Positions 1-64,000 of a DNA stretch of 64,000 nt are shown in pieces. A program made the position numbers and the translations under genes. Source of the DNA: Pseudooceanicola nanhaiensis (lineage in GTDB: Bacteria; Pseudomonadota; Alphaproteobacteria; Rhodobacterales; Rhodobacteraceae); contig NZ_JAIUZP010000001.1 in the NCBI RefSeq assembly GCF_020171315.1, forward strand, positions 496,001 to 560,000, in the 5' to 3' direction. Below the pieces are notes generated by a model, which did not search any database, was not told the origin of the DNA, and worked only from the letters and a program-made list of their open reading frames with translations. Numbering within the stretch: the first letter of the stretch is position 1; each line of letters starts with the position of its first letter.

Positions 1-331
1 CGGCCTCGAGGTCCTCGATCATCCCCAGCCGCAGCCGGGTCAGGCGAAAGCGCCCGGCCTGCGCCAGTTCCGCGCGCGCCTGTGCGGCCTCATTCAGGAT
101 GGATTGCGCCCGGCGGCGAAAGACCTCGCCCTCGGGCGTCAGCTCCAGCGGGCGCGCGGAGCGGATCATCAGCGTGACCCCGAGCGCCGCCTCGAGGTTG
201 GTCAGCTGCTGGCTGACGGCCGAGGGACTGGCCCCCAGCCGCCGTGCGGCGACCGAGATGGATCGTTCCTCGACCGTGGCCACGAAGACCTCGATCCCCC
301 ATAGGGTGATCCGTCCGGCGGGCGCGGTCAT
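1..331 (-). CDS. LysR-family transcriptional regulator (N-terminal part, cut by window edge)
   Basis: Reading leftwards from the ATG whose complement is at 329-331, the frame stays open to base 1, so only about 110 residues are in the window. The N-terminus has a typical LysR winged helix-turn-helix: residues about 12-65 contain the segments RSISVAARRLGASPSAVSQQ and LEAALGVTLMIR, followed by the usual LTPEG turn and the start of the linker helix. The effector domain lies outside, so the ligand cannot be guessed. It starts 18 bases after the phaR stop on the same strand, so it could be co-transcribed with phaR, though nothing here ties it to PHB control. Confidence 0.85.
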   Translation of the reverse strand, partial: MTAPAGRITLWGIEVFVATVEERSISVAARRLGASPSAVSQQLTNLEAALGVTLMIRSARPLELTPEGEVFRRRAQSILNEAAQARAELAQAGRFRLTRLRLGMIEDLEA

Positions 332-349
332 GGGCAATCCCTCTCGGGG

Positions 350-895
350 TTACTCGTCCATGTCGGACAGTTTCTTCTGCAGTTCGGCGAGCTGCTTCTT
401 GATCGCGGAGAGGTCGTCCTTCTCCTCGGTCTTTTCTTCCTCGCGGCCGGGGCCGGACCAGTTGTTGGCAAAGCCCGTGGTCATCGCCTTCAGGAAGGCT
501 TCCTGCTGGGCCTGCATGGCCTCGAACCCGGGCATCTTGGCGGCCATCGGGTTCATCTCCAGCATCTTGGACTGGCCGTCCCGCAGCATCTCGAAAGAGG
601 CGGCAAGGAACTGCGGCACCACCGACTGGGCCTGGGTCGTGTAGCTGCGCACGAGGTCCGTCAGGACGGCGAGCGGCAGGACATTTTCGCCGCGGCTCTC
701 ATGCTCTGCCACGATTTGCAGAAGGTATTGACGGGTCAGGTCGTCGCCGGATTTCAGATCGACGATCTGGACTTCGCGACCCTCGCGGATGAACCCCGCG
801 ATGTCGTCGAGCGTAACGTAATCAGACGTCTCCGTATTATAGAGACGGCGCGAGGCATAACGCTTGATCAAAAGAGGCTTGCTGGTATCTGCCAC
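350..895 (-). CDS. phaR: PhaR, polyhydroxyalkanoate synthesis repressor
   Basis: A 181-residue repressor that in this family binds PHB as well as DNA and so couples phasin expression to granule formation. The N-terminal PHB/PHA accumulation regulator domain is recognisable by KPLLIKRYASRRLYNTETSDYV-type sequence (residues about 5-30), followed by YVTLDDIAGFIREG and the DLTRQYLLQIV segment; the C-terminus is a charged coiled-coil-like tail (KKQLAELQKKL). I chose the GTG at 893-895 because a GGAGGG Shine-Dalgarno lies 6-7 bases upstream; an ATG 24 bases further upstream has no such site. It is the last gene of the minus-strand phaC-phaP-phaR series. A TGC-rich sequence just upstream may serve autoregulation. 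Confidence 0.93.
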   Translation of the reverse strand: MADTSKPLLIKRYASRRLYNTETSDYVTLDDIAGFIREGREVQIVDLKSGDDLTRQYLLQIVAEHESRGENVLPLAVLTDLVRSYTTQAQSVVPQFLAASFEMLRDGQSKMLEMNPMAAKMPGFEAMQAQQEAFLKAMTTGFANNWSGPGREEEKTEEKDDLSAIKKQLAELQKKLSDMDE

Positions 896-911
896 GGAAA
901 ACCCTCCCAAA

Positions 912-924
912 TGCAGCACTGCAG
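912..924. promoter_or_regulatory. TGC-rich sequence upstream of phaR (possible PhaR half-sites)
   Basis: TGCAGCACTGCAG carries two directly repeated GCAG half-sites four bases apart and a CTGCAG palindrome. It resembles, but is not, the CTGC-N3-GCAG sites seen upstream of phaP and phaC. It lies about 17 bases upstream of the phaR GTG, a sensible place for autoregulation. Weak evidence on its own. Confidence 0.35.
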
Positions 925-943
925 CGAAGCTTAAGTCAGCTTA

Positions 944-977
944 GATAAAAAAGAAAGGGCGGGCACGTGGCCCGCCC
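944..977 (-). terminator. Intrinsic terminator downstream of phaP
   Basis: Perfect 8-bp stem GGGCGGGC/GCCCGCCC (957-964 with 970-977) with a 5-base loop. On the minus strand it is followed by TTTCTTTTTT. It lies after the phaP stop and before phaR, so phaP is probably a separate strong transcript and phaR largely depends on its own promoter. Confidence 0.85.
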
Positions 978-1081
978 AATCATCTGGCGCCCCTGATCAA
1001 GGGGGAGGAGCTACCGGGGCGCCGAGAGCGTTCCGGCCCTTCGCATCCGTATGGATCGGAAGGCCGGGGTGCTGTCGCGAC

Positions 1082-1525
1082 TTACTTCGCGGCCGCTTTC
1101 TTGGCGGCAGTCGTCACGTCCTTGGTTGCCTTCTGAACGGCAGCCGAGGCTTCCTCGGTCATGTCCTTGCCGGCAGCCATCATCAGTTCGACGGTTTCCG
1201 ACTGCAGCTTCTTTGCGATTTCTGCAAAGGCCGACATGTATTCCGAGGTTGCTTCGGCTTGGGCCGAGGCGAAATCGGTGATGGCTTTGGCGTAGTCTGC
1301 GGGCTCGGCCTTGGCTTTGGACAGGTCTGCCAGCTTGGTCAGGGTGTCCTTGGTCCATTTGGTCGAGACTTCGGTCGACTTGTCGGCGGCTTCCAGAGCG
1401 ACGGCCGACATCTTCTCACCCAGCGATGCTTGGGTTTTGAAGGCGTCATCCATGACCGACATGTCCACGGGGAAGGCCCCCATCATGTCTTTCATCATGG
1501 TGGTGAAATCTTGAGTCTTTGCCAT
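1082..1525 (-). CDS. phaP: Phasin, PHB granule-associated protein
   Basis: A 147-residue amphipathic, Ala/Lys/Glu-rich, almost all-helical protein with no signal peptide, matching small phasins that coat PHB granules in the cytoplasm. The family signature is visible in the segment around residues 70-120 (KAITDFASAQAEATSEYMSA, AEIAKKLQSETVEL). The start is the ATG at 1523-1525 (MAKTQDF), preceded by a GAGGAAAG Shine-Dalgarno; the upstream in-frame ATG would add a low-complexity leader across the operator region and is not believed. It lies between phaC and phaR on the same strand with two perfect PhaR-type sites 72-111 bases upstream and a strong terminator behind it, as expected for an abundant, PhaR-repressed protein. 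Confidence 0.92.
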   Translation of the reverse strand: MAKTQDFTTMMKDMMGAFPVDMSVMDDAFKTQASLGEKMSAVALEAADKSTEVSTKWTKDTLTKLADLSKAKAEPADYAKAITDFASAQAEATSEYMSAFAEIAKKLQSETVELMMAAGKDMTEEASAAVQKATKDVTTAAKKAAAK

Positions 1526-1596
1526 TGGTCTTTCCTCTCTTCGCTGTCCGGGCGGGCGGTCCCGGGGGTCATTTGCTGTTGAGAGGAATATGAATG

Positions 1597-1636
1597 CTGC
1601 GCCGCAGAAAATCAAGTCTTTCTTGCTGCGACGCAG
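1597..1636. promoter_or_regulatory. Two PhaR-type operators (CTGC-N3-GCAG) upstream of phaP
   Basis: CTGCGCCGCAG at 1597-1607 and CTGCGACGCAG at 1626-1636 are perfect copies of the CTGC-N3-GCAG inverted repeat reported for PhaR of Rhodobacter/Paracoccus relatives. Their centres are 29 bases apart, close to three helical turns, so bound repressors could face the same side of DNA. They lie between phaC and phaP. Confidence 0.8.
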
Positions 1637-1659
1637 AATATTTACACGGCCCGTCGGCG

Positions 1660-3471
1660 TCAGCTGGCCGCCATCATGGTCACGTATTTGCCCGGCGCGG
1701 GTCCGGTCGGGGGGTGGTTTTCATCGCCAGGTTCCCTTGCGGCAACCATTTTTCCCGATTTCTTGCCCAGCCATTCGGCCCAGCGGGGCCACCACGAACC
1801 CTCGTTGTAGGTCGCCCCGGCCAGCCAGCCATCGGCATCCTGCGACAGGTCCTCGTTGGTGTAGTGGCCGTATTTCTTCTTCGTGGGCGGGTTCACGATC
1901 CCCGCAACGTGCCCCGATTCGGAGACGATGAAGGTCCGGTCGCGCGACTTCGTCATCTGGTAGCCGCGGTAGCTGTCCTTCCACGCCGCGATGTGATCGC
2001 GCTCGCAGGTGACCGAGAAGGTGGGCACGGCGATGTCGCTGACATGCAGCGTCTCGCCGAAAAGCTCGATCCCCGTGGTGGTGAACTCGTTCCCCTGGCA
2101 GAGCTGGCGCAGATACTGGATCGCCATCTTGGCCGGAAGGTTGGTGCCGTCCCCGTTCCAGTGCAGCAGGTCGAAGGCGGGCGGGGCCTCGCCCATCATG
2201 TAGCTGCGGATCGCCGGGCCATAGATCAGGTCGTTGGATCGCAGGAAGGAGAAGGTGCGCGACATGATGTGGCTGCGCAGCACACCCTTCTCCCGGACCT
2301 CCGCCTCGATGGCGTCAACGAAGTCGTTCTGCAGGAAGGGCGTGAACTCCCCCTGTTCCGAGAAGTCGGTCAGCGTGGTGAAGAAGGTCGCCGACTTCAC
2401 CGACTTGTCGCCGCGCTTCTTCATGAGCGAGAGCATCAGGCTCGTCGTCGTGCCCGCGATGCAATAGCCCACCACGTTCACCTGCTTTTGCCCGGTGATC
2501 GCCTTGGCCTCGTTGATCGCGGTGAGGAAGCCCTCTTCTATATACTCCTCCATCCCCACGTCCCGGTAGGTCTCGTCCGGGTTGATCCAGGACACCACGA
2601 AGAGCGTGAAGCCCTGATCGGTGATGTACTTGATCAGGCTGTTCTGCGCCTTGAGGTCGAGGATGTAGAACTTGTTGATCCACGGCGGGAAGATCACCAG
2701 CGGGATCGCGTGCACCTGTTCGGTGGTCGGCGTGTACTGGATCAGCTCCATCATACGGTTGCGATAGACGACCTCGCCCTTGGTGGAGGCGATGTTCTCG
2801 CCCATCTTGAAGGCCTTGTCGTCGGCCAGCTTGACGAGGAACTGGCCCTTGTTCGCCTCGATGTCGCTGACGAGGTTCTCATAGCCCTTCACCAGCGACT
2901 CACCCTCCGTCTCGATCGCGCGTTCCAGCGCGTCGGGGTTGGTGGCGAGGAAATTGGTCGGCGCCATCATGTCGACGATCTGGCGCGCGAAATATTTCAG
3001 GCGGCGCTTCTCGATCGGGTCGAGGTCCTCGGCGTCCTCCACCGCCTTGGAGATCGCCTGCGCGTTCAGCATGTACTGCTGCTTGATGAAGTTGAAGTAG
3101 GGATGGGTCTTCCACAGCGGGTTGGAAAACCGCCGGTCTTCCGGGGTCGAGTCGGGCGGTGCCTCGAATTTTCCCTTGGCCAGTGTCTGCTGTGCCTCAA
3201 GAAAATGTTTGACCGATTGGCCCCAGAACTCCAGCTGGTGCTCGAAGATGCGCGCCGGGTTCTCCATCGACTGGGCCCAGTAGGCATTCGCAGCATCTGC
3301 GAAAAGCGCGGTGTCGGGGGCGTTTAGCCCCGGGTTGGGCGTATCGCGCTTGGCCACCGCGGTGAAGAGGCGCTGCGTCAGCTCCTCCACCTTTGCGAGG
3401 TTCTCGTCGATCCGTTCCTTGGTGTCCGACGGGGCGTTGCTTTTACCCTCGGACGAGTGATCGGTTGCCAT
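1660..3471 (-). CDS. phaC: Class I poly(3-hydroxyalkanoate) synthase PhaC
   Basis: Polymerises (R)-3-hydroxyacyl-CoA, mainly 3-hydroxybutyryl-CoA, into PHB at the granule surface. The 603-residue length fits class I synthases. The lipase-like box GYCIAG holds the catalytic Cys337; Asp492 (CERDHIAAW) and His521 (SGHVAGI) complete the expected Cys-Asp-His triad, and the family hallmark FPPWINKFYILDL is at about 261-273. The N-terminal ~100 residues are the variable domain. The ATG at 3469-3471 has a G-rich ribosome-binding site upstream. It is divergent from the depolymerase phaZ, with a PhaR-type operator in the shared promoter region. Confidence 0.97.
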   Translation of the reverse strand: MATDHSSEGKSNAPSDTKERIDENLAKVEELTQRLFTAVAKRDTPNPGLNAPDTALFADAANAYWAQSMENPARIFEHQLEFWGQSVKHFLEAQQTLAKGKFEAPPDSTPEDRRFSNPLWKTHPYFNFIKQQYMLNAQAISKAVEDAEDLDPIEKRRLKYFARQIVDMMAPTNFLATNPDALERAIETEGESLVKGYENLVSDIEANKGQFLVKLADDKAFKMGENIASTKGEVVYRNRMMELIQYTPTTEQVHAIPLVIFPPWINKFYILDLKAQNSLIKYITDQGFTLFVVSWINPDETYRDVGMEEYIEEGFLTAINEAKAITGQKQVNVVGYCIAGTTTSLMLSLMKKRGDKSVKSATFFTTLTDFSEQGEFTPFLQNDFVDAIEAEVREKGVLRSHIMSRTFSFLRSNDLIYGPAIRSYMMGEAPPAFDLLHWNGDGTNLPAKMAIQYLRQLCQGNEFTTTGIELFGETLHVSDIAVPTFSVTCERDHIAAWKDSYRGYQMTKSRDRTFIVSESGHVAGIVNPPTKKKYGHYTNEDLSQDADGWLAGATYNEGSWWPRWAEWLGKKSGKMVAAREPGDENHPPTGPAPGKYVTMMAAS

Positions 3472-3494
3472 AGTGCCAAATCCCCCCTATTTTT

Positions 3495-3505
3495 CTGCCA
3501 TGCAG
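3495..3505. promoter_or_regulatory. PhaR-type operator in the phaC-phaZ divergent promoter region
   Basis: CTGCCATGCAG is a perfect CTGC-N3-GCAG inverted repeat, the third in this locus. It lies 24 bases upstream of the phaC ATG and 75 bases upstream of the phaZ ATG, so one repressor could influence synthesis and mobilisation of the polymer together. Confidence 0.7.
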
Positions 3506-3579
3506 CAAACGCAGTCGCGGCGCCAGCTCGGGGGGGCACCGCAGGCCGCGCGGGGCTTGCCCGAACAAGGAGACGCAAT

Positions 3580-4848
3580 ATGCGCTTTATGGCAACCTAC
3601 GACCTTATGGAGACCATTCGCAACACGAACCAGTGGATGGCCTCCTCCGCCTCTTCGATTACCTCCTATCCTGCCTTCGCCGCGATCCCGAACCCGGCCC
3701 TGAAACTCTTCGGTGCCTGGGGCGAGGTGATGGAGCGTTCCTACAAGCGGATGGTGACCAAGCCGAGCTGGGGAATCTACACGGTCACCTGCGCTGACGG
3801 GCGCGATCACGTCGTCTCGGTCGAGACGGTGCTCAAGCGTCCCTTCGGCGACCTGATCCATTTCCGGGTGCAGGGCCGTGAAGAGAAGAAGCGGAAAATC
3901 CTGCTCGTCGCCCCGATGTCCGGCCACTACGCGACGCTTTGCCGCTCCACCGTGCTGAGCCTTCTGCCCGATTGCGAGCTTTACGTGACCGACTGGCACA
4001 ACGCGCGCGACATCCCTGTCTCCGAGGGCAAGTTCGACGTTGAGGATTACACCCTCTACCTCGTCGACTTCATGAAGGAGCTCGGCCCCGACACCAACGT
4101 CATCGCCATCTGCCAGCCGGCGCCGCTGACGCTGGCCGCCGTGGCCTACCTCGCCGAGGAAGCGCCCGAGGCGCAGCCCGCGACCATGACGCTGATCGGC
4201 GGCCCGATCGACCCGGATGCCACCCCGACCGAGGTGACCGACTTCGGCAACCGCGTGACCATGGGCCAGCTCGAAGAGACGATGATCCAGCAGGTCGGCT
4301 TCAAGTATGACGGCGTGGGCCGCAAGGTCTATCCGGGCCTGCTGCAGCTGACCTCCTTCATCGCCATGAACGCCGATCGCCACGCCTCGGCCTTCGTGGA
4401 CCAGATCTTCCGCGTCGCCCGCGGCGAGGCCTCGGACCACGATCACCATAACCGCTTCTACGACGAGTATCTGGCGGTGATGGACATGACGGCGGAATTC
4501 TACCTCTCGACGGTGGAGCGGATCTTCAAGAACTGCGAGATCGCCAAGAACGAGTTCACCGTGAACGGCAAGAAGGTCGACATCGGCGCGATCACCACCG
4601 TCGCCGTGAAGACCGTCGAGGGCGAGAAGGACGATATCTCGGCCCCCGGCCAGTGTGTTGCCGCGCTGCGGCTGATGACCGGCGTGCCGGACAGCAAGAA
4701 GAGCGAACACCTCGAACCGGGCGCGGGCCACTACGGCATCTTCGCCGGCTCGTCCTGGCGCAACAACATCCGTCCGCTGGTGCTGGAGTTCATCGACGCC
4801 AACGCGCGCAAGCCGCTGGCCAAGCCGCAGCTCGTCATCAACGAGTGA
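3580..4848 (+). CDS. phaZ: Intracellular polyhydroxyalkanoate (PHB) depolymerase PhaZ
   Basis: A 422-residue protein of the intracellular PHB depolymerase family, which mobilises native amorphous PHB in the cytoplasm. No signal peptide is present. The family's nucleophile region is seen in VIAICQPAPLTLAAVA, with Cys178 as the likely active-site cysteine of this class; the C-terminus contains PGAGHYGIFAGSSWR, carrying the expected catalytic histidine and the typical ending of the family. The ATG at 3580 is chosen because it follows an AAGGAGA site; the same frame is open upstream without good start signals. It is divergent from phaC and ends in front of a strong hairpin terminator. Confidence 0.94.
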   Translation: MRFMATYDLMETIRNTNQWMASSASSITSYPAFAAIPNPALKLFGAWGEVMERSYKRMVTKPSWGIYTVTCADGRDHVVSVETVLKRPFGDLIHFRVQGREEKKRKILLVAPMSGHYATLCRSTVLSLLPDCELYVTDWHNARDIPVSEGKFDVEDYTLYLVDFMKELGPDTNVIAICQPAPLTLAAVAYLAEEAPEAQPATMTLIGGPIDPDATPTEVTDFGNRVTMGQLEETMIQQVGFKYDGVGRKVYPGLLQLTSFIAMNADRHASAFVDQIFRVARGEASDHDHHNRFYDEYLAVMDMTAEFYLSTVERIFKNCEIAKNEFTVNGKKVDIGAITTVAVKTVEGEKDDISAPGQCVAALRLMTGVPDSKKSEHLEPGAGHYGIFAGSSWRNNIRPLVLEFIDANARKPLAKPQLVINE

Positions 4849-4875
4849 CGCGGCAGACCCTGTCGGAGCTTTTGG

Positions 4876-4901
4876 ACGGCCGCCCCCCGGGGCGGCCGTT
4901 T
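4876..4901 (+). terminator. Intrinsic terminator after phaZ
   Basis: An 11-bp perfect stem ACGGCCGCCCC/GGGGCGGCCGT (4876-4886 with 4889-4899) with a 2-base loop, followed by a short TTT. It lies 28 bases after the phaZ stop and also behind the convergent ogt gene. Confidence 0.8.
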
Positions 4902-4928
4902 CGCGTTCCGGCCCGGGGCAGGGGGCGC

Positions 4929-5393
4929 TCAGATCAGCAGCCCGGCGGCCCCTTCATGGCGCAGCAGCGCGACCTTGGTCTCGACCCCGCCTGCTCCGGA
5001 GAACCCGCCAAGGCCAGTCGCCCCCAGCACCCTGTGGCAGGGGATGATCACCGGGATCGGATTGCCGCCGCAGGCCTGCCCGATGGCCTGCGCGGGCCGT
5101 CCCAGCCGTTTCGCCAGATCGCCATAGGTCCGGGTCTCGCCAAAGGGGATCGCCGCCATCTCGGCGCAGACCGCCTGCTGCAGGGCCGATCCTGCCACCC
5201 GCAAGGGCAGGTCGAAGACCTGCCTACTGCCCTCGAAATAGGCAGAGAGCTGGCCCGCGGCCTCCTCCAGCAGGGCGGCATCGGCGGCATCGCCCTCGCT
5301 CTCGGGCAGGCTGTCCCAGCCCAGCCGGGTGATCGCGCCCTCCCGTGCCTCCAGCACCAGACGGCCGACGGGGGTATCGATCGCGCGCAACAT
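4929..5393 (-). CDS. ogt: Methylated-DNA--[protein]-cysteine S-methyltransferase
   Basis: Suicide repair enzyme that moves alkyl groups from O6-alkylguanine (and O4-alkylthymine) to its own cysteine. The active-site motif IIPCHRV (Cys119) and the GTRTYGDLA-like helix-turn-helix segment (ETRTYGDLAKRL, about 86-97) are clear. At 154 residues it is a single-domain Ogt/MGMT without an Ada regulatory domain. The start is taken at MLRAID (5391-5393); the longer frame up to 5507 has a Pro/Cys-rich leader not typical of the family. It is convergent with phaZ and divergent from purU. Confidence 0.9.
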   Translation of the reverse strand: MLRAIDTPVGRLVLEAREGAITRLGWDSLPESEGDAADAALLEEAAGQLSAYFEGSRQVFDLPLRVAGSALQQAVCAEMAAIPFGETRTYGDLAKRLGRPAQAIGQACGGNPIPVIIPCHRVLGATGLGGFSGAGGVETKVALLRHEGAAGLLI

Positions 5394-5543
5394 CGGCGCA
5401 TCCTGCCCCTTGCACCGGGGCCCGGCAAGGGCCAAGGGAAGGGCGTGGGTCGCAACGTCTTCCGGGAATGTCGTTTCCGGCGCTGACGCTGGCCCGCAAT
5501 CCGGCACATTGCCTGCAACACCGCCAGCTCACGAGGACCCTCC

Positions 5544-6428
5544 ATGACCAGCATCGCCCTGACCGTCCAATGCGAAAGCCGCCGCGGCATCGTCGCCGGT
5601 ATCTCGGGCTTCCTCGCCGAGCACGGCTGCAACATTTCCGACAGCCACCAGTTCGACGATCAGGAGACCGGCCAGTTCTTCATGCGCGTCACCTTCGCCA
5701 GCGAGACCGGCGCCAGCCAGCCCGACCTCGAGGCCGCCTTCGCCCCGCTGGCGCAGGAGTTCGGCATGACCTTCGCCTTCCACGACCAGTCGGAGAAGAT
5801 GAAGGTCATCATCATGGTCTCGCGCTTCGGCCACTGCCTGAACGACCTGCTCTACCGCTGGCGCATCGGCGCGCTGCCGATCGACATCGTGGCGGTGATC
5901 TCGAACCACATGGATTACCAGAAGGTCGTGGTGAACCATGACATCCCCTTCCACTGCATCAAGGTGACGAAGGAGAACAAGCCGCAGGCCGAATCCGCGA
6001 TCATGGACGTGGTGCGGGAAACCGGCGCCGAGCTGATCGTGCTGGCCCGCTACATGCAGATCCTCTCGGACGAGATGTGCCAGAAGATGTCGGGCCGGAT
6101 CATCAACATCCACCACTCCTTCCTGCCCTCCTTCAAGGGCGCGAACCCCTACAAGCAGGCCTACGAGCGCGGCGTGAAGCTGATCGGTGCGACGTCCCAC
6201 TACGTGACCGCCGACCTCGACGAGGGTCCGATCATCGAACAGGACACCGTCCGTGTCACCCATGCGCAATCGCCCTCGGACTATGTCAGCCTCGGCCGCG
6301 ACGTAGAGGCGCAGGTGCTGGCCCGCGCGATCCACGCGCACATCCACCACCGCGTCTTCCTGAACGGCAACAAGACCATCGTCTTCCCGGCCTCGCCGGG
6401 GGGCTATGCCTCCGAACGCATGGGCTGA
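5544..6428 (+). CDS. purU: Formyltetrahydrofolate deformylase
   Basis: Hydrolyses 10-formyl-tetrahydrofolate to formate and THF, balancing one-carbon pools and supplying formate for purine synthesis. The N-terminal ACT domain (about residues 1-80: GIVAGISGFLAEHGCNISDSHQ) is followed by the formyltransferase-like catalytic domain with NIHHSFLPSF, the substrate-loop GATSHYVTADLDEGPIIEQ and a conserved C-terminus ending NGNKTIVF. The 294-residue length is normal. It is monocistronic, with a terminator hairpin directly behind it. Confidence 0.95.
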   Translation: MTSIALTVQCESRRGIVAGISGFLAEHGCNISDSHQFDDQETGQFFMRVTFASETGASQPDLEAAFAPLAQEFGMTFAFHDQSEKMKVIIMVSRFGHCLNDLLYRWRIGALPIDIVAVISNHMDYQKVVVNHDIPFHCIKVTKENKPQAESAIMDVVRETGAELIVLARYMQILSDEMCQKMSGRIINIHHSFLPSFKGANPYKQAYERGVKLIGATSHYVTADLDEGPIIEQDTVRVTHAQSPSDYVSLGRDVEAQVLARAIHAHIHHRVFLNGNKTIVFPASPGGYASERMG

Positions 6429-6453
6429 GGCCCGGGGACGGCGTTGATTGCAT

Positions 6454-6490
6454 GGGGGCCGGGGCAGACCCGCGGCCCCCATTTTCGTTT
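6454..6490 (+). terminator. Intrinsic terminator after purU
   Basis: GGGGGCC (6454-6460) pairs with GGCCCCC (6474-6480) and is followed by ATTTTCGTTT. The T-rich end merges with the dispersed ATATCC element that follows. Confidence 0.75.
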
Positions 6491-6512
6491 CCCAAATATC
6501 CCCGCCGGAGGC
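6486..6512 (-). repeat. Dispersed intergenic element, short copy (GGATATTTGGGAA type)
   Basis: On the minus strand this reads GCCTCCGGCGGGGATATTTGGGAAACG. The core GGATATTTGGGAA also ends the two longer elements at 9909-10004 and 53092-53180. Here it follows the purU terminator and lies behind the convergent PAS-LuxR gene. Confidence 0.6.
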
Positions 6513-6521
6513 TAGAATCTC

Positions 6522-7091
6522 TCAGCCTCCGGTGCCGATCTCGGGCAGCCCGCTCAGGCGCGCCACGCATTCGGCGGTGTTCTTCGTTCCCAGCTTCTCG
6601 TTCAGCTTCGCCCGGTGCGCCTCGACCGTGCGCGGCGAGATCGTAAGCAGCCGGGCGATGTCCTTCGAGGTCCGCCCCTCGGTCAGCAGCATCGCCACCT
6701 GCCGCTCCCGGCGCGTCAGCTGCACGAGGGGGCGGCTCTCCGAGATATCCGTCATGCACCAGACCGCGCGGGCGAAGGGATCGCCGGGCGTGAGCGAGCG
6801 GCCCTCGACCCGGCACCAGAAATGGCTCCCGTCGCGGCGGCGCATGATGCGGGTGTCGCCATAGCGCCCGGTCTCGCGCATCTCGGCCTGTCCGATCTCG
6901 CCGATGCGGCGGTATTCCTCGGCAGAGGGGTAGAGCCGTGACAGCGACTTCCCCGCGAGGTCGGCGGGCGCATAGCCGAAGATCGCGGCGAATTCGCCGT
7001 TGCAGGTCTCGATCTCCCGGTACCGGGTGACGGCTAGGCCCACGGGGGCGAGGTCGAAGGCGAGGCGCATCGCCTCCAGCCGGTCGGTCAC
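6522..7091 (-). CDS. PAS domain-containing LuxR/FixJ-type transcriptional regulator
   Basis: A 189-residue one-component regulator: an N-terminal PAS domain (about 1-115; APVGLAVTRYREIETCNGEF, FGYAPADLAGKSL, RRRDGSHFWCRVEG) and a C-terminal LuxR-type helix-turn-helix (about 125-180; LTRRERQVAMLLTEG, SKDIARLLTISPRTVEAHRA). The PAS ligand is unknown. The start is the GTG at 7089-7091, six bases behind a GGAGGAGG ribosome site; the longer frame to 7544 runs into the opposite-strand thiolase and is discarded. It is divergent from the thiolase/ligase pair across 91 bases, so it probably controls those genes. Confidence 0.88.
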   Translation of the reverse strand: MTDRLEAMRLAFDLAPVGLAVTRYREIETCNGEFAAIFGYAPADLAGKSLSRLYPSAEEYRRIGEIGQAEMRETGRYGDTRIMRRRDGSHFWCRVEGRSLTPGDPFARAVWCMTDISESRPLVQLTRRERQVAMLLTEGRTSKDIARLLTISPRTVEAHRAKLNEKLGTKNTAECVARLSGLPEIGTGG

Positions 7092-7182
7092 GCAGCACCT
7101 CCTCCGAAACCGCGTAGTTTTCCCAATGGGCCTTTGCGGCCCCTCGGGTCTACTATGACCGTCAGCTAGTGGAGGAGACAAG

Positions 7183-8358
7183 ATGGACACCAAGGACGCC
7201 TGCATCGTCGGCTGGGGGCACACCCCCTTCGGCCGCCGCGAGGAAGACCTAGAGGGGCTGATCGGCCTCGCCGTGAAGGAAGCGATCGAGAGCGCCGGGA
7301 TCGAGGCCTCCCAGATCGACGGGATCTGGCTGGGGCATTTCAACGCCGGGATGGTGCGCGACGGCTTCGCCTCCTCGCTGGCCCTGCAGGTGGATGACGC
7401 GCTGCGCTTCACCCCCGCGACCCGCTGCGAGAATGCCTGCGCGAGCGGCTCGGCCGCGCTCCATGCGGCGCGCAATGCGATCCGGGCGGGCGAGGCAAAG
7501 GTGGCGCTGGTGATCGGGGCGGAGAAGATGACCGCGCTGGACACCGCCGGTGTGACCGATGCGCTGATGCAGGCGGGCTATGCCAAGGAGGACGACGGGC
7601 AGAGCTTCCCGATGATCTTCGCCCGCTTCGCGGAGAGCTATTTCCAGCGCTACGGCGATCATTCCACCACGCTGGCCAAGATCGCCGCCAAGAACCACCG
7701 CAACGCGCTTGCGAACCCGCTGGCCCATCTGCGCAAGGATCTGGGCGAAGAGTTCTGCAACACGGTGAGCGACAGGAACCCGATGATCGCGCCGCCCTTG
7801 CGGATGAGCGATTGCTCCCTGATCTCGGACGGGGCGGCGGCGCTGATCCTCGTGGCCGACGACATGGCAGCGGAGTTCGACCACGCCATCGGCTTCCGGG
7901 CGGCGGTGCAGGTGAACGACTACCTGCCCATGTCCCGGCGCGAGCTGCTGGATTTCCCCGGCCCGGCAGAGGCCTTCCGCCGCGCCTATGCGGCCGCGGG
8001 CGTGGGGGTGAAGGACCTCTCCTTCGCAGAGGTGCATGATTGCTTCACCATCGCCGAGCTGCTCAGCTACGAGGCCATGGGGCTGGCGCCCAAGGGGCAG
8101 GGCGCGCGCGCCATCGAGGAGGGCACCGTGCTGAAGGGCGGCGCCCTGCCGGTGAACGTCTCGGGCGGGCTCAAGGCCAAGGGGCATCCGGTGGGGGCCA
8201 CCGGGGTCTCGATGCATGTGCTGGCCGCGCGGCAGCTGGCCGGGCAGGCGGGCGAGATGCAGCTGCCCGGGGCCGAGCTGGGCTGCGTCTTCAACATGGG
8301 CGGCTCGGGCGTGGCGAACTATGTCTCGATCCTCGAAAGGGTCGGGGGCAAGGCATGA
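7183..8358 (+). CDS. Thiolase family protein (acetyl-CoA acetyltransferase / SCP-x type)
   Basis: A 391-residue thiolase, likely condensing or cleaving 3-ketoacyl-CoA. The nucleophilic Cys is in CENACASGSAALH (Cys86), the HDCF segment (EVHDCFTIAELLSYE) and GGLKAKGHPVGATG carry the catalytic His residues, and a distal FNMGGSG loop replaces the classical CxG motif, which is usual for the SCP-x-like branch. That branch often acts on unusual chains (branched, steroid or terpenoid side chains), so the substrate is open. The start follows GGAGGAG. It overlaps the ligase by the ATGA tetranucleotide, so the two are translationally coupled: activation plus thiolysis of an organic acid. Confidence 0.9.
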   Translation: MDTKDACIVGWGHTPFGRREEDLEGLIGLAVKEAIESAGIEASQIDGIWLGHFNAGMVRDGFASSLALQVDDALRFTPATRCENACASGSAALHAARNAIRAGEAKVALVIGAEKMTALDTAGVTDALMQAGYAKEDDGQSFPMIFARFAESYFQRYGDHSTTLAKIAAKNHRNALANPLAHLRKDLGEEFCNTVSDRNPMIAPPLRMSDCSLISDGAAALILVADDMAAEFDHAIGFRAAVQVNDYLPMSRRELLDFPGPAEAFRRAYAAAGVGVKDLSFAEVHDCFTIAELLSYEAMGLAPKGQGARAIEEGTVLKGGALPVNVSGGLKAKGHPVGATGVSMHVLAARQLAGQAGEMQLPGAELGCVFNMGGSGVANYVSILERVGGKA

Positions 8359-9863
8359 ACCCGGCCGAATGGCTGGCCCGCAGCGCCGCGCGCGATCCCG
8401 CGCGCCCGGCGCTGCTGGCGGGGCGGGAGGTCGTCGCGGATTATGGCGCTTTCGCCGCCCGGGCGGCTGCCGTGGCAGGGGGGCTGGCGGCGCGCGGGAT
8501 CGGGCCCGGCGACCGGGTGGCGGTCTTTGCCAAGAACAGCCCGGAGTACCTAATCGCGCTCTATGGCATCTGGTGGCGCGGCGCCGTGGCGGTGCCGGTG
8601 AATGCCAAGCTGCACCCGCGCGAGGCGGCTTTCATCGTGGAGGATGCAGGCGCTGCGCTGCTGCTCTGCGATGAGGGCTATGCGGCGGCGCTGGAGGCGC
8701 TCTGCCCGGGCTGCGCGGTGGTTCCCCTCGGCGGGGCGTCGTGGCAGGCGCTGGAGGCCGCGCCGCCGCAGGTGCTGCCCCATGCCACGGCGGCGGAGGA
8801 GCTGATCTGGCTCTTCTACACCTCCGGCACCACCGGCAAGCCAAAGGGCGTCATGCTGGAGGCGCGGCATCTGGAGGCGATGACGCTGGGCTATTTCGCC
8901 GATGTGGACGCGGTGACGGCGCAGGACGCGGCGCTCTATGCCGCGCCCATGTCCCACGGCGCGGGGCTCTACAACTTCATGCATGTGATCATGGGCGCGC
9001 GCCATGTCATCCCGCTCTCGGGCGGGTTCGACGCCGGCGAGGTGCTGGAGCTTGCGGCGGATCTGGGCAATGTCTCGATGTTCGCGGCGCCCACGATGGT
9101 GCGGCGGCTGGTGGACGTGGCGCGGGCGCGGGGCAGCCGGGGCGAAGGGCTCAAGACCATCGTCTATGGCGGCGGGCCGATGTACGTGGCCGATATCACC
9201 GAGGCGGTGGAACTGATGGGGCCGCGCTTCGTGCAGATCTACGGGCAGGGCGAATGCCCCATGGCGATCACCGTGCTGGGCCGGGAGGAGGTGGCCAACC
9301 GGTCCCGCCCGGACTGGCGTGCAAGGCTGGGCTCCGTCGGGCGGGCGCAGAGCACCGTGCGGGTGCGCGTGGCCGATGCCGAGGGGCGCGACCTGCCACC
9401 GGGCGAGGTGGGCGAGATCCTCGTGCAGGGCGCGCCGGTGATGCGCGGCTACTGGCGCCGGGCCGAGGCCTCGGCTGAGACGCTGAAGGGCGGATGGCTC
9501 TGGACCGGGGACATGGGCGCGCTGGACGACGCGGGCTACCTGACGCTGCACGACCGCTCGAAGGATGTGATCATCTCGGGCGGCACGAACATCTACCCGC
9601 GCGAGATCGAGGAGGCGCTGCTGGAGCATTCGGCGGTCACCGAGGTTTCGGTCATCGGGCGGCCCGATCCGGAGTGGGGCGAAGTCGTGGTGGCCTACGT
9701 CGTGGGCGCGGCGGAGCCCGGGGCGCTGGATGCGCTTTGCCTTGAGCGGATCGCGCGGTTCAAGCGGCCGAAGGCCTATGTGTTCCTGCCGGCGCTGCCG
9801 AAGAACAACTACGGTAAGGTGCTGAAGACCGAACTGAGAGCGATGGACGCGGAGAGCGTCTGA
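8355..9863 (+). CDS. AMP-forming acyl-CoA synthetase / ligase
   Basis: A 502-residue ANL-superfamily enzyme that activates a carboxylic acid with ATP and CoA. Motifs: P-loop YTSGTTGKPKGVM (about 155-167), IYGQGE in the A5 position, GWLWTGDMG (A7), DRSKDVIISGGTNIYPREIE (A8 hinge) and the catalytic Lys in the C-terminal PKNNYGKVLK. No signal peptide. The substrate cannot be read from the sequence; the length and motif set fit medium-chain, aromatic or branched acid ligases. It begins inside the stop of the thiolase gene (ATGA), so it shares its transcript and presumably the pathway; the PAS-LuxR gene upstream is the likely regulator. Confidence 0.92.
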   Translation: MNPAEWLARSAARDPARPALLAGREVVADYGAFAARAAAVAGGLAARGIGPGDRVAVFAKNSPEYLIALYGIWWRGAVAVPVNAKLHPREAAFIVEDAGAALLLCDEGYAAALEALCPGCAVVPLGGASWQALEAAPPQVLPHATAAEELIWLFYTSGTTGKPKGVMLEARHLEAMTLGYFADVDAVTAQDAALYAAPMSHGAGLYNFMHVIMGARHVIPLSGGFDAGEVLELAADLGNVSMFAAPTMVRRLVDVARARGSRGEGLKTIVYGGGPMYVADITEAVELMGPRFVQIYGQGECPMAITVLGREEVANRSRPDWRARLGSVGRAQSTVRVRVADAEGRDLPPGEVGEILVQGAPVMRGYWRRAEASAETLKGGWLWTGDMGALDDAGYLTLHDRSKDVIISGGTNIYPREIEEALLEHSAVTEVSVIGRPDPEWGEVVVAYVVGAAEPGALDALCLERIARFKRPKAYVFLPALPKNNYGKVLKTELRAMDAESV

Positions 9864-9908
9864 GCTGCGTTCGGCGGGACGTGGCTGCGCCTGCGGCGGG
9901 AAACGATT

Positions 9909-10004
9909 GCGCCTGCGGCGGGCGGGGAGAGGGGGTTGTCTGCCCCCTCTTGCGGGTCTGCGACCCGCAATTCACCCCCGAGGATATTTGGGAACAGTGG
10001 ATGA
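9909..10004 (+). repeat. Dispersed structured intergenic element, long copy A
   Basis: Starts GCGCCTGCGGCGGGCGGGGAG and ends CCCCCGAGGATATTTGGGAA. Inside are two hairpins: AGAGGGGG/CCCCCTCT with loop TTGTCTG, and TGCGGGT (9951-9957) with ACCCGCA (9963-9969). Copy B at 53092-53180 has the same layout with different stem bases. The first hairpin may also terminate the ligase transcript. The stretch 9864-10184 otherwise holds only the promoter region of the next gene. Confidence 0.75.
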
Positions 10005-10091
10005 GAAAGGCCGGGCCACGCAGGTGGGTTGGTCTTTTTTTGTTTTGTATCAGGGGGATGTGGGGAGGGTGTAAGTGGCACAAGCGGATCG

Positions 10092-10120
10092 TTGACAGAA
10101 TCTGATTCGCGGTGTTTCAT
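10092..10120 (+). promoter_or_regulatory. Candidate sigma70 promoter for the TRAP/hydantoinase operon
   Basis: TTGACA at 10092-10097 is a perfect -35 hexamer; 17 bases later TTTCAT (10115-10120) is a weak -10. The palindrome at 10129-10158 would sit over the transcription start, a repressor position. Confidence 0.5.
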
Positions 10121-10128
10121 TATTGTAT

Positions 10129-10158
10129 AGCGTGTTTTGAGGAGTGAAACAACACGCT
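10129..10158. promoter_or_regulatory. Palindromic operator upstream of the TRAP/hydantoinase operon
   Basis: AGCGTGTT (10129-10136) and AACACGCT (10151-10158) form a perfect 8-bp inverted repeat with a 14-base spacer, 26 bases before the DctP start. The regulator most likely to use it is the IclR protein encoded inside the operon (13556-14296). I did not see a second copy in the window. Confidence 0.6.
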
Positions 10159-10184
10159 TTGACATAAAGGGGAGGAGGCCCTTC

Positions 10185-11165
10185 ATGAAACTGTTCAGTC
10201 TGACGGCTGTGCTTGCCTGTGCCTTGCCGGTTGCGGGGATGGCGCAGGAAGTGACGATCAAGATGGGGCATGCCGCCTCGTCGAAACATATCTTCCAGCA
10301 GGGGCTGGAGATCTTTGCCGAGAAGGTGGCGGAGAAAACCGATGGCGCGGTCAAGGTGGAGGTCTATGGCGACCGCCAGCTGGGCGACGACAAGCAGCTG
10401 CTGGAGGGGCTCCAGATCGGGCTCATCGACGGGGCGCTGGTGTCTTCGGCGACCCTGCCGCTGGTGCTGGGCACCGCGGGCTTCGACGCGCTGCAGCTGC
10501 CCTTCGTGGTGGGCAGCTACGAGCAGCTCTCGGAGGTGCTGACCTCGGATCTGGGCGATACGCTTCTGGCGACGCTGGATGACAGCTCGATCAAGGGGGT
10601 GGGCTTCGTCGAGGCGGGGCAACGGCACTTCCTGACCCGGGGAGCGGCGGTCACCTCGACCGACGGCTTTGGCGGGCTGAAGACCCGGATCGTGCCGATC
10701 CCGCTGCACAAGGCGATCTGGGAGGCCATCGGCGTCAACCCGATCGGCATGGCTTATGGCGAGGTCTATTCGGCGCTGGAGACCGGCACCATCGACGCAG
10801 TGGAGATCAACCTCTCCTCGATCCAGTCGGAAAGCCTCTATGACGCGGCCAAGAACGTGACCATGACCGGCCATTACTTCTGGCCCGGGGTGATCATGCT
10901 GTCCGGCATGACCTGGGACAAGCTGAGCGCCGACCAGAAGACCGCCGTGGAGGCTGCCGGCAAGGAAGCCACCACCGAGGCCTATGCCCTCGCCGCCAGC
11001 CAGGAGGCCGATACCCGCGCCTACCTGGAGGAAAACGGCGTGACGGTGTCGGAGCTCTCGGACCTCGACAAGATGCAGGCGGAAACCGCGGCCGTCGTGG
11101 ACAGCTGGATGGAGAAGGACCCGCTGATCGGCGAGTTCGTCGCGGCCTTCCGGTCCGAGAAGTGA
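10185..11165 (+). CDS. TRAP transporter substrate-binding protein (DctP family)
   Basis: Periplasmic solute-binding protein of a tripartite ATP-independent importer. A signal peptide is clear (MKLFSLTAVLACALPVAGMA, cleaved before QEVTIKMGH), and the mature part has the DctP layout: YGDRQLGDDKQLLEGLQIG near residue 75, the conserved TRIVPIPLHKAIWEAIGVNP region that includes the Arg normally contacting the ligand carboxylate, and EVYSALETGTIDAVE. The ATG at 10185 is preceded by GGGGAGGAGG. Length 326. First gene of the operon; the permease subunits follow after a cupin gene. The ligand is probably an organic acid, but its identity is unknown. Confidence 0.93.
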   Translation: MKLFSLTAVLACALPVAGMAQEVTIKMGHAASSKHIFQQGLEIFAEKVAEKTDGAVKVEVYGDRQLGDDKQLLEGLQIGLIDGALVSSATLPLVLGTAGFDALQLPFVVGSYEQLSEVLTSDLGDTLLATLDDSSIKGVGFVEAGQRHFLTRGAAVTSTDGFGGLKTRIVPIPLHKAIWEAIGVNPIGMAYGEVYSALETGTIDAVEINLSSIQSESLYDAAKNVTMTGHYFWPGVIMLSGMTWDKLSADQKTAVEAAGKEATTEAYALAASQEADTRAYLEENGVTVSELSDLDKMQAETAAVVDSWMEKDPLIGEFVAAFRSEK

Positions 11166-11175
11166 GGGCGCAGGG

Positions 11176-11541
11176 ATGAGCACGAGCGTCTACCGCTGGA
11201 CCGAACTGCCCCGCGAGGATGTGCGCCCGGGGGTCTCCCGGACCGCGTTCCGGGGCGACGGGGCCATCATGGTCATGAACTGGCTGGAGCCGGGAATGGA
11301 AAAGAAACCCCATTCCCACCCCTTCGAGCAGCTCGCCTATATCCTGCAGGGGCGCGTGCGCTTCGAGATCGGCGAGGACGTGGTCGAGGTGGGCGCGGGC
11401 GAGGTCGTGCGCATCCCCCCCGACGTGGTCCATGCCGGCGAGGCGCTTGGCGAGGAGGTTGCGATCAACCTCGACGTCTTCGCGCCTCCACGGGCCGACT
11501 ACCTGCACCTGACGGAGTACCAGGAGAAGGACTTCTCCTGA
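11176..11541 (+). CDS. Small cupin-domain protein
   Basis: A 121-residue single-domain cupin. Metal-ligand motifs are visible: KPHSHPFEQLAYILQG (His-x-His with Glu) and the second motif HAGEALGEEVAIN with a His. It lies 10 bases behind the TRAP binding-protein gene and before the permease genes, a typical place for a small isomerase or a ligand-sensing or accessory protein of the same catabolic pathway. Cupins of this size have many activities, so no reaction is assigned. No signal peptide, so cytoplasmic. Confidence 0.85.
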   Translation: MSTSVYRWTELPREDVRPGVSRTAFRGDGAIMVMNWLEPGMEKKPHSHPFEQLAYILQGRVRFEIGEDVVEVGAGEVVRIPPDVVHAGEALGEEVAINLDVFAPPRADYLHLTEYQEKDFS

Positions 11542-11710
11542 CCTGATCCGTCGCGCGGGCGGCCCCGCTGCCCGCGCCATTCCGAATTTCAAAAGACCGT
11601 CCCGCGAGCGCTGCGCGGGGACGGGCCCGCGTGGCCTGTCCCCCGGCGCCCTGCACCCCGGCGCCAGGGCGCCCGCAAGACCCGGCGCCCGAGCGCCTGA
11701 AGGAGGAAGA

Positions 11711-12280
11711 ATGACCCATATGTCCATCCAGAGGCCGTTCCGCATGGCCCTGCGTTGGCTTCTGGTCACGCTGGTCGGCGCGCTGCTGACGCTGATGATC
11801 GTGCAGGTCGTGCTGCGCTACGGGTTCAACGCCTCGCTCCTCTGGGCCGAGGAGATGTGCCGCTACATGCTGATCTGGCTCTCGTTCCTGGCGGCCGTGC
11901 TGGCCTTCGAGCGGGGCGAGGTCGCCTCGCTCACCTTCCTGGCCAATGCCCTGCCGCGGGTGCCCGCGCTGCTGCTGGCCGCACTCTGCGCGGCGCTTTC
12001 CATGGCGCTGTGCCTGCTGCTGGTCTGGTACGGCTGGCTTTATGCCGAACGCGCGGGCCGCGCGGTGATCCCCGCCATGCGCTTCATCCTTGAGGATATC
12101 TTCGGCGAGAACGCCCCGCAGGCGCCCGGCACCTTCTGGGTCTATGTCGCGCTGCCGGTGGGCATGGGCCTGCTGGCGCTGCGGCTGCTGGGGGACCTCG
12201 TCCTGTGCCTTGCGGCGATCCCGCGGGGCGAGACGCTGGGCCAGGTGCTGGACCGCGGGCAGGAGGGGCTTGTCGAATGA
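11711..12280 (+). CDS. TRAP transporter small permease (DctQ family)
   Basis: A 189-residue inner-membrane protein with four hydrophobic segments (roughly 15-36, 50-70, 85-110 and 140-165) and the family motif LLWAEEMCRYMLIWLSFLAA near residues 35-55. It follows an AAGGAGGAAG ribosome site after a 169-base gap from the cupin gene, and overlaps the large permease by ATGA. The gap 11542-11710 is GC-rich, with no gene or clear terminator. Confidence 0.9.
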   Translation: MTHMSIQRPFRMALRWLLVTLVGALLTLMIVQVVLRYGFNASLLWAEEMCRYMLIWLSFLAAVLAFERGEVASLTFLANALPRVPALLLAALCAALSMALCLLLVWYGWLYAERAGRAVIPAMRFILEDIFGENAPQAPGTFWVYVALPVGMGLLALRLLGDLVLCLAAIPRGETLGQVLDRGQEGLVE

Positions 12281-13554
12281 CCCTCTACCTCGTGATCTTC
12301 GTCGGCGCGATGGTGCTGGGCATTCCCATCGCCTTCTCGCTGGGGCTGTCCTCGGTGGTCTACCTCTTTGCCTTCGACCGCTGGCAGCTGATGATCGGCT
12401 TCCCGCAGAAGATGATCGCCGGCATCGATAATTTCGTCCTGCTGACGATCCCCTTCTTCATCCTCGCAGGCAACCTGATGAATTCGGCCGAGCTGACGCG
12501 CCAGATCGTGCGCTTTGCCCAGATGCTGGTGGGCCGCGTGAAGGGCGGGCTGGCCGTGGTGAACGTCGTCGCCTCGATGATGTTCTCGGGCGTGTCGGGG
12601 GCGGCCACGGCCGAGGCCTCGGCCATCGGGTCGATCATGATCCCGGCCATGGTGCGCGACGGCTACAAGGCGGCCTATGCGGCGGCGCTGACCGCGACGG
12701 GGTCGATCCTCGGGCCGCTGGTGCCGCCCTCGCTGTCGCTGATCCTTTACGGCGTGCTGACGGGCACCTCGATTTCCGACCTGTTCCTTGCAGGCATCGT
12801 GCCGGCCTTCGCGCTCTGCGCCCTGCTGATCTGCTATGCGCTGTGGCGCGCCAAGGTGGAGGACCACCCGCTGCCCGAGGCGATCCCGGCGGAGGAACGC
12901 AAGGGGCTGGCGATCAAGGCGCTGCCCGCGCTGCTGCTGCCCGTGATTATCGTCGGCGGCATCCGCACCGGGGTCTTCACCCCGACCGAAGCCGCCGCCG
13001 TGGCCGCGCTCTATGCGCTGATCATCGGCGGGCTGCTCTATCGCACTCTGACCGGGGCCAAGATCGCGCAGGCCTTCTATGACACCGCGACCATGACGGC
13101 GGGGGTGATGCTGATCGTGGCGATGGCCTCGATGACGGCCTTCATCCTCGGGATCGAGAACATCCCGCGCGCCATCGCCGCCGCCCTGCGCGGCGTCAGC
13201 GAGGAGCCCTGGGTGCTGATCCTGCTCCTGAACCTCGTGCTGCTGGTGCTGGGGCTCTTCCTCGAACCGCTGGCGGCTCTGGTGCTGGCGATGCCGATCC
13301 TGAACGAGATCTTTCCGCTGCTTGGCATCGACGCGGTGCAGTTCGGGATCATGGTCGTGCTGAACCTGATGATCGGGATGATCACGCCGCCGGTGGGGCT
13401 GTGCCTCTTCATCGTTTCGGCCATCGGCAAGCAGCCCTTGGAGAAGGTCGCGCTGGCGATCCTGCCGATGATCGCGATCTGCCTGATCACGCTGCTGCTG
13501 GTGGCCTTCATCCCGGCGCTGACCCTCAGCCTGCCCGCGCTTCTGGGAGGATAA
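12277..13554 (+). CDS. TRAP transporter large permease (DctM family)
   Basis: A 425-residue multi-spanning membrane protein (about a dozen hydrophobic segments) forming the Na+-coupled translocation channel. Family motifs include IPFFILAGNLMNSAELTRQ, the SGVSGAATAEASAIGSIMIPAM loop, PPSLSLILYGVLTG, FTPTEAAAVAALYAL and the C-terminal MIGMITPPVGLCLFIVS. Start at 12277 is fixed by the overlap with the small permease stop. Works with the binding protein at 10185 and the small permease at 11711. Confidence 0.94.
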   Translation: MTLYLVIFVGAMVLGIPIAFSLGLSSVVYLFAFDRWQLMIGFPQKMIAGIDNFVLLTIPFFILAGNLMNSAELTRQIVRFAQMLVGRVKGGLAVVNVVASMMFSGVSGAATAEASAIGSIMIPAMVRDGYKAAYAAALTATGSILGPLVPPSLSLILYGVLTGTSISDLFLAGIVPAFALCALLICYALWRAKVEDHPLPEAIPAEERKGLAIKALPALLLPVIIVGGIRTGVFTPTEAAAVAALYALIIGGLLYRTLTGAKIAQAFYDTATMTAGVMLIVAMASMTAFILGIENIPRAIAAALRGVSEEPWVLILLLNLVLLVLGLFLEPLAALVLAMPILNEIFPLLGIDAVQFGIMVVLNLMIGMITPPVGLCLFIVSAIGKQPLEKVALAILPMIAICLITLLLVAFIPALTLSLPALLGG

Positions 13555-13555
13555 C

Positions 13556-14296
13556 ATGGGCGATATTTCCAACTCCAACACGACGAACCAATCCACCGTG
13601 GCGGCCTTTGCCATTCTGGAGGAAATGGCCCGGGTGGCCGAACCTTCGCGGGTGACGGATCTGGCCAACACGCTGGGGATGCCGCGGGCGCGGATCTACC
13701 GCTACCTGCAGACGCTGGTGACGCTGGGCTATGTCCGGCAGGACCCCGAGACGGAGCGTTACCGGCTGACGCTGAAGCTCTTCCACCTCGGGCAGGCGAT
13801 CGCGGACGGTACCCAGCTGACCGCCGCCGCGCGCCCGATCATGCAGGCGCTGCGCACGCAGGTGCAGCAGACCGTCACCCTCTCGATCCCCGAGGCCAGC
13901 GGCATGCGTGTCCTCGACATCTTCCGGATCGAGACGCCGGTGCAGATCGTCACCAAGCCCGGTGCGGTGCTGCCGCTTGAGACCTCGGCGCAGGGCAAGC
14001 TGGCGCTTGCCTACTGGGCGCCGGTGGCGGGCCGTGACCTGCCCGAGCCGCTGACGTCTCAGGTGGCGGAGGCGCGGCGCAAAGGCTGGGCGGTGGCGCC
14101 ACAGGAAACCCTGCCGGGCGTGAACGCCGTCTCGGCCCCGATCTTCGACATCGAGGGACGCTTCGTGGCGACGGTGACCATCGTCGGCTCGGTGCAGCAC
14201 CTCACCCCGGAACCGGCGGAGGCCTTCGTGGTCGCCGTCACGCGCGCGGCCCGCGAGATCTCGGCCGAACTTGGATGCATGGAGTACCCCGTATGA
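13556..14296 (+). CDS. IclR-family transcriptional regulator of the TRAP/hydantoinase operon
   Basis: A 246-residue IclR protein: N-terminal winged helix (about 12-75; VAAFAILEEMARVAEPSRVTDLA, LGMPRARIYRYLQTLVTLGYV) and C-terminal effector-binding domain (about 85-245; AQGKLALAYW, GWAVAPQETLPGVNAVSAPIF). It starts one base after the DctM stop, with GGGAGGA as ribosome site, and overlaps the next gene by ATGA. The regulator is therefore embedded in the operon it probably controls, through the palindrome at 10129-10158. IclR effectors are usually small acids related to the pathway. Confidence 0.92.
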   Translation: MGDISNSNTTNQSTVAAFAILEEMARVAEPSRVTDLANTLGMPRARIYRYLQTLVTLGYVRQDPETERYRLTLKLFHLGQAIADGTQLTAAARPIMQALRTQVQQTVTLSIPEASGMRVLDIFRIETPVQIVTKPGAVLPLETSAQGKLALAYWAPVAGRDLPEPLTSQVAEARRKGWAVAPQETLPGVNAVSAPIFDIEGRFVATVTIVGSVQHLTPEPAEAFVVAVTRAAREISAELGCMEYPV

Positions 14297-16368
14297 CCCG
14301 ATATTCCCTCGCCATCGACATCGGCGGCACCTTCACCGATGCGGTCCTGCTGGCCGACGATGGCCGCAGCTTCGTGGACAAGACCCTGACCACCCACAAC
14401 AACCTGCTGGAAGGCTTCTTCCGCGGGGTGGAGCTGGTCACCGGCCACGCGGGCATCGCGCCCACCGACGTGGACGACGTGGTGGTCCATGCCACGACCG
14501 TGGTGACCAACGCGCTGATCGAGCGGAAGGGCCCGCCGGTGGGGCTGATCCTGACGGAGGGCTTCCGCGATATCCTCTATATCCGCGAGGAGCACCGCTA
14601 TGACATGTACGATCCCCAGATCGAATTCGCCGAGCCGCTGATCCCGGCGGAACGCACCTTCACCCTGAAGGAACGCACCTATGCCGATGGCAGCGTGGGC
14701 GTGGCGGTGGACCGCGACGAGGTCCGCAAGGTCATCGCGGAGTGCCGCGCCAAGGGTGTCGTCTCTGTCGCGGTCTGCCTGCTGAATGCCTACCGCAACG
14801 GGGGGAACGAGGAAGAGGTGCGCCGCGTCTTTGCCGAGGAAGCGCCGGAGATCTATGTCTCACTCTCCTCCGTCATCGCGCCGCAGATGCGGGAATACCT
14901 GCGCGCCTCGACCGTGGCGATCAACGCCTACACGGTGCCGATCACGCGGCCCTACCTGACCGCGCTGATCGCCGAGCTGAAGGCGCGCGGCTTCAAGCAG
15001 CAGCCGCTGATCATGCTATCGAACGGCGGGGTGATCGGGGCGGAACGCGCCTCCACCATGCCGGTGCGGATGATCGAAAGCGGGCCTGCGGCGGGGGCAC
15101 TGGTGGCCTGCTACTTCAGCCGGATCTTCGGCATTCCCGACCTCATCAGCTTCGACATGGGGGGCACTACGGCCAAGGCCTGCATGGTGCAGAACCACGA
15201 ACCGCTGGTCACCGGCACCTTCGAGGTCGACCGCCGCTATCGCTTCAAGCCCGGTTCCGGCATGCCGATCACCGTGCCCTCCATCGACATGATCGAGATC
15301 GGGGCCGGGGGCGGCTCCATCGCCTGGGTGAACGACCTGGGCCTGCTGAAGATCGGACCGGAATCCGCGGGCTCCATGCCCGGGCCGGTCTGCTATGGCC
15401 GCGGCGGCGAAGACCCCTGCGTGACCGATGCGGACCTCGTTCTTGGCATCCTGAACGCGGAACGCTTCCTCGGCGGCGACATGCAACTGAACCTTGCGGG
15501 CGCCGAGGCGGCCTATGACAGGCTGGGCGAGACGCTGAACCTGCCGCGCCACAAGGCGGCATGGGGTGTCTTCGAGGTGGTCTGCGAGCAGATGGCCGCC
15601 GCCACCCGCACCCATGCGACGGAGCGCGGCATCGACTACCGCGGCCTGCCGCTGCTGGCCTTCGGCGGAGCGGGCCCGGTCCATGCCTGCATGGTGGCTG
15701 AGCTGACCGAAAGCTCCAAGGTGATCTATCCGCCGCTGGCCTCGGTCCTCTCGGCCTTCGGCACGCTGGTGACACCGGCGCAGATCGACCTGGTGCGCAG
15801 CCATGTGGCCACGCTGGACACCATCGACTGGTGCGGGGTCGACAGCGTGCTCGACAGCATGATCCTCGAAGGCTCCACCGCACTGGCCGAGGCAGGCATC
15901 CGCGAGGATGAGTTCAACTTCGCCTTCGCGGCCGAGATGCGCTACCTCGGCCAGCAGTCCGAGGTGCGGATCGACCTGCCCGCCGACCCGCGCAAGATGC
16001 GCGACGCGCAGGCGATCAAGGACCTGTTCGAGGCGGAATACGACAAGCAGTACGGCCTCAAGCTCGACGGGATGGAGATCGAGATCGTGAACTGGCTGGT
16101 CACGGCCTCTGGCCGCCAGCCGAAGCGCGATCCGGGTCAGGCGGGCCTCGACGGCGACCGGGGCGAGGAAACGCGCCCCGTCTACATCAAGGGCGACGCG
16201 CAGGAGGTGCCGGTCTGGCAGCGCCGCGCGATCACCGAAGAGGACCGTATCGCAGGTCCGGTCATCATCGAAGAACGGGAAACGACGATCTTTGTCCTCG
16301 GCGGCTGGGTCGTGACACGGCACGAGAGCGGCAGCCTCGTGGCCGAGAAGACGGGAGAAGCAGCATGA
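14293..16368 (+). CDS. Hydantoinase/oxoprolinase family protein, A subunit (HyuA type)
   Basis: A 691-residue ATP-dependent amidohydrolase-type subunit. The N-terminus has the actin-fold phosphate motif LAIDIGGTFTDAVLL (about 5-19), then VVVHATTVVTNALIERKG, ISFDMGGTTAKACMVQ (second phosphate loop) and IGAGGGSIAWVN, with the hydantoinase A C-terminal domain. Members include N-methylhydantoinase, 5-oxoprolinase and acetone carboxylase beta; sequence alone does not choose between them. Absence of a nearby third (gamma) carboxylase subunit argues against acetone carboxylase. Start at 14293 is preceded by GGAG and coupled to the IclR stop; coupled by ATGA to the B subunit. Confidence 0.92.
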   Translation: MTRYSLAIDIGGTFTDAVLLADDGRSFVDKTLTTHNNLLEGFFRGVELVTGHAGIAPTDVDDVVVHATTVVTNALIERKGPPVGLILTEGFRDILYIREEHRYDMYDPQIEFAEPLIPAERTFTLKERTYADGSVGVAVDRDEVRKVIAECRAKGVVSVAVCLLNAYRNGGNEEEVRRVFAEEAPEIYVSLSSVIAPQMREYLRASTVAINAYTVPITRPYLTALIAELKARGFKQQPLIMLSNGGVIGAERASTMPVRMIESGPAAGALVACYFSRIFGIPDLISFDMGGTTAKACMVQNHEPLVTGTFEVDRRYRFKPGSGMPITVPSIDMIEIGAGGGSIAWVNDLGLLKIGPESAGSMPGPVCYGRGGEDPCVTDADLVLGILNAERFLGGDMQLNLAGAEAAYDRLGETLNLPRHKAAWGVFEVVCEQMAAATRTHATERGIDYRGLPLLAFGGAGPVHACMVAELTESSKVIYPPLASVLSAFGTLVTPAQIDLVRSHVATLDTIDWCGVDSVLDSMILEGSTALAEAGIREDEFNFAFAAEMRYLGQQSEVRIDLPADPRKMRDAQAIKDLFEAEYDKQYGLKLDGMEIEIVNWLVTASGRQPKRDPGQAGLDGDRGEETRPVYIKGDAQEVPVWQRRAITEEDRIAGPVIIEERETTIFVLGGWVVTRHESGSLVAEKTGEAA

Positions 16369-17918
16369 GCATGGATGGCGTCGAACTTCAGATCCTCTGG
16401 TCGAACCTGATCGGGATCGTCAGCGAACAGGCCCGCGCGTTGCAGCGCATCGCCTTCTCGCCCATCGTCCGCGAGGCGGGCGACCTTGCCAACGGCCTCT
16501 TCGATGAACAGGCGCGCATGGTGGCGCAGGCCGTGACCGGCACGCCGGGGCATATCAACTCGCTGGCGGCGGCTGCGCGCAACCTGCTGGAAAACTGCGA
16601 CCGCGACAGCCTGAAGCCGGGCGACGTGCTGATCACCAATGATCCGTGGATGTCCGCGGGCCACTTCTTCGACATCACCGTGCTGTCGCCGATCTTCAGG
16701 GGCGAACGGATCATCGGCTATGCCGGCTCCACCATCCACCACGCGGATATCGGTGGCTATGGCATCGGCTCCGGCGCGCGGGACATCCACGAGGAGGGGC
16801 TCTGGATCCCCACCATGAAGCTCTACGAGGCGGGCAAGCCGAACGAGACGCTGTTCCAGATCATCCGCCGCAACGTGCGCACGCCCGATGCGCTGATGGG
16901 CGATCTTGGCGCGCAGGTGTCCTCGGGCATCATCGCCTCGGACCGGCTGAATGCGCTGTGCGACCGCTATGGGCTGGATGACATCGCGGAACTGTCGGAG
17001 GAGATCATCGCCCGGTCCGAAAAGGCCACGCGCGACGCGATCCGCAAGCTGCCGGGCGGGACCTATCACGGCGCCTCCACCTTCGACGTGCCGGGCGGGC
17101 AGACGATCACGCTCAAGACCGCCGTCACGGTGGATGCCGAGGCGGGCGAGATCGTGGTAGACTTCGACGGGTCGTCGCCGCCGTCCTCCATGGGGATCAA
17201 CGTCGTGCCTGCCTATACCCACGCCTATGCCACCTTCGCCGTGCGCTCCTCGCTGAACCCGGACCTGCCGAACAACGCGGGCTCGCTGGCGCCGATCCGT
17301 CTGAAGCTGCCCGAGGAATGCGTGGTGAACGCCAAGTATCCCTCGCCGGTGAACGCGCGCCACGTGGTCGGCATGTATGTGCCCTTCCCGATCCTCAAGG
17401 CGCTCGCGCAGGTGATCCCCGACAGCGTGGTGGCGGAAGGGTCCGGCGCGGTCTGGACCGTGCAGATCCAGGGCAAGGACAAGGAGGGGCGGCCCTTCAC
17501 CTCCTCCATGTTCAACTACTCAGGCGGCATGGGCGCGCGGGCGTCCAAGCCGGGCATCTCGGCGGTGTGCTATCCCACCGGCGTCTCGGCCGTGCCGGTG
17601 GAGGTGCTGGAGGCGACCTATCCCATCGCATTTACCTGCAAGGAGCTGGAACACGGCTCGGGCGGGGCAGGGCGGCAGCCGGGCGGCGATGGCCAGCGGA
17701 TTGGCTACCGCATGCGCACCGGGCGGTCGTGGCTGCTGAACACGATCCCCTCGCGGTTGAAGTCGGGCCCGGAGGGCCTGCTGGGGGGCAGCGACGGCAA
17801 ACCGGGGGTGTTCCAGATCAACGGCGAAAGCGTCGAGGACACCCGCAAGCGCGAGATGCAGGCGGATGACGAGGTCTTCATGATCACCCCCGGGGGCGGC
17901 GGCTATGGACCCGCGTGA
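16365..17918 (+). CDS. Hydantoinase B/oxoprolinase family protein (HyuB type)
   Basis: A 517-residue partner of the A subunit. The family N-terminus is plain: SEQARALQRIAFSPIVREAGDLANGLFDEQARMVAQ, then GDVLITNDPWMSAGHFFDITVLSPIF and HHADIGGYGIGSGARDIHEEGL, and the C-terminal GSGGAGRQPGGDGQRIGYR. Residues such as those in HHADIGG probably belong to the metal site of the complex. It overlaps the A subunit by ATGA and the aldolase by 14 bases, so all three are made together. ATP-driven hydrolysis of a cyclic imide, lactam or related compound is a reasonable inference, not shown. Confidence 0.92.
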   Translation: MSMDGVELQILWSNLIGIVSEQARALQRIAFSPIVREAGDLANGLFDEQARMVAQAVTGTPGHINSLAAAARNLLENCDRDSLKPGDVLITNDPWMSAGHFFDITVLSPIFRGERIIGYAGSTIHHADIGGYGIGSGARDIHEEGLWIPTMKLYEAGKPNETLFQIIRRNVRTPDALMGDLGAQVSSGIIASDRLNALCDRYGLDDIAELSEEIIARSEKATRDAIRKLPGGTYHGASTFDVPGGQTITLKTAVTVDAEAGEIVVDFDGSSPPSSMGINVVPAYTHAYATFAVRSSLNPDLPNNAGSLAPIRLKLPEECVVNAKYPSPVNARHVVGMYVPFPILKALAQVIPDSVVAEGSGAVWTVQIQGKDKEGRPFTSSMFNYSGGMGARASKPGISAVCYPTGVSAVPVEVLEATYPIAFTCKELEHGSGGAGRQPGGDGQRIGYRMRTGRSWLLNTIPSRLKSGPEGLLGGSDGKPGVFQINGESVEDTRKREMQADDEVFMITPGGGGYGPA

Positions 17919-18657
17919 GGCCTTTGCCCGCCGCCTGCGGGCAGGCGATCCGCTGACCGGGACCTTCGTGAAATCGCAGGACCCGGCGACGGTGGAAATC
18001 CTCGGGCAGGCGGGTTTCGACTGCCTGATCCTCGACGCGGAACACGCGCCCTATGACCGCGGCACGCTGGCGCTGATGCTGATGGCGGCGCGGGCGGCGG
18101 GGATCGCGGCGCTGGTCCGCGTGCCCTGCGAGGTGCCGTGGATCGCCACCGCGCTGGATGCGGGGGCAGCGGGCGTGATGGTGCCGCAGGTGCGCGACGC
18201 GGATCACGCGCGCGCCCTCGTGCGGGCGATGCGGTTCGCGCCCGACGGCGACCTCGGCTTCTCGCCCTCCACGGCGGGGGCGGGCTATGGCGCGCGGGGG
18301 ATCGCGCGCCACCATGCGCAGCAACAGAAGGAAGCGGTGCTGATTTGCCAGATCGAGGACCCGAAGGCGGTGGAGAACGCGGGCTGGATCGCCTCTGTCC
18401 CCGGCGTCGATGCGCTGCTGGTGGGGCCGGTGGACCTGGCCGTCTCCGCGGGCGAGACCGATCCCGCTGCGCCCGCCGTGCAGGAGATGTGCCGCAGGGT
18501 GATCTCGGCGCAGGGGGCGGCGACGGGGCTCTTCCTCGGACAGCCCGCACAGGCCGGGCAATGGCGCGAGATCGGGGCCAGCCTCTTCATCCTCGGCACC
18601 GATCAGGGGTTCCTGATGCAGGGCGCGCGGGGCGCGGTGACGGCCTTTCGCGGCTGA
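17905..18657 (+). CDS. HpcH/HpaI-family aldolase/lyase
   Basis: A 250-residue class II (metal-dependent) aldolase of the HpcH/HpaI superfamily, which splits 2-keto-3-deoxy or 4-hydroxy-2-keto acids. Visible features: TGTFVKSQDPATVEILGQAGFD, catalytic-region LILDAEHAPYDRG (Asp44, Glu46, His47), PQVRDADHARALV, the metal-binding Glu in ICQIEDPKAVEN and Asp in VGPVDLAVSAG. The start overlaps the HyuB end by 14 bases. As the last gene of the operon it suggests that the hydrolysed substrate is opened to a hydroxy- or keto-acid that is then cleaved to pyruvate or glyoxylate-type products (inference). Confidence 0.88.
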   Translation: MDPREAFARRLRAGDPLTGTFVKSQDPATVEILGQAGFDCLILDAEHAPYDRGTLALMLMAARAAGIAALVRVPCEVPWIATALDAGAAGVMVPQVRDADHARALVRAMRFAPDGDLGFSPSTAGAGYGARGIARHHAQQQKEAVLICQIEDPKAVENAGWIASVPGVDALLVGPVDLAVSAGETDPAAPAVQEMCRRVISAQGAATGLFLGQPAQAGQWREIGASLFILGTDQGFLMQGARGAVTAFRG

Positions 18658-18675
18658 TCCACCGGCCTGCGGGGC

Positions 18676-19608
18676 TTAGTGGGTCACGAACCAGATCACC
18701 GCACTGACGGTGATGAAGGACAGCGCCGTGGCCACCACCACGGCCGAGGCCGCGGGCATCTCGGCGCCGTGCCGCCGGGCGAGGATGGGGAAGATCGTCA
18801 TCATCGGCAGCGCGGCAAAGACGATACCGATGCGGCGGATCTCCGGGTCGATCCCGGGCATCAGCGCCAGCGTCAGGCTGGCCGCCAGCGGGTGTACCAC
18901 CAGCTTCACCACCGTCAGGACCGAGACGCGCCGCCAGACGCCGTGGACCTCGTACATGGCAATCGTGCCGCCCACGATCACCAGTGCCGCCCCCGGTGCC
19001 ATCGCCGCCAGCATGGTGATCGAGGTCTGGAGCGGCGTCGGGATATGCACCCCGAGGCCCGCCACCGTCAGCCCGAGGGCAAGCGCGATCACCAGCGGGT
19101 TGGTGATCAGCCCGTGGCCGATCTGCTTCACCGCCGAGACGATGCCCGAGCCGTGGGAATAGAGGTAGTCAGAGGCGATCAGCGCGATCGGCAGCACCAC
19201 GAGGTTCTCGACGATCAGGATCGAGGCCACGACCGGGGCCGCCGCATCGCCGAAGACGGCGGAGGAGATCGGGATGCCGAGGAAGGAGGTGTTGGACACG
19301 CCTGCACCCAGCGTCATGATCATCGCCTGGTTCGGCGGCTGCTTGAGCCAGAGCCGCATGACCGCAAAGAGCACCGCCATGGAGATCAGCGAGCCGATGG
19401 CATAGGCGAGGATGAAGAGCGGGTTCATCCCGCCGCCGCTGGCCCCCTTCACCACGGCGGCGAAGATCAGCACCGGCAGGCTGACGCGGACCACGAACTG
19501 GCTGACCGCGCCCATGTGTTCGCCGGGGAAATAGCCGGATTTCACGATCCCGAACCCCAGTACGATCAGCGCGTAGAGGGGGAGGATCAGCAGCAGGTTG
19601 TCGATCAC
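18676..19608 (-). CDS. AEC-family transporter (auxin efflux carrier / malate permease type)
   Basis: A 310-residue inner-membrane permease with about ten hydrophobic segments. AEC features include LPLYALIVLGFGIVKSGYF at the N-terminus, the LGAGVSNTSFLGIPI motif in the first half and the inverted-repeat second half (MLAAMAPGAALVIVGGTIA). The start codon is GTG (complement at 19606-19608) with a weak GGAG further upstream. It is the last of the minus-strand set DUF952-pyrD-arsC-AEC, and convergent with the aldolase operon. Substrates are usually dicarboxylates or other anions. Confidence 0.87.
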   Translation of the reverse strand: MIDNLLLILPLYALIVLGFGIVKSGYFPGEHMGAVSQFVVRVSLPVLIFAAVVKGASGGGMNPLFILAYAIGSLISMAVLFAVMRLWLKQPPNQAMIMTLGAGVSNTSFLGIPISSAVFGDAAAPVVASILIVENLVVLPIALIASDYLYSHGSGIVSAVKQIGHGLITNPLVIALALGLTVAGLGVHIPTPLQTSITMLAAMAPGAALVIVGGTIAMYEVHGVWRRVSVLTVVKLVVHPLAASLTLALMPGIDPEIRRIGIVFAALPMMTIFPILARRHGAEMPAASAVVVATALSFITVSAVIWFVTH

Positions 19609-19623
19609 GGCGAGGAGGCTCCG

Positions 19624-19965
19624 TCAATCGAAGAGGCGCAACACCTCTTCCGGCGGGCGCCCGAGGGCGGCCCGTCCATTCTGGAACACCACCGGCCGTT
19701 CGATCAGCTTGGGGTGTTCCGCCATAGCAGCCAGCAGCGCCTCCTCATCGGCACCGGCCAGGTTGAGTTCCTTGAAAAGCGCCTCCTTGCGGCGGATCAT
19801 CTGTTCCGCCGGCAGGCCAAGCGCCTCCCGTGCCGCCTTCAGCTCGTCGAGCGTGGGCGGGTCGTCGAGGTAGCGGCGCACCTCGGGGGTGATGCCGCGC
19901 GCCTCCAGCAGGGCCAGCGTCTCGCGCGACTTGGTGCAGCGCGGGTTGTGCCAGATCACTGTCAT
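19624..19965 (-). CDS. arsC: ArsC-family glutaredoxin-dependent arsenate reductase-like protein
   Basis: A 113-residue thioredoxin-fold protein. The active site is NPRCTKSRE (Cys10), followed by [13 protein letters not shown] with the conserved Arg (about 59) and the C-terminal [21 protein letters not shown] that carries a further Arg in true reductases. This fits the ArsC class that reduces arsenate with glutathione and glutaredoxin. No arsR or arsB is nearby and it overlaps pyrD by ATGA, so it may be a housekeeping redox protein of the YffB/ArsC family instead of part of a resistance operon. Confidence 0.88.
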
Positions 19966-21020
19966 AGCCAGTCCTCGATGCCGGTGCCCACGGCCTCGGC
20001 CACGGTGGCAAAGCCGTCCTGCTCCAACAGCCGGTCGAGGCCCCGGGCGATGTCACCCGCCAGCGACAGGCCGCGATAGGCCAGTGCCGAATAGAGCTGC
20101 ACCGCCGAGGCGCCCGCGCGGATCTTGGCATAGGCCTCGCCGGCGGAGCTGATGCCGCCGACGCCGATCAGGGGCACGCGGCCCTCGGTCAGCTGTGCCA
20201 GCCGGGCCAGTTGCCGGGTCGAGAGGTCGAAGAGCGGCGCGCCGGAGAGGCCACCGGCCTGATCCTTGTGGCGGCTCAGCAGCCCGTCGCGGCGCAGGGT
20301 GGTGTTGGTGGCGATCACCGCATCCACCGGTGCGCTCAACGCGACCTCGGCCACGTCGGCCAGTTCCTCGGTGCTCAGATCGGGGGCGATCTTCAGGAAG
20401 ATCGGGATCGGCCGGGGCAGGGCGTCACGTGCCTCCAGCACCCGGGCCAGCAGGGCGGAGAGCGCGGCCTTGCCCTGAAGGTCGCGCAGCTTCTCGGTGT
20501 TGGGCGAAGAGACGTTGACCGTGGCGAAGTCGAGATGCGCCGCGCAATGCTCCAGCACCTTCACGAAGTCGCCGGGCCGGTCCTCGCTGTCCTTGTTCGC
20601 GCCGAGGTTCAGGCCGATCACCGCATCGCGGGGGCGCTGCGCCAGACGGGCGCCGACGGCTTCCATGCCCTCGTTGTTGAAGCCGAAGCGGTTGATCACC
20701 GCATTGTCCTCGGTCAGGCGGAAGAGCCGGGGCTTGGGGTTGCCGGGCTGGGGCCGGGGCGTCACGGCGCCAACCTCGAGGAAGCCGAAGGCCGCGCGGG
20801 ACAGGGGCGAGAGCGCCTCGGCGTTCTTGTCGAAGCCGGCGGCGAGGCCCACGGGATTGGCGAGGCTCAGCCCCGCCACCTGCGTGCGCAGGCGGGGCGA
20901 GGTCACGAGGCCGGAAAGCGGCACGGCCCCGGTGCGCAGGGCCAGCAGGGCAAGCCTGTGGGCGCGCTCCGGGTCGATCCGGTGCATGACGCCGAGGCCG
21001 AGGCTTTCCAGCGGGTTCAT
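19962..21020 (-). CDS. pyrD: Dihydroorotate dehydrogenase (quinone), class 2
   Basis: A 352-residue membrane-associated flavoprotein that oxidises dihydroorotate to orotate with quinone, the fourth step of pyrimidine synthesis. Motifs: [61 protein letters not shown] (with the class 2 catalytic Ser), [16 protein letters not shown] and [22 protein letters not shown] (FMN phosphate site). The start at MNPLESLG was chosen because it restores the class 2 N-terminal helix pair and overlaps the DUF952 stop by ATGA; the longer frame is a read-back through the neighbour. Confidence 0.96.
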
Positions 21021-21367
21021 TCCATCGCCTCCGGGAAGACATGTGCGCCGTCCACCAGCGGCAGCGGCGCGTGCCACGCGACGTCCGACAGTGCCAGCTT
21101 GCGGTAGAGATGCGGGAAATCGGCCCCGCCACGCGAGACCTCCCACTTCAGCGCGTCGCCAAGCGCATCGGCTTCCACCGCGGCGAGGATCAGCCCCTCG
21201 GCCCCGGCGAAATGCTTGGCCGCGGTTTCGGCGGCCTGCGTGGCGGTGGAAAAGTGGATGAAGCCGTCGGCGAGGTCGACGGGCGCGCCCTCGGTCTCTC
21301 CCGCAGCTTCGAGCGCCTGCCATTCGGCGGCACGGAAAATCTTGTAGATCAGCATGAGGCGAGCCAT
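21017..21367 (-). CDS. DUF952 domain-containing protein
   Basis: A 116-residue cytoplasmic protein matching DUF952: [39 protein letters not shown] and [16 protein letters not shown] are the conserved blocks. Function unknown; the fold has been compared with glutathione-S-transferase-like or ADP-ribosyl-binding small proteins, but nothing in the sequence settles it. It is the first gene of a coupled set with pyrD and ars[10 protein letters not shown] (21365-21367) was taken as start because of a G-rich site upstream; MLIYK at 21355 is an alternative. A GC hairpin (21373-21412) lies just upstream. Confidence 0.8.
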
Positions 21368-21426
21368 GCCAGCCCCCCGCCGCAAGGTCAATCCACCTTG
21401 CGCGGCGGGGGCGCAAGGCGAGGGCC

Positions 21427-21459
21427 GCTGCCCGTTTTCTGATCCGGAAAACGGGCAGC
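21427..21459 (-). terminator. Strong hairpin terminator behind the 73-residue membrane-protein gene
   Basis: Perfect 13-bp stem GCTGCCCGTTTTC/GAAAACGGGCAGC (21427-21439 with 21447-21459), 7-base loop. It lies 12 bases after the minus-strand stop at 21471 and separates that gene from the DUF952-pyrD set. Confidence 0.75.
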
Positions 21460-21470
21460 CGCGAAGCAGG

Positions 21471-21692
21471 TCAGAGCCAGCGGTGGCAGTGGCGGTGGAT
21501 GCGCGGGATGATCACGTAGACCATCGAGAGCACGACCATCGGCACGATGATCAGCGTGCGCTGCCACATCTGCCATTCGGGCGTCAGGGGCCCGGCCACG
21601 TAAAGCAGCGACGTCACCAGCGGGTAGACGACAAGGAAGACAAAGAGAGAGAGGCGGATGCGGGAAGGGGCTTTACCGGTGGGGGAGGACAT
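21471..21692 (-). CDS. Small two-helix membrane protein, divergent from tetR
   Basis: A 73-residue protein with two clear hydrophobic segments (about residues 15-34 LSLFVFLVVYPLVTSLLYVA and 45-62 TLIIVPMVVLSMVYVIIP) and a His-rich basic end (RIHRHCHRWL). I do not recognise a named family with certainty. The ATG at 21690-21692 has a GGAG site 7-8 bases upstream. It has its own terminator and faces the TetR gene across a nested palindrome, so it is probably the direct target of that repressor. Such single-target small membrane proteins may modulate a transporter or sense membrane stress; this is inference. Confidence 0.75.
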   Translation of the reverse strand: MSSPTGKAPSRIRLSLFVFLVVYPLVTSLLYVAGPLTPEWQMWQRTLIIVPMVVLSMVYVIIPRIHRHCHRWL

Positions 21693-21706
21693 GCGAAAAC
21701 TCCTAT

Positions 21707-21745
21707 CGAAACGGGGCGTACTGGTTATATGTACGATGCGTTTCG
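21707..21745. promoter_or_regulatory. Nested palindromic operator between tetR and the 73-residue gene
   Basis: Outer arms CGAAACG (21707-21713) and CGTTTCG (21739-21745) and inner arms CGTAC (21717-21721) and GTACG (21731-21735) share exactly the same centre (21726). The site begins 15 bases upstream of one start codon and ends 18 bases before the other, ideal for TetR autorepression and control of the divergent gene. Two nested palindromes fit a TetR protein binding as two overlapping dimers. Confidence 0.8.
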
Positions 21746-21763
21746 TTTTGTAAAGGGGGGGCG

Positions 21764-22396
21764 ATGTCCGACAGCGAGAAAGGCGAAAGCGCAGGCGAGA
21801 CGCGGCGCAAGACCAGCCGGCATTCCATCGGCGCCCGGCGCAATCCCGAGACGGAGGCGGCGGTGCTGGCGGCGGCGGAGGTCCTGCTGCGGGAAAAGGG
21901 CGCGCGCGGCCTGACGATGGAGGCGGTGGCGAAACGGGCCCGGGCCTCCAAGGCGACGCTCTACCGCTGGTGGCCCAGCCGGGGCGCGCTGCTGCTGGCG
22001 GTCTACAACCGGATGAAGGGCGAGATTGACTATCCCGACACCGGCAGCCTGCTCGACGACATCGGCATCTTCTACGACCTCGTGCAGCGGCACTGGCAGG
22101 CCAGCGGCGGCATTGTCTTTGCACAGATCATCGCCGAGGCGCAAAGCGATCCGGGCGTGGCCGAGGCGCTGAACACCTATCGGCGCGAACGGCAGGTCCA
22201 GCTGATCAAGGTGGTCGAACGCGCCATCGGGCGCGGTGAACTGCGCGCAGGGGCCGAGGCCGAGGCCCTGACCGATGCGATCATCTCGCTCATGTGGGTG
22301 CGGTTGCTGACCGGGCGGGTGGGGCAGGACGGCCATGTCATGGCGCGCGGCCTGTTGCAGGGCTGGATCTGCGACCGGAATGTAACAGGCGTGTGA
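21764..22396 (+). CDS. TetR/AcrR-family transcriptional regulator
   Basis: A 210-residue repressor. The N-terminal helix-turn-helix is at about residues 28-75 (AAVLAAAEVLLREKGARGLTMEAVAKRARASKATLYRWWPSRGALLLAV); the C-terminal ligand domain (about 90-205) has AQIIAEAQSDPGVAEAL and resembles the TetR_C domain common in Rhodobacterales efflux and redox regulators. The N-terminal 25 residues are charged and disordered. Start codon ATG behind GGGGGG. It is divergent from a 73-residue membrane protein; the stop codon overlaps the Pho-box-like array of the next gene. Confidence 0.9.
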   Translation: MSDSEKGESAGETRRKTSRHSIGARRNPETEAAVLAAAEVLLREKGARGLTMEAVAKRARASKATLYRWWPSRGALLLAVYNRMKGEIDYPDTGSLLDDIGIFYDLVQRHWQASGGIVFAQIIAEAQSDPGVAEALNTYRRERQVQLIKVVERAIGRGELRAGAEAEALTDAIISLMWVRLLTGRVGQDGHVMARGLLQGWICDRNVTGV

Positions 22397-22410
22397 CAGT
22401 TTGATGACAG
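22383..22410 (-). promoter_or_regulatory. Pho-box-like triple repeat upstream of the 5'-nucleotidase gene
   Basis: On the minus strand the sequence reads CTGTCATCAAA, CTGTCACACGC, CTGTTACATTC: three CTGT(C/T)A repeats at exact 11-base spacing, the arrangement PhoB binds. The array overlaps the tetR stop and lies 122 bases upstream of the nucleotidase start. Its orientation is opposite to the usual one relative to the downstream gene, which is the main reservation. Confidence 0.65.
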
Positions 22411-22532
22411 CTTAGGCGGCGGTGAGCAGCCTGCCGCTTCGTCATGAAGGTGACTCAGAGATCGGTTTTGACTCGTGCCCGGGGCCGGGGCAGCATTCCG
22501 GCACATCATACCGTTATCGAAGGGATATAGTG

Positions 22533-24089
22533 ATGCCTGTCCGTCTTCTGACGAGCGCCGCCGTGCTGGCTCTCAGCGCCGGCGCAGCAATGGCAGATTA
22601 CAACCTGACCATTCTGCATACGAACGATTTTCACGCTCGTTTTGAACCGATTTCCAAATACGACTCAGGCTGTTCGGCCGAGGACAACACCGAGGGCAAA
22701 TGCTTCGGTGGCTCCGCCCGCCTGATGACCGCGATCGAGGCGGCGCGCGCCGGCTCCGACAATTCGATCCTCGTGGACGGTGGCGACCAGTTCCAGGGCA
22801 CGCTCTTCTACACCTATTACAAGGGCAAGCTCGCCGCCGAGATGATGAACAAGATGGGCTACGACGCGATGACCGTGGGCAACCACGAATTCGACGACGG
22901 CCCCGAAGTTCTGCGCGGCTTCATGGATGCGGTCGATTTCCCCGTGCTGATGTCGAACGCCGATGTCTCGGGTGAGGCGCTGCTGGCCGACGTGCTGATG
23001 AAATCCACCGTCATCGAGAAGGCGGGCGAGAAGATCGGCCTCATCGGCCTGACACCGCAGGACACCGACGAACTGGCCAGCCCCGGCAAGAACATCATCT
23101 TCACCGATCCCTCCGATGCCGTGCAGGGCGAGGTCGACAAGCTGACCGCCGAGGGCGTGAACAAGATCATCGTGCTCAGCCACTCGGGCTATGGCGTCGA
23201 CAAGACCGTGGCCGAGAAGACCACCGGCGTGGACGTGATCGTGGGTGGCCACACCAACACCCTGCTGGGTGACATGGATGGCGCCGAGGGCCCCTATCCG
23301 ACCATGGTGGGCGATACGGCCATCGTTTCGGCCTATGCCTACGGCAAGTTCCTGGGCGAGCTGAACGTCACCTTCGACGACGAGGGCAAGCTCATCGAGG
23401 CCTCGGGCCAGCCACTTATCATGGATGCCGCCGTGACCGAGGATGACGCCGTCAAGGCGCGCATCGCGGAAGCCGCTGCCCCGCTGGAGGAAATCCGCAA
23501 CAAGGTCGTCGCCGAGGCCGCCGAGGCCATCGACGGCGAGCGCGGCTCCTGCCGGGCACAGGAATGCACCATGGGCAACCTCGTGGCCGATGCCATGCTG
23601 GACCGGGTGAAGGATCAGGGCATCGACGTGGCGATTGCCAACGGCGGCGGCCTGCGGGCCTCCATCGACGCCGGTGAGGTCACCATGGGCGAGGTTCTGA
23701 CGGTGCTGCCGTTCCAGAACACGCTGTCGACCTTCCAGGTGAAGGGCGTGACCCTGAAGGAAGCGCTGGAAAACGGCGTCAGCCAGATCGAGGAAGGCGC
23801 AGGCCGCTTCCCGCAGATCGCCGGCATGGCCTTCACCTATGATCCCACTGCCGAGCCGGGCCACCGCGTGGTCGAAGTGACCGTGGGCGGCGCGGCGCTG
23901 GACCCCGAAAAGGTCTATGGCGTGGTGTCGAACAACTACATGCGTGGCGGCGGTGACGGCTACAAGATGTTCATCAATGCGATGAACGTCTACGACTTCG
24001 GCCCCGACCTGGCCGATGTCACGGCCGAATACCTCGCGGTGAATGCGCCCTACCAGCCCTACACCGACGGCCGCATCAAGACGAAGTAA
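22533..24089 (+). CDS. Secreted bifunctional 5'-nucleotidase/UDP-sugar hydrolase-type phosphoesterase
   Basis: A 518-residue periplasmic metallophosphoesterase of the UshA/5'-nucleotidase family. Signal peptide MPVRLLTSAAVLALSAGAAMA is followed at once by the metallophosphatase motif LTILHTNDFHARFEP, then VDGGDQFQGTL, MTVGNHEFDDG, VLSHSGYGVD and VGGHTNTLL (metal ligands Asp, His, Asn, His). The 5'-nucleotidase C-terminal domain (about 345-500) has NGGGLRASIDAGEVTMGEVLTVLPFQN and the substrate-stacking region NNYMRGGGDGY. Such enzymes release phosphate and nucleosides from extracellular nucleotides; a Pho-box-like array upstream fits induction by phosphate starvation. Monocistronic, with two hairpins behind it. 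Confidence 0.94.
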   Translation: MPVRLLTSAAVLALSAGAAMADYNLTILHTNDFHARFEPISKYDSGCSAEDNTEGKCFGGSARLMTAIEAARAGSDNSILVDGGDQFQGTLFYTYYKGKLAAEMMNKMGYDAMTVGNHEFDDGPEVLRGFMDAVDFPVLMSNADVSGEALLADVLMKSTVIEKAGEKIGLIGLTPQDTDELASPGKNIIFTDPSDAVQGEVDKLTAEGVNKIIVLSHSGYGVDKTVAEKTTGVDVIVGGHTNTLLGDMDGAEGPYPTMVGDTAIVSAYAYGKFLGELNVTFDDEGKLIEASGQPLIMDAAVTEDDAVKARIAEAAAPLEEIRNKVVAEAAEAIDGERGSCRAQECTMGNLVADAMLDRVKDQGIDVAIANGGGLRASIDAGEVTMGEVLTVLPFQNTLSTFQVKGVTLKEALENGVSQIEEGAGRFPQIAGMAFTYDPTAEPGHRVVEVTVGGAALDPEKVYGVVSNNYMRGGGDGYKMFINAMNVYDFGPDLADVTAEYLAVNAPYQPYTDGRIKTK

Positions 24090-24108
24090 GCTTCGGATCG
24101 GGCGGCGG

Positions 24109-24138
24109 CGCCCCGGGGGTTCCCTCCCGGGGCGTCTT
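24109..24138 (+). terminator. Terminator hairpin 1 after the 5'-nucleotidase gene
   Basis: CGCCCCGGG (24109-24117) pairs perfectly with CCCGGGGCG (24126-24134); followed by TCTT. Twenty bases after the stop codon. Confidence 0.75.
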
Positions 24139-24186
24139 CGCCCGGACCTTGGACCTTCGGGCGGAACGCCCCTCTGAAGACACATG

Positions 24187-24222
24187 CGCCCCGCCCGGTC
24201 CCTCAACCGGGCGGGGCGTTTC
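24187..24222. terminator. Terminator hairpin 2 between convergent genes
   Basis: A 13-bp perfect stem CGCCCCGCCCGGT/ACCGGGCGGGGCG (24187-24199 with 24206-24218), loop CCCTCA, followed on the plus strand by TTTCCTT. It insulates the nucleotidase gene from the convergent DUF4405 gene. Confidence 0.8.
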
Positions 24223-24253
24223 CTTCGGCGCGGTCCCTGCCTCTTGGGCGGGA

Positions 24254-24754
24254 TCAGTCGCGCGCGAAGGCGACCTGCAGCGCCTGTCCGTTCAGCGCGC
24301 GGTCGTTTCCGGTCATCTGCGAGATCGAGGTCTCGGGCGTGGCGTCGAAGCCCTGTGCCTGAAGCGAGGCGACGAGGGCCTCGGGTGTCTTGCCGATCAC
24401 CTGTGCTACGGCCGACAGCGGCGCATCCTGAAACGCGCGGAACATCATGCCCGGGTTCACCCCGGAGGCCTCTGCGCCGGTCAGGTTTATCGAGGTGATC
24501 ACCGTGGCCAGCACACCGGCGGCGAGGATGCCCACGGCCAGCGGCTTGCGGAAATAGCCCTTCAGCGGGCGCCAGTTCATCGCGATGTGGAAGCCCGCAG
24601 CCGCCATGACGGCAAAGCCGATCCACTCATGCGCCACCCGCGACAGGGTGCCGCCGGTGTGGAAGAAGAGCACGACGCCGGTCACGGCGACGATCAGGAA
24701 GGTGGCAGCGGTCAGGGGCGTGGCCCATTTGCGCAGGTTCAGGCTGGCGGACAT
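24254..24754 (-). CDS. DUF4405 domain-containing membrane protein (cytochrome b561-like)
   Basis: A 166-residue inner-membrane protein. Three hydrophobic helices (about 12-31, 42-58 and 72-92) carry His residues in HTGG, HEWIGFAVMAAAGFHIAMNW, the pattern expected for heme b ligation in DUF4405/cytochrome b561-type proteins. The C-terminal 60 residues (QVIGKTPEALVASLQAQGFDA) resemble a small helix-hairpin domain found attached to DUF4405. Likely role: quinol-linked electron transfer to a periplasmic partner, inferred only. Monocistronic, convergent with the nucleotidase. Confidence 0.82.
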   Translation of the reverse strand: MSASLNLRKWATPLTAATFLIVAVTGVVLFFHTGGTLSRVAHEWIGFAVMAAAGFHIAMNWRPLKGYFRKPLAVGILAAGVLATVITSINLTGAEASGVNPGMMFRAFQDAPLSAVAQVIGKTPEALVASLQAQGFDATPETSISQMTGNDRALNGQALQVAFARD

Positions 24755-24907
24755 GGCTGGTTCCTCGTTGGCGTGTCACAATGGGTTCTACGCCGTAGCA
24801 GGCCCATTCCGTCGCACGGGGGCTACATTGGATGTTTCGATGCCGCAGGGCGTTCTCTCGCAGGGCGTGCAGGTCTATATTGACCGCAGCGACAAGGAGC
24901 GCCCGCG

Positions 24908-25222
24908 ATGGACCACCCCCTGATCGACCTGATCAATGCCCGGATCGCCCAGGCCGAGGCCGAGGGCGCCTTCGACAACCTGCCCGGTGCGGGCAAGCCG
25001 TTGCCGGAGTGCGACGACCCGGAAAATGCGCTACTGAACAGGATCGCGAAGGAACACGGTGCGACGCCTGAGTTCGTCAGCCTCTCGCGCGAGCTGGCCA
25101 AGCTGCGCGAGGAGCTGCGCGGCGAGGGCGACCGCACGGCACGTCACAGGCTGATGAAGGATATCTCGATGATGGAAGCGCGGGTCGATATCGCCCGCCG
25201 CGCCTTCACGCGCAGCCGCTGA
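24908..25222 (+). CDS. DUF1992 (DnaJ homologue C28-type) domain protein
   Basis: A 104-residue cytoplasmic protein with the whole DUF1992 signature: LINARIAQAEAEGAFDNLPGAGKPL followed by the helical ALLNRIAKEHGATPEFV and KLREELRG. The domain is widespread, also found as DNAJC28 in animals, with unknown biochemical role. Start codon follows AAGGAG at the usual distance. Stands alone, divergent from the DUF4405 gene. Confidence 0.88.
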   Translation: MDHPLIDLINARIAQAEAEGAFDNLPGAGKPLPECDDPENALLNRIAKEHGATPEFVSLSRELAKLREELRGEGDRTARHRLMKDISMMEARVDIARRAFTRSR

Positions 25223-25236
25223 AGGCGGCGCCTGCC

Positions 25237-25704
25237 TCAGTTCGGCTGAAGCAGGTCGCTGGTCGTGTAGGTGTAATCCACCTCGTCGTCGAGGCTGTCA
25301 TAGCTCATGTAGCCATAGGACGAGTAGTAACTGCTGCTGCCGTAGAAGGTGGTGGAGAGGCTGCTGGTCACATCCAGCGTCTGGGTCGAATAGCTGTTCA
25401 CCGTGCTGACGCTCCAGGAGCCGTTGCTGGCCCGCACCGTCAGGGAATAGCCGGTCAGGTTGTTGAACGCGATCCGGTCGCCGGTGGCGACATGGGTGAG
25501 GATCGGGAACCAGGCCGCACCCAGCCAGTAGACCGTGTGGGTGACGCCCGAATAGGTGAATTCCTCGGTCTGGGTGTAGCCATCACCGCCGCCGCCGCCA
25601 CCGCCACCGCCGCCACCGCCGCCCCAAGCGAGCAGGGGCGTCGCGCCGAGCGACGTCAGGATCACGGCAATGGCCGGAACGGTCAGGGTTTTCAGCTTGG
25701 GCAT
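25237..25704 (-). CDS. Secreted glycine-rich, Ser/Tyr-rich protein of unknown function
   Basis: A 155-residue exported protein. The signal peptide (about residues 1-26, ending LLAW) is followed by 13 consecutive glycines encoded by GGN codons (25582-25622), then a beta-rich domain (TYSGVTHTVYWLGAAWFPILTHVATGDRIAFNN) and a Ser/Tyr/Thr-rich tail (SSYYSSYGYMSYDSL) that ends LQPN. No cysteine or known motif was found. The middle domain has a faint cupredoxin-like pattern but no copper ligands that I can defend. The polyglycine tract is a plausible flexible linker and a slippage-prone locus. Ribosome site weak. Confidence 0.65.
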   Translation of the reverse strand: MPKLKTLTVPAIAVILTSLGATPLLAWGGGGGGGGGGGGGDGYTQTEEFTYSGVTHTVYWLGAAWFPILTHVATGDRIAFNNLTGYSLTVRASNGSWSVSTVNSYSTQTLDVTSSLSTTFYGSSSYYSSYGYMSYDSLDDEVDYTYTTSDLLQPN

Positions 25705-25880
25705 GACGGGCGGTGCCTCGAAATGATGTCTGTGCTTTGGTCAGCTTTGTTTCTTAATCTGCCATTTGGGCAAGAATGAGGCCCGTGTTCGGCCCTGCGC
25801 GGGTCGAGTTGGGGCCGTTTCCGGCCCACCCGGGCGGTGCCCCCGGGGCGCGGCGGCAGGTCGCAGATGAAGAAAGTTCT

Positions 25881-25906
25881 GGAACAATGCGCCGAATCCC
25901 GCGTTT
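25881..25906 (+). promoter_or_regulatory. EcfG-like (general stress sigma factor) promoter candidate for the DUF883 gene
   Basis: GGAAC (25881-25885), 16 bases, CGTTT (25902-25906) match the GGAAC-N16/17-CGTT pattern of alphaproteobacterial EcfG promoters. It ends 39 bases before the DUF883 start. The type of downstream gene (stress-linked membrane-anchored DUF883) agrees. Two short motifs can match by chance. Confidence 0.45.
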
Positions 25907-25945
25907 GCTTGGTGAATTCAAACAGCACACTGCTAGGAGCACATC

Positions 25946-26272
25946 ATGGTTCGCGCCGTTGAGACCACCAAGTCGGAAGCCTCTGCACAGGAAATTCAGG
26001 CCCAGCTGGATGCGCTGCGGGCCGATGTTGCCGGCCTGACGAAGGCCATGGGCGACTACGGTCGCGCACAGGGGGCCAACCTGCGGGAAGCCGCCTCCGA
26101 GACGGCCGCCACCGCACAGGCCCGCGCACAGCAGCAGCTGAGCGAAGCCGAAGCGCAGCTGAAGTCGGCCTATTCCTCGGCCGAAGCCTCGGTGCGCGAG
26201 AACCCCGCCATGGCGCTTGGTCTGGCGGCCGGTGTCGGCTTCCTCGTCGGGCTGCTGACGCGCCGCTCGTAA
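25946..26272 (+). CDS. DUF883 family protein (ElaB/YqjD type)
   Basis: A 108-residue protein with a long amphipathic helical region (about 12-80, rich in Ala/Glu/Gln) and the family's C-terminal membrane anchor with its lead-in SVRENPAMALGLAAGVGFLVGLL followed by RR. ElaB/YqjD relatives are inner-membrane-anchored, ribosome-binding proteins of stationary phase. AGGAG ribosome site. It precedes a holin-X/YqjE-like gene by 6 bases, the same pairing as yqjD-yqjE in enterobacteria. Confidence 0.87.
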   Translation: MVRAVETTKSEASAQEIQAQLDALRADVAGLTKAMGDYGRAQGANLREAASETAATAQARAQQQLSEAEAQLKSAYSSAEASVRENPAMALGLAAGVGFLVGLLTRRS

Positions 26273-26278
26273 GACCGG

Positions 26279-26647
26279 ATGTTCGGCTACCTCCAATGGC
26301 GCCTCGGTGTGGCGCTAAAGAAATCGGCCCTCGGGGCCGTTGGGCTGGTCCTCATGCTTGTGGGGCTGGCCTTTCTCACCGTGGCGGGGTGGATCCTGCT
26401 GGCCACCACCTATGACACGCTGATCGCCGCGACGGTCATCGGCTGCGTCTACTTCGGGCTGGGCCTCGTGTTCCTTGGCTTTGCCATGCGCCGCCCGCGG
26501 ATGCCCGTGCCGCCCACGCCGGTCGCAGCGCCCATGGCCGCGATGCCCGGGCTGATGGGGGCCTTCCTGCAGGGGCTGAGCGCGGGACGCGCCGCCCGGG
26601 GCACGCCCCCGCCACCACCACCCCCGCCGCCGCACACCCATTGTTGA
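26279..26647 (+). CDS. Phage holin family / YqjE-like two-helix membrane protein
   Basis: A 122-residue protein with two strong transmembrane segments (about 18-42 and 48-68) joined by a short loop, and a proline-rich end with nine consecutive Pro followed by HTHC. The layout matches the holin-X/YqjE family that accompanies DUF883 genes; no lytic role is implied. The ribosome site is weak, so translation is probably coupled to the preceding gene, 6 bases upstream. Confidence 0.75.
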   Translation: MFGYLQWRLGVALKKSALGAVGLVLMLVGLAFLTVAGWILLATTYDTLIAATVIGCVYFGLGLVFLGFAMRRPRMPVPPTPVAAPMAAMPGLMGAFLQGLSAGRAARGTPPPPPPPPPHTHC

Positions 26648-26666
26648 GCCCCCTCGGCTCTCTCTC

Positions 26667-26698
26667 CCGCCCCGCGCGCCCCCCGGCCCGCGGGGCGG
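26667..26698 (+). terminator. GC hairpin after the DUF883/holin-X pair
   Basis: CCGCCCCGCG (26667-26676) pairs perfectly with CGCGGGGCGG (26689-26698). There is no real T tract, only GCCGTTT, so termination efficiency is uncertain. Confidence 0.5.
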
Positions 26699-26800
26699 TG
26701 CCGTTTAGAGGGCAGGGCGGGCCTCTCGTTGACGCTTAGGGCAGTTTTGCGGTGGATGTGCTGGACTCACGGCCCGGTTCGCGCAAAAATCAATGCATGT

Positions 26801-26817
26801 GTATCGCTTGGCGATAC
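26801..26817. promoter_or_regulatory. IclR-type operator GTATCG-N5-CGATAC upstream of the penicillin-acylase gene
   Basis: Perfect 6-bp inverted repeat GTATCG (26801-26806) / CGATAC (26812-26817), 43 bases before the chosen start codon. The identical arms and spacer length recur at 30409-30425, directly upstream of the IclR gene at 29620-30384. A Pribnow-like or -35 element cannot be placed with confidence, but the position is that of a repressor site. Confidence 0.7.
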
Positions 26818-26860
26818 GGTTCAGCTTATGCCCCGCGCGGGGCCATTCATGGGGACGAAC

Positions 26861-29200
26861 ATGCCGAACGACACCACGACGGACCATCCGCTTCAGGGGC
26901 TCGACGGCCCGGTCGAGATCAAGGTGGACGAACACGGCGTCGCCCACATCCGGGCGGGCTCCAAGGGCGATCTCTTCTTTGCGCAGGGCTTCAACGCCGC
27001 GCGCGACCGGCTCTGGCAGATCGACCTCTGGCGCAAGCGCGGCCTCGGGCTGCTGTCGCAGGATTTCGGCCCCGGCTACCTTGAGCAGGACCGCGGCGGG
27101 CGGCTCTTCCTCTACCGTGGCGACATGCAGCCGGAATGGGACGCCTACGCCCCCGACGCCGAGGAGATCTGCGAGGCCTTCGTGCGCGGCATCAACGCCT
27201 ACGTGGACGAGGCCATCGCGGGCCGCGCCGTGATGCCGCCGGAATTTGCGCTTGCGGGCACGCAGCCCTCGCACTGGCAGGCGGCGGACGTGGTGCGCAT
27301 CCGGACCCACACTCTGACGCGCAACGTGCTCCACGAAATGATGCGCAGCAACCTCATGGGGATGGCCGACGGCAAGGTCGATCGCCTGCGGACCGAGCTG
27401 AACCCGCCGGTAGAGCCCGATTTCGACCCCAGCGTGCCGCCGGGGTCGCTGCCGCCCTCCGTCCTCAACGATTTCAAGCTGGCCTGCGGGCCGGTGCGCT
27501 TCTCCGACGCACGCCTGAACGCCCCGCTGGAAGAGGCCGAGCGCTGGACGCAGGTCACGCCCCTTGGCGACGTGGTGCTGGTGGCTGAGAGCGAAGGCTC
27601 CAACAACTGGGTAATCTCGGGCGAACGCACCGCCACGGGCCGCCCGATCATGGCGACCGACCCGCACCGCACCCACGCGCTGCCCTCGCTGCGCTATGTC
27701 GTGCATCTGACCGCGCCGGGCATCGACGTGATCGGCATGGGCGAGCCCTCGGTGCCGGGCGTGATGATCGGCCACAATGACGCCATCGCCTTCGCGCTGA
27801 CGATCTTTGGCGCGGATCAGGAAGACATCATGGTCTATGACCTCGATCCCGAGAACCCGCTGCGCTACCGCTACAAGGACGGCTGGGCCGAGATGGAGGT
27901 GGTGACCGAGGTGATCCCCGTGAAGGGCGCCCCGGACCAGACCCGCGAGCTGCATTACACCTGCCACGGCCCGGTGATCAGCCGCGACGGCACCCGCGCC
28001 TATGGCATCAAGTCCGCATGGAGCGAACCCGGCAGCGCGCCCTACATGGCTTCGCTCGGGATCATGCGGGCCAAGGATCACGACGCCTACATGCAGGCGG
28101 TGCAGGGCTGGGGTACGCCTTCGGTCAACCACATCTATGCGGACCTCACCGGCAAGATCGGCTGGCAGACCCTTGGCGTCACCCCGATCCGTCCGAACTG
28201 GAACGGGTTGCTGCCGATGCCGGGCGACGGGCGGTTCGAATGGGCTGGCAAGCTGACGGTCGAGCAACTGCCCCATACCGTGAACCCCGAGCGCGGCTAT
28301 GTCGCCACGGCGAACGAGAAACGCACCCCCGAGGACTGGGATCACGAGACGCAGGCGGTGACCTTCGAATGGACTGACGGCAGCCGCGCGGCACGCATCC
28401 ATTCGGTGCTGGACGAGGACGACGCCCATACGATCGAGGCCGCCTGCAAACTGCAGAACGATGTCTTCTCGGACCCGGCGCGGCGCTGCAAGGCGGTGCT
28501 GGCGGGGCTGAGCTTCGAGGGTGCTGCGGCCGAGGCGGCGGCGCTTCTGGCGGGCTGGGATTGCTTCCTGACGGCAGAGTCCGGTGCGGGGCTCTTCTAC
28601 GAATACTGGATGGCCAAGCATCTGGTGCCTGCCATCGCGCGGGAGTTCGGCGCCAGCGACAAGGCCATCGGCCTCGTCGGCACCGGCGCGCCGCAGACCG
28701 TGCTGGCGATCCTCGAGAAGCCGTCCGAGTGGCTCGACGGTGGCGCTGCAACCCGTGACCGGCTGCTGGCGGAAAGCCTCGCCTCCGGCTGGGCTGACTG
28801 CCTGACGCGCTTTGGCGCGGACGTGGCGGGCTGGGCCTGGGGCGATCTGCACACGCTGCCGCTGCCCCATGCGCTTGCGGGCGCCTATCCCGAGGCCGAG
28901 GGCTGGTCGATCCCGGCGATGCCGCTTGGCGGGTCGGGGTCGACCCCGAACATGGCGGTCTACCGGGCGGGCGATTTCCAGACCTTCACCGGGCCGTCCT
29001 GCCGGATCGTCATGGACGTGGGCGACTGGGACAACTCGGTCTTCGTGAACCTGCCGGGGCAGTCGGGCGATCCGCGCTCGCCGCATTACACGGACATGAA
29101 GACCGACTGGCTGACCGGCGGCTATCGCCCGCTGCTCTATACCGCTGCGGCGGTGGATGCGGCGACGGAAGCGGTGGTGACACTGACGCCCGCGGGCTGA
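26861..29200 (+). CDS. Penicillin acylase family (Ntn) amidohydrolase, apparently cytoplasmic
   Basis: A 779-residue self-processing Ntn hydrolase. The alpha-chain begins EIKVDEHGVAHIRAGSKGDLFFAQGFNAARDRLWQID; the nucleophile is Ser247 in ESEGSNNWVISGERT, where cleavage after Gly246 would free the beta-chain; DPHRTHALPS, HVNDPVxxx-like NHIYADLTGKIGWQTLG and the C-terminal GQSGDPRSPHYTDM are family hallmarks. Unlike periplasmic penicillin acylases it shows no signal peptide from any plausible start (26828, 26849 or 26861; the last has GGGGA five bases upstream). Natural substrates in the family include N-acyl-homoserine lactones and other amides. Convergent with the TRAP/IclR operon that shares its operator sequence, which suggests import of an amide followed by intracellular hydrolysis. 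Confidence 0.9.
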   Translation: MPNDTTTDHPLQGLDGPVEIKVDEHGVAHIRAGSKGDLFFAQGFNAARDRLWQIDLWRKRGLGLLSQDFGPGYLEQDRGGRLFLYRGDMQPEWDAYAPDAEEICEAFVRGINAYVDEAIAGRAVMPPEFALAGTQPSHWQAADVVRIRTHTLTRNVLHEMMRSNLMGMADGKVDRLRTELNPPVEPDFDPSVPPGSLPPSVLNDFKLACGPVRFSDARLNAPLEEAERWTQVTPLGDVVLVAESEGSNNWVISGERTATGRPIMATDPHRTHALPSLRYVVHLTAPGIDVIGMGEPSVPGVMIGHNDAIAFALTIFGADQEDIMVYDLDPENPLRYRYKDGWAEMEVVTEVIPVKGAPDQTRELHYTCHGPVISRDGTRAYGIKSAWSEPGSAPYMASLGIMRAKDHDAYMQAVQGWGTPSVNHIYADLTGKIGWQTLGVTPIRPNWNGLLPMPGDGRFEWAGKLTVEQLPHTVNPERGYVATANEKRTPEDWDHETQAVTFEWTDGSRAARIHSVLDEDDAHTIEAACKLQNDVFSDPARRCKAVLAGLSFEGAAAEAAALLAGWDCFLTAESGAGLFYEYWMAKHLVPAIAREFGASDKAIGLVGTGAPQTVLAILEKPSEWLDGGAATRDRLLAESLASGWADCLTRFGADVAGWAWGDLHTLPLPHALAGAYPEAEGWSIPAMPLGGSGSTPNMAVYRAGDFQTFTGPSCRIVMDVGDWDNSVFVNLPGQSGDPRSPHYTDMKTDWLTGGYRPLLYTAAAVDAATEAVVTLTPAG

Positions 29201-29222
29201 TCTGCGGCGCGTGACAGGACAG

Positions 29223-29252
29223 GGGCCGTCTGCGAGGGCAGGCGGCCCTTTT
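29223..29252 (+). terminator. Intrinsic terminator after the penicillin-acylase gene
   Basis: GGGCCGTCTGC (29223-29233) pairs with GCAGGCGGCCC (29238-29248) with one G-T pair and a 4-base loop; followed by TTTTC. Confidence 0.85.
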
Positions 29253-29270
29253 CTGTGTCTGGTCCTGCAC

Positions 29271-29363
29271 CCTCTCCATCTGCCTCGCGCGCGACACTCG
29301 GGGAGGCGCAGAGCGCCCTACCCGGGGGAGGGTCGGGCGCGGCCCACTCGAAGCGCGGGCTGG
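29271..29363. repeat. Palindromic intergenic repeat, copy 1 of 2
   Basis: About 93 bases nearly identical to 29472-29565. Core: CGACACTCGGGGAGGCGCAG, AGCGCCCTACCCGGGGGAGG, GTCGGGCGCGGCCC. The ends GCGACACTC / GAGGGTCGGGC are imperfect inverted repeats, so the unit can fold into a long hairpin. Together the two copies fill most of the 419-base gap 29201-29619, which has no gene. Confidence 0.75.
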
Positions 29364-29471
29364 TGACTGACGGTTGGGGGACAGGGCGCGCGTGTTGGGA
29401 TGCTAGGGGCTCGGATACGTTGTGCGCCGGGATGGGAGTGTTTGGGCTGCGCGGATGAATGACGCCTCACA

Positions 29472-29565
29472 GCCTCTCCGTCTGCCCTGCGCCCGACACT
29501 CGGGGAGGCGCAGAGCGCCCTCCCCGGGGGGAGGGTCGGGCGCGGCCCGCGCGAAGCGCGGGCAG
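29472..29565. repeat. Palindromic intergenic repeat, copy 2 of 2
   Basis: Second copy, about 200 bases after the first in the same direction. GCCCGACACTCGGGGAG at one end pairs imperfectly with CTCCCC...GGAGGGTCGGGC at the other, and CCCGCGCGAAGCGCGGG gives an additional tight hairpin at the right edge. Confidence 0.75.
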
Positions 29566-29619
29566 GAGGCGGATAGAGGGTGGGGTGTGTGACGGGAGTG
29601 GTTGAGGTCTCGGCGCGTT

Positions 29620-30384
29620 TTAGCCCGACAGCGCATCTGCCGCGGCAATCGCGTGGGGCGCGAACCGCCGCCGGAACTCCGCCTCGGACCAATCCGCCAG
29701 CGTGCCCGCGATATGCACCGCCGCCACGGGCCGCCCGGCGCTATCGGTGACGGGTGCGGCCACCACCACCTCGCCCAGAAGCGTCTCCTCCACGACGCAG
29801 GCATAGCCCTGCTCGCGCGCTTCGTGGACCTTCTCCAGCACCGCGGCCGGATCGGTCAGCGTCTTGCGCGTCCGCGCCAGCATCTCGGACCGGGCCAGCA
29901 GCCGGTCCACCGCCGCATCCGCCATCAGCGCCATGCAGGCCCGCCCGCCGGAGGTGCAGAACGTGGGCAGCCGCCGCCCGGGCAGGGTGGCAAAGAAGGC
30001 CTCGCGCCGCGATTGCAGGCGCAGGGCATAGAGGATCGTCACACCGTCGAAGAGGCTCAGGTCCACCCGCTCGCCGCAGGTTTCGCGCAGGTTCCCCAGC
30101 ACCGGGGCGGCGCGTTCGATCAGCGGCGTGATCCGCAGGTAATCAAAGGCCCGGTCCAGCGCCCGCTTGCCCGGGACCAGCCCGCCCGCCGCACGTTCAA
30201 GGTAGCCGAGCCCGAGCAGCGTCTGGCAGATGCGCTGCGCCGCGCTCTTGTCGATGCCCGCCGCCTTGGCGATCTCCCCGAGCGAGAGGGCGCGCGGCTC
30301 GGCGCCCCAGACCTCCAGCACGGCAAAGGCCCGCGCCACGGAGCGCAGGAAGAGCCTCTCGTCGATCTCGCCGGTGTCCGTCAT
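29620..30384 (-). CDS. IclR-family regulator of the acylase/TRAP genes
   Basis: A 254-residue IclR protein: winged helix at about 10-75 (SVARAFAVLEVWGAEPRALSLGEIA, AGIDKSAAQRICQTLLGLGYLER) and effector domain at about 85-250 (SLFDGVTILYALRLQSRREAF, TSGGRACMALMAD, EQGYACVVEETLLGEVVVAAPV). The ATG at 30382-30384 has AGGAGG behind a palindrome GTATCG-N5-CGATAC; the same palindrome precedes the penicillin-acylase gene. It is the last gene of the dctP-dctQ-dctM-iclR minus-strand series, so it probably controls itself and the acylase. Confidence 0.92.
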   Translation of the reverse strand: MTDTGEIDERLFLRSVARAFAVLEVWGAEPRALSLGEIAKAAGIDKSAAQRICQTLLGLGYLERAAGGLVPGKRALDRAFDYLRITPLIERAAPVLGNLRETCGERVDLSLFDGVTILYALRLQSRREAFFATLPGRRLPTFCTSGGRACMALMADAAVDRLLARSEMLARTRKTLTDPAAVLEKVHEAREQGYACVVEETLLGEVVVAAPVTDSAGRPVAAVHIAGTLADWSEAEFRRRFAPHAIAAADALSG

Positions 30385-30408
30385 GCCGTGCCTCCTGTCG
30401 GGCCGAGC

Positions 30409-30425
30409 GTATCGGAGAGCGATAC
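30409..30425. promoter_or_regulatory. IclR-type operator GTATCG-N5-CGATAC upstream of iclR
   Basis: GTATCG (30409-30414), GAGAG, CGATAC (30420-30425). Located between the dctM stop and the iclR start, it is ideally placed for autoregulation. Same arms and spacing as at 26801-26817; spacer sequences differ, as expected for a dimer-binding site. Confidence 0.7.
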
Positions 30426-30437
30426 CGGCGGAAAGCC

Positions 30438-31736
30438 CTACATGGAGTTCGGCAGCGCCAGAACCAGCACGGGGAAGGCGATGATCAGCGCCACGCGGAC
30501 GATGTCCATCGCGACGAAGGGCAGCAGCCCGCGGAAGATTGTGCGCAGCTCCACGTCCTTCACGACCGAGCGCAGGACGAAGGCGTTCATGCCCACCGGC
30601 GGGGTGATGTAGCTGATCTCGGTGATCACCACGACGAAGACGCCGAACCAGATCAGGTCAAAGCCCTGCGCCGCCACGACCGGGTAGAAGATCGGCACCG
30701 TCAGCATGATCATCGACAGCCCCTCCAGCACGCAGCCGAGAAGGAGGTAGATCACGAGGATCGTCAGGATGACATGTAGCGGCGTGTCGCCGAAATAGGT
30801 CACGAACTGCTGCATGTCCTGCGTCATGCCGCTGAGGTTCACGTAGTTGGTGAAGGTCAGCGCGCCGAAGAGGATGAAGAACATCATCGCCGTGGTCTTG
30901 GCCGCGTCGAAGAGCGTGGCAAAGGTGGTGGCAAGGGAGAACTTGCCCGAGAGCATGGTCAGCAGCAGGGCGCCCGCCGCCCCCATGCCCGCGCTTTCGG
31001 TGGGAGTGAAGACGCCAAGGTAGATGCCGCCCATGACGAAGACGAAGAGCACGATGGCCCCCAGCGTGCCGCGCAGGGCGCGGAAACGCTCGGCCAGCGG
31101 CAGCTTGGGTTCGGCCACCAGCTCGATCCCGCGCAGCCGGATCGAAAGCGCCACGGCCAGCGTATAGCCGAGGATGCCGAGCAGCCCGGGCACGATCCCC
31201 GCGAGGAAGAGCTTGCCAATGTCCTGCTGGGTCATGATCCCGTAGAAGACGAGGATCACCGAGGGCGGGATCAGGATGCCCAAGGTGCCGCCCGCCGCGA
31301 TCGAGGCGGTGGAGAGGTCATCGGGATAGCCGAAGCGCCGCATCGAGGGCAGGGAGATCCGCGTCATCGTGGCCGCCGTCGCCATGGAGGACCCGCAGAC
31401 CGAGGAGAAGCCGCCGCAGGCGATCACGGTCGCCAGCGCCAGCCCGCCGCGGCGGTGGCGCAGCCAGGCGTGGGCCGCGTCGTAGAGGTCCCGCGCGATG
31501 CCCGATTGCACCACGAAGTTGCCCATCAGCAGGAAGAGCGGCAGCACCGAGAGCGAGTAGTTCCGCCCCTGGTCGAAGAAGGTGGTGCCCAGCAGGGACA
31601 GCGCGGGCGTCCAGCCGATGATGGCCACGGTGCCCAGCACCCCGATCAGCGTCAGCGCGATGGAGATCGGCAGGCCCACCAGCAGCAGGCCGAAGAGGGC
31701 GACCATGCCAAGGGGCCAGGAAGAAAGAAACGACAT
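30438..31736 (-). CDS. TRAP transporter large permease (DctM family)
   Basis: A 432-residue permease with about a dozen membrane segments. Motifs: LPLFLLMGNFVVQSGIARDLYDA, CGGFSSVCGSSMATAATMTRISLPSM, GGTLGILIPPSVILVFYGIMT, FTPTESAGMGAAGALL and ISYITPPVGMNAFVLRSV. I prefer the ATG at 31734-31736 since GAGG then sits six bases upstream; the ATG two codons earlier abuts that site. Downstream of the small permease and binding-protein genes on the same strand. Confidence 0.93.
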   Translation of the reverse strand: MSFLSSWPLGMVALFGLLLVGLPISIALTLIGVLGTVAIIGWTPALSLLGTTFFDQGRNYSLSVLPLFLLMGNFVVQSGIARDLYDAAHAWLRHRRGGLALATVIACGGFSSVCGSSMATAATMTRISLPSMRRFGYPDDLSTASIAAGGTLGILIPPSVILVFYGIMTQQDIGKLFLAGIVPGLLGILGYTLAVALSIRLRGIELVAEPKLPLAERFRALRGTLGAIVLFVFVMGGIYLGVFTPTESAGMGAAGALLLTMLSGKFSLATTFATLFDAAKTTAMMFFILFGALTFTNYVNLSGMTQDMQQFVTYFGDTPLHVILTILVIYLLLGCVLEGLSMIMLTVPIFYPVVAAQGFDLIWFGVFVVVITEISYITPPVGMNAFVLRSVVKDVELRTIFRGLLPFVAMDIVRVALIIAFPVLVLALPNSM

Positions 31737-31756
31737 CGGCATCCTCGGGGGAAGTC

Positions 31757-32293
31757 TCAGCGGCGCAGCACGTCGCGCAGGGCCACGTAGAGCGTGACGG
31801 CAACCGCCACGAAGGTACAGAGCGCACAGAGCCAGGTCACGGGCGCGACCGGCAGGCGCAGGGAGTTCGTCACGCCGTTGTAGCTGGCGATCTGCGAGCC
31901 ATAGACCCAGAGCCGCCAGCCCACCACCGCCAGCACGGCAGAGGTGACCAGCGCCAGCACCAGCTTGCGCCAGGGCTGCACCCAGTCCGGCAGGCGCGAG
32001 GTCAGCAGGTCCACGGTGACATGTTCATCGTCCAGCGACACGGCGGGCAGCCCGATGAAGACCACCGCCGCCAGCAGCAGCTCGGTCAGTTCGGTGGCAC
32101 CGACCAGCGGGCTGTTGAAGACATAGCGGCCGACCACGTCCACGACGGTCAGCCCCATCATCACCAGAAGGATCACCCCGCAGAGCACCGCCAGCACGCG
32201 GCGCGGCCAGGAGGCGCGCACCGCGGCATCGGGGGCCGGAGACGTTGCCGTCTCCGGGTCTTTCGCGAAATGCTCCGCCGCGTGAGGGCTCAT
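31757..32293 (-). CDS. TRAP transporter small permease (DctQ family)
   Basis: A 178-residue membrane protein with four hydrophobic segments (about 30-50, 65-85, 105-125 and 145-170). Family motif: FNSPLVGATELTELLLAAVVFIGLPAVSLDDEHVTVDL. Start at 32291-32293 overlaps the binding-protein stop by ATGA. The longer frame reaching 32575 is a shadow inside the binding-protein gene. Twenty bases separate it from the large permease start. Confidence 0.9.
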   Translation of the reverse strand: MSPHAAEHFAKDPETATSPAPDAAVRASWPRRVLAVLCGVILLVMMGLTVVDVVGRYVFNSPLVGATELTELLLAAVVFIGLPAVSLDDEHVTVDLLTSRLPDWVQPWRKLVLALVTSAVLAVVGWRLWVYGSQIASYNGVTNSLRLPVAPVTWLCALCTFVAVAVTLYVALRDVLRR

Positions 32294-33303
32294 TCGCTCT
32301 CCTTGGCGATCTCGGCCTTGAAGAGGTCGAGCGCGGCCTGCGCATCGACGCCGGTTTCCGCGACCTCGGCCAGCTTGGCCTCGACGATCGGGGCCACGGC
32401 CTCTTCCCAGGCGGCGACCTGTGCTTCGGTGGCGGGCGTGACCTCGATCTTGCCCTCCATCGCGGCCAGGCCCTTGGCATCCTGACGGTCCCACATCTGG
32501 CCGGCCATCCGGGCAAGAGCCTCGCCGGTCACGCCGTCGATCTGCTCTTGCTGCTCGGCGCTCAGGCTGTCCCACTTGGCCTTGTTCATGACGATGTAGA
32601 ACGAGGTGTTGTAGAGACCGTTCGGCACCGAGATGGCCTTAGTCAGCTGCGGGATCAGTCCGAAGAAGTTGACCGACTCGTAGGGGAAGAAGATCCCGTC
32701 CGCGACGCCCTGGCTGAGCAGCTCGTAGGTCTTGGAGGAAGGGCCCTCCACCGGCACGGCGCCAAGGGCGCTCGCGATCTCGTGGACGATGCCGCCGCCC
32801 ACGCGGATCTTCTGGCCCTGCATCACCTCTGCCGCGGTGATGTCGCCGTCCTTGAGGAAGATCTCGCCGGGGCCATGGGTGAAGACGGCCAGCACCTTGA
32901 CCTGGTCATATTCGCCCGCGTCCTTCAGCATCTGCTCGAAGACGCGCCAGTAGGCGACCGAAATCGCCTCGGCGCTTTCGCCGAGGAAGGGCAGTTCGGC
33001 CAGGTTGGTGGTGCGGAAGCGGCCCGGCGAATAGCCCTGCACGCCGAAGGTGATGTCGGCCACGCCGTTGACAGCGAAATCGAAATGCGCGGGCGGCGGC
33101 CCGAGGGGCGCGGGCAGGATGTTGGCGACGACCTCGCCACCGGTGGCTTCCTTGATCTGTTCCGTCATCGGCACGATCACCTCGGACACCAGCGGATGCG
33201 AGGGCGGCAGCCAGTTGGCCACCGTCAGCGTGGTCTGCGCCATGGCGGAACCGGCCAGCGTTACAGCGGCCGCAGTCGACAGCATCAGTCGTTTGAGGAA
33301 CAT
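32290..33303 (-). CDS. TRAP transporter substrate-binding protein (DctP family)
   Basis: A 337-residue periplasmic binding protein. The signal peptide MFLKRLMLSTAAAVTLAGSAMA is followed by QTTLTVANWLPPSHPL. Later blocks PGRFRTTNLAELPFLGESAEA, KIRVGGGIVHEIASALGAVPV and VADGIFFPYESVNFFGL match the TRAP branch (TAXI-unrelated) in which the usual Arg is replaced by a KIRV region; typical ligands are small organic acids. Start ATG behind AGGGAAAG. First gene of the operon, divergent from a MarR gene across a 16-base palindrome. Confidence 0.92.
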   Translation of the reverse strand: MFLKRLMLSTAAAVTLAGSAMAQTTLTVANWLPPSHPLVSEVIVPMTEQIKEATGGEVVANILPAPLGPPPAHFDFAVNGVADITFGVQGYSPGRFRTTNLAELPFLGESAEAISVAYWRVFEQMLKDAGEYDQVKVLAVFTHGPGEIFLKDGDITAAEVMQGQKIRVGGGIVHEIASALGAVPVEGPSSKTYELLSQGVADGIFFPYESVNFFGLIPQLTKAISVPNGLYNTSFYIVMNKAKWDSLSAEQQEQIDGVTGEALARMAGQMWDRQDAKGLAAMEGKIEVTPATEAQVAAWEEAVAPIVEAKLAEVAETGVDAQAALDLFKAEIAKESE

Positions 33304-33330
33304 TTTTCTTTCCCTGTTGTTGAGGTCGTA

Positions 33331-33346
33331 CGGGGGTAATCCCCCG
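33331..33346. promoter_or_regulatory. Perfect palindrome in the dctP-marR divergent region
   Basis: CGGGGG (33331-33336), TAAT, CCCCCG (33341-33346), 28 bases upstream of the dctP start. It could be a regulator site or a leader hairpin in the dctP mRNA. MarR sites are usually more AT-rich, so the assignment is open. A TTGACA at 33368-33373 gives a plausible -35 for the marR side. Confidence 0.4.
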
Positions 33347-33455
33347 GAATTCACATGAACATTCTTCTTTTTGACATATAACCGCCAAGACATGCTCGCA
33401 TCACGGGGCCACCTTGCCTAAAGATGCGGAATACTTGGACAAGAAAAGAGGCATA

Positions 33456-33923
33456 ATGGCCAGCCTGCCAGACGAAGCGACCGGAATGGAAGGGCAATTC
33501 CGCAAGACCGAGTGGCCTTTCTACTGGATCACCCGTACGTCCGCCCGATATTTCATGACCCTCGAGAAGCGCCTGAAGCCCATGGGCCTCGACGTGCCCC
33601 GCTGGCGGGTGCTCATGTCGCTCTACGAGGACGAGCATCTGAGCGTCTCGGAAATCGCCGACCTGTGCATCATCAAGCTGAACACGGCCACCAAGATCAT
33701 CCAGCGGATGGTGGCGGACGGGCTGGTGACGACACGCTCGCGGCCCACCGACGGGCGCGTGACCGAGGTCACGCTGACCGCCAAGGGCGACGCCAAGCGG
33801 CGCGAGGCGCGGGCGATTGCGGATGGCGTGTTCGAGGCGGCCTTCTCGGATCTGAGCGCCGAGGAACGCCAGGCGCTCAATACGCTGACGGAACGGGTTT
33901 TTCACCGGCTGGGCGATCTCTGA
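33456..33923 (+). CDS. MarR-family transcriptional regulator
   Basis: A 155-residue winged-helix regulator: PRWRVLMSLYEDEHLSVSEIADLCIIKLNTATKIIQRMVADGLVTTRSRPTDGRVTEVTLTAKG covers the helix-turn-helix and the beta-wing (about 47-115), flanked by dimerisation helices. The ATG at 33456 follows AGAGG; a TTG 42 bases upstream would add 14 residues. It is divergent from the TRAP binding-protein gene and likely regulates it, perhaps in response to an aromatic or other acid. Convergent with the flavin reductase gene. Confidence 0.88.
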   Translation: MASLPDEATGMEGQFRKTEWPFYWITRTSARYFMTLEKRLKPMGLDVPRWRVLMSLYEDEHLSVSEIADLCIIKLNTATKIIQRMVADGLVTTRSRPTDGRVTEVTLTAKGDAKRREARAIADGVFEAAFSDLSAEERQALNTLTERVFHRLGDL

Positions 33924-33941
33924 TCCCGCGCCGGGCACCTC

Positions 33942-34442
33942 TCAGAGCGCCTTGAGCGGGTGGAAGTCGCGGCCGAACCAGATCAGCGTTTCGGCCTGAC
34001 CCTCCGCCAGCTCCATCGCCTGAACCTCGCAGAAGAACACGGTGTGAGAGCCGACGGGGCTGTGATCGGTAATCTTGCAGTCGAAGGCGACGGAGGCATC
34101 GGTCAGCACCGGCGCGCCGGTGACGAGGGTGCGCCAACTGCCGGAGCGGAAGCGGTCATCCTCCTCGCGGCCCGCGAAGGCGGTGGAGAGCGCCTGATGC
34201 CGTCCGGCCAGCACGTTCACCGCCACGACGCCGTTGTCGCGGATGATGTCGTGCGTGCGCGAGGCGCGGTTCACGCAGATCAGCAGGGTGGGGGGCGTGT
34301 CGGTCACGGAACAGACGGCGGAGGCGGTCATGCCGTGCTTGCCTGCCGGGCCATCGGTTGCCAGCACCGTGATGGCCGCGCCCATGCGGGCCATGCCTTC
34401 CCGGTAGACCTCTGTCCGGATCGGGTCGCTCTGCTCGGTCAT
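33942..34442 (-). CDS. Flavin reductase family protein (HpaC type)
   Basis: A 166-residue flavin reductase domain protein: MARMGAAITVLATDGPAGKHGMTASAVCSVTDTPPTLLICVNRASRTHDIIRDNG matches the FMN-binding split-barrel family that supplies reduced flavin to two-component monooxygenases such as 4-hydroxyphenylacetate 3-monooxygenase. No oxygenase component is adjacent. Start at 34440-34442 is preceded by AAGGACGAG; the longer frame to 35237 is a shadow of the GNAT gene. The gene is convergent with marR. Confidence 0.9.
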   Translation of the reverse strand: MTEQSDPIRTEVYREGMARMGAAITVLATDGPAGKHGMTASAVCSVTDTPPTLLICVNRASRTHDIIRDNGVVAVNVLAGRHQALSTAFAGREEDDRFRSGSWRTLVTGAPVLTDASVAFDCKITDHSPVGSHTVFFCEVQAMELAEGQAETLIWFGRDFHPLKAL

Positions 34443-34751
34443 CTCGTCCTTCCTGCGGCGGCGGGCCGCCTCACGTGGTGCCCGCCACGAAATCGGTCGG
34501 AACCGGCCCGAGGTCAAGCATCGGTGCCCGGATTTCCCGTCACGTCCTGCGTGCAGGGCTGCACAGTCGTGGTTGCGCCGGGCCATCGGCGGCCCGTGGT
34601 GGCCCGTGCGCTGTCCACTTGGCGCCTGCCTGCGCGGCACCCGCCAACCCTGCGGTGGCGGTGACAGGGCTGTCCGGGGCCTTCCGCGCGGTTGGCCCTT
34701 GCCCTTCGCGCGCGGTGGGCAGAGGAAAGGGGCAAACCATCGAGGCCCGCT
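34443..34751. other. Intergenic region without a supported gene
   Basis: 309 bases between the divergent flavin reductase and GNAT genes. Short frames exist on both strands but none has a ribosome site or recognisable product. It must hold both promoters; I could not place them with confidence. Confidence 0.6.
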
Positions 34752-35249
34752 ATGACGATCACTCTGCGCCCCGCCGCCCTGCCTGCCGATACCGATGCGA
34801 TCCTCGCGATCTGGACGCCGGTCATCCGCGAAACCACGATCACCTTCGCCAGCGATCTGAAGACGCCCGCGACGCTGGTGGACTACGTCGAGGGCCGCCG
34901 CGCCCGCGGACGGGAGTTCTTCGTGGCCGAAGAGGCGGGCGAGATGCTGGGCTTTGCCACCTACGACCAGTTCCGCGGCGGTGACGGCTATGTGCACGCG
35001 ATGGAGCATACGATCATCCTCGGGCCGCAGGCCCGGGGCCGGGGCGTGGGCCGCGCACTGATGACGGCGGTCGAGGACCACGCCCGCGCCGCCGGGGCCC
35101 ACACGATGGTGGCCGCCGTCAGTGGCGAGAACGAGATCGGCATCGCCTTCCACGCGGCGCTTGGCTACGATCACGTCGGGCGGATGCCGCAATCGGGGCG
35201 CAAGTTCGACCGCTGGCTGGACCTTGTCCTGATGCAAAAAATCTTGTGA
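34752..35249 (+). CDS. GNAT-family N-acetyltransferase (phosphinothricin acetyltransferase-like)
   Basis: A 165-residue acetyltransferase. MTITLRPAALPADTDAILAIWTPVIRETTITFAS is typical of the Pat/Bar-like subfamily; the acetyl-CoA-binding motif A is HTIILGPQARGRGVGRALMTAVEDHA (Q/R-x-x-G-x-G/A), followed by SGENEIGIAFHAALGYDHVG. These proteins acetylate methionine sulfoximine/sulfone, phosphinothricin or related amino acids. Start at 34752 with GAGG six bases upstream. Likely monocistronic. Confidence 0.88.
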   Translation: MTITLRPAALPADTDAILAIWTPVIRETTITFASDLKTPATLVDYVEGRRARGREFFVAEEAGEMLGFATYDQFRGGDGYVHAMEHTIILGPQARGRGVGRALMTAVEDHARAAGAHTMVAAVSGENEIGIAFHAALGYDHVGRMPQSGRKFDRWLDLVLMQKIL

Positions 35250-35311
35250 CTCCTTGACACATTCTGCGATGCCGCACTGACAGCGGGGATCGCAGCCGAT
35301 AGGATGGTGCC

Positions 35312-36004
35312 ATGTCTGTCTGGTCCCGCATCAAGGAAGCGCTGAAGGCCCTGGCCGGGGGGGAACCCCTGAGCGAGGTCTTCGACCGTCTGCGCACCCC
35401 GCCCGAACGGTCTGTCGCCTTCACCATCGCGGTCATCGCGCTGTCGGCCAAGATGGCCAAGGCCGATGGCCTCGTCACGCGCGACGAGGTGACGGCCTTC
35501 CGCGAGGTGTTCCAGATCGCCCGCGAGGACGAGGCCGACGCGGCCCGTGTCTTCAACCTCGCCCGGCAGGACGTCGCGGGCTACGAGGTCTATGCCCGCC
35601 GCATCGCCGAGATGTTCCGCGACCAGCGCGGCACGCTGCTGGACCTGATGGAGGGGCTCTTCCACATCGCCGTGGCAGACGGGCACTACAACCCGCTGGA
35701 GGACGAGTTCCTGCTCAGCGTGTCGCGTATCTTCGGCCTGCCGGATGCAGAGTTCCGGGTGCTGCGCGAACGCTTTGCGCCCGGCGTCGCGCGCTGCTGC
35801 GATCCCTATGCGGTGCTGGGGCTGGAACCGGGCGCCACGATGGAGGATGCGCGCAAGGCCTGGCGCCGCGCCGTGCGGGAAAGCCACCCGGACCAGATGA
35901 TCGCCCGCGGCGTGCCGCAGGAAGCCATCAAGATGGCCGAGAAGCGCATGGTCGACATCAACCGCGCCTGGGAAGAGATACAGGCCAGCCGACAGCCCGC
36001 GTGA
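35312..36004 (+). CDS. TerB-like and J-domain protein (DjlA-like co-chaperone)
   Basis: A 230-residue protein: N-terminal TerB/DjlA-type helical domain (about 30-150; VAFTIAVIALSAKMAKADGLVTRDEV, GLFHIAVADGHYNPLEDEFLLSV, with acidic clusters) and a C-terminal J domain (about 165-225; DPYAVLGLEPGATMEDARKAWRRAVRESHPDQMIARG) with the HPD tripeptide that stimulates DnaK ATPase. No transmembrane helix, unlike E. coli DjlA. AGGATGG ribosome site. Its stop overlaps the start of the next gene, giving a translationally coupled pair. Confidence 0.9.
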   Translation: MSVWSRIKEALKALAGGEPLSEVFDRLRTPPERSVAFTIAVIALSAKMAKADGLVTRDEVTAFREVFQIAREDEADAARVFNLARQDVAGYEVYARRIAEMFRDQRGTLLDLMEGLFHIAVADGHYNPLEDEFLLSVSRIFGLPDAEFRVLRERFAPGVARCCDPYAVLGLEPGATMEDARKAWRRAVRESHPDQMIARGVPQEAIKMAEKRMVDINRAWEEIQASRQPA

Positions 36005-37029
36005 TGCGGATCGCCACCTACAACGTCGAGTGGTTCAACGCACTCTTCGACGATCAGGGTGGCCTTTTGATGGATGACCGCTGGTCCGCCCGGCACAACA
36101 TCACCCGCGCGCAGCAGATCGAGGCGCTTGGCCTCGTGTTCACGGCGCTCGACGCGGATGCGATCATGGTGATCGAGGCGCCGGACGAGAATTCCCGCCG
36201 CTCCTCCGTCCCCGCGCTGGAGACCTTCGCCCGGGCCTTCGACCTGCGGGCGAAGACCGCGATCATCGGCTTTCCCAACGACACCCAGCAGGAAATCGCG
36301 CTGCTCTACGATCCCTATCTGATGGATGTGCGCCACGATCCGCAGGGCGATCCCACCGGCAAGAAGGGCGCAAGCGAGGCGCCGCGCTTTGACGGGGTGT
36401 TCCGGATCGACCTCGACATCGACGCGACCGAGGACCTCGTGCGGTTCTCCAAGCCGCCGCTGGAGTTGGCGGTGAGGACCATGGGCGGGTTCGAGTTTCG
36501 CATGATCGGGGCGCATCTGAAGTCCAAGGCCCCCCATGGCGCGGTGAACGAAAGCGACGTAATGCGGCTTTCGATCGCGAACCGGCGCAAGCAGCTGGCA
36601 CAGGCGATCTGGCTGCGCCAGCGGATCGCGGCCCATCTGGCCGAGGGCACGCCCCTGATGCTCATGGGGGATCTCAACGACGGTCCCGGGCTTGACGAAT
36701 TCGAACATCTTTTCGGGCGTTCCTCCGTTGAAATCCTGATGGGGTCGGTGGAAGAGTTGCAGATATACGATCCAAACGCCCGGCGGGCCCTGTCGTCCCG
36801 GCTGAACGCGCCGCCGACCTCGGCCCGGTTCTGGATCGAGACCGAGGGCCGGTATCTGCAGGCGCTGCTGGACTACATCATGATCTCGCCAAGCCTCTGC
36901 GCGAAAGATCCGACGTGGCGGATCTGGCATCCCTTCGACGATCCCGGCTGCTGGTCCAAGCCGGAGCTGCGCGAAGCCTTGCTCACGGCCTCCGATCACT
37001 TCCCAGTCACGCTGGATATCGACCTCTAG
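36004..37029 (+). CDS. Endonuclease/exonuclease/phosphatase (EEP) family protein
   Basis: A 341-residue member of the EEP superfamily: N-terminal MRIATYNVEWFNALFDD with the metal-binding Asn, VIEAPDENS with the catalytic Glu, GAHLKSKAP (His-containing block), MGDLNDGPGLDEFEHLF (catalytic Asp-x-Asn) and the C-terminal SDHFPVTLDIDL (Asp-His). No signal peptide. Whether it cuts DNA/RNA or a phosphoester of another kind is not readable. The ATG overlaps the DjlA-like stop (TGATG); a GTG one codon earlier is an alternative. Confidence 0.88.
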   Translation: MRIATYNVEWFNALFDDQGGLLMDDRWSARHNITRAQQIEALGLVFTALDADAIMVIEAPDENSRRSSVPALETFARAFDLRAKTAIIGFPNDTQQEIALLYDPYLMDVRHDPQGDPTGKKGASEAPRFDGVFRIDLDIDATEDLVRFSKPPLELAVRTMGGFEFRMIGAHLKSKAPHGAVNESDVMRLSIANRRKQLAQAIWLRQRIAAHLAEGTPLMLMGDLNDGPGLDEFEHLFGRSSVEILMGSVEELQIYDPNARRALSSRLNAPPTSARFWIETEGRYLQALLDYIMISPSLCAKDPTWRIWHPFDDPGCWSKPELREALLTASDHFPVTLDIDL

Positions 37030-37068
37030 GCCCTATGCGCGGGCAGGGGGCAGTCCTATATTGAGCTC

Positions 37069-37482
37069 ATGAGACATCGCCTGACACTCCCGCTGTCCCT
37101 TGTCATGGGTCTTGCCCTGTTGCCCGGTTTCGGCGCGGCCGAGATCGTGGAACCCGCACCGACGCCCGAGATGGAAGAGGCCGAGGATGGCGCGGGCCTG
37201 ATGGGGCGGGGGGCGGAGCTCTTCTTCCGCGGGTTGCGGGACGAGATGGCCCCCGCGATCGAGGGGCTGGAGGACTGGGCCCGCGATGTCGGGCCGGGGA
37301 TGAAATCCTTCATGGAAGAGATGGGCCCGGCGTTCCGCGACCTGATGGGCGACATCAAGGACTTCAGCCAGTACCACAAGCCCGAGGTGCTGCCGAACGG
37401 CGACATCATCTTGCGCAAGCGCCAGCCGGGGGAAGAGCCCGAGGCGGAGGCCAAGACCGAAAGCGGGCCGATCGACCTCTGA
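37069..37482 (+). CDS. Conserved small periplasmic protein, unknown function
   Basis: A 137-residue exported protein: signal peptide about 1-23 (LTLPLSLVMGLALLPGFGAA), then a mainly helical, acidic region (EMEEAEDGAGLMGRGAELFFRGLRDEMAPAIEGLEDWARDVG) and a short C-terminal piece PEVLPNGDIILRKRQPGEEPEAE. No ATPase motifs are present, although relatives are sometimes labelled as AAA+ family. It follows the EEP gene on the same strand, about 40 bases downstream; weak ribosome site. Confidence 0.75.
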   Translation: MRHRLTLPLSLVMGLALLPGFGAAEIVEPAPTPEMEEAEDGAGLMGRGAELFFRGLRDEMAPAIEGLEDWARDVGPGMKSFMEEMGPAFRDLMGDIKDFSQYHKPEVLPNGDIILRKRQPGEEPEAEAKTESGPIDL

Positions 37483-37576
37483 TCGGCCACTGCGCGCCGG
37501 CAAGGCGCCATCTCGGTGAAGACCGACCACCGCGTCGACAGGGGCCTGCCGTCCTATCTACCGATGTGCTGCGCGT

Positions 37577-39133
37577 TCAGTCCCGCACGTCGATCTGCGT
37601 CGTCGCGTTCAGCGAAGAGGCCAGCGAGGCAAAGCGCGCCTGCGCCACTTCCCCGAAGAGCGGCCAGGCCGCGCGGCTGAGCTTCAGCGTCAGGTGCCGC
37701 TTCTTGGGCTGCCAGACCAGTTCGCCCGGATCGGCGTCCTTCTCCAGCCAGAGCATCGCGCCAAAGCGCATTGCCTTGCCCAGAACCTCTGCCTGCAGCA
37801 GTTCCTTCTCGTCGAGGAAGTCGTAGAGGTTCTCGAAATGGGTGCCCGAGCGCTTGTTCTTGTAGCGGTGCAGCAGGGCCACGCCGAGGAAGACCCGCTC
37901 GGGGTGGTTCATGCCGCCGAGGTTGGCGCGGGTGGCGGTCTCGAAGCAGACCTCGGCCCGGTAGTCGGGATGGGCGCGCCAGTTCACGTCATGCATCAGG
38001 CAGGCAGCCTTCACGAGACGCATCTTCTCGGGCTTGGCACCGTGGAAGAGCGGCTTGATGAAGGTATAGAGCACCCGCCCGAAGCCCGGGATGCGGCTGT
38101 CCTTGTTGTCGGAGAACCGCGCCGCCTCGATCAGCGGATCGCGGTCGCGCAGGGCCTGCGGCATCTGCCCGTAGAGCAGCCCCTCGCGGATACCGTAGGA
38201 GGAGATGGCGATGTCATGGGGCCGGAAGGCGCGCACCACCTCCAGCAGCACCTCGGCTGCCAGCGGGACAAGCGACATCCGCGCGCCAGAGATGCCGCAG
38301 CGGCTGCGCAGGTCGGAGGCATCGCTTTCCTCGATGAATTTCACCGTCTCGCGGACAGCGGTGGCGGTCATCCGGTACTCGTGCAGGACGTGCATCGGGT
38401 AGCCCTGCCGCTCCATGTCGATCCGCGCGATGGCGCGCCACGAGCCGCCCACAAGGAACATCCGGTTGCGCTGCGTCCCGAGCGCCTCCTGAAGCTTGGC
38501 GATCTCGGCCTTGATGTGGGCGCGGCGGCCCTTCTTGCCGCCCTTCACGTCGGCCAGCTTCAGCGGCCCGAGCGCCGATGTCTCGGCCCGGCCCACTTCG
38601 CCGCCCGCGATCTCTGCCAACTCCATCGAGGAGCCGCCGATGTCGCAGATCAGCCCGTAGGCCCCCGGCCAGCCCAGCAGGACGCCCTGCGCCGAAAGCC
38701 GCGCCTCCTGCTTGCCGTCGATGACATGGACGCGGACGCCGGTCTGCTTCTCGACCTCGGCCACGAAATCGGCGCCGTCCTCGGCCTCGCGCACGGCGGC
38801 GGTGGCCACGGCGGTCAGGGGCGTCGCGCCCATGCCGCGGGCCAGCAACTGGAACCGGTGGATCGCGGCAAGCGCCCGGCGGCGGCCCTCGGGGTTCAGC
38901 CGCCCGGTGTCGGACAGGCCCGCGCCGAGGGCGCACATGATCTTTTCATTGTAGAAATACGCGGGCGAACGGGCCGCCCCGTCAAAGACCACGAGCCGGA
39001 CGGAGTTCGAGCCCACGTCCACCACGCCCACGCGGCTGAGCGCACGGGCGGCGGCATCGTTGAAGAGCGGCCGACCGAAGGGGCCCCAATCCGGCTCACC
39101 GGCATGCGCGGCGGGTTCGTTGTTGGCGTCCAT
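37577..39133 (-). CDS. ppx: Exopolyphosphatase / guanosine pentaphosphatase family protein
   Basis: A 518-residue Ppx/GppA protein that trims inorganic polyphosphate (and perhaps pppGpp). N-terminal actin-like fold: GVVDVGSNSVRLVVFDG (about 43-59), TAVATAAVREAEDGADFV, ICDIGGSSMELAEI (second phosphate loop with the catalytic Glu in VIDGKQEARLSAQGV), and a C-terminal HD-like helical domain (CLMHDVNWRAHPDYRAEVCFE). Start ATG at 39131-39133 has GGAAAGAG upstream; an in-frame GTG 24 bases earlier lacks this. It directly follows ppk on the same strand, pairing synthesis and breakdown of polyphosphate. Confidence 0.93.
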   Translation of the reverse strand: MDANNEPAAHAGEPDWGPFGRPLFNDAAARALSRVGVVDVGSNSVRLVVFDGAARSPAYFYNEKIMCALGAGLSDTGRLNPEGRRRALAAIHRFQLLARGMGATPLTAVATAAVREAEDGADFVAEVEKQTGVRVHVIDGKQEARLSAQGVLLGWPGAYGLICDIGGSSMELAEIAGGEVGRAETSALGPLKLADVKGGKKGRRAHIKAEIAKLQEALGTQRNRMFLVGGSWRAIARIDMERQGYPMHVLHEYRMTATAVRETVKFIEESDASDLRSRCGISGARMSLVPLAAEVLLEVVRAFRPHDIAISSYGIREGLLYGQMPQALRDRDPLIEAARFSDNKDSRIPGFGRVLYTFIKPLFHGAKPEKMRLVKAACLMHDVNWRAHPDYRAEVCFETATRANLGGMNHPERVFLGVALLHRYKNKRSGTHFENLYDFLDEKELLQAEVLGKAMRFGAMLWLEKDADPGELVWQPKKRHLTLKLSRAAWPLFGEVAQARFASLASSLNATTQIDVRD

Positions 39134-39216
39134 GGCTCTTTCCGTCTTCTCACCCACGTCAGGCCAGACCCTTATGCGGGGCGGGGCCTCTCCCGGTCAA
39201 CCGTCACGCGGCTGCG

Positions 39217-41391
39217 TCAGTTCCGCTCGTGTGTCAGCTGTGGCACGTCCGAGGCCCCCGCCGAGCCCCGGCCCGAGAGCGAGGGGTTTTCCATGAAGAA
39301 GCGGTGGCAGTTGAAGGCGAAGGCATCCTCGGGCAGTTCGGCCCGCAGGAATTTCCCGTCCGGCTGCATGACCCAGCTCTGCGCCTGATCGTGCAGGTTC
39401 GCGGCCATGATCTGGCTGGTGATCTGCGCCTTCACGGTGGGGTTCTTCACCTCCACCAGCGTTTCGACCCGGCGGTTCAGGTTCCGGCTCATCCAGTCGG
39501 CGGAGGAGAAGAAGACCCGCGCCTGCTGATGCGGCAGCCCGTGGCCGTTGCCGAAACAGACGATCCGCGAATGTTCGAGGAAGCGCCCGACGATGGATTT
39601 CACGCGGATGTTCTCGCTCAGCCCCTTGATGCCGGGGCGCAGCCCGCAGATGCCCCGGATCACGAGGTCGATCTCGACCCCGGCCTGCGAGGCGGCATAG
39701 AGCGCGTCGATGATCTTGGGCTCGATCAGCGAGTTCATCTTGGCCCAGATCACGGCCGGACGGCCCGCGCGGGCATTCTCGGCCTCGGCCTCGATCATCT
39801 CGATCAGGTCGTCCTTCATCCAGTGGGGCGAGATCGAGATGTTCTCCAGCTTCTCGGGCACAACGTAGCCGGAGAGGTAGTTGAACACTTTCGTCGCATC
39901 CCGGCCGAGCGCCGCGTCACAGGTGAAGAAGCTGAGGTCGGTGTAGATCCGCGCCGTGATCGGGTGGTAGTTTCCGGTGCCGTAGTGGGTGTAGGTCACG
40001 AGGTTGTCGCCCTCGCGGCGCACCACGGTCGAGACCTTGGCATGGGTCTTCCAGTCCACGAAGCCATAGACCACGTGGGCGCCCGAGCGTTCCAGCCGCC
40101 GCGACTGGCGGATGTTGGCGGCCTCGTCGAAACGGGCCTTCAGTTCCACAAGTGCCGTGACCGACTTGCCCTCTTCCGCCGCCTCGCAGAGCGCCTCGAC
40201 GATGGGGGAGTTCTTGGAGGTCCGGTAGAGCGTCTGCTTGATCGCCACCACGTCCGGGTCGCTGGCGGCCTGCCGCAGGAAGCGCACCACCATGTCGAAG
40301 GTCTCGTAGGGGTGGTGCAGCAGCATGTCCTTCTGGCGGATCGCCGCGAACATGTCGCCGTCGTGGTCCTGCACCCGTTCCGGCACGCGCGGGGTGAAGG
40401 AGGGCCAGAGCAGGTCGGGCCGGCTGTCGAGCACCAGTTCCGAGAGCATGGTGATGCCGATCATGCCGTCGACCTCGACCACCTCGTCCTCGTGGACGTG
40501 TAACTCGCGCATGATGACGGATTTCAGGGACTCGGGCGCGTTGGCCGAGATCTTGAGACGCACCACCTCGCCGCGGCGGCGGCGCTTCAGGGCGGTTTCG
40601 AACTCGCGCACGAGATCCTCGGCCTCTTCCTCGACCTCGAGGTCGCTGTCGCGCAGCACGCGGAAGGAACAATGGCCCGTGGTCCGGTAGCCGGGGAAGA
40701 GCTGCTCGATATTCTCCAGCAGCAGTTCTTCCAGCGGCAGGAAGCGGTTCTGTCCGCTCTCGGAGGGCAGGGGCACGAAGCGGTCGATCTGGTGCGGGAT
40801 CGGCAGCAGCGCCATCAGCGGGCGGCGGTCCTTCTTGCGCTCCAGAGCAAGGGCGAGGGCAAAGCCGGTGTTCGGGATGAAGGGGAAGGGATGCGCCGGG
40901 TCGATCGCCAGCGGCGAGAGCACCGGGAAGACCTTCATCAGGAAGATGTCGTCGAGGTAGTCGCGATCGCCCTGGGTCAGCCCGTCCCGCAGCACGATGG
41001 AGATCCCGGCCTCCTGCATCAGGCCGCGCAGTTCGCCCAGCACCTTCTGCTGGCGCTCCATCAGCTGGCGCGCGTCCTCGTTGATCAGCTTGAGCTGTTC
41101 CACCGGCGTCAGACCGTCCTGCGCGGGGGTGGTGTTGCCCTCTTTCGCCAACTCCCGCAGGCCCGCCACGCGGACGGTGTAGAATTCATCTAGGTTGTTG
41201 GCCGAGATCGACAGGAAGCGCAGCCGTTCCAGCAGCGGCACGCGCGGGTTCTCTGCCTCTTCCAGCACCCGCCAGTTGAAGCCCAGCCACGAGAGTTCGC
41301 GGTTGTAGAACCGGCCGGGGCCCTCGCGGTCAAGCTCGGGCAGGTCAACGGGGGCGGGGAGCGGGTCGTTCAGGAAGTCGGCGGAAATCAT
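39217..41391 (-). CDS. ppk: Polyphosphate kinase 1 (PPK1)
   Basis: A 724-residue enzyme that makes polyphosphate from ATP reversibly. N-terminal domain starts [20 protein letters not shown]; the catalytic phosphohistidine region is [18 protein letters not shown] (His469), with DWKTHAKVS (His450) upstream, [18 protein letters not shown] and the C-terminal [13 protein letters not shown] and [18 protein letters not shown] blocks. Membrane-associated in the family. It lies between hdaA and ppx on the minus strand, a common alphaproteobacterial order. Confidence 0.97.
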
Positions 41392-41454
41392 GGGGCTGAT
41401 ATGGTCTAACGCTGTAACGGAAACATGTCGGAAGGGGCGGTCGTCAGAGGGAAT

Positions 41455-42138
41455 TTATGCGCCCTGCAACTCGCCCCTGTCCAGAAACTCCTTGGCCAAG
41501 CCGCGGGTGACGGGACGTTGCCGGGCCAGCGAATAGGCATCCAGCCCCGAGACCACGCGCCGGGCGCTCTCGAAGGAGCGGTCCATCCGGCGCAGCAGGT
41601 AGGGCAGCAGGTTCGGCGGCGGCGAGAGTTGCCGGTCGGCAAAGAGCTTGACGAGGATCATCTGCAGCAGCGCGTCGTCCGGCGCCTCGATCACGGCGGC
41701 CTGCGTGCCCTGCATCCGGCTTTGCAGGTCGGGCAGGGTCAGGCCCCAGCGGGCAGGCGTGCCGGTGCCGGTGACCAGCAGCGTGTGCCCCTCGGCCAGC
41801 ACGAGGTTGTGGAGATGGAAGAGCGCGGCCTCCGCGTCGCGGTCGCCCGCGATGCCGGGCACGTCCTCCACCGCCACGGGGCCACGGGCCAGCATCGGCA
41901 CATCGGCGCGCGACAGGCCATCGGCGGGCAGGATCGTCGCACCGGAGCGGGCGGCCCAGACGTGGGCGAGGTGGGTCTTGCCGGCGCCGCGCTGCCCCAC
42001 GAGGGCCAGCTTGGAGCCGGGCCAGTGCGGCCAGAGATCGACGAGCGCCTTGGCCATGGCATTGGAGGGGGCGGTGAAGAAGTCTTCCGGTGCCCGCGCG
42101 GTGCGCACGGGCAGGTTCAGGCTCATCTGCCGCTCCAT
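41455..42138 (-). CDS. hdaA: DnaA-related regulatory ATPase HdaA (Hda)
   Basis: A 227-residue DnaA homologue lacking the DNA-binding domain, used in regulatory inactivation of DnaA after replication initiation. The N-terminus MERQMSLNLP holds the beta-clamp-binding motif QxSLxLP, which decides the start: the second ATG (MSLNL) would cut it. The AAA+ core has Walker A LVGQRGAGKTHLAHVW, a Walker B replaced by VAVEDVP, sensor TLLVTGTGTPARWGLTLPDLQSRMQ (arginine finger region) and a C-terminal lid. Located between the AI-2E permease (1-base gap) and ppk, as in many Rhodobacterales. Confidence 0.92.
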   Translation of the reverse strand: MERQMSLNLPVRTARAPEDFFTAPSNAMAKALVDLWPHWPGSKLALVGQRGAGKTHLAHVWAARSGATILPADGLSRADVPMLARGPVAVEDVPGIAGDRDAEAALFHLHNLVLAEGHTLLVTGTGTPARWGLTLPDLQSRMQGTQAAVIEAPDDALLQMILVKLFADRQLSPPPNLLPYLLRRMDRSFESARRVVSGLDAYSLARQRPVTRGLAKEFLDRGELQGA

Positions 42139-42139
42139 C

Positions 42140-43210
42140 TCAGGCCGCCTCGTCGTCCTGATCTAGACCGCGGTAGAGACGGCTGTCCTTGTACTGGTCG
42201 ATCATGAAGCGGGCCAGCACGCCGAGGGCGGCGGCCAGCGGCACCGCGACCAGCATGCCGACAAAACCGAAGAGCGAGCCGAAGACCGAGAGCGCGAAGA
42301 TCAGCCAGACCGGGTGCAGCCCCACCGAACTACCCACCAGCTTGGGCGTCAGGAAGTTGCCCTCGACCACCTGGCCGATGACGAAGATGCCCGCGACGAG
42401 CGCGATATGGACCCATTCGCCCCAGAACTGGAACAGCGCCAGCCCGATGGCGAGCGCGCCGCCGGTGAGCGAGCCCACGTAGGGGATGAAGGTCACCAGC
42501 CCCGCGAAGGCCCCCACGACGAGGCCGAACTGAAGCCCCACCAGCATCAGTGCCGCGGCGTAGAAGGTGCCGAGGATCAGGCAGACAGTGCCCATGCCGC
42601 GGATGAAGGCGGCCAGCGTACCGTCGATCTGGCGGGCCAGCTTGCGGATCGTCGGCGCGTGATCGCGCGGCAGCAGCCCGTCGATATCGGCCACCATCCG
42701 GTCCCAGTCGAGCAGCAGGTAGAAGGCCACCACCGGCACGATGACGAAGAGCATGACGATGTTGATCAGCGAGCCCACCGAGGTCAGGGCGGTGTTCAGC
42801 AACTCGCCCCCCTTGGACTGGATCGTTTCACCGATGCTGGTGAGCGACTGGTGCACGATCGAGTCCTGCCGCAGCAGGTCCGGGAAACGGGTCTCGATGA
42901 AGGTCTGGAGATCGTCGAAGAGCTTGGGCGCCATGTCGAAGAGCGAAATCGCCTGATCGATCAGGGTCGGGATGACGAGAAGCGCCATCAGCACGAAGAT
43001 CAGGATCGCGGCCAGCGTGATCGTCACCGTCGCCATGACGCGGCTCAGCCCCGCGGCCTCCAGCCGGTCGGCGACCGGATCGAGAAAATAGGCAACGGCG
43101 GCGCCCAGAACGAAGGGCAGGATCACGTCGCCCAGCCACCACAGGGCCAGCACGAAGACCGCCGCGGCGACACCCCAGTATTTCATCTGGTCCCGGACGG
43201 GCAGGCCCAT
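42140..43210 (-). CDS. AI-2E family transporter / PerM-like permease
   Basis: A 356-residue inner-membrane protein with about eight hydrophobic segments: the paired N-terminal helices ([26 protein letters not shown], then [11 protein letters not shown]), a soluble helical part (about 85-160) and the C-terminal cluster with the conserved [24 protein letters not shown] and [39 protein letters not shown]. The family includes TqsA and Na+/H+ antiporter-like members; substrate unknown. First gene of the hdaA-ppk-ppx series. Confidence 0.9.
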
Positions 43211-43366
43211 GGCGGATTCTCCTTGTTTCCCCGGTATCTTGGGGCAGGGGGCGGCGGTTTCAACCTAAAAGCCCGGTTTTGCACGGGATCCCCTCCCTTG
43301 CCAAGCGGTCTCACTTGCCGCACAACGCGGAGCCACGTGAACACGCCAAGCCACAAAGGGTCCAAG

Positions 43367-44719
43367 ATGCGTCTGAGCCGTTATTTCCTGCCCGTCCTGA
43401 AGGAGACGCCCTCGGAGGCGCAGATCGTCAGCCACCGCCTGATGCTGCGGGCCGGGATGATCAAGCAACAGGCCGCAGGCATCTATTCCTGGCTGCCGCT
43501 CGGCTTCAAGGTGCTGCGCAACATCGAGAAGATCGTCCACGAGGAGCAGCAGCGCGCGGGTCATATCCCGATGCTGATGCCGACGCTCCAGTCGGCCGAC
43601 CTCTGGCGCGAATCCGGCCGTTACGACGCCTACGGCCCCGAGATGCTGCGCATCCGCGACCGGCATGACCGCGACATGCTCTACGGTCCGACCAACGAGG
43701 AGATGATCACCGACATCTTCCGCAGCCACGTCAACAGCTACAAGAACCTGCCGCTGACGCTCTACCACATCCAGTGGAAGTTCCGCGACGAGGTCCGCCC
43801 TCGCTTCGGCGTCATGCGCGGCCGCGAGTTCCTGATGAAGGACGGCTACAACTTCGACCTGACGAAGGAAGACGCGCTGCACGCCTACAACCGGCACCTC
43901 GTCTCCTACGTGCGCACCTACGAGCGGATGGGCCTTCAGGCGATCCCGATGCGCGCGGATTCGGGCCCGATCGGCGGCGATGACACCCACGAGTTCCTCG
44001 TGCTGGCGGAAACGGGCGAGTCGGAGGTCTTCTACGACAGCGCCGTCACCGACATCCGTCTGGGCGACCGGGCCATCAACTACGACAGCGTCGAGGAATG
44101 CCGCGCGGTGATGGAGGAGTTCACCTCGCTCTACGCCCGCACGGACGAGACCCACGACGCCGCCATCTTCGAGCAGATCCCCGAGGAGCGCCGCCGCGTC
44201 GCCCGCGGGATCGAAGTGGGCCAGATCTTCTATTTCGGCACCAAGTACTCCGAGCCGATGGGTGCCACGGTTCAGGGCCCCGACGGCAAGCCGGTGCCGG
44301 TGCACATGGGCTCCCACGGGATCGGCGTCAGCCGCCTGCTGGGCGCGATCATCGAGGCGAGCCACGACGACAAGGGCATCATCTGGCCCGAGGGCGTCAC
44401 GCCGTTCCACGTGGGCATCGTGAACCTGAAGCAGGGCGACGCCGAGGCGGATGCCGCCTGTGACGCGCTCTACGACAGCTTTGGCGCGCTGGGGCTGGAG
44501 GTGCTCTACGACGATACGACCGAACGGGCCGGGGGCAAGTTTGCCTCGATGGACCTGATCGGCCTGCCGTGGCGCATCACCGTGGGCCCGCGCGGCCTGA
44601 AGAACGGCGTGGTCGAACTGACCTGCCGCCGCACCGGCGAGAGCGAGGAGCTGCCGCCCGAGCAGGCGGTCGAGAAAGTGGCGGCGATCTACCGCGCGCA
44701 CGGCATCGGCCGGGTCTGA
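43367..44719 (+). CDS. proS: Prolyl-tRNA synthetase
   Basis: A 450-residue class II aminoacyl-tRNA synthetase. Motif 1 region [31 protein letters not shown], motif 2 [28 protein letters not shown], motif 3 [16 protein letters not shown] and the anticodon-binding domain at the end (about 345-440, starting [11 protein letters not shown]). The editing insertion found in E. coli-type ProRS is absent, as is normal for the shorter alphaproteobacterial form. The frame is open far upstream antisense to the AI-2E gene; MRLSRYFLP at 43367 is the true start by similarity to the family N-terminus. Terminator behind. Confidence 0.97.
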
Positions 44720-44758
44720 GGCCCGCATCGGCCCTGAGGGGCCGAAGACGATCAGGAC

Positions 44759-44787
44759 ACCGGCCCCTCGCGGGCCGGTTTTCTTTT
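44759..44787 (+). terminator. Intrinsic terminator after proS
   Basis: ACCGGCCC (44759-44766) pairs perfectly with GGGCCGGT (44772-44779), loop CTCGC, then TTTCTTTT. Confidence 0.9.
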
Positions 44788-45332
44788 GGGATGTTGGGGC
44801 GGGGCGCTTGGCGTCGCGATCCGCGAGGGGTAGGGGCTGATCCCTGTCGTTGATGGATCGTCTCGCGCTCGGCGCGAGGCCGCGACCGCGCCTGACGCCC
44901 CAAATCCCTCACCGCACCACGCAAAGCCGCGCATCGACGGCGCGCGCGGAGGCGATCTGCCGTCTCTGGCCACCACTTTATCGCAGCAAAGCTCGTCCCT
45001 CCCTCGAAAGCGACCGCCCTGCCTCACCAAATCGCCGCCGCTTGGGGGCGCGCCGGCGATGCGCGGCGGCCTGCGGCCTTGTTCCGCGCTGGCGACAGTC
45101 GACGGCCGGGTGAAGTACAGCGTTGGAGAGTTCCCTGTCGCTGTTCTTGACGGAGTTGCAGGGGGCCGCCGTGGCTTGGTGGTGCCCTGAAATCGCGTAG
45201 ACAGGTCACAATACTGGCCCACCGTCTAAGGGCACCGCGATGCCATGTCCGTTACGCTCCGCCGCAAGCCCTCCCACTTCCTGTGCACTCCCCGGCAAAC
45301 CCGGGCGCCCACTCCCGCCTCTGCCGCTTTCA

Positions 45333-45349
45333 ATTGTACATCCGACAAT
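45333..45349. promoter_or_regulatory. Candidate operator ATTGT-N7-ACAAT upstream of the M20 peptidase
   Basis: ATTGT (45333-45337) and ACAAT (45345-45349) are inverted repeats with a 7-base spacer, 51 bases before the peptidase start. The shape and AT-rich arms resemble GntR-type operators, but no such regulator gene is nearby. Confidence 0.4.
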
Positions 45350-45400
45350 AACCCGTGCAGTCTCCGCCCCGAGACGGACGCAACAGGAAAGACCCCTCAG

Positions 45401-46546
45401 ATGACCCAGAAGACGCTCGACTGGCTGGCCGCGCACGAGGCCGACATGCACGCGCTGCTCGAGGCGCTTGTGAACACGGACAGCAACTCCCACGACCGGG
45501 AGGGTGTGAACCGGGTGAAGGACCAGATCGAGGCCTTCCTGACCGAGAAGGGGCTGACCACCTCCACCACGACCCTCGGCCCGGGGGGCGACGCGCTGCA
45601 CGCCCGCCTTGCCGCCGGTACCGGCAACCGCCCGGTGCTGATGATGGGCCACATGGACACGGTCTTCCCCACCGGTGAGGTCGCGAAACGGCCCTTCAAG
45701 GTCGAGGACGGCATCGCCTCGGGCCCGGGCTGCGCCGACATGAAGGCGGGCCTCGTGATGAACGCCTTCGTCATGGCGGCCTTCGCTGCCACCGGCGAAA
45801 GCCCGGTGCCGCTGCATGCGCTCTTCACCCCGGACGAGGAAATCGGCTCGCCCGCCTCGGCCCCGGTTATCGAGGCCGCCGCCGCGGATGCCCGTGCGGT
45901 CTTCAACTCGGAACCCGGCCGGATCAGCGGCAACGTGGTGAACGGCCGCCGGGGCGGGGCGTTCTACAAGGTCACGATCACCGGGCGCGCCGCCCATGCG
46001 GGTCAGAACCCCAAGGACGGCCGCAGCGCCATCGACGAGTTCGCGCGCAAGACACTGGCCTGGCACGCGCTGCCCGAGCAGGACAGCTGGGACATCAACG
46101 TGAACGTCGGCCTTGTCTCGGGCGGGCAGTCGGTGAACACCATCGCGCCCTATGCCGAGTGCCAGATCGACCTGCGCTATGCCACCAAGGAGGAATACGA
46201 GAAGGCCGAGGCCGCGATCAAGGAGATCGCGATGACCTGCCGCGAGGATGGCGTCAGCGCCACCTTCGAGCGGCTGGGGGCCTTCCTGCCGATGCTCCAG
46301 ACCGAGGGCAGCGCCGCGCTGACCGAGGCTTACCTGTCGGCGGCCCATGATCTTGGCCAGACCACGCAGGCGGAATTCACGCGCTCCTGCGCAGATAGCG
46401 GCATCGCCTCCTACACCGGGACGCCGACGCTCTGTGCGACGGGGCCGCGCGGCGGCAAGGGCCACTCGCCCGAGGAGTTCCTCGACATCGGCACCATGGT
46501 GCCTCGCGCACAGGCCATGGCGCTGACGATCCTGCGCATGGGCTGA
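45401..46546 (+). CDS. M20-family metallopeptidase (carboxypeptidase G2-like)
   Basis: A 381-residue zinc peptidase. Metal-ligand motifs in order: VLMMGHMDTVFPTG (His, Asp), GPGCADMKAGLVMNAFVM (bridging Asp), FTPDEEIGSPASAPVIE (catalytic and ligand Glu), NSEPGRISGNVVNGRRGG and the dimerisation domain starting YKVTITGRAAHAGQNPKDGRSAIDEFA. The closing GPRGGKGHSPEEFLDIGTM supplies the last His. No signal peptide when started at MTQKTL; AGGAAAG lies upstream. Such enzymes remove a C-terminal Glu or act on N-acyl amino acids; the exact substrate is open. Monocistronic with a terminator behind. Confidence 0.9.
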   Translation: MTQKTLDWLAAHEADMHALLEALVNTDSNSHDREGVNRVKDQIEAFLTEKGLTTSTTTLGPGGDALHARLAAGTGNRPVLMMGHMDTVFPTGEVAKRPFKVEDGIASGPGCADMKAGLVMNAFVMAAFAATGESPVPLHALFTPDEEIGSPASAPVIEAAAADARAVFNSEPGRISGNVVNGRRGGAFYKVTITGRAAHAGQNPKDGRSAIDEFARKTLAWHALPEQDSWDINVNVGLVSGGQSVNTIAPYAECQIDLRYATKEEYEKAEAAIKEIAMTCREDGVSATFERLGAFLPMLQTEGSAALTEAYLSAAHDLGQTTQAEFTRSCADSGIASYTGTPTLCATGPRGGKGHSPEEFLDIGTMVPRAQAMALTILRMG

Positions 46547-46566
46547 GCCATCAGCGACACAGGATG

Positions 46567-46591
46567 AACGGCCCCGGTTTCGGGGCCGTTT
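46567..46591 (+). terminator. Intrinsic terminator after the M20 peptidase
   Basis: AACGGCCCC (46567-46575) pairs perfectly with GGGGCCGTT (46582-46590), loop GGTTTC. It directly precedes the 15-base tandem repeat. Confidence 0.8.
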
Positions 46592-46665
46592 GCCTGTCTG
46601 GGGTTTGCCCGACCGGGATTTGCCTGACCGGGATTTGCCTGTCCGGGATTTGCCTGTCCGGGGTC
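46591..46665 (+). repeat. Tandem repeat, five copies of a 15-base unit
   Basis: Units start at 46591, 46606, 46621, 46636 and 46651; consensus TGCCTGTCCGGGATT with one to three differences in the outer copies, followed by a decayed partial unit. Lies in the 406-base gap between the M20 peptidase and the next gene; the rest of that gap (46666-46952) shows no gene or regulatory structure I can defend. Confidence 0.9.
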
Positions 46666-46952
46666 TGCCGGGTGGAAGGCCCGTATGTCTGCCTTTGACG
46701 GCCTTGCAGCGCCGGACAACAGCAGAGGCCACGCCGCAATGGGCATCATTTCGGCCCTATTCACCACGATATTGGCCGAAAGAGGCCTTCCGGGGGGGAC
46801 GCGGCGCGGCTGATGTCCTACCCTGACCGGGCATCGCGCGGGCTTCGTATTTCAGGGGTACCGTGCGCGGCAGATGTGGAACGAGTATTTTGGGGGACGG
46901 GCCCGCGCTTCAGGGGACGTGAAGCCGCGCCCGGTATTTGCGGATTTATTGA

Positions 46953-47342
46953 ATGAAACTCATATTGCTGGCCGCGGGGGCGGCTGTGCTGGTGGCTTGG
47001 GGGCTGCTTGCACGGGCACGGGCGAAGCCTTTGCCGGACGATCTCGCTGTCATTCCGATCAGCCGGATGCTGGAATTCTGCGCCTTGGAACAGGGGGCCG
47101 TGTCCGTCGCGCTGATCGACCGAGAGGGCGAGGCGGTGCGGGACCTCGGAGAGTTCGACCACCCGGCCGCCGCCGTCGGAGAGGTGCAGCAGGCCTGCCA
47201 TAGTGCGAAGATCAGGCTCGTGCGGATCACCAAGAGCCGCCCGCATTGCTTTGTTGTTGTCGGTCTGGACGAACCGGCACAGCGCGGCGTGAAGGCCGGG
47301 GCGCCGGGCTGGGCGGGGGCAGTGCTGCGGAGCGTCAACTGA
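46953..47342 (+). CDS. Hypothetical membrane-anchored small protein
   Basis: A 129-residue frame beginning MKLILLAAGAAVLVAWGLLARARAKPL: one N-terminal transmembrane helix (about 3-20) followed by a mixed alpha/beta soluble part with two cysteines (FCALEQG, QQACHSAK). I recognise no family. There is no good ribosome site, and an opposing frame covers the same bases, so it may be a lineage-specific gene or not a gene. The natural residue composition of the soluble part (VALIDREGEAVRDLGEFDHP) speaks in favour. Confidence 0.5.
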   Translation: MKLILLAAGAAVLVAWGLLARARAKPLPDDLAVIPISRMLEFCALEQGAVSVALIDREGEAVRDLGEFDHPAAAVGEVQQACHSAKIRLVRITKSRPHCFVVVGLDEPAQRGVKAGAPGWAGAVLRSVN

Positions 47343-47460
47343 CGGGCTGACCCGTCGGCCGCCGGGCAGGAGGGGCATGGTCCTTCGGTGGCATGCGCTC
47401 GCACGGCAGGCGATGTCCCGCGACCGGTTTGTGCGTCTTTATTTTTCGGGGGGAGTGGAA

Positions 47461-47535
<75 letters not shown>

Positions 47536-47776
47536 ACTATGTTCCAGTTTCTGGCGGCGGTGAGTACCGTCCGAACCGGGCACTGGCAAGACCCTTTCTG
47601 TCGTTTCCCGCCTTCCCTCGCGTCGGCTCCTGTGTCGCGATCCGAGGGGCCCATCGCCGGGCGGTGCGGTCAGCTGCGGGCGTGCCCGTCAGGCTGTGGG
47701 CGGCTGATTAGACGCATTCGACGCGGGGCGCAAGCGCAATCTGGACCCTTTTTTGCGTCTGAAGTACAGAAGGACC

Positions 47777-47962
47777 ATGACCGACAAATCCCGTACCTCT
47801 CGGCTGAAGAGCCAGGACCGTCAGGACAGGCTGAAAGCCGCGCTGAAAGCCAACATGGGCCGCCGCAAGGCACAGGCCCGTGCCCGGCAAGCCGCTGATG
47901 CCACTGGCGAAGAGAAACGGACAGAACAAGCCGGCGACACCGGCACACGCGAAGAGGACTGA
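47777..47962 (+). CDS. Small basic conserved protein upstream of murA
   Basis: A 61-residue, highly charged, probably helical protein (MTDKSRTSRLKSQDRQDRLK, ALKANMGRRKAQARARQAA) with an acidic tail. AGAAGG precedes the ATG at 47777. It ends 6 bases before murA. Small proteins of this type occur in front of murA in related bacteria; function unknown. Eight more residues would result from the upstream ATG at 47753. Confidence 0.7.
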   Translation: MTDKSRTSRLKSQDRQDRLKAALKANMGRRKAQARARQAADATGEEKRTEQAGDTGTREED

Positions 47963-47968
47963 GAGCGG

Positions 47969-49237
47969 ATGGATTCGATTCTCGTCACCGGCAACGGTGC
48001 ACTGAACGGGCAGATTCCCATTGCGGGAGCCAAGAACGCCTGCCTGACCCTGATGCCGGCGACGCTGCTCAGCGATGAACCGCTGACGCTGACCAACGCG
48101 CCGCGGCTGTCGGACATCAAGACGATGACCCTGCTGCTGCAGTCGCTGGGGGCCGAAGTCTCGTCGCTGCAGGACGGCAAGGTGCTGGCCATGTCGAGCC
48201 ACGACCTGACCAGCCACAAGGCGGAATATGACATCGTGCGCAAGATGCGCGCCTCGATCCTCGTGCTGGGGCCGCTGCTGGCGCGCTACGGCGAGGCGAT
48301 CGTCTCGCTGCCCGGCGGCTGTGCCATCGGCGCGCGGCCCGTCGACCTGCACCTCAAGGCGCTGGAGGCCATGGGCGCGGAGCTGGACCTGCGCGAGGGC
48401 TATGTCTTTGCCAAGGCCCCCGGCGGGCTGAAGGGCGGCACCTACGAATTCCCCATCGTCTCGGTCGGGGCGACGGAAAACGCGCTGATGGCCGCGACGC
48501 TGGCCAAGGGCACCACGGTGCTCAAGAACGCGGCCCGCGAGCCCGAGATCGTCGATCTGGCGCAATGCCTGCGCAAGATGGGCGCGCAGATCGAGGGGGA
48601 GGGGACCTCGACCCTCACCATTCAGGGGGTTGAGCGTCTGCACGGCGCGACCCACCCGGTCGTCACCGACCGGATCGAACTGGGCACCTACATGCTGGCC
48701 CCCGCCATCGCGGGCGGCGAGGTGGAACTGCTGGGCGGGCGCATCGACCTCGTCGGCGCCTTCTGCGAGAAGCTGGATGCCGCGGGCGTCTCGGTCACCG
48801 AAACGCCGACCGGCCTTGTCGTCGCGCGCAAGAACGGCCGCATCCGCGCCGTGGACGTGATGACGGAGCCCTTCCCGGGCTTCCCGACCGACCTGCAGGC
48901 GCAGATGATGGCGCTGCTCTGCACCGCCGAAGGCACCTCGGTGCTGGAAGAGAAGATCTTCGAGAACCGCTTCATGCATGCACCGGAGCTGATGCGCATG
49001 GGGGCCAAGATCGACGTGCACGGCGGCACCGCCAAGGTGACCGGCGTCGAGCGCCTGAAGGGTGCGCCGGTGATGGCGACCGACCTGCGGGCCTCGGTCT
49101 CGCTGATCCTGGCCGGTCTGGCGGCAGAGGGCGAAACGCAGGTGAACCGCGTCTACCACCTCGACCGCGGTTATGAGCGGGTCGAGGAGAAGCTCTCGGC
49201 GGTCGGCGCGAAGATCGAAAGGATCAAGGGCTCATGA
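47969..49237 (+). CDS. murA: UDP-N-acetylglucosamine 1-carboxyvinyltransferase MurA
   Basis: A 422-residue enzyme for the first committed step of peptidoglycan synthesis (enolpyruvyl transfer from PEP to UDP-GlcNAc), the fosfomycin target. N-terminal [15 protein letters not shown]-type block with catalytic Lys22, the flexible loop [15 protein letters not shown] with Cys118 (equivalent to the fosfomycin-reactive Cys115), [18 protein letters not shown] and the C-terminal [19 protein letters not shown] with [14 protein letters not shown]. Cys, not Asp, at the active site predicts fosfomycin sensitivity of the enzyme. Overlaps the next gene by ATGA. Confidence 0.97.
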
Positions 49238-49704
49238 CCCAGGACGCAGGTTTCGAAGACGGGCGCGAGCGCCCGCTGAACCTCGGGGCGGAGGATGGCG
49301 AGGACCTCAAGGTCATCGCCGCCCTGACGCAGGACGCGGTGCTGGAGGCCAGGGACGTGTCCTGGCGGCCCAAGGAGCGGCGGCTGGCGCTGCTGGTGAA
49401 CCGCTTCCGCTGGGAAGACCGCGGGATGGAGCGTCACGGGCCGGAGCGGGTGCGCTCGCTCCTCGTCATCGACAACGTGCTGAAGGTTGCGAGCCAGGGC
49501 ATCGACCCGAAGGACCGCGAGACGGTGCTCTCGCTGCTCTCCATCGACTTCGAGGCCGATGCGGAGCCGCCCTCGGGCGCGGTGCTGCTGACCTTCGCGG
49601 GCGACGGCGCGCTGCGGCTGACGGTCGAGGCGCTGGACGTCAGCCTCAAGGACGTGACCCGGCCCTATCGTGCGCCCTCGGGCAAGGTGCCGAGCCACGA
49701 GTGA
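49234..49704 (+). CDS. DUF2948 family protein
   Basis: A 156-residue cytoplasmic protein. [42 protein letters not shown] and [21 protein letters not shown] match DUF2948, a family confined mostly to alphaproteobacteria and found next to hisD. The role is unknown. Starts inside the murA stop (ATGA), so it is expressed with murA. Confidence 0.9.
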
Positions 49705-49802
49705 CGCGCCCGCGGGCGCGGGGCCGAAGCGGGCCTTGAAACGCTGCCGCTTGAGGGTGCCGGACACAGGTATTATGGGATGGGCAACCAAGGAGTTGCC
49801 CA

Positions 49803-51107
49803 ATGCCCCAGTTTCTCGACACGACCGAGCCGGATTTCGAAGCCCGCTTTGCCGCCCTGCTGTCGGCCAAGCGCGAGGACAGCCCGGATGTCGATCATGT
49901 GGTGGCCGGGATCATCGCCGACGTGCGCGCCCGGGGCGATGCCGCGGTGCTGGAGCTGACGGCGAAGTTCGACCGGCTTGAGCTGACGCCCGACACCATG
50001 GCCTTCTCCGCCGAGGAGATCGACGCCGAGATCGCCAAGGTCCCCGCCGACGAGCGTGAGGCGCTGGAACGCGCGGCGCAGCGCATCCGCGCCTACCACG
50101 TCCGCCAGATGCCCGAGGATGCCCTCTGGACCGATCCGGACGGGGCGACGCTGGGCTGGCGCTGGACGCCGGTGTCGGCGGCCGGCATCTACGTGCCGGG
50201 CGGTCTGGCCTCCTATCCCTCTTCCGTGCTGATGAACGCGATCCCCGCCAAGGTGGCTGGCGTCGAACGTCTGGCCATGTGCGTGCCCACGCCGGGCGGC
50301 GTGGTGAACCCGCTGGTCCTGCTGGCCGCGCGCATCGCGGGGGCCGACGAGGTCTATCGCGTGGGCGGGGCGCAGGCCGTCGCGGCGCTGGCCTATGGCA
50401 CCGACACGATCGCGCCGGTGGACAAGATCACCGGCCCCGGCAACGCCTTCGTCGCCGCCGCCAAGCGCCGTGTCTTCGGCAAGGTGGGCATCGACATGAT
50501 CGCGGGCCCCTCCGAGATCCTCGTGATCGCGGATGCGGACAACAATCCCGACTGGCTGGCGCTGGACCTGCTGAGCCAGGCGGAACACGACCCCGTGGCG
50601 CAATCCATCCTGATCACCGATGATGCCGCCTTTGGCCGCAAGGTGGCCGAGGCCGTGGACGACCGCCTCAAGACGCTGGAGCGGCGCGAGATCGCGGGTG
50701 CCAGCTGGGCCGATTACGGCGCGGTAATCGTGGTGCGCGACCTCGACGAGGCGGCGGCGCTGTCGAACCGCGTGGCGCCCGAACACCTTGAGCTTTGCGT
50801 CGCCGATCCGCGCGCGCTGGCGGAAAAGACCGTCCACGCGGGGGCCATTTTCCTCGGCGGCTGGACGCCCGAGGCGATCGGGGATTACGTCGGGGGCCCG
50901 AACCATGTGCTGCCCACGGCACGCTCGGCGCGTTTTTCCTCCGGTCTGTCGGTTCTGGACTTCCTCAAACGCACCACTCTGGCAGAAATGACCCCGGCGG
51001 CGCTGAAAGCCATTGGCCCCGCTGCCGAAACGCTGGCAAAGTCGGAGAGCCTGGAGGCTCACGGCCTGTCGGTGCGTGCCCGTCTGGACCATCTGAATGA
51101 GGAATGA
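49803..51107 (+). CDS. hisD: Histidinol dehydrogenase
   Basis: A 434-residue zinc- and NAD-dependent enzyme for the last two steps of histidine synthesis. Motifs: YVPGGLASYPSSVLMNAIPAKVAGV, VYRVGGAQAVAALAYGTDTI, KITGPGNAFVAAAKRRVFGKVGIDMIAGPSEI (signature), AEHDPVAQSIL and SNRVAPEHLEL with zinc-binding and catalytic His/Glu residues. AAGGAG ribosome site. Not in a his operon here but in the conserved murA-DUF2948-hisD-UPF0262 block. Confidence 0.97.
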   Translation: MPQFLDTTEPDFEARFAALLSAKREDSPDVDHVVAGIIADVRARGDAAVLELTAKFDRLELTPDTMAFSAEEIDAEIAKVPADEREALERAAQRIRAYHVRQMPEDALWTDPDGATLGWRWTPVSAAGIYVPGGLASYPSSVLMNAIPAKVAGVERLAMCVPTPGGVVNPLVLLAARIAGADEVYRVGGAQAVAALAYGTDTIAPVDKITGPGNAFVAAAKRRVFGKVGIDMIAGPSEILVIADADNNPDWLALDLLSQAEHDPVAQSILITDDAAFGRKVAEAVDDRLKTLERREIAGASWADYGAVIVVRDLDEAAALSNRVAPEHLELCVADPRALAEKTVHAGAIFLGGWTPEAIGDYVGGPNHVLPTARSARFSSGLSVLDFLKRTTLAEMTPAALKAIGPAAETLAKSESLEAHGLSVRARLDHLNEE

Positions 51108-51110
51108 GCG

Positions 51111-51590
51111 ATGTCCCGGATCAGCCTGATCGAGCTGGATGACAGCAACCTGCCGCCTCCGACCCCGGAGATCGAGCAGGAGCGCAAGGTGGCGATGTTC
51201 GACCTTCTGGAGGAGAACAGCTTCACCCTGCCGAAACGGGACGAACGCGAGGTGCCCGCCGGGCCCTACCACGTCGGCCTGTCGATCCGCGAACGCCGGC
51301 TTGTCTTTGACATCAAGACCGAGGACGACCAGCCCGCGGCGCAGTTCCTGCTGTCGCTGGGGCCGTTCCGGCAGGTGGTGAAGGATTACTTCGCCATCTG
51401 CAAAAGCTACTTCGACGCCGTGAAGAACCTGCCGCCGGCGCAGATCGAGACCATCGACATGGCCCGGCGCGGCATCCACAACGAGGGTGCCCGGGTGCTG
51501 ATCGAACGTCTGGAGGGCAAGGCCGAGGTCGACAACGACACGGCGCGCCGTCTCTTCACCCTGATCTGCGTCCTGCACTTCGGGGGCTGA
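51111..51590 (+). CDS. UPF0262 family protein
   Basis: A 159-residue protein of UPF0262: ISLIELDDSNLPPPTPEIEQERKVAMFDLLEEN at the N-terminus, PYHVGLSIRERRLVFDIKTED, and ETIDMARRGIHNEGARVLIERLEGK. Restricted to alphaproteobacteria, function unknown, and regularly placed behind hisD. Three bases separate it from hisD and three from the next gene. Confidence 0.92.
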   Translation: MSRISLIELDDSNLPPPTPEIEQERKVAMFDLLEENSFTLPKRDEREVPAGPYHVGLSIRERRLVFDIKTEDDQPAAQFLLSLGPFRQVVKDYFAICKSYFDAVKNLPPAQIETIDMARRGIHNEGARVLIERLEGKAEVDNDTARRLFTLICVLHFGG

Positions 51591-51593
51591 CGG

Positions 51594-52052
51594 GTGCCGC
51601 ATCAGCTGCCGCAATCGGTTCTCTTCTGCTGCGACCACAACGCCGTGCGCTCGCCCATGGCGGAGGGCATCATGAAGAAGCTCTACGGCCCCGGCGTCTA
51701 CGTCCAGTCGGCAGGCGTGCACAACGATCTGGAGATCGACGGTTTCGCCATCGCGGTCTGCAAGGAGATCGGGGTGGAGCTGGAGCGGCACCGCTCGCGC
51801 TCCTTCGACGAGATGCAGCAACTGGGGGACGACCTGTCCTCCTTCGATCATATCGTGGCGCTGTCCCCCGCCAGCCAGCACCGCGCGCTGGAGCTGACGC
51901 GGTTCTTTCACCTGACGGTGGATTACTGGCCGATCATGGATCCCACCGGTCTGGGCGAAACCCGCGAGACCAAGCTCAACGCCTATCGTCAGAGCCGCGA
52001 CCAGATCGTCCGGCACCTGACCGAACGCTGGGGCCCCGCCCCACAGGGTTGA
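51594..52052 (+). CDS. Low-molecular-weight protein tyrosine phosphatase family protein
   Basis: A 152-residue phosphatase-fold protein starting with GTG. The P-loop is FCCDHNAVRSPMAEG: Cys13-x5-Arg19-Ser, and the general-acid segment near the end is WPIMDPTGLGE (Asp-Pro). The family also includes ArsC-type arsenate reductases, but the additional redox cysteines of that class are not obvious. Directly downstream of UPF0262, as in related genomes. Confidence 0.87.
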   Translation: MPHQLPQSVLFCCDHNAVRSPMAEGIMKKLYGPGVYVQSAGVHNDLEIDGFAIAVCKEIGVELERHRSRSFDEMQQLGDDLSSFDHIVALSPASQHRALELTRFFHLTVDYWPIMDPTGLGETRETKLNAYRQSRDQIVRHLTERWGPAPQG

Positions 52053-52102
52053 CCGCCCCGGCCCGCTTTCCTGCCACCTTCCAAGCCAGTTCAGAGGACA
52101 GA

Positions 52103-52498
52103 ATGAACGACACGATCCGTGCCTATTTCGCCGCTTTCAACGCGGGCGATACCGAGGGAATGCTGGCCTGCCTGACGGCTGACGTGGCGCATCACGTCAA
52201 CGAGGGGCAGGTGCGCGTGGGCAAGACGCTCTTTGCCGAGTTCTGCGCCCACATGGAGCGCTGCTACAAGGAGGAACTGACCGACATGGTGATCTTCGCC
52301 AACCCGGAAGGCACCCGCGGCGCGGCCGAGTTCATCGTGAACGGCACCTACCTCGTGACCGATGCGGGGCTGCCGGAAGCGAAGGGCCAGACCTACCGCC
52401 TGCCGGGCGGCTCGTTCTTCGACCTGAAGGACGGGAAGATTTCCCGCGTGACCACCTATTACAACCTCGCGGACTGGATCGGGCAGGTCTCGGCGTGA
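52103..52498 (+). CDS. NTF2-like / ketosteroid isomerase-related protein
   Basis: A 131-residue SnoaL/NTF2-fold protein: TIRAYFAAFNAGDTEGMLACLTADVAHHVNEGQVRVGKTLFAEFCAHMERC and GGSFFDLKDGKISRVTTYYNL. AGAGGA ribosome site. It is first of three accessory genes (with the GNAT and the CN-hydrolase) placed between the LMW phosphatase and infA. The fold hosts many reactions, so no substrate is assigned. Stop overlaps the next start by GTGA. Confidence 0.85.
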   Translation: MNDTIRAYFAAFNAGDTEGMLACLTADVAHHVNEGQVRVGKTLFAEFCAHMERCYKEELTDMVIFANPEGTRGAAEFIVNGTYLVTDAGLPEAKGQTYRLPGGSFFDLKDGKISRVTTYYNLADWIGQVSA

Positions 52499-53076
52499 TC
52501 GAAACGCGGGTCCTGACCGGAGAGGCGCTTGGCGCTGCGCTCGACGACGTGGCGCGGCTGCGAATCGCCGTCTTCCGGGACTGGCCCTATCTCTACGAGG
52601 GCGACCTCGACTACGAGCGGCGCTACCTCGACGTCTATACCACCGACACGGCGGTGGTCGTGGCGGCGCTCGACGCGGGCCGGGTCGTCGGTGTCGCCAC
52701 CGGCATGGGCATGGAGGAGGCGGATGCGGATTTCGCCGCTGCCTTCGCCGGGCGGCCGGAAAAGGCGGACGAGGTCTTCTACTGCGCCGAATCCGTCCTG
52801 CTGCCGGAGTACCGGGGGCAGGGGCTGGGGCACGCCTTCTTCGACCTGCGCGAAGACCATGCCCGGGCACTCGGGCGGCGCTGGTCGGCCTTCTGTTCGG
52901 TGGTGCGTCCTGCGGATCACCCGGCACGGCCCGAAGAGTATCGTCCGCTGGATGACTTCTGGCGCGGGCGCGGTTATGCGCCGGTCGAGGGGGCGGTGGC
53001 GCGCTATCGCTGGACGGACGTGGGCGCGGATGAGCCGACGGGCAAGGATTTGCAGGTCTGGATGCGGGCGCTCTGA
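52495..53076 (+). CDS. GNAT-family N-acetyltransferase
   Basis: A 193-residue acetyltransferase with GTG start coupled to the preceding gene. The acetyl-CoA motif is AESVLLPEYRGQGLGHAFFDLREDHARALG; N-terminal IAVFRDWPYLYEGDLDYERRYL and C-terminal FWRGRGYAP are typical of a GNAT subgroup common in Rhodobacterales beside CN-hydrolases. Substrate unknown, perhaps a small amine produced by the neighbouring nitrilase-type enzyme. Confidence 0.85.
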   Translation: MIETRVLTGEALGAALDDVARLRIAVFRDWPYLYEGDLDYERRYLDVYTTDTAVVVAALDAGRVVGVATGMGMEEADADFAAAFAGRPEKADEVFYCAESVLLPEYRGQGLGHAFFDLREDHARALGRRWSAFCSVVRPADHPARPEEYRPLDDFWRGRGYAPVEGAVARYRWTDVGADEPTGKDLQVWMRAL

Positions 53077-53091
53077 GCCTTTCGGACGGAT

Positions 53092-53180
53092 GCGCCTGCG
53101 GCGGGCGGGGAGGGGGGGCTGTCTGCCCCCCATGTGCCTGCGGCACATTCCCCCCGAGGATATTTGGGAACAGAGGATGA
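53092..53180 (+). repeat. Dispersed structured intergenic element, long copy B
   Basis: Same order of parts as 9909-10004: GCGCCTGCGGCGGGCGGGGAG, G-run/C-run hairpin with loop CTGTCTG, a second hairpin TGTGCC (53133-53138)/GGCACA (53142-53147), then CCCCCGAGGATATTTGGGAA and CAGAGGATGA. The second stem shares no sequence with that of copy A but still pairs. The right end supplies GAGG close to the start of the CN-hydrolase gene. Confidence 0.75.
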
Positions 53181-53184
53181 TGGG

Positions 53185-54060
53185 ATGGTGAAGATCGCGG
53201 CGGCGGCCTATCCGCTGGACTGGTTCGAGAGCTGGGAGTCCTATGTGGCCAAGCAGGAGGCCTGGGTGGCCGAGGCTGCGGGTGAGGGGGCGGATCTGCT
53301 GCTCTTCCCGGAATACGGCGCGATGGAACTGGCCTCGCTGGCGGGTGACGCGGCGACGGACCTGGATGTGGCGACCCGCGAGGTGGCGCGGCGCATGGGC
53401 GACGCGGTGGCCGTGGCGCAGCGGCTGGCGGCTGATCACGGGGTCTATATCGTGGCGGCCTCGGGGCCGGTCTTCGATGGCGAGGTGCTGGTGAACCGGG
53501 CGCATCTGGTGGCGCCCTCGGGCGCGGTGGATTTCCAGGACAAGGTGATCATGACGCTCTGGGAGCGCGATCCCTGGGGCGTCGTGGGGCAGGGGCCGCT
53601 GAAGGTCTTCGACACAGCGCTCGGCAAGCTGGCGATCAATATCTGCTATGACAGCGAGTTTCCGCTGCTGGCGCGGGCCCAGCGGGAGGCGGAACTGCTG
53701 CTGGTGCCGTCCTGCACCGAGGCCGAGGAAGGCTATTGGCGGGTGCGGATCGGCAGCCAGGCGCGGGCGCTGGAAGGGCAATGCGTGGTGGCCATGGCCT
53801 CGACCGTCGGGGCCTATCCCAAGGTGCCCGCGGTGGAGGCAAACACCGGCATGGGCGGGATTTTCGGCCCGCCGGACGCGGGGTTCCCGCCCAATGGCGT
53901 GCTGGCCGAGGGGCGGCTGGGGCAGCCCGGCTGGACCTATGCGGAGGTCGATCTGGCGCAGGTGGCCGAGGTCCGTGCCAACGGCCACGTGCGCAACCTG
54001 CGGGACTGGGACGAGCAGCCCGGTGATCACAATCCGCCCGAACTTGTCCCGTTGCGCTGA
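53185..54060 (+). CDS. Carbon-nitrogen hydrolase (nitrilase superfamily) protein
   Basis: A 291-residue nitrilase-superfamily amidase. The Glu-Lys-Cys triad is visible: Glu43 (LLLFPEYGAMEL), Lys120 (FQDKVIMTLWERD) and Cys154 (INICYDSEFPLLARA), plus PSCTEAEEGYWRVRIGSQARALEGQCVV. Cytoplasmic, no signal peptide. Substrates are amides, omega-amides or carbamoyl compounds. ATG at 53185 is just after the dispersed repeat, whose end GAGGATGATGG seems to serve as ribosome site. It forms a functional pair with the upstream GNAT. Confidence 0.9.
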   Translation: MVKIAAAAYPLDWFESWESYVAKQEAWVAEAAGEGADLLLFPEYGAMELASLAGDAATDLDVATREVARRMGDAVAVAQRLAADHGVYIVAASGPVFDGEVLVNRAHLVAPSGAVDFQDKVIMTLWERDPWGVVGQGPLKVFDTALGKLAINICYDSEFPLLARAQREAELLLVPSCTEAEEGYWRVRIGSQARALEGQCVVAMASTVGAYPKVPAVEANTGMGGIFGPPDAGFPPNGVLAEGRLGQPGWTYAEVDLAQVAEVRANGHVRNLRDWDEQPGDHNPPELVPLR

Positions 54061-54139
54061 ATCCCCCTTGAAAATCGCGCGCGTTGGGACCATTTAGGCG
54101 CATCCGTCCCCGCAGGGGGCGCCACTTAAAGGAGACCCC

Positions 54140-54358
54140 ATGGCCAAGGAAGACATTCTCGAATTCCCCGGCGTCGTGAAGGAACTCCTGCCAAACGCGA
54201 CATTCCGGGTCGAGCTCGAGAACGGCCATGAGATCATCGCGCATACGGCAGGCAAGATGCGGAAAAACCGCATCCGGGTTCTGGCCGGCGACAAGGTGCA
54301 GGTCGAAATGACCCCCTACGATCTGACCAAAGGTCGGATCAACTACCGCTTCAAGTAA
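54140..54358 (+). CDS. infA: Translation initiation factor IF-1
   Basis: A 72-residue S1/OB-fold protein: [69 protein letters not shown] is the canonical IF-1 sequence over its full length. Binds the ribosomal A site during initiation. AAAGGAGA ribosome site. Followed by a strong hairpin before maf. Confidence 0.98.
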
Positions 54359-54365
54359 CATCCCG

Positions 54366-54400
54366 CGCGCGCCCCTGTCCGGGGCGCGCCGGTTTCTTTT
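54366..54400 (+). terminator. Intrinsic terminator between infA and maf
   Basis: CGCGCCCC (54368-54375) pairs with GGGGCGCG (54381-54388), loop TGTCC, then GGTTTCTTTT. It may be partly read through to give maf. Confidence 0.8.
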
Positions 54401-54443
54401 CGACCGCCACCGTTCCGGCGGTGGCCTTCTGGCGGGGAGTGCC

Positions 54444-55022
54444 ATGAAACTCATCCTCGGCTCCGGAAGCCCGCGCCGGCTGGACCTGCTGGCGCAGCTG
54501 GGCCTCACGCCCGACGCCATCCGCCCCCCTGACATCGACGAGACGCCTCTCAAGGCCGAACTGCCGCGCCCCTATTGCGCACGCATGGCCCGGGAGAAGG
54601 CGCAGGCCGTGCCCGCGGGCGCGGGCGAAGTCGTGCTTTGCGCGGATACCACCGTGGCGCTTGGCCGCCGCATCCTCGGCAAGCCGGTCGATGCGGGCGA
54701 GGCCGAGGGCTTCCTGCGGCTCATGTCCGGGCGGCGCCACAAGGTGATCACCGCCGTGGCCGTGGCCTGCGAGGGCCGCCTGTGGGAGCGTGACGTTGTC
54801 ACCACCGTGCAGATGAAACGCCTCTCCGAGGCCGAGATCGCGGGCTATCTTGCCAGCGGCGACTGGCAGGGCAAGGCGGGCGGATACGGGATACAGGGGC
54901 CCGCGGGCGCCCTGATCCCCTGGATTTCGGGCTCGTTCACTGCCGTGGTGGGCTTGCCGCTGGCGGAAACCGCGGCGCTGTTGCAGGCGGCGGGCCTGCC
55001 GATCTGGAAGGACGCGACATGA
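54444..55022 (+). CDS. maf: Maf-family nucleotide pyrophosphatase
   Basis: A 192-residue house-cleaning pyrophosphatase acting on dTTP/UTP or modified nucleotides. [18 protein letters not shown] at the N-terminus, [39 protein letters not shown] and [10 protein letters not shown] are the Maf signatures (Ser-x-Ser-Pro-Arg-Arg and the catalytic Asp). Overlaps the RNase E/G-like gene by ATGA. Confidence 0.95.
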
Positions 55023-56053
55023 AGGGTGCAGAGATTTTGCTGGGAGAATGGCAGGGCCGCGAGGCCGCCGCGCTGATGCGCGACGGGCAACTCGAGGACC
55101 TGCTGATCGACGGGGATGCGCCGCGTCCCGGCTCCATCTACCGGGCCCGGACCGACCGGCCGGTGAAGGGGCAGGGGGGCATGTTCCTCGCCACCCCGGA
55201 TGGCTCTGCCTTCCTGCGGCAGGTGAAGGGGCTGGCCCCCGGCGCGCCGCTGCTGGTGCAGGTCACCGGCTATGCGGAACCCGGCAAGGCGATCCCGGTG
55301 ACCCAGCGGCTGCTCTTCAAGAGCCGTTATGCCATCGTCACGCCCGAGGCCCCGGGCCTCAACGTCTCGCGCGCGATCCGCGACGAGGAGGTCCGCGACG
55401 AGCTGTTGGCCACCGCCCATGAGACCTGGGCCGAGGCTGGCGCACCGGAAGGGGCGGGGCTGATCCTGCGCTCCGCCTGCGCCGAGGCCTCCGCCGAGGA
55501 GGTCATCGACGACATCCTCGCCATGGCGGCGCTGGCCACGCAGGTGCTGGCCGACCTCGAGGGCGCGCCCGAGCTGCTGGTGGAGGGCGATGGCCCCCAT
55601 GCGCTGGCCTGGCGCGACTGGTCGGAGCCCGCGCAGGTGACCGAAGGCGCCGATGCGCTGGAGCGCGACGACGTGGCCGGTGCGATCGAGGCCCTGGCCG
55701 AGCCGGAGGTGCCCCTGCCCGGCGGCGGGACAATGGTGGTCGAGCCCACCAAGGCCTTCGTCGCCGTGGACGTGAACACCGGGGGCGACACGAGCCCCGC
55801 CGCGGGCCTCAAGGCCAACACGGCCGCCGCCCGCGAACTGCCGCGCCAGCTGCGCCTGCGGGGACTGGGCGGCGTGGTGATCCTCGATCCCGCGCCGATG
55901 CCCAAGAAGGACCGCCGTGGCTTCGAGGGCAGCCTGCGAGCCGCCTTCCGGGCCGACGATGTGGAGACCAACCTCTCTGGCTGGACGCCGCTGGGCAACT
56001 ACGAGCTGCAGCGCAAGCGCGCCCGCCTGCCGCTGGCAGGGGGCACCGCATGA
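55019..56053 (+). CDS. Ribonuclease E/G family protein (short, RNase G-like)
   Basis: A 344-residue protein with the catalytic half of RNase [22 protein letters not shown] corresponds to the S1-like region, [32 protein letters not shown] and [13 protein letters not shown] to the 5'-sensor and RNase H-like parts, and [48 protein letters not shown] to the DNase I-like core with the metal-binding Asp pair. It lacks the C-terminal zinc-link and scaffold regions, so it is shorter than E. coli RNase G. Coupled by ATGA to maf and to yacG. Confidence 0.88.
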
Positions 56054-56268
56054 GCTGCCCGATCTGCGGCAAAGACGTGGATGCGAAGTACCGTCCCTTC
56101 TGCTCGCGCCACTGCGCCGACGTCGACCTCGGCCGCTGGCTGAAGGGCGGCTATTCGGTGCCCTCGACCGATCCGGAAGACATCGAAGAGGCCCTCGACG
56201 CGCTGGAAAAAGGCCTTGGGGAAGAGGGGGCTGAACCCGGTTTCGGGACCCGCGGCAAGCCGCACTGA
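56050..56268 (+). CDS. yacG: DNA gyrase inhibitor YacG (zinc-binding)
   Basis: A 72-residue protein with a four-cysteine zinc site: Cys3-x2-Cys6 (CPIC) and Cys18-x3-Cys22 (FCSRHCADVDLGRWLKGGYSVP), followed by an acidic tail. YacG binds GyrB and inhibits gyrase. Starts within the stop of the RNase gene (ATGA). Last gene of the core block before tRNA-Phe. Confidence 0.93.
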   Translation: MSCPICGKDVDAKYRPFCSRHCADVDLGRWLKGGYSVPSTDPEDIEEALDALEKGLGEEGAEPGFGTRGKPH

Positions 56269-56369
56269 AGACGCCGTAGGGGCAGGCAAAAATTTTGCCG
56301 AAACCCTCTGGACACCTCCGCGGCGCTGCCATAAAACGCCGCAACCCGAGTGGCTCAGCCGCTCCCCGT

Positions 56370-56444
56370 GCCCGGGTAGCTCAGGGGTAGAGCAGTGGAT
56401 TGAAAATCCTCGTGTCGGTGGTTCGATTCCGCCCCCGGGCACCA
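56370..56444 (+). tRNA. tRNA-Phe (anticodon GAA), integration site of a genomic island
   Basis: Cloverleaf: acceptor GCCCGGG/CCCGGGC, D arm GCTC-AGGGGTA-GAGC, anticodon arm GTGGA-TTGAAAA-TCCTC (GAA), T arm CGGTG-GTTCGAT-TCCGCC (imperfect register), discriminator A and encoded CCA. A P4-type integrase starts 164 bases downstream, so the 3' part is the likely attachment site. Confidence 0.95.
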
Positions 56445-56607
56445 TAAAATCATCCAGTTGAGATCGTATTTGCTCCGTAATACGCTGGTATTACGGGATT
56501 TGATCAGCCAGTTTGTCCGATGTCGTTCCGTCTCGTGCGCTGTGATCTACCCCATTCGGGGGTATGATCTGGGGTACGTGTCACGCTCCAAGTGGAAGGT
56601 ACCCCCG

Positions 56608-57813
56608 ATGGCGGTCCTGAGCGACGCAAAGATTCGATCCCTAAGACCGAAGAGCAAGCCATACAAACAGTCGGATTTCGACGGGCTGTACGTATTGGTC
56701 AACCCGAACGGTTCGAAGCTGTGGCGCTTCAAGTATCGGTGGTTCGGGAAAGAAAAGCTTCTTGCGCTGGGCAAGTACCCGGATATCGGACTGGCCGACG
56801 CGCGCCGAAAACGTGACGAAGTACGGAGCCTGATCGCGAAAGGAGAAGACCCGTCGAGTGCCCGCAAGCGTGAAAAGGCCAAGGAAGCTTCAGAGCAAAA
56901 CGAAACCTTCGCCAAGCTGGCCGCGGAGCTGTTGACGAAAAAGCGCCGTGAAGGCAAGGCAGAGGCAACGCTCAAGAAGACGGAATGGCTTCATCGCCTC
57001 CTGAACGCCGACATAGGGGCCATCCCTATTACTCAAATTACAGCTCGGGATGTCTTAGTGCCGCTGCGCAAAGTTGAGAACAAAGGCAACCACGAGAGCG
57101 CGATCCGGATGCGATCTGCTGCCGGTGCCGTGTTCCGATATGCCATCGCGCTAGGCGTGGCCGACAATGATCCAACCTACGGGCTCAAGGACGCCCTGAT
57201 CCGGCCAAGACCGCAACACCGAGCCGCGATTACTGAGCCTTCTAAGGTTGGAGGCCTGATGCGGGCGATCGACGACTTTTCCGGGCAGCGCACGACGCAG
57301 CTTGCGCTACGACTGCTTGCCCTGACGGCTCTGCGCCCGGGAGAGTTACGAATGGCAGAATGGGATGAGATCGACGAAGTTGGCGCGGTTTGGACTGTCC
57401 CGGCTCATCGCGCCAAGATGCGTCGCCCGCATGCCGTACCGCTCTCCCGGCAGGCTCAGGGCCATGTGGAAGAGTTACGGAAACTGACAGGAAGCGGAAG
57501 GCTTGTCTTCCCCTCGGTACGCTCGTCACAACGTTGCATGAGCGAAAACACGCTAAATGCCGCACTGCGCCGGCTGGGATACGGGAAAGACGAAATGTCA
57601 TCGCATGGTTTTCGGGCAATGTTCTCGACGCTCGCCAATGAAGCTGGCCTCTGGCACGCGGATGCGATTGAGAGGGCGCTTGCACATATGGAGACGAACG
57701 AAATCCGCCGAGCATACGCGCGCGGGGAGCACTGGGATGAACGAGTCGAGCTCGCCCAATGGTGGGCCGATCAACTCGAGCAGATGAAAAATGGCAAGAA
57801 CAAGCATGACTGA
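56608..57813 (+). CDS. P4-type tyrosine integrase (DUF4102/Arm-DNA-binding)
   Basis: A 401-residue site-specific recombinase. N-terminal arm-binding domain (LSDAKIRSLRPKSKPYKQSDFDGLYVLVNPNGSKLWRFKYRW, LALGKYPDIGLADAR) is the DUF4102 type; the catalytic domain has Arg243 (TALRPGELRMAEWDEI), His333-x-x-Arg336 (SHGFR), His360 and nucleophile Tyr370 (RRAYAR). The ATG at 56608 follows GGAAGG; the longer frame from 56458 is untranslated leader. Located 164 bases after tRNA-Phe in the same direction, the classic position for an integrase using the tRNA 3' end. All catalytic residues are intact. Confidence 0.95.
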   Translation: MAVLSDAKIRSLRPKSKPYKQSDFDGLYVLVNPNGSKLWRFKYRWFGKEKLLALGKYPDIGLADARRKRDEVRSLIAKGEDPSSARKREKAKEASEQNETFAKLAAELLTKKRREGKAEATLKKTEWLHRLLNADIGAIPITQITARDVLVPLRKVENKGNHESAIRMRSAAGAVFRYAIALGVADNDPTYGLKDALIRPRPQHRAAITEPSKVGGLMRAIDDFSGQRTTQLALRLLALTALRPGELRMAEWDEIDEVGAVWTVPAHRAKMRRPHAVPLSRQAQGHVEELRKLTGSGRLVFPSVRSSQRCMSENTLNAALRRLGYGKDEMSSHGFRAMFSTLANEAGLWHADAIERALAHMETNEIRRAYARGEHWDERVELAQWWADQLEQMKNGKNKHD

Positions 57814-58900
57814 AGACCGGCGAGATAATTCAGAACCGACAGAGGCACTGTTGCAGGCTTGGATCTACCGAGATAACTGGTCGCTGCTGGATGCTGTTCC
57901 GCTCGCGCTGGGCGTGACGCCCGACAGCGAGGAAGCTTCAGAAGTTCTGAAAACTCAAACCGTAACGCTTGAAAATGCTAAGCGTGCGGGCGCGACGGTT
58001 GGTTCGCCGAAGTACTGGCTTTGGTGGGGGGAAAGAAATGGCCTGCCGTTTCATGATGAATGGTGGATGGCAGTCACTCCCGAGAGGCCGATTGGATATG
58101 ACGGAAGGCATTTGGCTTTCAGCCGGAAGCAGGTGTTTTCGGAACGCTATCTCAGGCAGGAACGCCGCCTAATCGGAAATTGGGCCCGCAAACCTTTCTG
58201 GACCCCACGCGAGGCGATCGACCTTTCTCTGAACTTCGACCCATTTACGACGAATGGCTGGCAGGGGGAGGCGCCGGAGACCGGAGAGACGATCCGCGAG
58301 CGGGAAGACAGGTTCCTTGTTCTTGAACGCGCGCTGGAGATCGGGGCGATCTCCGAGAAAGCCTCGCCCCTAGAGTACATCCTCTGGCTGGAGGCCCGCG
58401 GCTACTATGTGTCCGAAGCATGGCGACGCGCCGTTGGGCTAAGGTCTGAAAACGTTCAACAAGCGGCTGAAAACCGCTCTGCCGAACTGGCGGCGGAAAA
58501 CGAGGTTCTAAGAAGACAACTTCGAGAGCGGGATGCCAGGATCACTGAGCTTGAACTGCGACTGCGAGCCGAAGACACGAAAACCTGCAAATCCACTGAC
58601 GAAATCTCTCGGTTCAGGAGGAGAATCAAGGAATTGTCGGAGGACCCGGCTTCTCCCTCCGAAAAGGGCGCGCAGGCAAAAAGAATTGCGAGTCTCGAAA
58701 AAGCACTGCTGGCTGCCGTCGTGGATGGACATTCCTATGACCCTCGGCCCGCTAAGTGTGATGTTCATCGTCAGGTCGCTGACAAGGCGAAGGAACTGGA
58801 CTTCACTTTGAGTGCACAGACTGTCCGAAGATACCTTCAAGAAAGCGCGGATGTTCACGTTGATCAGGGGGTTTGGGAACTGATCTACCCAACAAAATAA
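57791..58900 (+). CDS. Unrecognised coiled-coil protein of the tRNA-Phe island
   Basis: A 369-residue soluble protein that I cannot place in a named family. Three parts are visible: an N-terminal region rich in Trp (about 23-215; WIYRDNWSLLDAVPLALG, KYWLWWGERNGLPFHDEWW, FWTPREAIDLSLNFDP), a coiled coil (about 219-290; ENVQQAAENRSAELAAENEVL, RDARITELELRLRAE) and a C-terminal module (about 295-352; GHSYDPRPAKCDVHRQVADK, LSAQTVRRYLQES) resembling the small putative DNA-binding end seen in hypothetical proteins beside proteobacterial integrases. It overlaps the integrase end by 23 bases; MTEDRRD at 57806 is an alternative start. Lower GC than the chromosome. Confidence 0.8.
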   Translation: MARTSMTEDRRDNSEPTEALLQAWIYRDNWSLLDAVPLALGVTPDSEEASEVLKTQTVTLENAKRAGATVGSPKYWLWWGERNGLPFHDEWWMAVTPERPIGYDGRHLAFSRKQVFSERYLRQERRLIGNWARKPFWTPREAIDLSLNFDPFTTNGWQGEAPETGETIREREDRFLVLERALEIGAISEKASPLEYILWLEARGYYVSEAWRRAVGLRSENVQQAAENRSAELAAENEVLRRQLRERDARITELELRLRAEDTKTCKSTDEISRFRRRIKELSEDPASPSEKGAQAKRIASLEKALLAAVVDGHSYDPRPAKCDVHRQVADKAKELDFTLSAQTVRRYLQESADVHVDQGVWELIYPTK

Positions 58901-59000
58901 GGATGCGAAGGTGTTTTCACCTTTGGAAACGTGATCTGGCGTCGGCCAGCATCGGACAAGGTCAGTCTTAGTTCTGTTCCCAAAGACAAGGACGGACAAG

Positions 59001-59204
59001 ATGGCTTTCGATACCCTTTCGGATGACGCGCTGTTGCGCGAAAAACAGATCCTGCACCCGGGTGGCCCGGTGCCGGTATCCCGTTCCACATGGTGGGCGG
59101 GCGTGCGGAGCGGCCGGTTCCCCCAGCCGATTCGCCTCGGGCCGCGCACGACGGCCTGGCGCGTCGGTGACATCCGCGCGCTTCTTCGTGAGGGGGTCCG
59201 GTAG
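59001..59204 (+). CDS. AlpA-like phage regulatory protein / excisionase
   Basis: A 67-residue winged-helix protein of the AlpA type: LLREKQILHPGGPVPVSRSTWWAGVRSGRFPQPIRLGPRTTAWRVGDIRALL shows the MerR/AlpA core with the SRSTWW recognition helix and the RFPxPxxLG wing. AlpA proteins activate or act as directionality factors for P4-type integrases. It is followed without a gap (stop/start overlap) by the HTH/zinc-ribbon gene. Upstream, 58901-59000 probably holds the promoter. Confidence 0.88.
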   Translation: MAFDTLSDDALLREKQILHPGGPVPVSRSTWWAGVRSGRFPQPIRLGPRTTAWRVGDIRALLREGVR

Positions 59205-59605
59205 TGGGGCGCGGTTTCAACTGGCGAGCGCTCAAGGCACACCGCGTCTATACGCTTGATGAAGTCTGTGTGGCCCTGCGCTGCGGACCGAGCACGCTCA
59301 AACGCATCCTGCAGGAGGAAAAGGTTCAGGTCATCGATGAACAGGCGCCGTTCCTGGTGATCGGGGCCGATCTGATCCCAGCGCTGCGCAGCCGCTCGAA
59401 GAAGGAGGCCTTAGCGCCGGGGCAGATGTTCTGCCTCGGCTGCAAGAGCCCCTCCTTCCCCGACGCCGGGCTGGTCGATGATGTCAGTAAGCCGAAACAG
59501 CCGCCCCTGTTGCAGGCGCTTTGCAGCGGCTGCGGCGCGGTAATGAGCCGCCGTGTCGCGCGGGACCAACTCGATGTGTTTCTGAAGGCCGCCAGCCAGC
59601 GCTAG
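59204..59605 (+). CDS. Helix-turn-helix and zinc-ribbon protein of the recombinase module
   Basis: A 133-residue protein with GTG start overlapping the AlpA-like stop (TAGTG). An N-terminal helix-turn-helix (about 16-40; YTLDEVCVALRCGPSTLKRILQEE) and a C-terminal four-Cys zinc ribbon (Cys77-x2-Cys80 FCLGCKS and Cys107-x2-Cys110 LCSGCGAV). Likely a DNA-binding accessory for the second recombinase, inferred from position. I know no experimentally defined relative. Confidence 0.8.
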   Translation: MGRGFNWRALKAHRVYTLDEVCVALRCGPSTLKRILQEEKVQVIDEQAPFLVIGADLIPALRSRSKKEALAPGQMFCLGCKSPSFPDAGLVDDVSKPKQPPLLQALCSGCGAVMSRRVARDQLDVFLKAASQR

Positions 59606-59673
59606 AGCAAAGACTTCCGACTTTATCTAAAGTCACATTGCCCTGTTATGGGCACCGAAAGAAGGAACACAAG

Positions 59674-60723
59674 ATGACCAGCAAGAAACGTCATCCCGAA
59701 AATGTGCGCCTGCGTCGCCGCTACCAGACCTACTTGCGCGAGGCCAAGCGCCTATCGGAGCGGACCGTCAACGTAAACCTTGCGGCGATTGAGCGCTTCG
59801 AGGCGTCGACCGGCTATAAGCCGTTCAAACAGTTCCACATTCAGCAGGCGGTGGCCTTCAAGGATAGGCTCCGCGCTGAGAAGAGCGAAAAATCCGGCCA
59901 ACCCTTGTCGGCCGCGACGATGAACCAGATCTGCCAGGCATTGCGTACCTTTGCACAGTGGCTTTCGGAGCAGCCCGGTTACCGCCGCGCGGTTCGCTAT
60001 AGCGATGCCGACTATTTCAACTTGAGCAATGCTGAACAGGCGCAAGCGCGCAGCCACGATGCGAAACCGTCGCCCACTCTCGACCAGATCCGGTATGTCC
60101 TGACCAACATGCCCAGTGAAACTGATATCCAATTGCGTGACCGAGCGGTCATCGCCTTCCTTGCCTTGACGGGCATCCGGGTTGGGGCACTAATCACCCT
60201 TAAAATGGGGCACGTGAACCTGCATGACGGGTGTGTTTACCAGGATGGGCGCCAGGTCGACACCAAGTTCCGCAAAACTTCGGCGACGTCGTTCTTCCCC
60301 ATCGGGGAAGACATCACGAAGATCTTCGAGGACTATGTCAACCACATGCGCAATGACCGCCTGTTTGGACCTGACGATCCGCTGTTCTCGAAGGTCAACG
60401 TCGTCTTGGGAGAAAGCCTGGCCTTCCAGGCGGCAGACCTCTCGCGCGCACCGTGGAAAGCAACCGCACCCGTGGGGAAGTTGGTCCGCGATAGCTTCCT
60501 CAAGCTTGGCTTGCCTAAGTTCGGCCCTCACAGCTTCAGAAAGACCCTCGCGCGCCTCGGTACCGAAATCTGCAGTACGCCAGAAGAGATGAAAGCCTGG
60601 TCGCAGAACCTTTCGCACGAGCACGTCATGACCACCTTCAACAGCTACGGCAATGTGCTGCCCGAGCGTCAGGCGCACTTGCTTAAGGTGATTGGAGAAA
60701 AAAGAACCATCGCGCTCGATTAG
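59674..60723 (+). CDS. Second tyrosine recombinase / site-specific integrase
   Basis: A 349-residue phage-integrase-family protein distinct from the P4-type one. N-terminal SAM-like core-binding domain (about 15-105; YQTYLREAKRLSERTVNVNLAAIERFE) and catalytic domain with Arg169 (LTGIRVGALITLKM), His286-x-x-Arg289 (PHSFRKTLARLG), His317 (SHEHVMTTFNSYGNV) and Tyr325. GAAGGA ribosome site. It forms an operon-like set with the AlpA-like and zinc-ribbon genes. The target site is unknown; there is no attachment repeat that I can see at either side. Confidence 0.93.
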   Translation: MTSKKRHPENVRLRRRYQTYLREAKRLSERTVNVNLAAIERFEASTGYKPFKQFHIQQAVAFKDRLRAEKSEKSGQPLSAATMNQICQALRTFAQWLSEQPGYRRAVRYSDADYFNLSNAEQAQARSHDAKPSPTLDQIRYVLTNMPSETDIQLRDRAVIAFLALTGIRVGALITLKMGHVNLHDGCVYQDGRQVDTKFRKTSATSFFPIGEDITKIFEDYVNHMRNDRLFGPDDPLFSKVNVVLGESLAFQAADLSRAPWKATAPVGKLVRDSFLKLGLPKFGPHSFRKTLARLGTEICSTPEEMKAWSQNLSHEHVMTTFNSYGNVLPERQAHLLKVIGEKRTIALD

Positions 60724-60974
60724 GGCCACTGCCGTTGGTTGGCCAAATCATTGCGACGATGGTCCTTAGGCCGGTCAGGCACTCGTACTCAGCCGCAAGC
60801 TGCGTCGTGGGGAGGGGCGTCTGTGGCTGAGCTGAACGGAGATTGCCGGCCTGCATGCGTCAGTTTCGCGTGGAAGCCAACGCCTTCGGATCGCACAGGT
60901 GCAGCTCAGGAGGATGCCCTTCGCGGCGCGAGGCGGGCACACCACCGTTGTCATCCTAGCGATGAATTGAGGCG

Positions 60975-62357
60975 TCAGGCCGCCGAGGGAATCTCGCGCC
61001 GCGACAGGAGCCATATCGCGACGGCTCCAGCGAGGCTGAAGCCCGTCGTGGCGATGACGGCGACATGCCAGTTGTGCAGGAGGGCATCCCCGTCGTCGCC
61101 GGCCATCAGGATCGAGATCATCGCGATGCCGAGGGCGGAGCCGAGGTAGCGCGCGGTATTGTTCGCGGCAGAGCCCATAGCGGCGCGGTGTCCAGGCACG
61201 GTGGCGAGTGCCTCGTGCCCGAGGGAGGCATTCAGGATGCCATTGGAGATCCCGGCCACCAGCAGGCCGGGCAAGGCGCTGACCCAGCCTTGGTTGGCGT
61301 CCAGGCAGAGCATCAGGAGCTGTCCGACGGCGCAGCCGAGGATCGAGAAGACGACACGATCGCGGGAGGTGATGCGCTCGGGCAGCGCAACAGCGCCGAG
61401 GGCGGCAACGACCGTCACGCCCGACCAGGCCAGGAGCACGGTGGCCGACGCCACCGGGGGCAGGCCAAGGCCGCGCACAAGCACCGTCGGCACCATCGAC
61501 ATCAGCGCGAGGACGCCCGCACCGGAGGCGAACGCTGCCAGCGTGGCCCCGGAGAAGCGAGGATAGGCGAAGAGGCCGAACGTGAGGATCGGGTTGCGTG
61601 CCCGCCGTTCGACCAGTGTGAAGAGGGCGAGCAGCGCCATGGCAAGCGCCAGCAGCAGCCCCACCAGCCGCGCGGTGCCAACGCGCAGTTCCACCAGCGC
61701 AGACAGCAGGCTGGCGAGACCGAAGATCAGAAGGATGCCGCCCGTGACGTCGACCTTCTCGGCGCTGCTGGGGTTGTCGGGCAGGTGACCGCGGGCGGCC
61801 AGGGCAAGGGCCGCGGACACGACAACGATCAGCCAGTGGGCCGCCTGCCATCCCGACAGCGCCATCAGGCCGGAGGCGATGAGCGGCCCGACGGCCACCC
61901 CCGCACCGAGGGCCGCGGCCCAGATCGCCGTGGCACGGCGCAGCACCGCCCCGCTGTATGCCTGCCCGAGGAGGCCCAGCCCGCAGGCCATGATCCCGGC
62001 ACTGCCAAGGCCTTGCACGACCCGCATCACGATAAGTAGCGTGCCGCCGGTCGCCATGGCTGCCGCGATCGAGGAGAGCGCCGTGATCCAGAGCCCCGCT
62101 AGGAAGGTCCGCCTGCGGCCCAGCGTGTCGCCAAGCGCCCCGGCGGTCAGCAGACCGCAGGCCGACCCGAGAGGCATGCCGCTCATCACCCAGGCCTGCT
62201 GTCCGGCGCCGAGGGACAGCGAGGCGGTCATCGCCTCCAGCGTGGTCAGGGGAGCGGTGAAGACGACGAGCGCAAGGCAGGTGGCGAGGGCCACGAGGAT
62301 CAGCGTGGCCGGAGAGGCGCCATCTGAAGCGGTCGGCTGGGCGGCGGTGGTGTGCAT
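60975..62357 (-). CDS. MFS transporter, DHA2-type drug exporter
   Basis: A 460-residue inner-membrane protein with roughly 14 hydrophobic segments. Motif A in the first cytoplasmic loop is GALGDTLGRRRTFLAG, and the antiporter motif C-type stretch is GLGLLGQAYS...ALGAGVAVGPLIASGLMALSGWQAAHWL. Best fit is the proton-driven multidrug exporter branch. The ATG at 62355-62357 follows GAGG; the frame continues far upstream without signals. Divergent from the cyclophilin-like gene across a 424-base region. The high GC differs from the recombinase module to its left. Confidence 0.9.
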   Translation of the reverse strand: MHTTAAQPTASDGASPATLILVALATCLALVVFTAPLTTLEAMTASLSLGAGQQAWVMSGMPLGSACGLLTAGALGDTLGRRRTFLAGLWITALSSIAAAMATGGTLLIVMRVVQGLGSAGIMACGLGLLGQAYSGAVLRRATAIWAAALGAGVAVGPLIASGLMALSGWQAAHWLIVVVSAALALAARGHLPDNPSSAEKVDVTGGILLIFGLASLLSALVELRVGTARLVGLLLALAMALLALFTLVERRARNPILTFGLFAYPRFSGATLAAFASGAGVLALMSMVPTVLVRGLGLPPVASATVLLAWSGVTVVAALGAVALPERITSRDRVVFSILGCAVGQLLMLCLDANQGWVSALPGLLVAGISNGILNASLGHEALATVPGHRAAMGSAANNTARYLGSALGIAMISILMAGDDGDALLHNWHVAVIATTGFSLAGAVAIWLLSRREIPSAA

Positions 62358-62781
62358 GGCGGGCCTCTGTCTGGGGAATCGTGCAGGGCAGGGGCCAGCG
62401 GGAGGAGGTGTCCCGGGGGGAGGCGAAGCGCCGTCAGGGAGGGGCGGCACATGTGCAGGCCCCTGCGGACACGACACTATCGTGGGTCGGGCAGGGGGAA
62501 TATGATGCATTGTGGTAACCAGTAATGAGGCCGCGTCATGAAACCCCGGCGTCGGTCCGCTCCCTCGAGAAACGGTCTCGGGGCGCAGGTTGTCGAGAGG
62601 CCGTCCCGGGGCGGGCTCGTGAAACGCCTGGGCGCCGCTCCAGTGATGAGCTGCCTTCATGAGTGGTAGCGAGTCCTGGCCGCTTATCCCGCCGGCGGAA
62701 ATGGCTAGATCCGTTCCATGCAGCGGCGGGCGGCGCATCTTCCCGTCCGCAGGCGAAGGAACCTCATGGAGGAAGCGCGAC
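62358..62781. promoter_or_regulatory. Divergent control region between the MFS exporter and cyclophilin-like genes
   Basis: 424 bases with no supported gene. It contains the palindrome TGGTAACCA (62513-62521) in a locally AT-rich stretch (TATGATGCATTG), the most likely regulator site. No regulator gene lies between the two genes. Confidence 0.45.
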
Positions 62782-63135
62782 ATGACCCGGATCATCGTCA
62801 CCGTGGGCCAGACCACGTTGCACGCCACACTCGACGATACTCCCGCCGGGCGCGACTTCGCGGCGCTGCTGCCGCTGGAGCTGACCCTGTCAGATTACCA
62901 CGGCATCGAGAAGGTCGCGGACCTGCCCCGGGCGCTCGACACAACCGGCGCGCCGTCGAGCTATGGCGCCAAGGCCGGGGACCTCACGCTCTACGCGCCG
63001 TGGGGCAACCTTGCCATCTTCTACAAGCCGTTCCGGGCCGCGGCGGGCCTTGTGCGGCTGGGGGCCTTCGACGGTCCCTTCGATACGCTTCTGTCGCAGG
63101 ACGGCAAGCCCGTCACCTTCGCCCGGGCCGGCTGA
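62782..63135 (+). CDS. Cyclophilin-like fold protein (small)
   Basis: A 117-residue single-domain protein: IIVTVGQTTLHATLDDTPAGRDFAALLPLELTLSDYHGIEKVADLPRALDT and APWGNLAIFYKPFRAAAGLVRLGAFD fit the small cyclophilin-like family found in bacteria, usually beside oxidoreductases and hydrolases. Prolyl isomerase activity is not expected because the usual catalytic set is missing. GGAGGAAG ribosome site. Followed by the alpha/beta hydrolase on the same strand, 160 bases downstream. Confidence 0.85.
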   Translation: MTRIIVTVGQTTLHATLDDTPAGRDFAALLPLELTLSDYHGIEKVADLPRALDTTGAPSSYGAKAGDLTLYAPWGNLAIFYKPFRAAAGLVRLGAFDGPFDTLLSQDGKPVTFARAG

Positions 63136-63295
63136 GCCCTCGCCACTGTCAGAGGCGCTCCGGCGCAGCACCCACTCCCTAACGGACTCGACGGCGGCAG
63201 GTCTTTCTGCCGTCTCGGCCTCCGTTTCGCCAATGGCCCGGCTGGGCCGACACACAGACGACAGGGTCTCATCGAGGCCCGGGAAAGGACAGACC

Positions 63296-64000
63296 ATGCC
63301 CAAGGCTGGCTATATCTTCGATCTCTCCGACAACGTCACCCGCACGCCGGTGACCTATGAAACCCGCTTCGGCATCGGCATCGCGGGCGATCTCTATCGC
63401 CCCGCCGATTTCGACGAGACGGCGCAGTATCCCGCGCTGATCATCGGCGCGCCCTATGGCGGCGTGAAGGAACAGGGCGCCGGCCTCTATGCCAACGAAC
63501 TGGCGCAGAAGGGCTATGTGGTTCTGTCCTTCGATCCCGCCTGGAACGGTGCCTCCGAGGGCGGTGCGCTGCATCTCTCCTCGCCCGAGCAGATGGTCGA
63601 GGACTTCATGGCAGGCGTCGATTTCCTTGGCACCCGCGCCTTCGTCGACCGCGAGAAGATCGGTGCCATCGGCATCTGCGGCTCGGGTGGCTTCGCGCTT
63701 TCCGCCGCCAAGATCGACCCGCGGATCAAGGCCGTGGCCACCGTTTCGATGTATGACATCAGCCGGATGCAGAAGAACGGCTTTGGCGACACGATGACCG
63801 ACGAAGACCGTCAGGGCCTTCTGAAGACCCTAGCCGAACAGCGCTGGGCCGATTTCGAGAGCGGCGATGCAGCGATGACCGACCGGGGCGCACCGCTGGA
63901 TTGGGACGCCGAGGCGAACCCCGTGGGCGCAGAATTCGGCGCGTTCTATTCGCGGCCGCGCGGCTATCATCCGCGGTCGACCACGCAGTTCACCATGACC
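63296..64000 (+). CDS. Alpha/beta hydrolase family protein (cut by window end)
   Basis: The frame is open to the last base, giving 235 residues so far. YPALIIGAPYGGVKEQGAGLYANELAQKGYVVLSFDPAWNGASEGG contains the oxyanion-hole region and YcjY/Dlh-like strand order; the nucleophile elbow is GAIGICGSGGFALSAA, with Ser in CGSGG in place of the usual GxSxG. The Asp and His of the triad should lie partly outside. The family acts on esters or peptides of unknown nature. It follows the cyclophilin-like gene, a pairing frequent in this neighbourhood type. Confidence 0.87.
   Translation, partial: MPKAGYIFDLSDNVTRTPVTYETRFGIGIAGDLYRPADFDETAQYPALIIGAPYGGVKEQGAGLYANELAQKGYVVLSFDPAWNGASEGGALHLSSPEQMVEDFMAGVDFLGTRAFVDREKIGAIGICGSGGFALSAAKIDPRIKAVATVSMYDISRMQKNGFGDTMTDEDRQGLLKTLAEQRWADFESGDAAMTDRGAPLDWDAEANPVGAEFGAFYSRPRGYHPRSTTQFTMT

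Follow-up and report, generated by a model that had tools for sequence, protein, structure and literature searches.

A candidate IclR operator shared by iclR and a D-succinylase-like acylase gene in Pseudooceanicola nanhaiensis

Introduction

Two copies of the palindrome GTATCG-N5-CGATAC flank a short region of the Pseudooceanicola nanhaiensis genome, one in front of a gene of the penicillin amidase family and the other in front of iclR, and they raise the question of which protein would recognize them and which of the surrounding genes would be under its control. The window, that is, the whole stretch of 64,000 nucleotides that was analysed, also carries the dctPQM genes of a TRAP importer next to iclR (Table 1). 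An earlier note on this DNA had proposed that the IclR protein controls the acylase and that the importer takes up the amide or acid on which this enzyme acts. We consider, with a probability of about 85%, that GTATYG-N5-CRATAC is the operator of the IclR protein, that this protein would control itself and the acylase, and that the TRAP importer would be a separate system under a MarR-family protein. Control of iclR and the acylase by IclR is well supported by sequence comparison, and it is the best reading because the palindrome goes with the IclR clade and precedes acylases in other genera.

Table 1. Positions of the genes and predicted operators in the window
Feature	Positions	Strand	Description
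Operator 1 (predicted)	26801..26817	.	GTATCG-N5-CGATAC, exact, 5' of acylase
Acylase, S45 / Penicil_amidase, D-succinylase-like	26861..29200	+	PF01804 638.7 bits; alternative in-frame start 26849
iclR, IclR-family regulator	29620..30384	-	PF01614 108 bits, PF09339 52.1 bits
Operator 2 (predicted)	30409..30425	.	GTATCG-N5-CGATAC, exact, 5' of iclR, within 53-bp dctM-iclR gap
dctM, dctQ, dctP (TRAP importer)	dctM 30438-31742; dctQ 31757-32293; dctP 32290-33303; whole 30438..33303	-	PF06808, PF04290, PF03480
MarR-family regulator, divergent from dctP	33456..33923	+	PF12802/PF01047
Flavin reductase, TRAP-side module	33942..34442	-	PF01613 140 bits

The two palindromes in the host genome

Both palindromes are exact at the positions first reported for them, and none appeared in 100 shuffles of the window. 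The observation that the window holds no further copy can be extended to the entire assembly (4,817,738 bases), in which the only exact copies are these two, 3.6 kb apart. When one mismatch to GTATYG-N5-CRATAC was allowed, 10 further places were found in the genome, 8 within predicted ORFs and 2 intergenic; the genes adjoining the latter looked unrelated by inspection rather than by a family scan, and these sites were discarded as extra targets.

Operator 1 lies 43 bases before the acylase ATG at 26861, the distance given in the earlier note, and 31 bases before the in-frame ATG at 26849, while operator 2 ends 24 bases from the iclR start codon (30384). The order on the minus strand is dctP-dctQ-dctM-site-iclR, and the dctPQM genes are not convergent to iclR as had been stated, since both are on that strand; the convergent gene is that of the acylase. 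In a comparison by eye, the operators of M. alkaliphilus SY-2-18 keep 24/24 arm bases and 4/10 spacer bases, and as their flanks are fairly conserved too (172/220 and 153/175 aligned bases) this comparison alone amounts to modest evidence. Scans of the locus returned no promoter consensus at the acylase, one weak promoter match before iclR and no terminator.

The palindrome in front of iclR relatives

In the 300 bp preceding the iclR homologues, GTATYG-N5-CRATAC was found with at most one mismatch at 30 of the 33 loci; the site is perfect at 18 loci, has one mismatch at 12 and two at 3. Shuffles yielded no perfect site and 0.06% with one mismatch. A count of palindromic dyads carried out over the 33 loci without a preset motif ranked GTATCG-N5, with six-letter arms, first. 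The spacer is nearly fixed: TATYG-Nx-CRATA was present at 24 loci with x = 5, at 2 with x = 0 and at one locus at most for every other x from 1 to 15, and it was absent from the control stretches (0/33). The palindrome is very probably the binding site of the regulator, because it precedes this regulator in many related bacteria.

The IclR protein carries a helix-turn-helix (HTH) domain and an IclR_C effector domain (Pfam). The HTH residues S47, Q50, R51 and T55 are invariant in the 33 IclR sequences, and conservation of the HTH (0.56) is only slightly higher than that of the whole protein (0.49). The clade is found mainly in Rhodobacteraceae, with a patchy distribution in the genus (2/22 genomes); the family search used a cut-off of E 1e-40, and a wider search in the class at the stricter E 1e-50 gave 1 match in 327, the window itself. 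The nearest NCBIfam model is TIGR02431 (PcaR/PcaU/PobR), and the window protein resembles that group in having HTH and effector domains and a site before its own and a catabolic gene. However, its score of 172.4 bits falls short of the cut-off (284.75), and by that model it is not a PcaR/PcaU member; the gene neighbours of PcaR/PcaU also differ. Three sequence features of an autoregulated regulon of the IclR family were found, namely the domains, a conserved palindrome at the regulator's own gene and the same palindrome, kept in relatives, at a putative target gene.

The acylase and its relatives

The PF01804 match covers the full length of the acylase, and the best solved relative is the D-succinylase 7eby (656.5 bits), solved relatives that are not D-succinylase scoring 169.2 bits or less. 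The GSNNW motif with Ser251 (numbering from ATG 26849) is present in 17 of 17 acylases, and this serine aligns with the first residue of the solved beta chains. The full-length match and the putative N-terminal nucleophile serine place the protein in the S45 penicillin amidase family. In sequence it most resembles the D-succinylase of Cupriavidus sp. P4-10-C (7eby, 7ea4; S45), with which it shares the full-length match and the same GSNNW region, but the matched part is preceded by 35 residues in the solved chain and by 9 in the window protein (from ATG 26849), in which no signal peptide was found. The PvdQ-type acyl-homoserine-lactone acylases belong to the same superfamily (53.2 bits), yet the cut-off of NF051460 is 950 bits and by that model the window acylase is not a PvdQ. 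The D-succinylase-like type has been described as a biocatalyst.

The expectation that relatives would carry the motif upstream of both genes, borne out for iclR, held for the acylases in part. An own operator with at most one mismatch was found at 5 of the 17, including the window, being exact in the window and in M. alkaliphilus SY-2-18 (L006) and with one mismatch in L008, L009 and L115. Three more acylases (G444, G437 and G315) directly follow iclR. The other 9 have neither such a site nor a place right behind iclR; they include all 5 acylases from genomes without an IclR match (sites at 0/5), and in the remaining 4 (L007, L113, L119 and L122) IclR adjoins the acylase or is encoded elsewhere in the genome. 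IclR is present in 7 of the 12 other acylase genomes, whereas the whole set of 393 genomes has it in 26 (Fisher p 1.5e-6). The comparison thus lends support to the proposed control of the acylase by IclR. The acylase of L007 shows a variant of the operator with a gap of 0.

The TRAP importer

The 12 closest dctP relatives (74-78% identity) lie mostly in aromatic-degradation clusters, with Rieske dioxygenase genes at 10 of the 12 loci. Homologues of the MarR regulator accompany 8 of them, and the flavin reductase is found at 8 by tblastn and at 6 by clustering. No iclR or acylase homologue was found at any of these loci over about 8.5 kb, or as far as the contig reached, and none of them carries the palindrome (at most one mismatch) in the roughly 8.5 kb around dctP. 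Conversely, the window and M. alkaliphilus SY-2-18 are the only two of the 33 iclR loci that have dctP/dctM clusters next to iclR; outside the genus, no linkage of TRAP genes to iclR or the acylase was seen in either set of loci. The window DctP matches the TRAP binding proteins 4p56, 7nr2 and 5i5p, which we take to bind aromatic acids. No paper on structures 7NR2 and 4P56 was found among open-licence papers. Aromatic-acid TRAP importers of the TarPQM type are described in PMC3610893; the window system resembles them in its DctP matches and in the Rieske-dioxygenase clusters of its closest relatives, and differs in that no dioxygenase gene was seen beside the window copy.

It is improbable that the acylase, IclR and the importer form one module in which IclR controls the acylase and the importer supplies its amide or acid, as the earlier note had it. 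The dctM-iclR gap has just 53 bp, with both genes on one strand, M. alkaliphilus SY-2-18 shows the same order, transcription of dctPQM might continue into iclR, and an acylase devoid of signal peptide would need an importer. However, the dctP-MarR gap has no operator, the best site having 3 mismatches, the closest dctP loci lack iclR and the acylase, and the IclR relatives outside the genus are mostly near ABC importers. The conserved context of its own led us to reject the importer as a regulon member: dctPQM is probably a neighbour outside the IclR regulon, an aromatic-acid system whose genes, we infer, are likely regulated by the MarR protein.

The protein that binds the palindromes

A palindrome alone cannot name its protein, and the MarR gene is 3 kb away, so that another regulator such as the MarR protein could be imagined at these sites instead of IclR; we hold this very improbable, as the site goes with iclR at 30/33 loci and is missing (at most one mismatch, about 8.5 kb searched) around all 12 of the closest dctP relatives, including the 8 with a MarR homologue. 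It is scarcely credible that the two palindromes are hairpins of an RNA or inverted repeats that arose by chance: a transcript could form six-pair stems closed by five-base loops, and exact copies family-wide (60 in 55 of 394 genomes) are not much commoner than those of a reversed control motif (some 42 copies by visual count, in about 40 genomes), but across genera the motif keeps its place in front of one regulator family and a nearly constant gap, the nearest upstream gene is divergent from iclR at 26 of the 33 loci, and the two exact copies of the host genome are neighbours. An identical 17-mer, GTATCGCTTGGCGATAC, occurs in G031 and G203 with the same spacer, inside the coding sequence of an ABC ATPase, and was rejected as a chance match.

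Regulation and physiological role

Taking the palindrome as the IclR operator, the protein is predicted to bind two sites in the host genome. The one just upstream of the iclR start codon would provide autoregulation and the one before the acylase start would provide control of that gene. Most likely IclR represses both genes, a sense of control suggested by the position of the sites, and would release them once its C-terminal domain has bound an effector, which may be the amide substrate or the acid formed from it. As a D-succinylase-like Ntn hydrolase that appears to be cytoplasmic, the acylase would act on an imported N-acyl compound.

In the surroundings of iclR (up to 8 kb) a peptide-type ABC permease or binding protein is encoded at 26 of the 33 loci, an M81 hydrolase at 15 and an M20 hydrolase at 12. 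In most relatives the predicted operator lies before iclR, often in a gap from which an M81 or peptide-type ABC importer gene also starts, in the divergent direction. The recurrence of these genes near iclR, and the gap that they have in common with the operator, suggest that uptake and hydrolysis of amides or peptides is the wider role of the clade; hence the general theme of an amide-uptake and hydrolysis module survives from the earlier note, without its TRAP part. It is possible, though rather doubtful, that marine Rhodobacteraceae have an undescribed pathway, governed by this clade, in which N-acylated amino acids or peptides, perhaps N-succinyl-D-amino acids, are taken up and cleaved in the cytoplasm. 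An ABC peptide importer, M81/M20 hydrolases and a D-succinylase-like Ntn acylase devoid of a leader would then all stand under one operator, the importer part having been lost or replaced in the host genome. Among open-licence papers we found no report of IclR with an acylase or a Rhodobacteraceae regulon, nor, judged by title and opening of the abstract, a description of this regulon linking IclR with MlrC or a peptide transporter; a hit for the half-site letters with IclR (PMC10370305) was put aside, as it shows primers and probes for RamB, a different regulator.

For an IclR clade that has no matching NCBIfam model, the analysis yields a candidate operator and a small regulon that lends itself to testing, and it would tie a D-succinylase-like acylase to a likely natural system for scavenging amides or peptides. 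A regulon of two sites would be an easy route to the inducer and hence to the substrate that such acylases really use. In its general design, with a local regulator acting on itself and on a neighbouring catabolic gene, the system is ordinary. From the set of genes associated with the IclR clade, the window locus has iclR and the acylase only.

The predicted operator and its probable regulator

The palindrome GTATCG-N5-CGATAC occurs exactly, as the earlier note had claimed, before the acylase gene and before iclR (see the table), and is absent from shuffled versions of the window; the whole assembly (4,817,738 bases, 30 contigs) contains these two exact copies only. When one mismatch to GTATYG-N5-CRATAC is allowed, 12 places are found in the genome, the two palindromes and ten with one mismatch, eight of them within predicted open reading frames and two in gaps adjoining genes that on inspection are apparently unrelated to the system. 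The family sample holds 60 exact copies in 55 of 394 genomes, and a single copy is unremarkable because the reversed control reaches about 40 genomes (about 42 copies, counted by eye). Two copies 3.6 kb apart flanking one regulator are remarkable.

Features of the iclR locus in the window
Feature	Position	Strand	Location
Predicted operator 1	26801-26817		before the acylase gene
Acylase gene	26861 or 26849 (start) to 29200
Duplicated stretch	29268-29573		gap between the convergent acylase and iclR ends
iclR	29620-30384	minus
Predicted operator 2	30409-30425		in the dctM-iclR gap (53 bp)
dctM, dctQ, dctP	30438-33303	minus	upstream of iclR
TRAP genes, MarR and flavin reductase	30438-34442

The duplicated stretch consists of two copies of about 100 bp, 86-90% alike and 202-203 bp apart from start to start, whose 27-base core occurs nowhere else in the genome.

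Conservation upstream of iclR was analyzed in 33 loci (the window, L006-L009, L011, L012 and L084-L109; L010 duplicates L086 and was left out), drawn from seven named records and from the 27 of 394 family genomes, the window's own included, with a match at E 1e-40 or better. GTATYG-N5-CRATAC lies within 300 bp upstream of iclR in perfect form in 18 loci, with one mismatch in 12 and with two in three (L085, L107 and L109, of which L107 and L109 are distant and have the variant TTATYG-N5-CRATAA), so that the palindrome is kept with at most one mismatch in 30 of 33. When every upstream region was shuffled 50 times by mononucleotide, no perfect site arose and 0.06% had one mismatch. A dyad count with no preset motif placed GTATCG-N5-CGATAC at the top among six-letter arms, and TATYG-Nx-CRATA appeared in 24 of the 33 loci at a spacing of 5, in two at 0, in at most one at any other spacing up to 15, and in none of the 33 control stretches 2 kb downstream. 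Of the 453 other predicted genes at these loci, 25 are preceded by a copy that is perfect or has a single mismatch: judged by eye, 19 are the divergent neighbour of iclR, with the gap common to both, four encode acylases (that in L087 is a cut-off end, recognized by its coordinates), one is divergent from an acylase and one encodes a binding protein. All 33 IclR proteins share residues S47, Q50, R51 and T55 in the HTH, although the domain taken together is only slightly more conserved than the whole protein (0.56 versus 0.49). On these comparisons, the palindrome accompanies the iclR genes of this clade as their predicted operator. In L011 a further perfect copy precedes a peptide-binding-protein gene (13629-15233), and in L084 another marks the 5' end of an M81 gene some 6.5 kb away from iclR; with these extra copies, some relatives may have a larger regulon.

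Genes within 8 kb of iclR were compared by a simple gene caller and clustering: 26 of the 33 loci contain a permease or binding protein of the peptide-type ABC class, 27 an ABC ATPase of whatever kind, 15 an M81 (MlrC-type) protein, 12 an M20 amidohydrolase and eight the acylase. The names binding protein, M81 and M20 come from Pfam scans of a single member per cluster, those of the permease and ATPase clusters from inspection. At 26 loci the nearest gene upstream of iclR runs in the opposite direction, and at 13 it encodes M81. The theme of the clade is therefore the uptake and hydrolysis of peptides or amides; at the window's locus the acylase is present and there are no ABC, M81 or M20 genes. 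Distribution of the IclR is patchy: 2 of 22 genomes of the genus, only the window's own among 327 of the class sample (E 1e-50), and named records that include Oceanicola, Pseudaminobacter, Afifella and Pseudoroseomonas.

The acylase as a probable target

The predicted acylase site is conserved too. Among 17 acylases (window, L006-L009, L113-L124), five are preceded, within about 320 bp, by a site of their own: it is exact in the window and L006 and has one mismatch in L008, L009 and L115 (G323), the last about 8.5 kb from iclR. Three more (G444, G437, G315) lie directly after iclR on the same strand, behind its own site. The remaining nine have neither arrangement: five are in genomes with no IclR match (G209, G384, G385, G409, G420) and four in genomes with one, adjoining the acylase in L007 and, in G357, G378 and G174, separated from it by about 9 kb or 44 kb or located on a different contig. 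The L007 acylase carries upstream a gap-0 palindrome, GTATTGCAATAC, where relatives have the operator with a 5-bp gap, and the acylase homologue L113 (G357 C8:19579-21879) has one in-frame TGA according to the search report. Between the window genome and M. alkaliphilus SY-2-18, the two palindromes keep 24 of 24 arm bases and, counted by eye, 4 of 10 in the spacers, in surroundings that are themselves identical at 172 of 220 and 153 of 175 positions. In the family sample, the IclR is found in 7 of 12 acylase genomes, the window's excluded, versus 26 of 393 (Fisher p 1.5e-6), from counts entered by hand and searches that score few candidates per genome and may miss some. The predicted operator and the proposed IclR-acylase link are strongly supported by comparison, and the regulon, apparently undescribed in the literature searched, is yet of a well-known kind.

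Among solved relatives, D-succinylase matches the acylase best, with 656.5 bits across residues 10-781, far more than penicillin G and glutaryl acylases, which reach 169.2 bits at most; by model score the protein is not a PvdQ. Reviews describe D-succinylase as belonging to S45 and acting on compounds of D-amino acids (PMC11241749), and as used for making D-amino acids and also recognizing the L-isomer (PMC7431475). In the window acylase and its relatives only a few residues precede the family match, and inspection reveals no obvious signal peptide, which suggests a cytoplasmic enzyme.

The TRAP importer

The earlier note had made the importer part of the module and convergent to iclR. It is not convergent, since its genes lie upstream of iclR on the same strand, and its link to the IclR-acylase system is not supported. 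DctP relatives occur in 89 of 345 family genomes at E 1e-60; at the loci of the 12 closest other genomes (74-78% DctP identity), four of which (L163, L169, L172, L173) run to a contig end, a search of about 8.5 kb around dctP, or as far as the contig end, found no homologue of iclR or the acylase and no palindrome copy with one mismatch or fewer, the same absence holding within 1.5 kb at 17 further dctP loci of lower identity. The best match to the predicted operator in the window's dctP-MarR gap has three mismatches. Around the 12 closest dctP genes, with families named from one locus, lie Rieske dioxygenase alpha and beta subunits (10 loci), a flavin-monooxygenase-like acyl-CoA-dehydrogenase fold (9), a class II aldolase (9), an amidase (8), MarR (8) and a flavin reductase (6 by clustering, 8 by tblastn). 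Thus, importer, MarR and flavin reductase are most likely the remnant of an aromatic-acid module, adjoining iclR here and in SY-2-18. The stretch that they occupy resembles the remaining part of a Rieske-dioxygenase cluster for aromatic catabolism. Some solved relatives of the window's DctP bind aromatic acids. The importer may be compared with the aromatic-acid type represented by TarPQM (PMC3610893).
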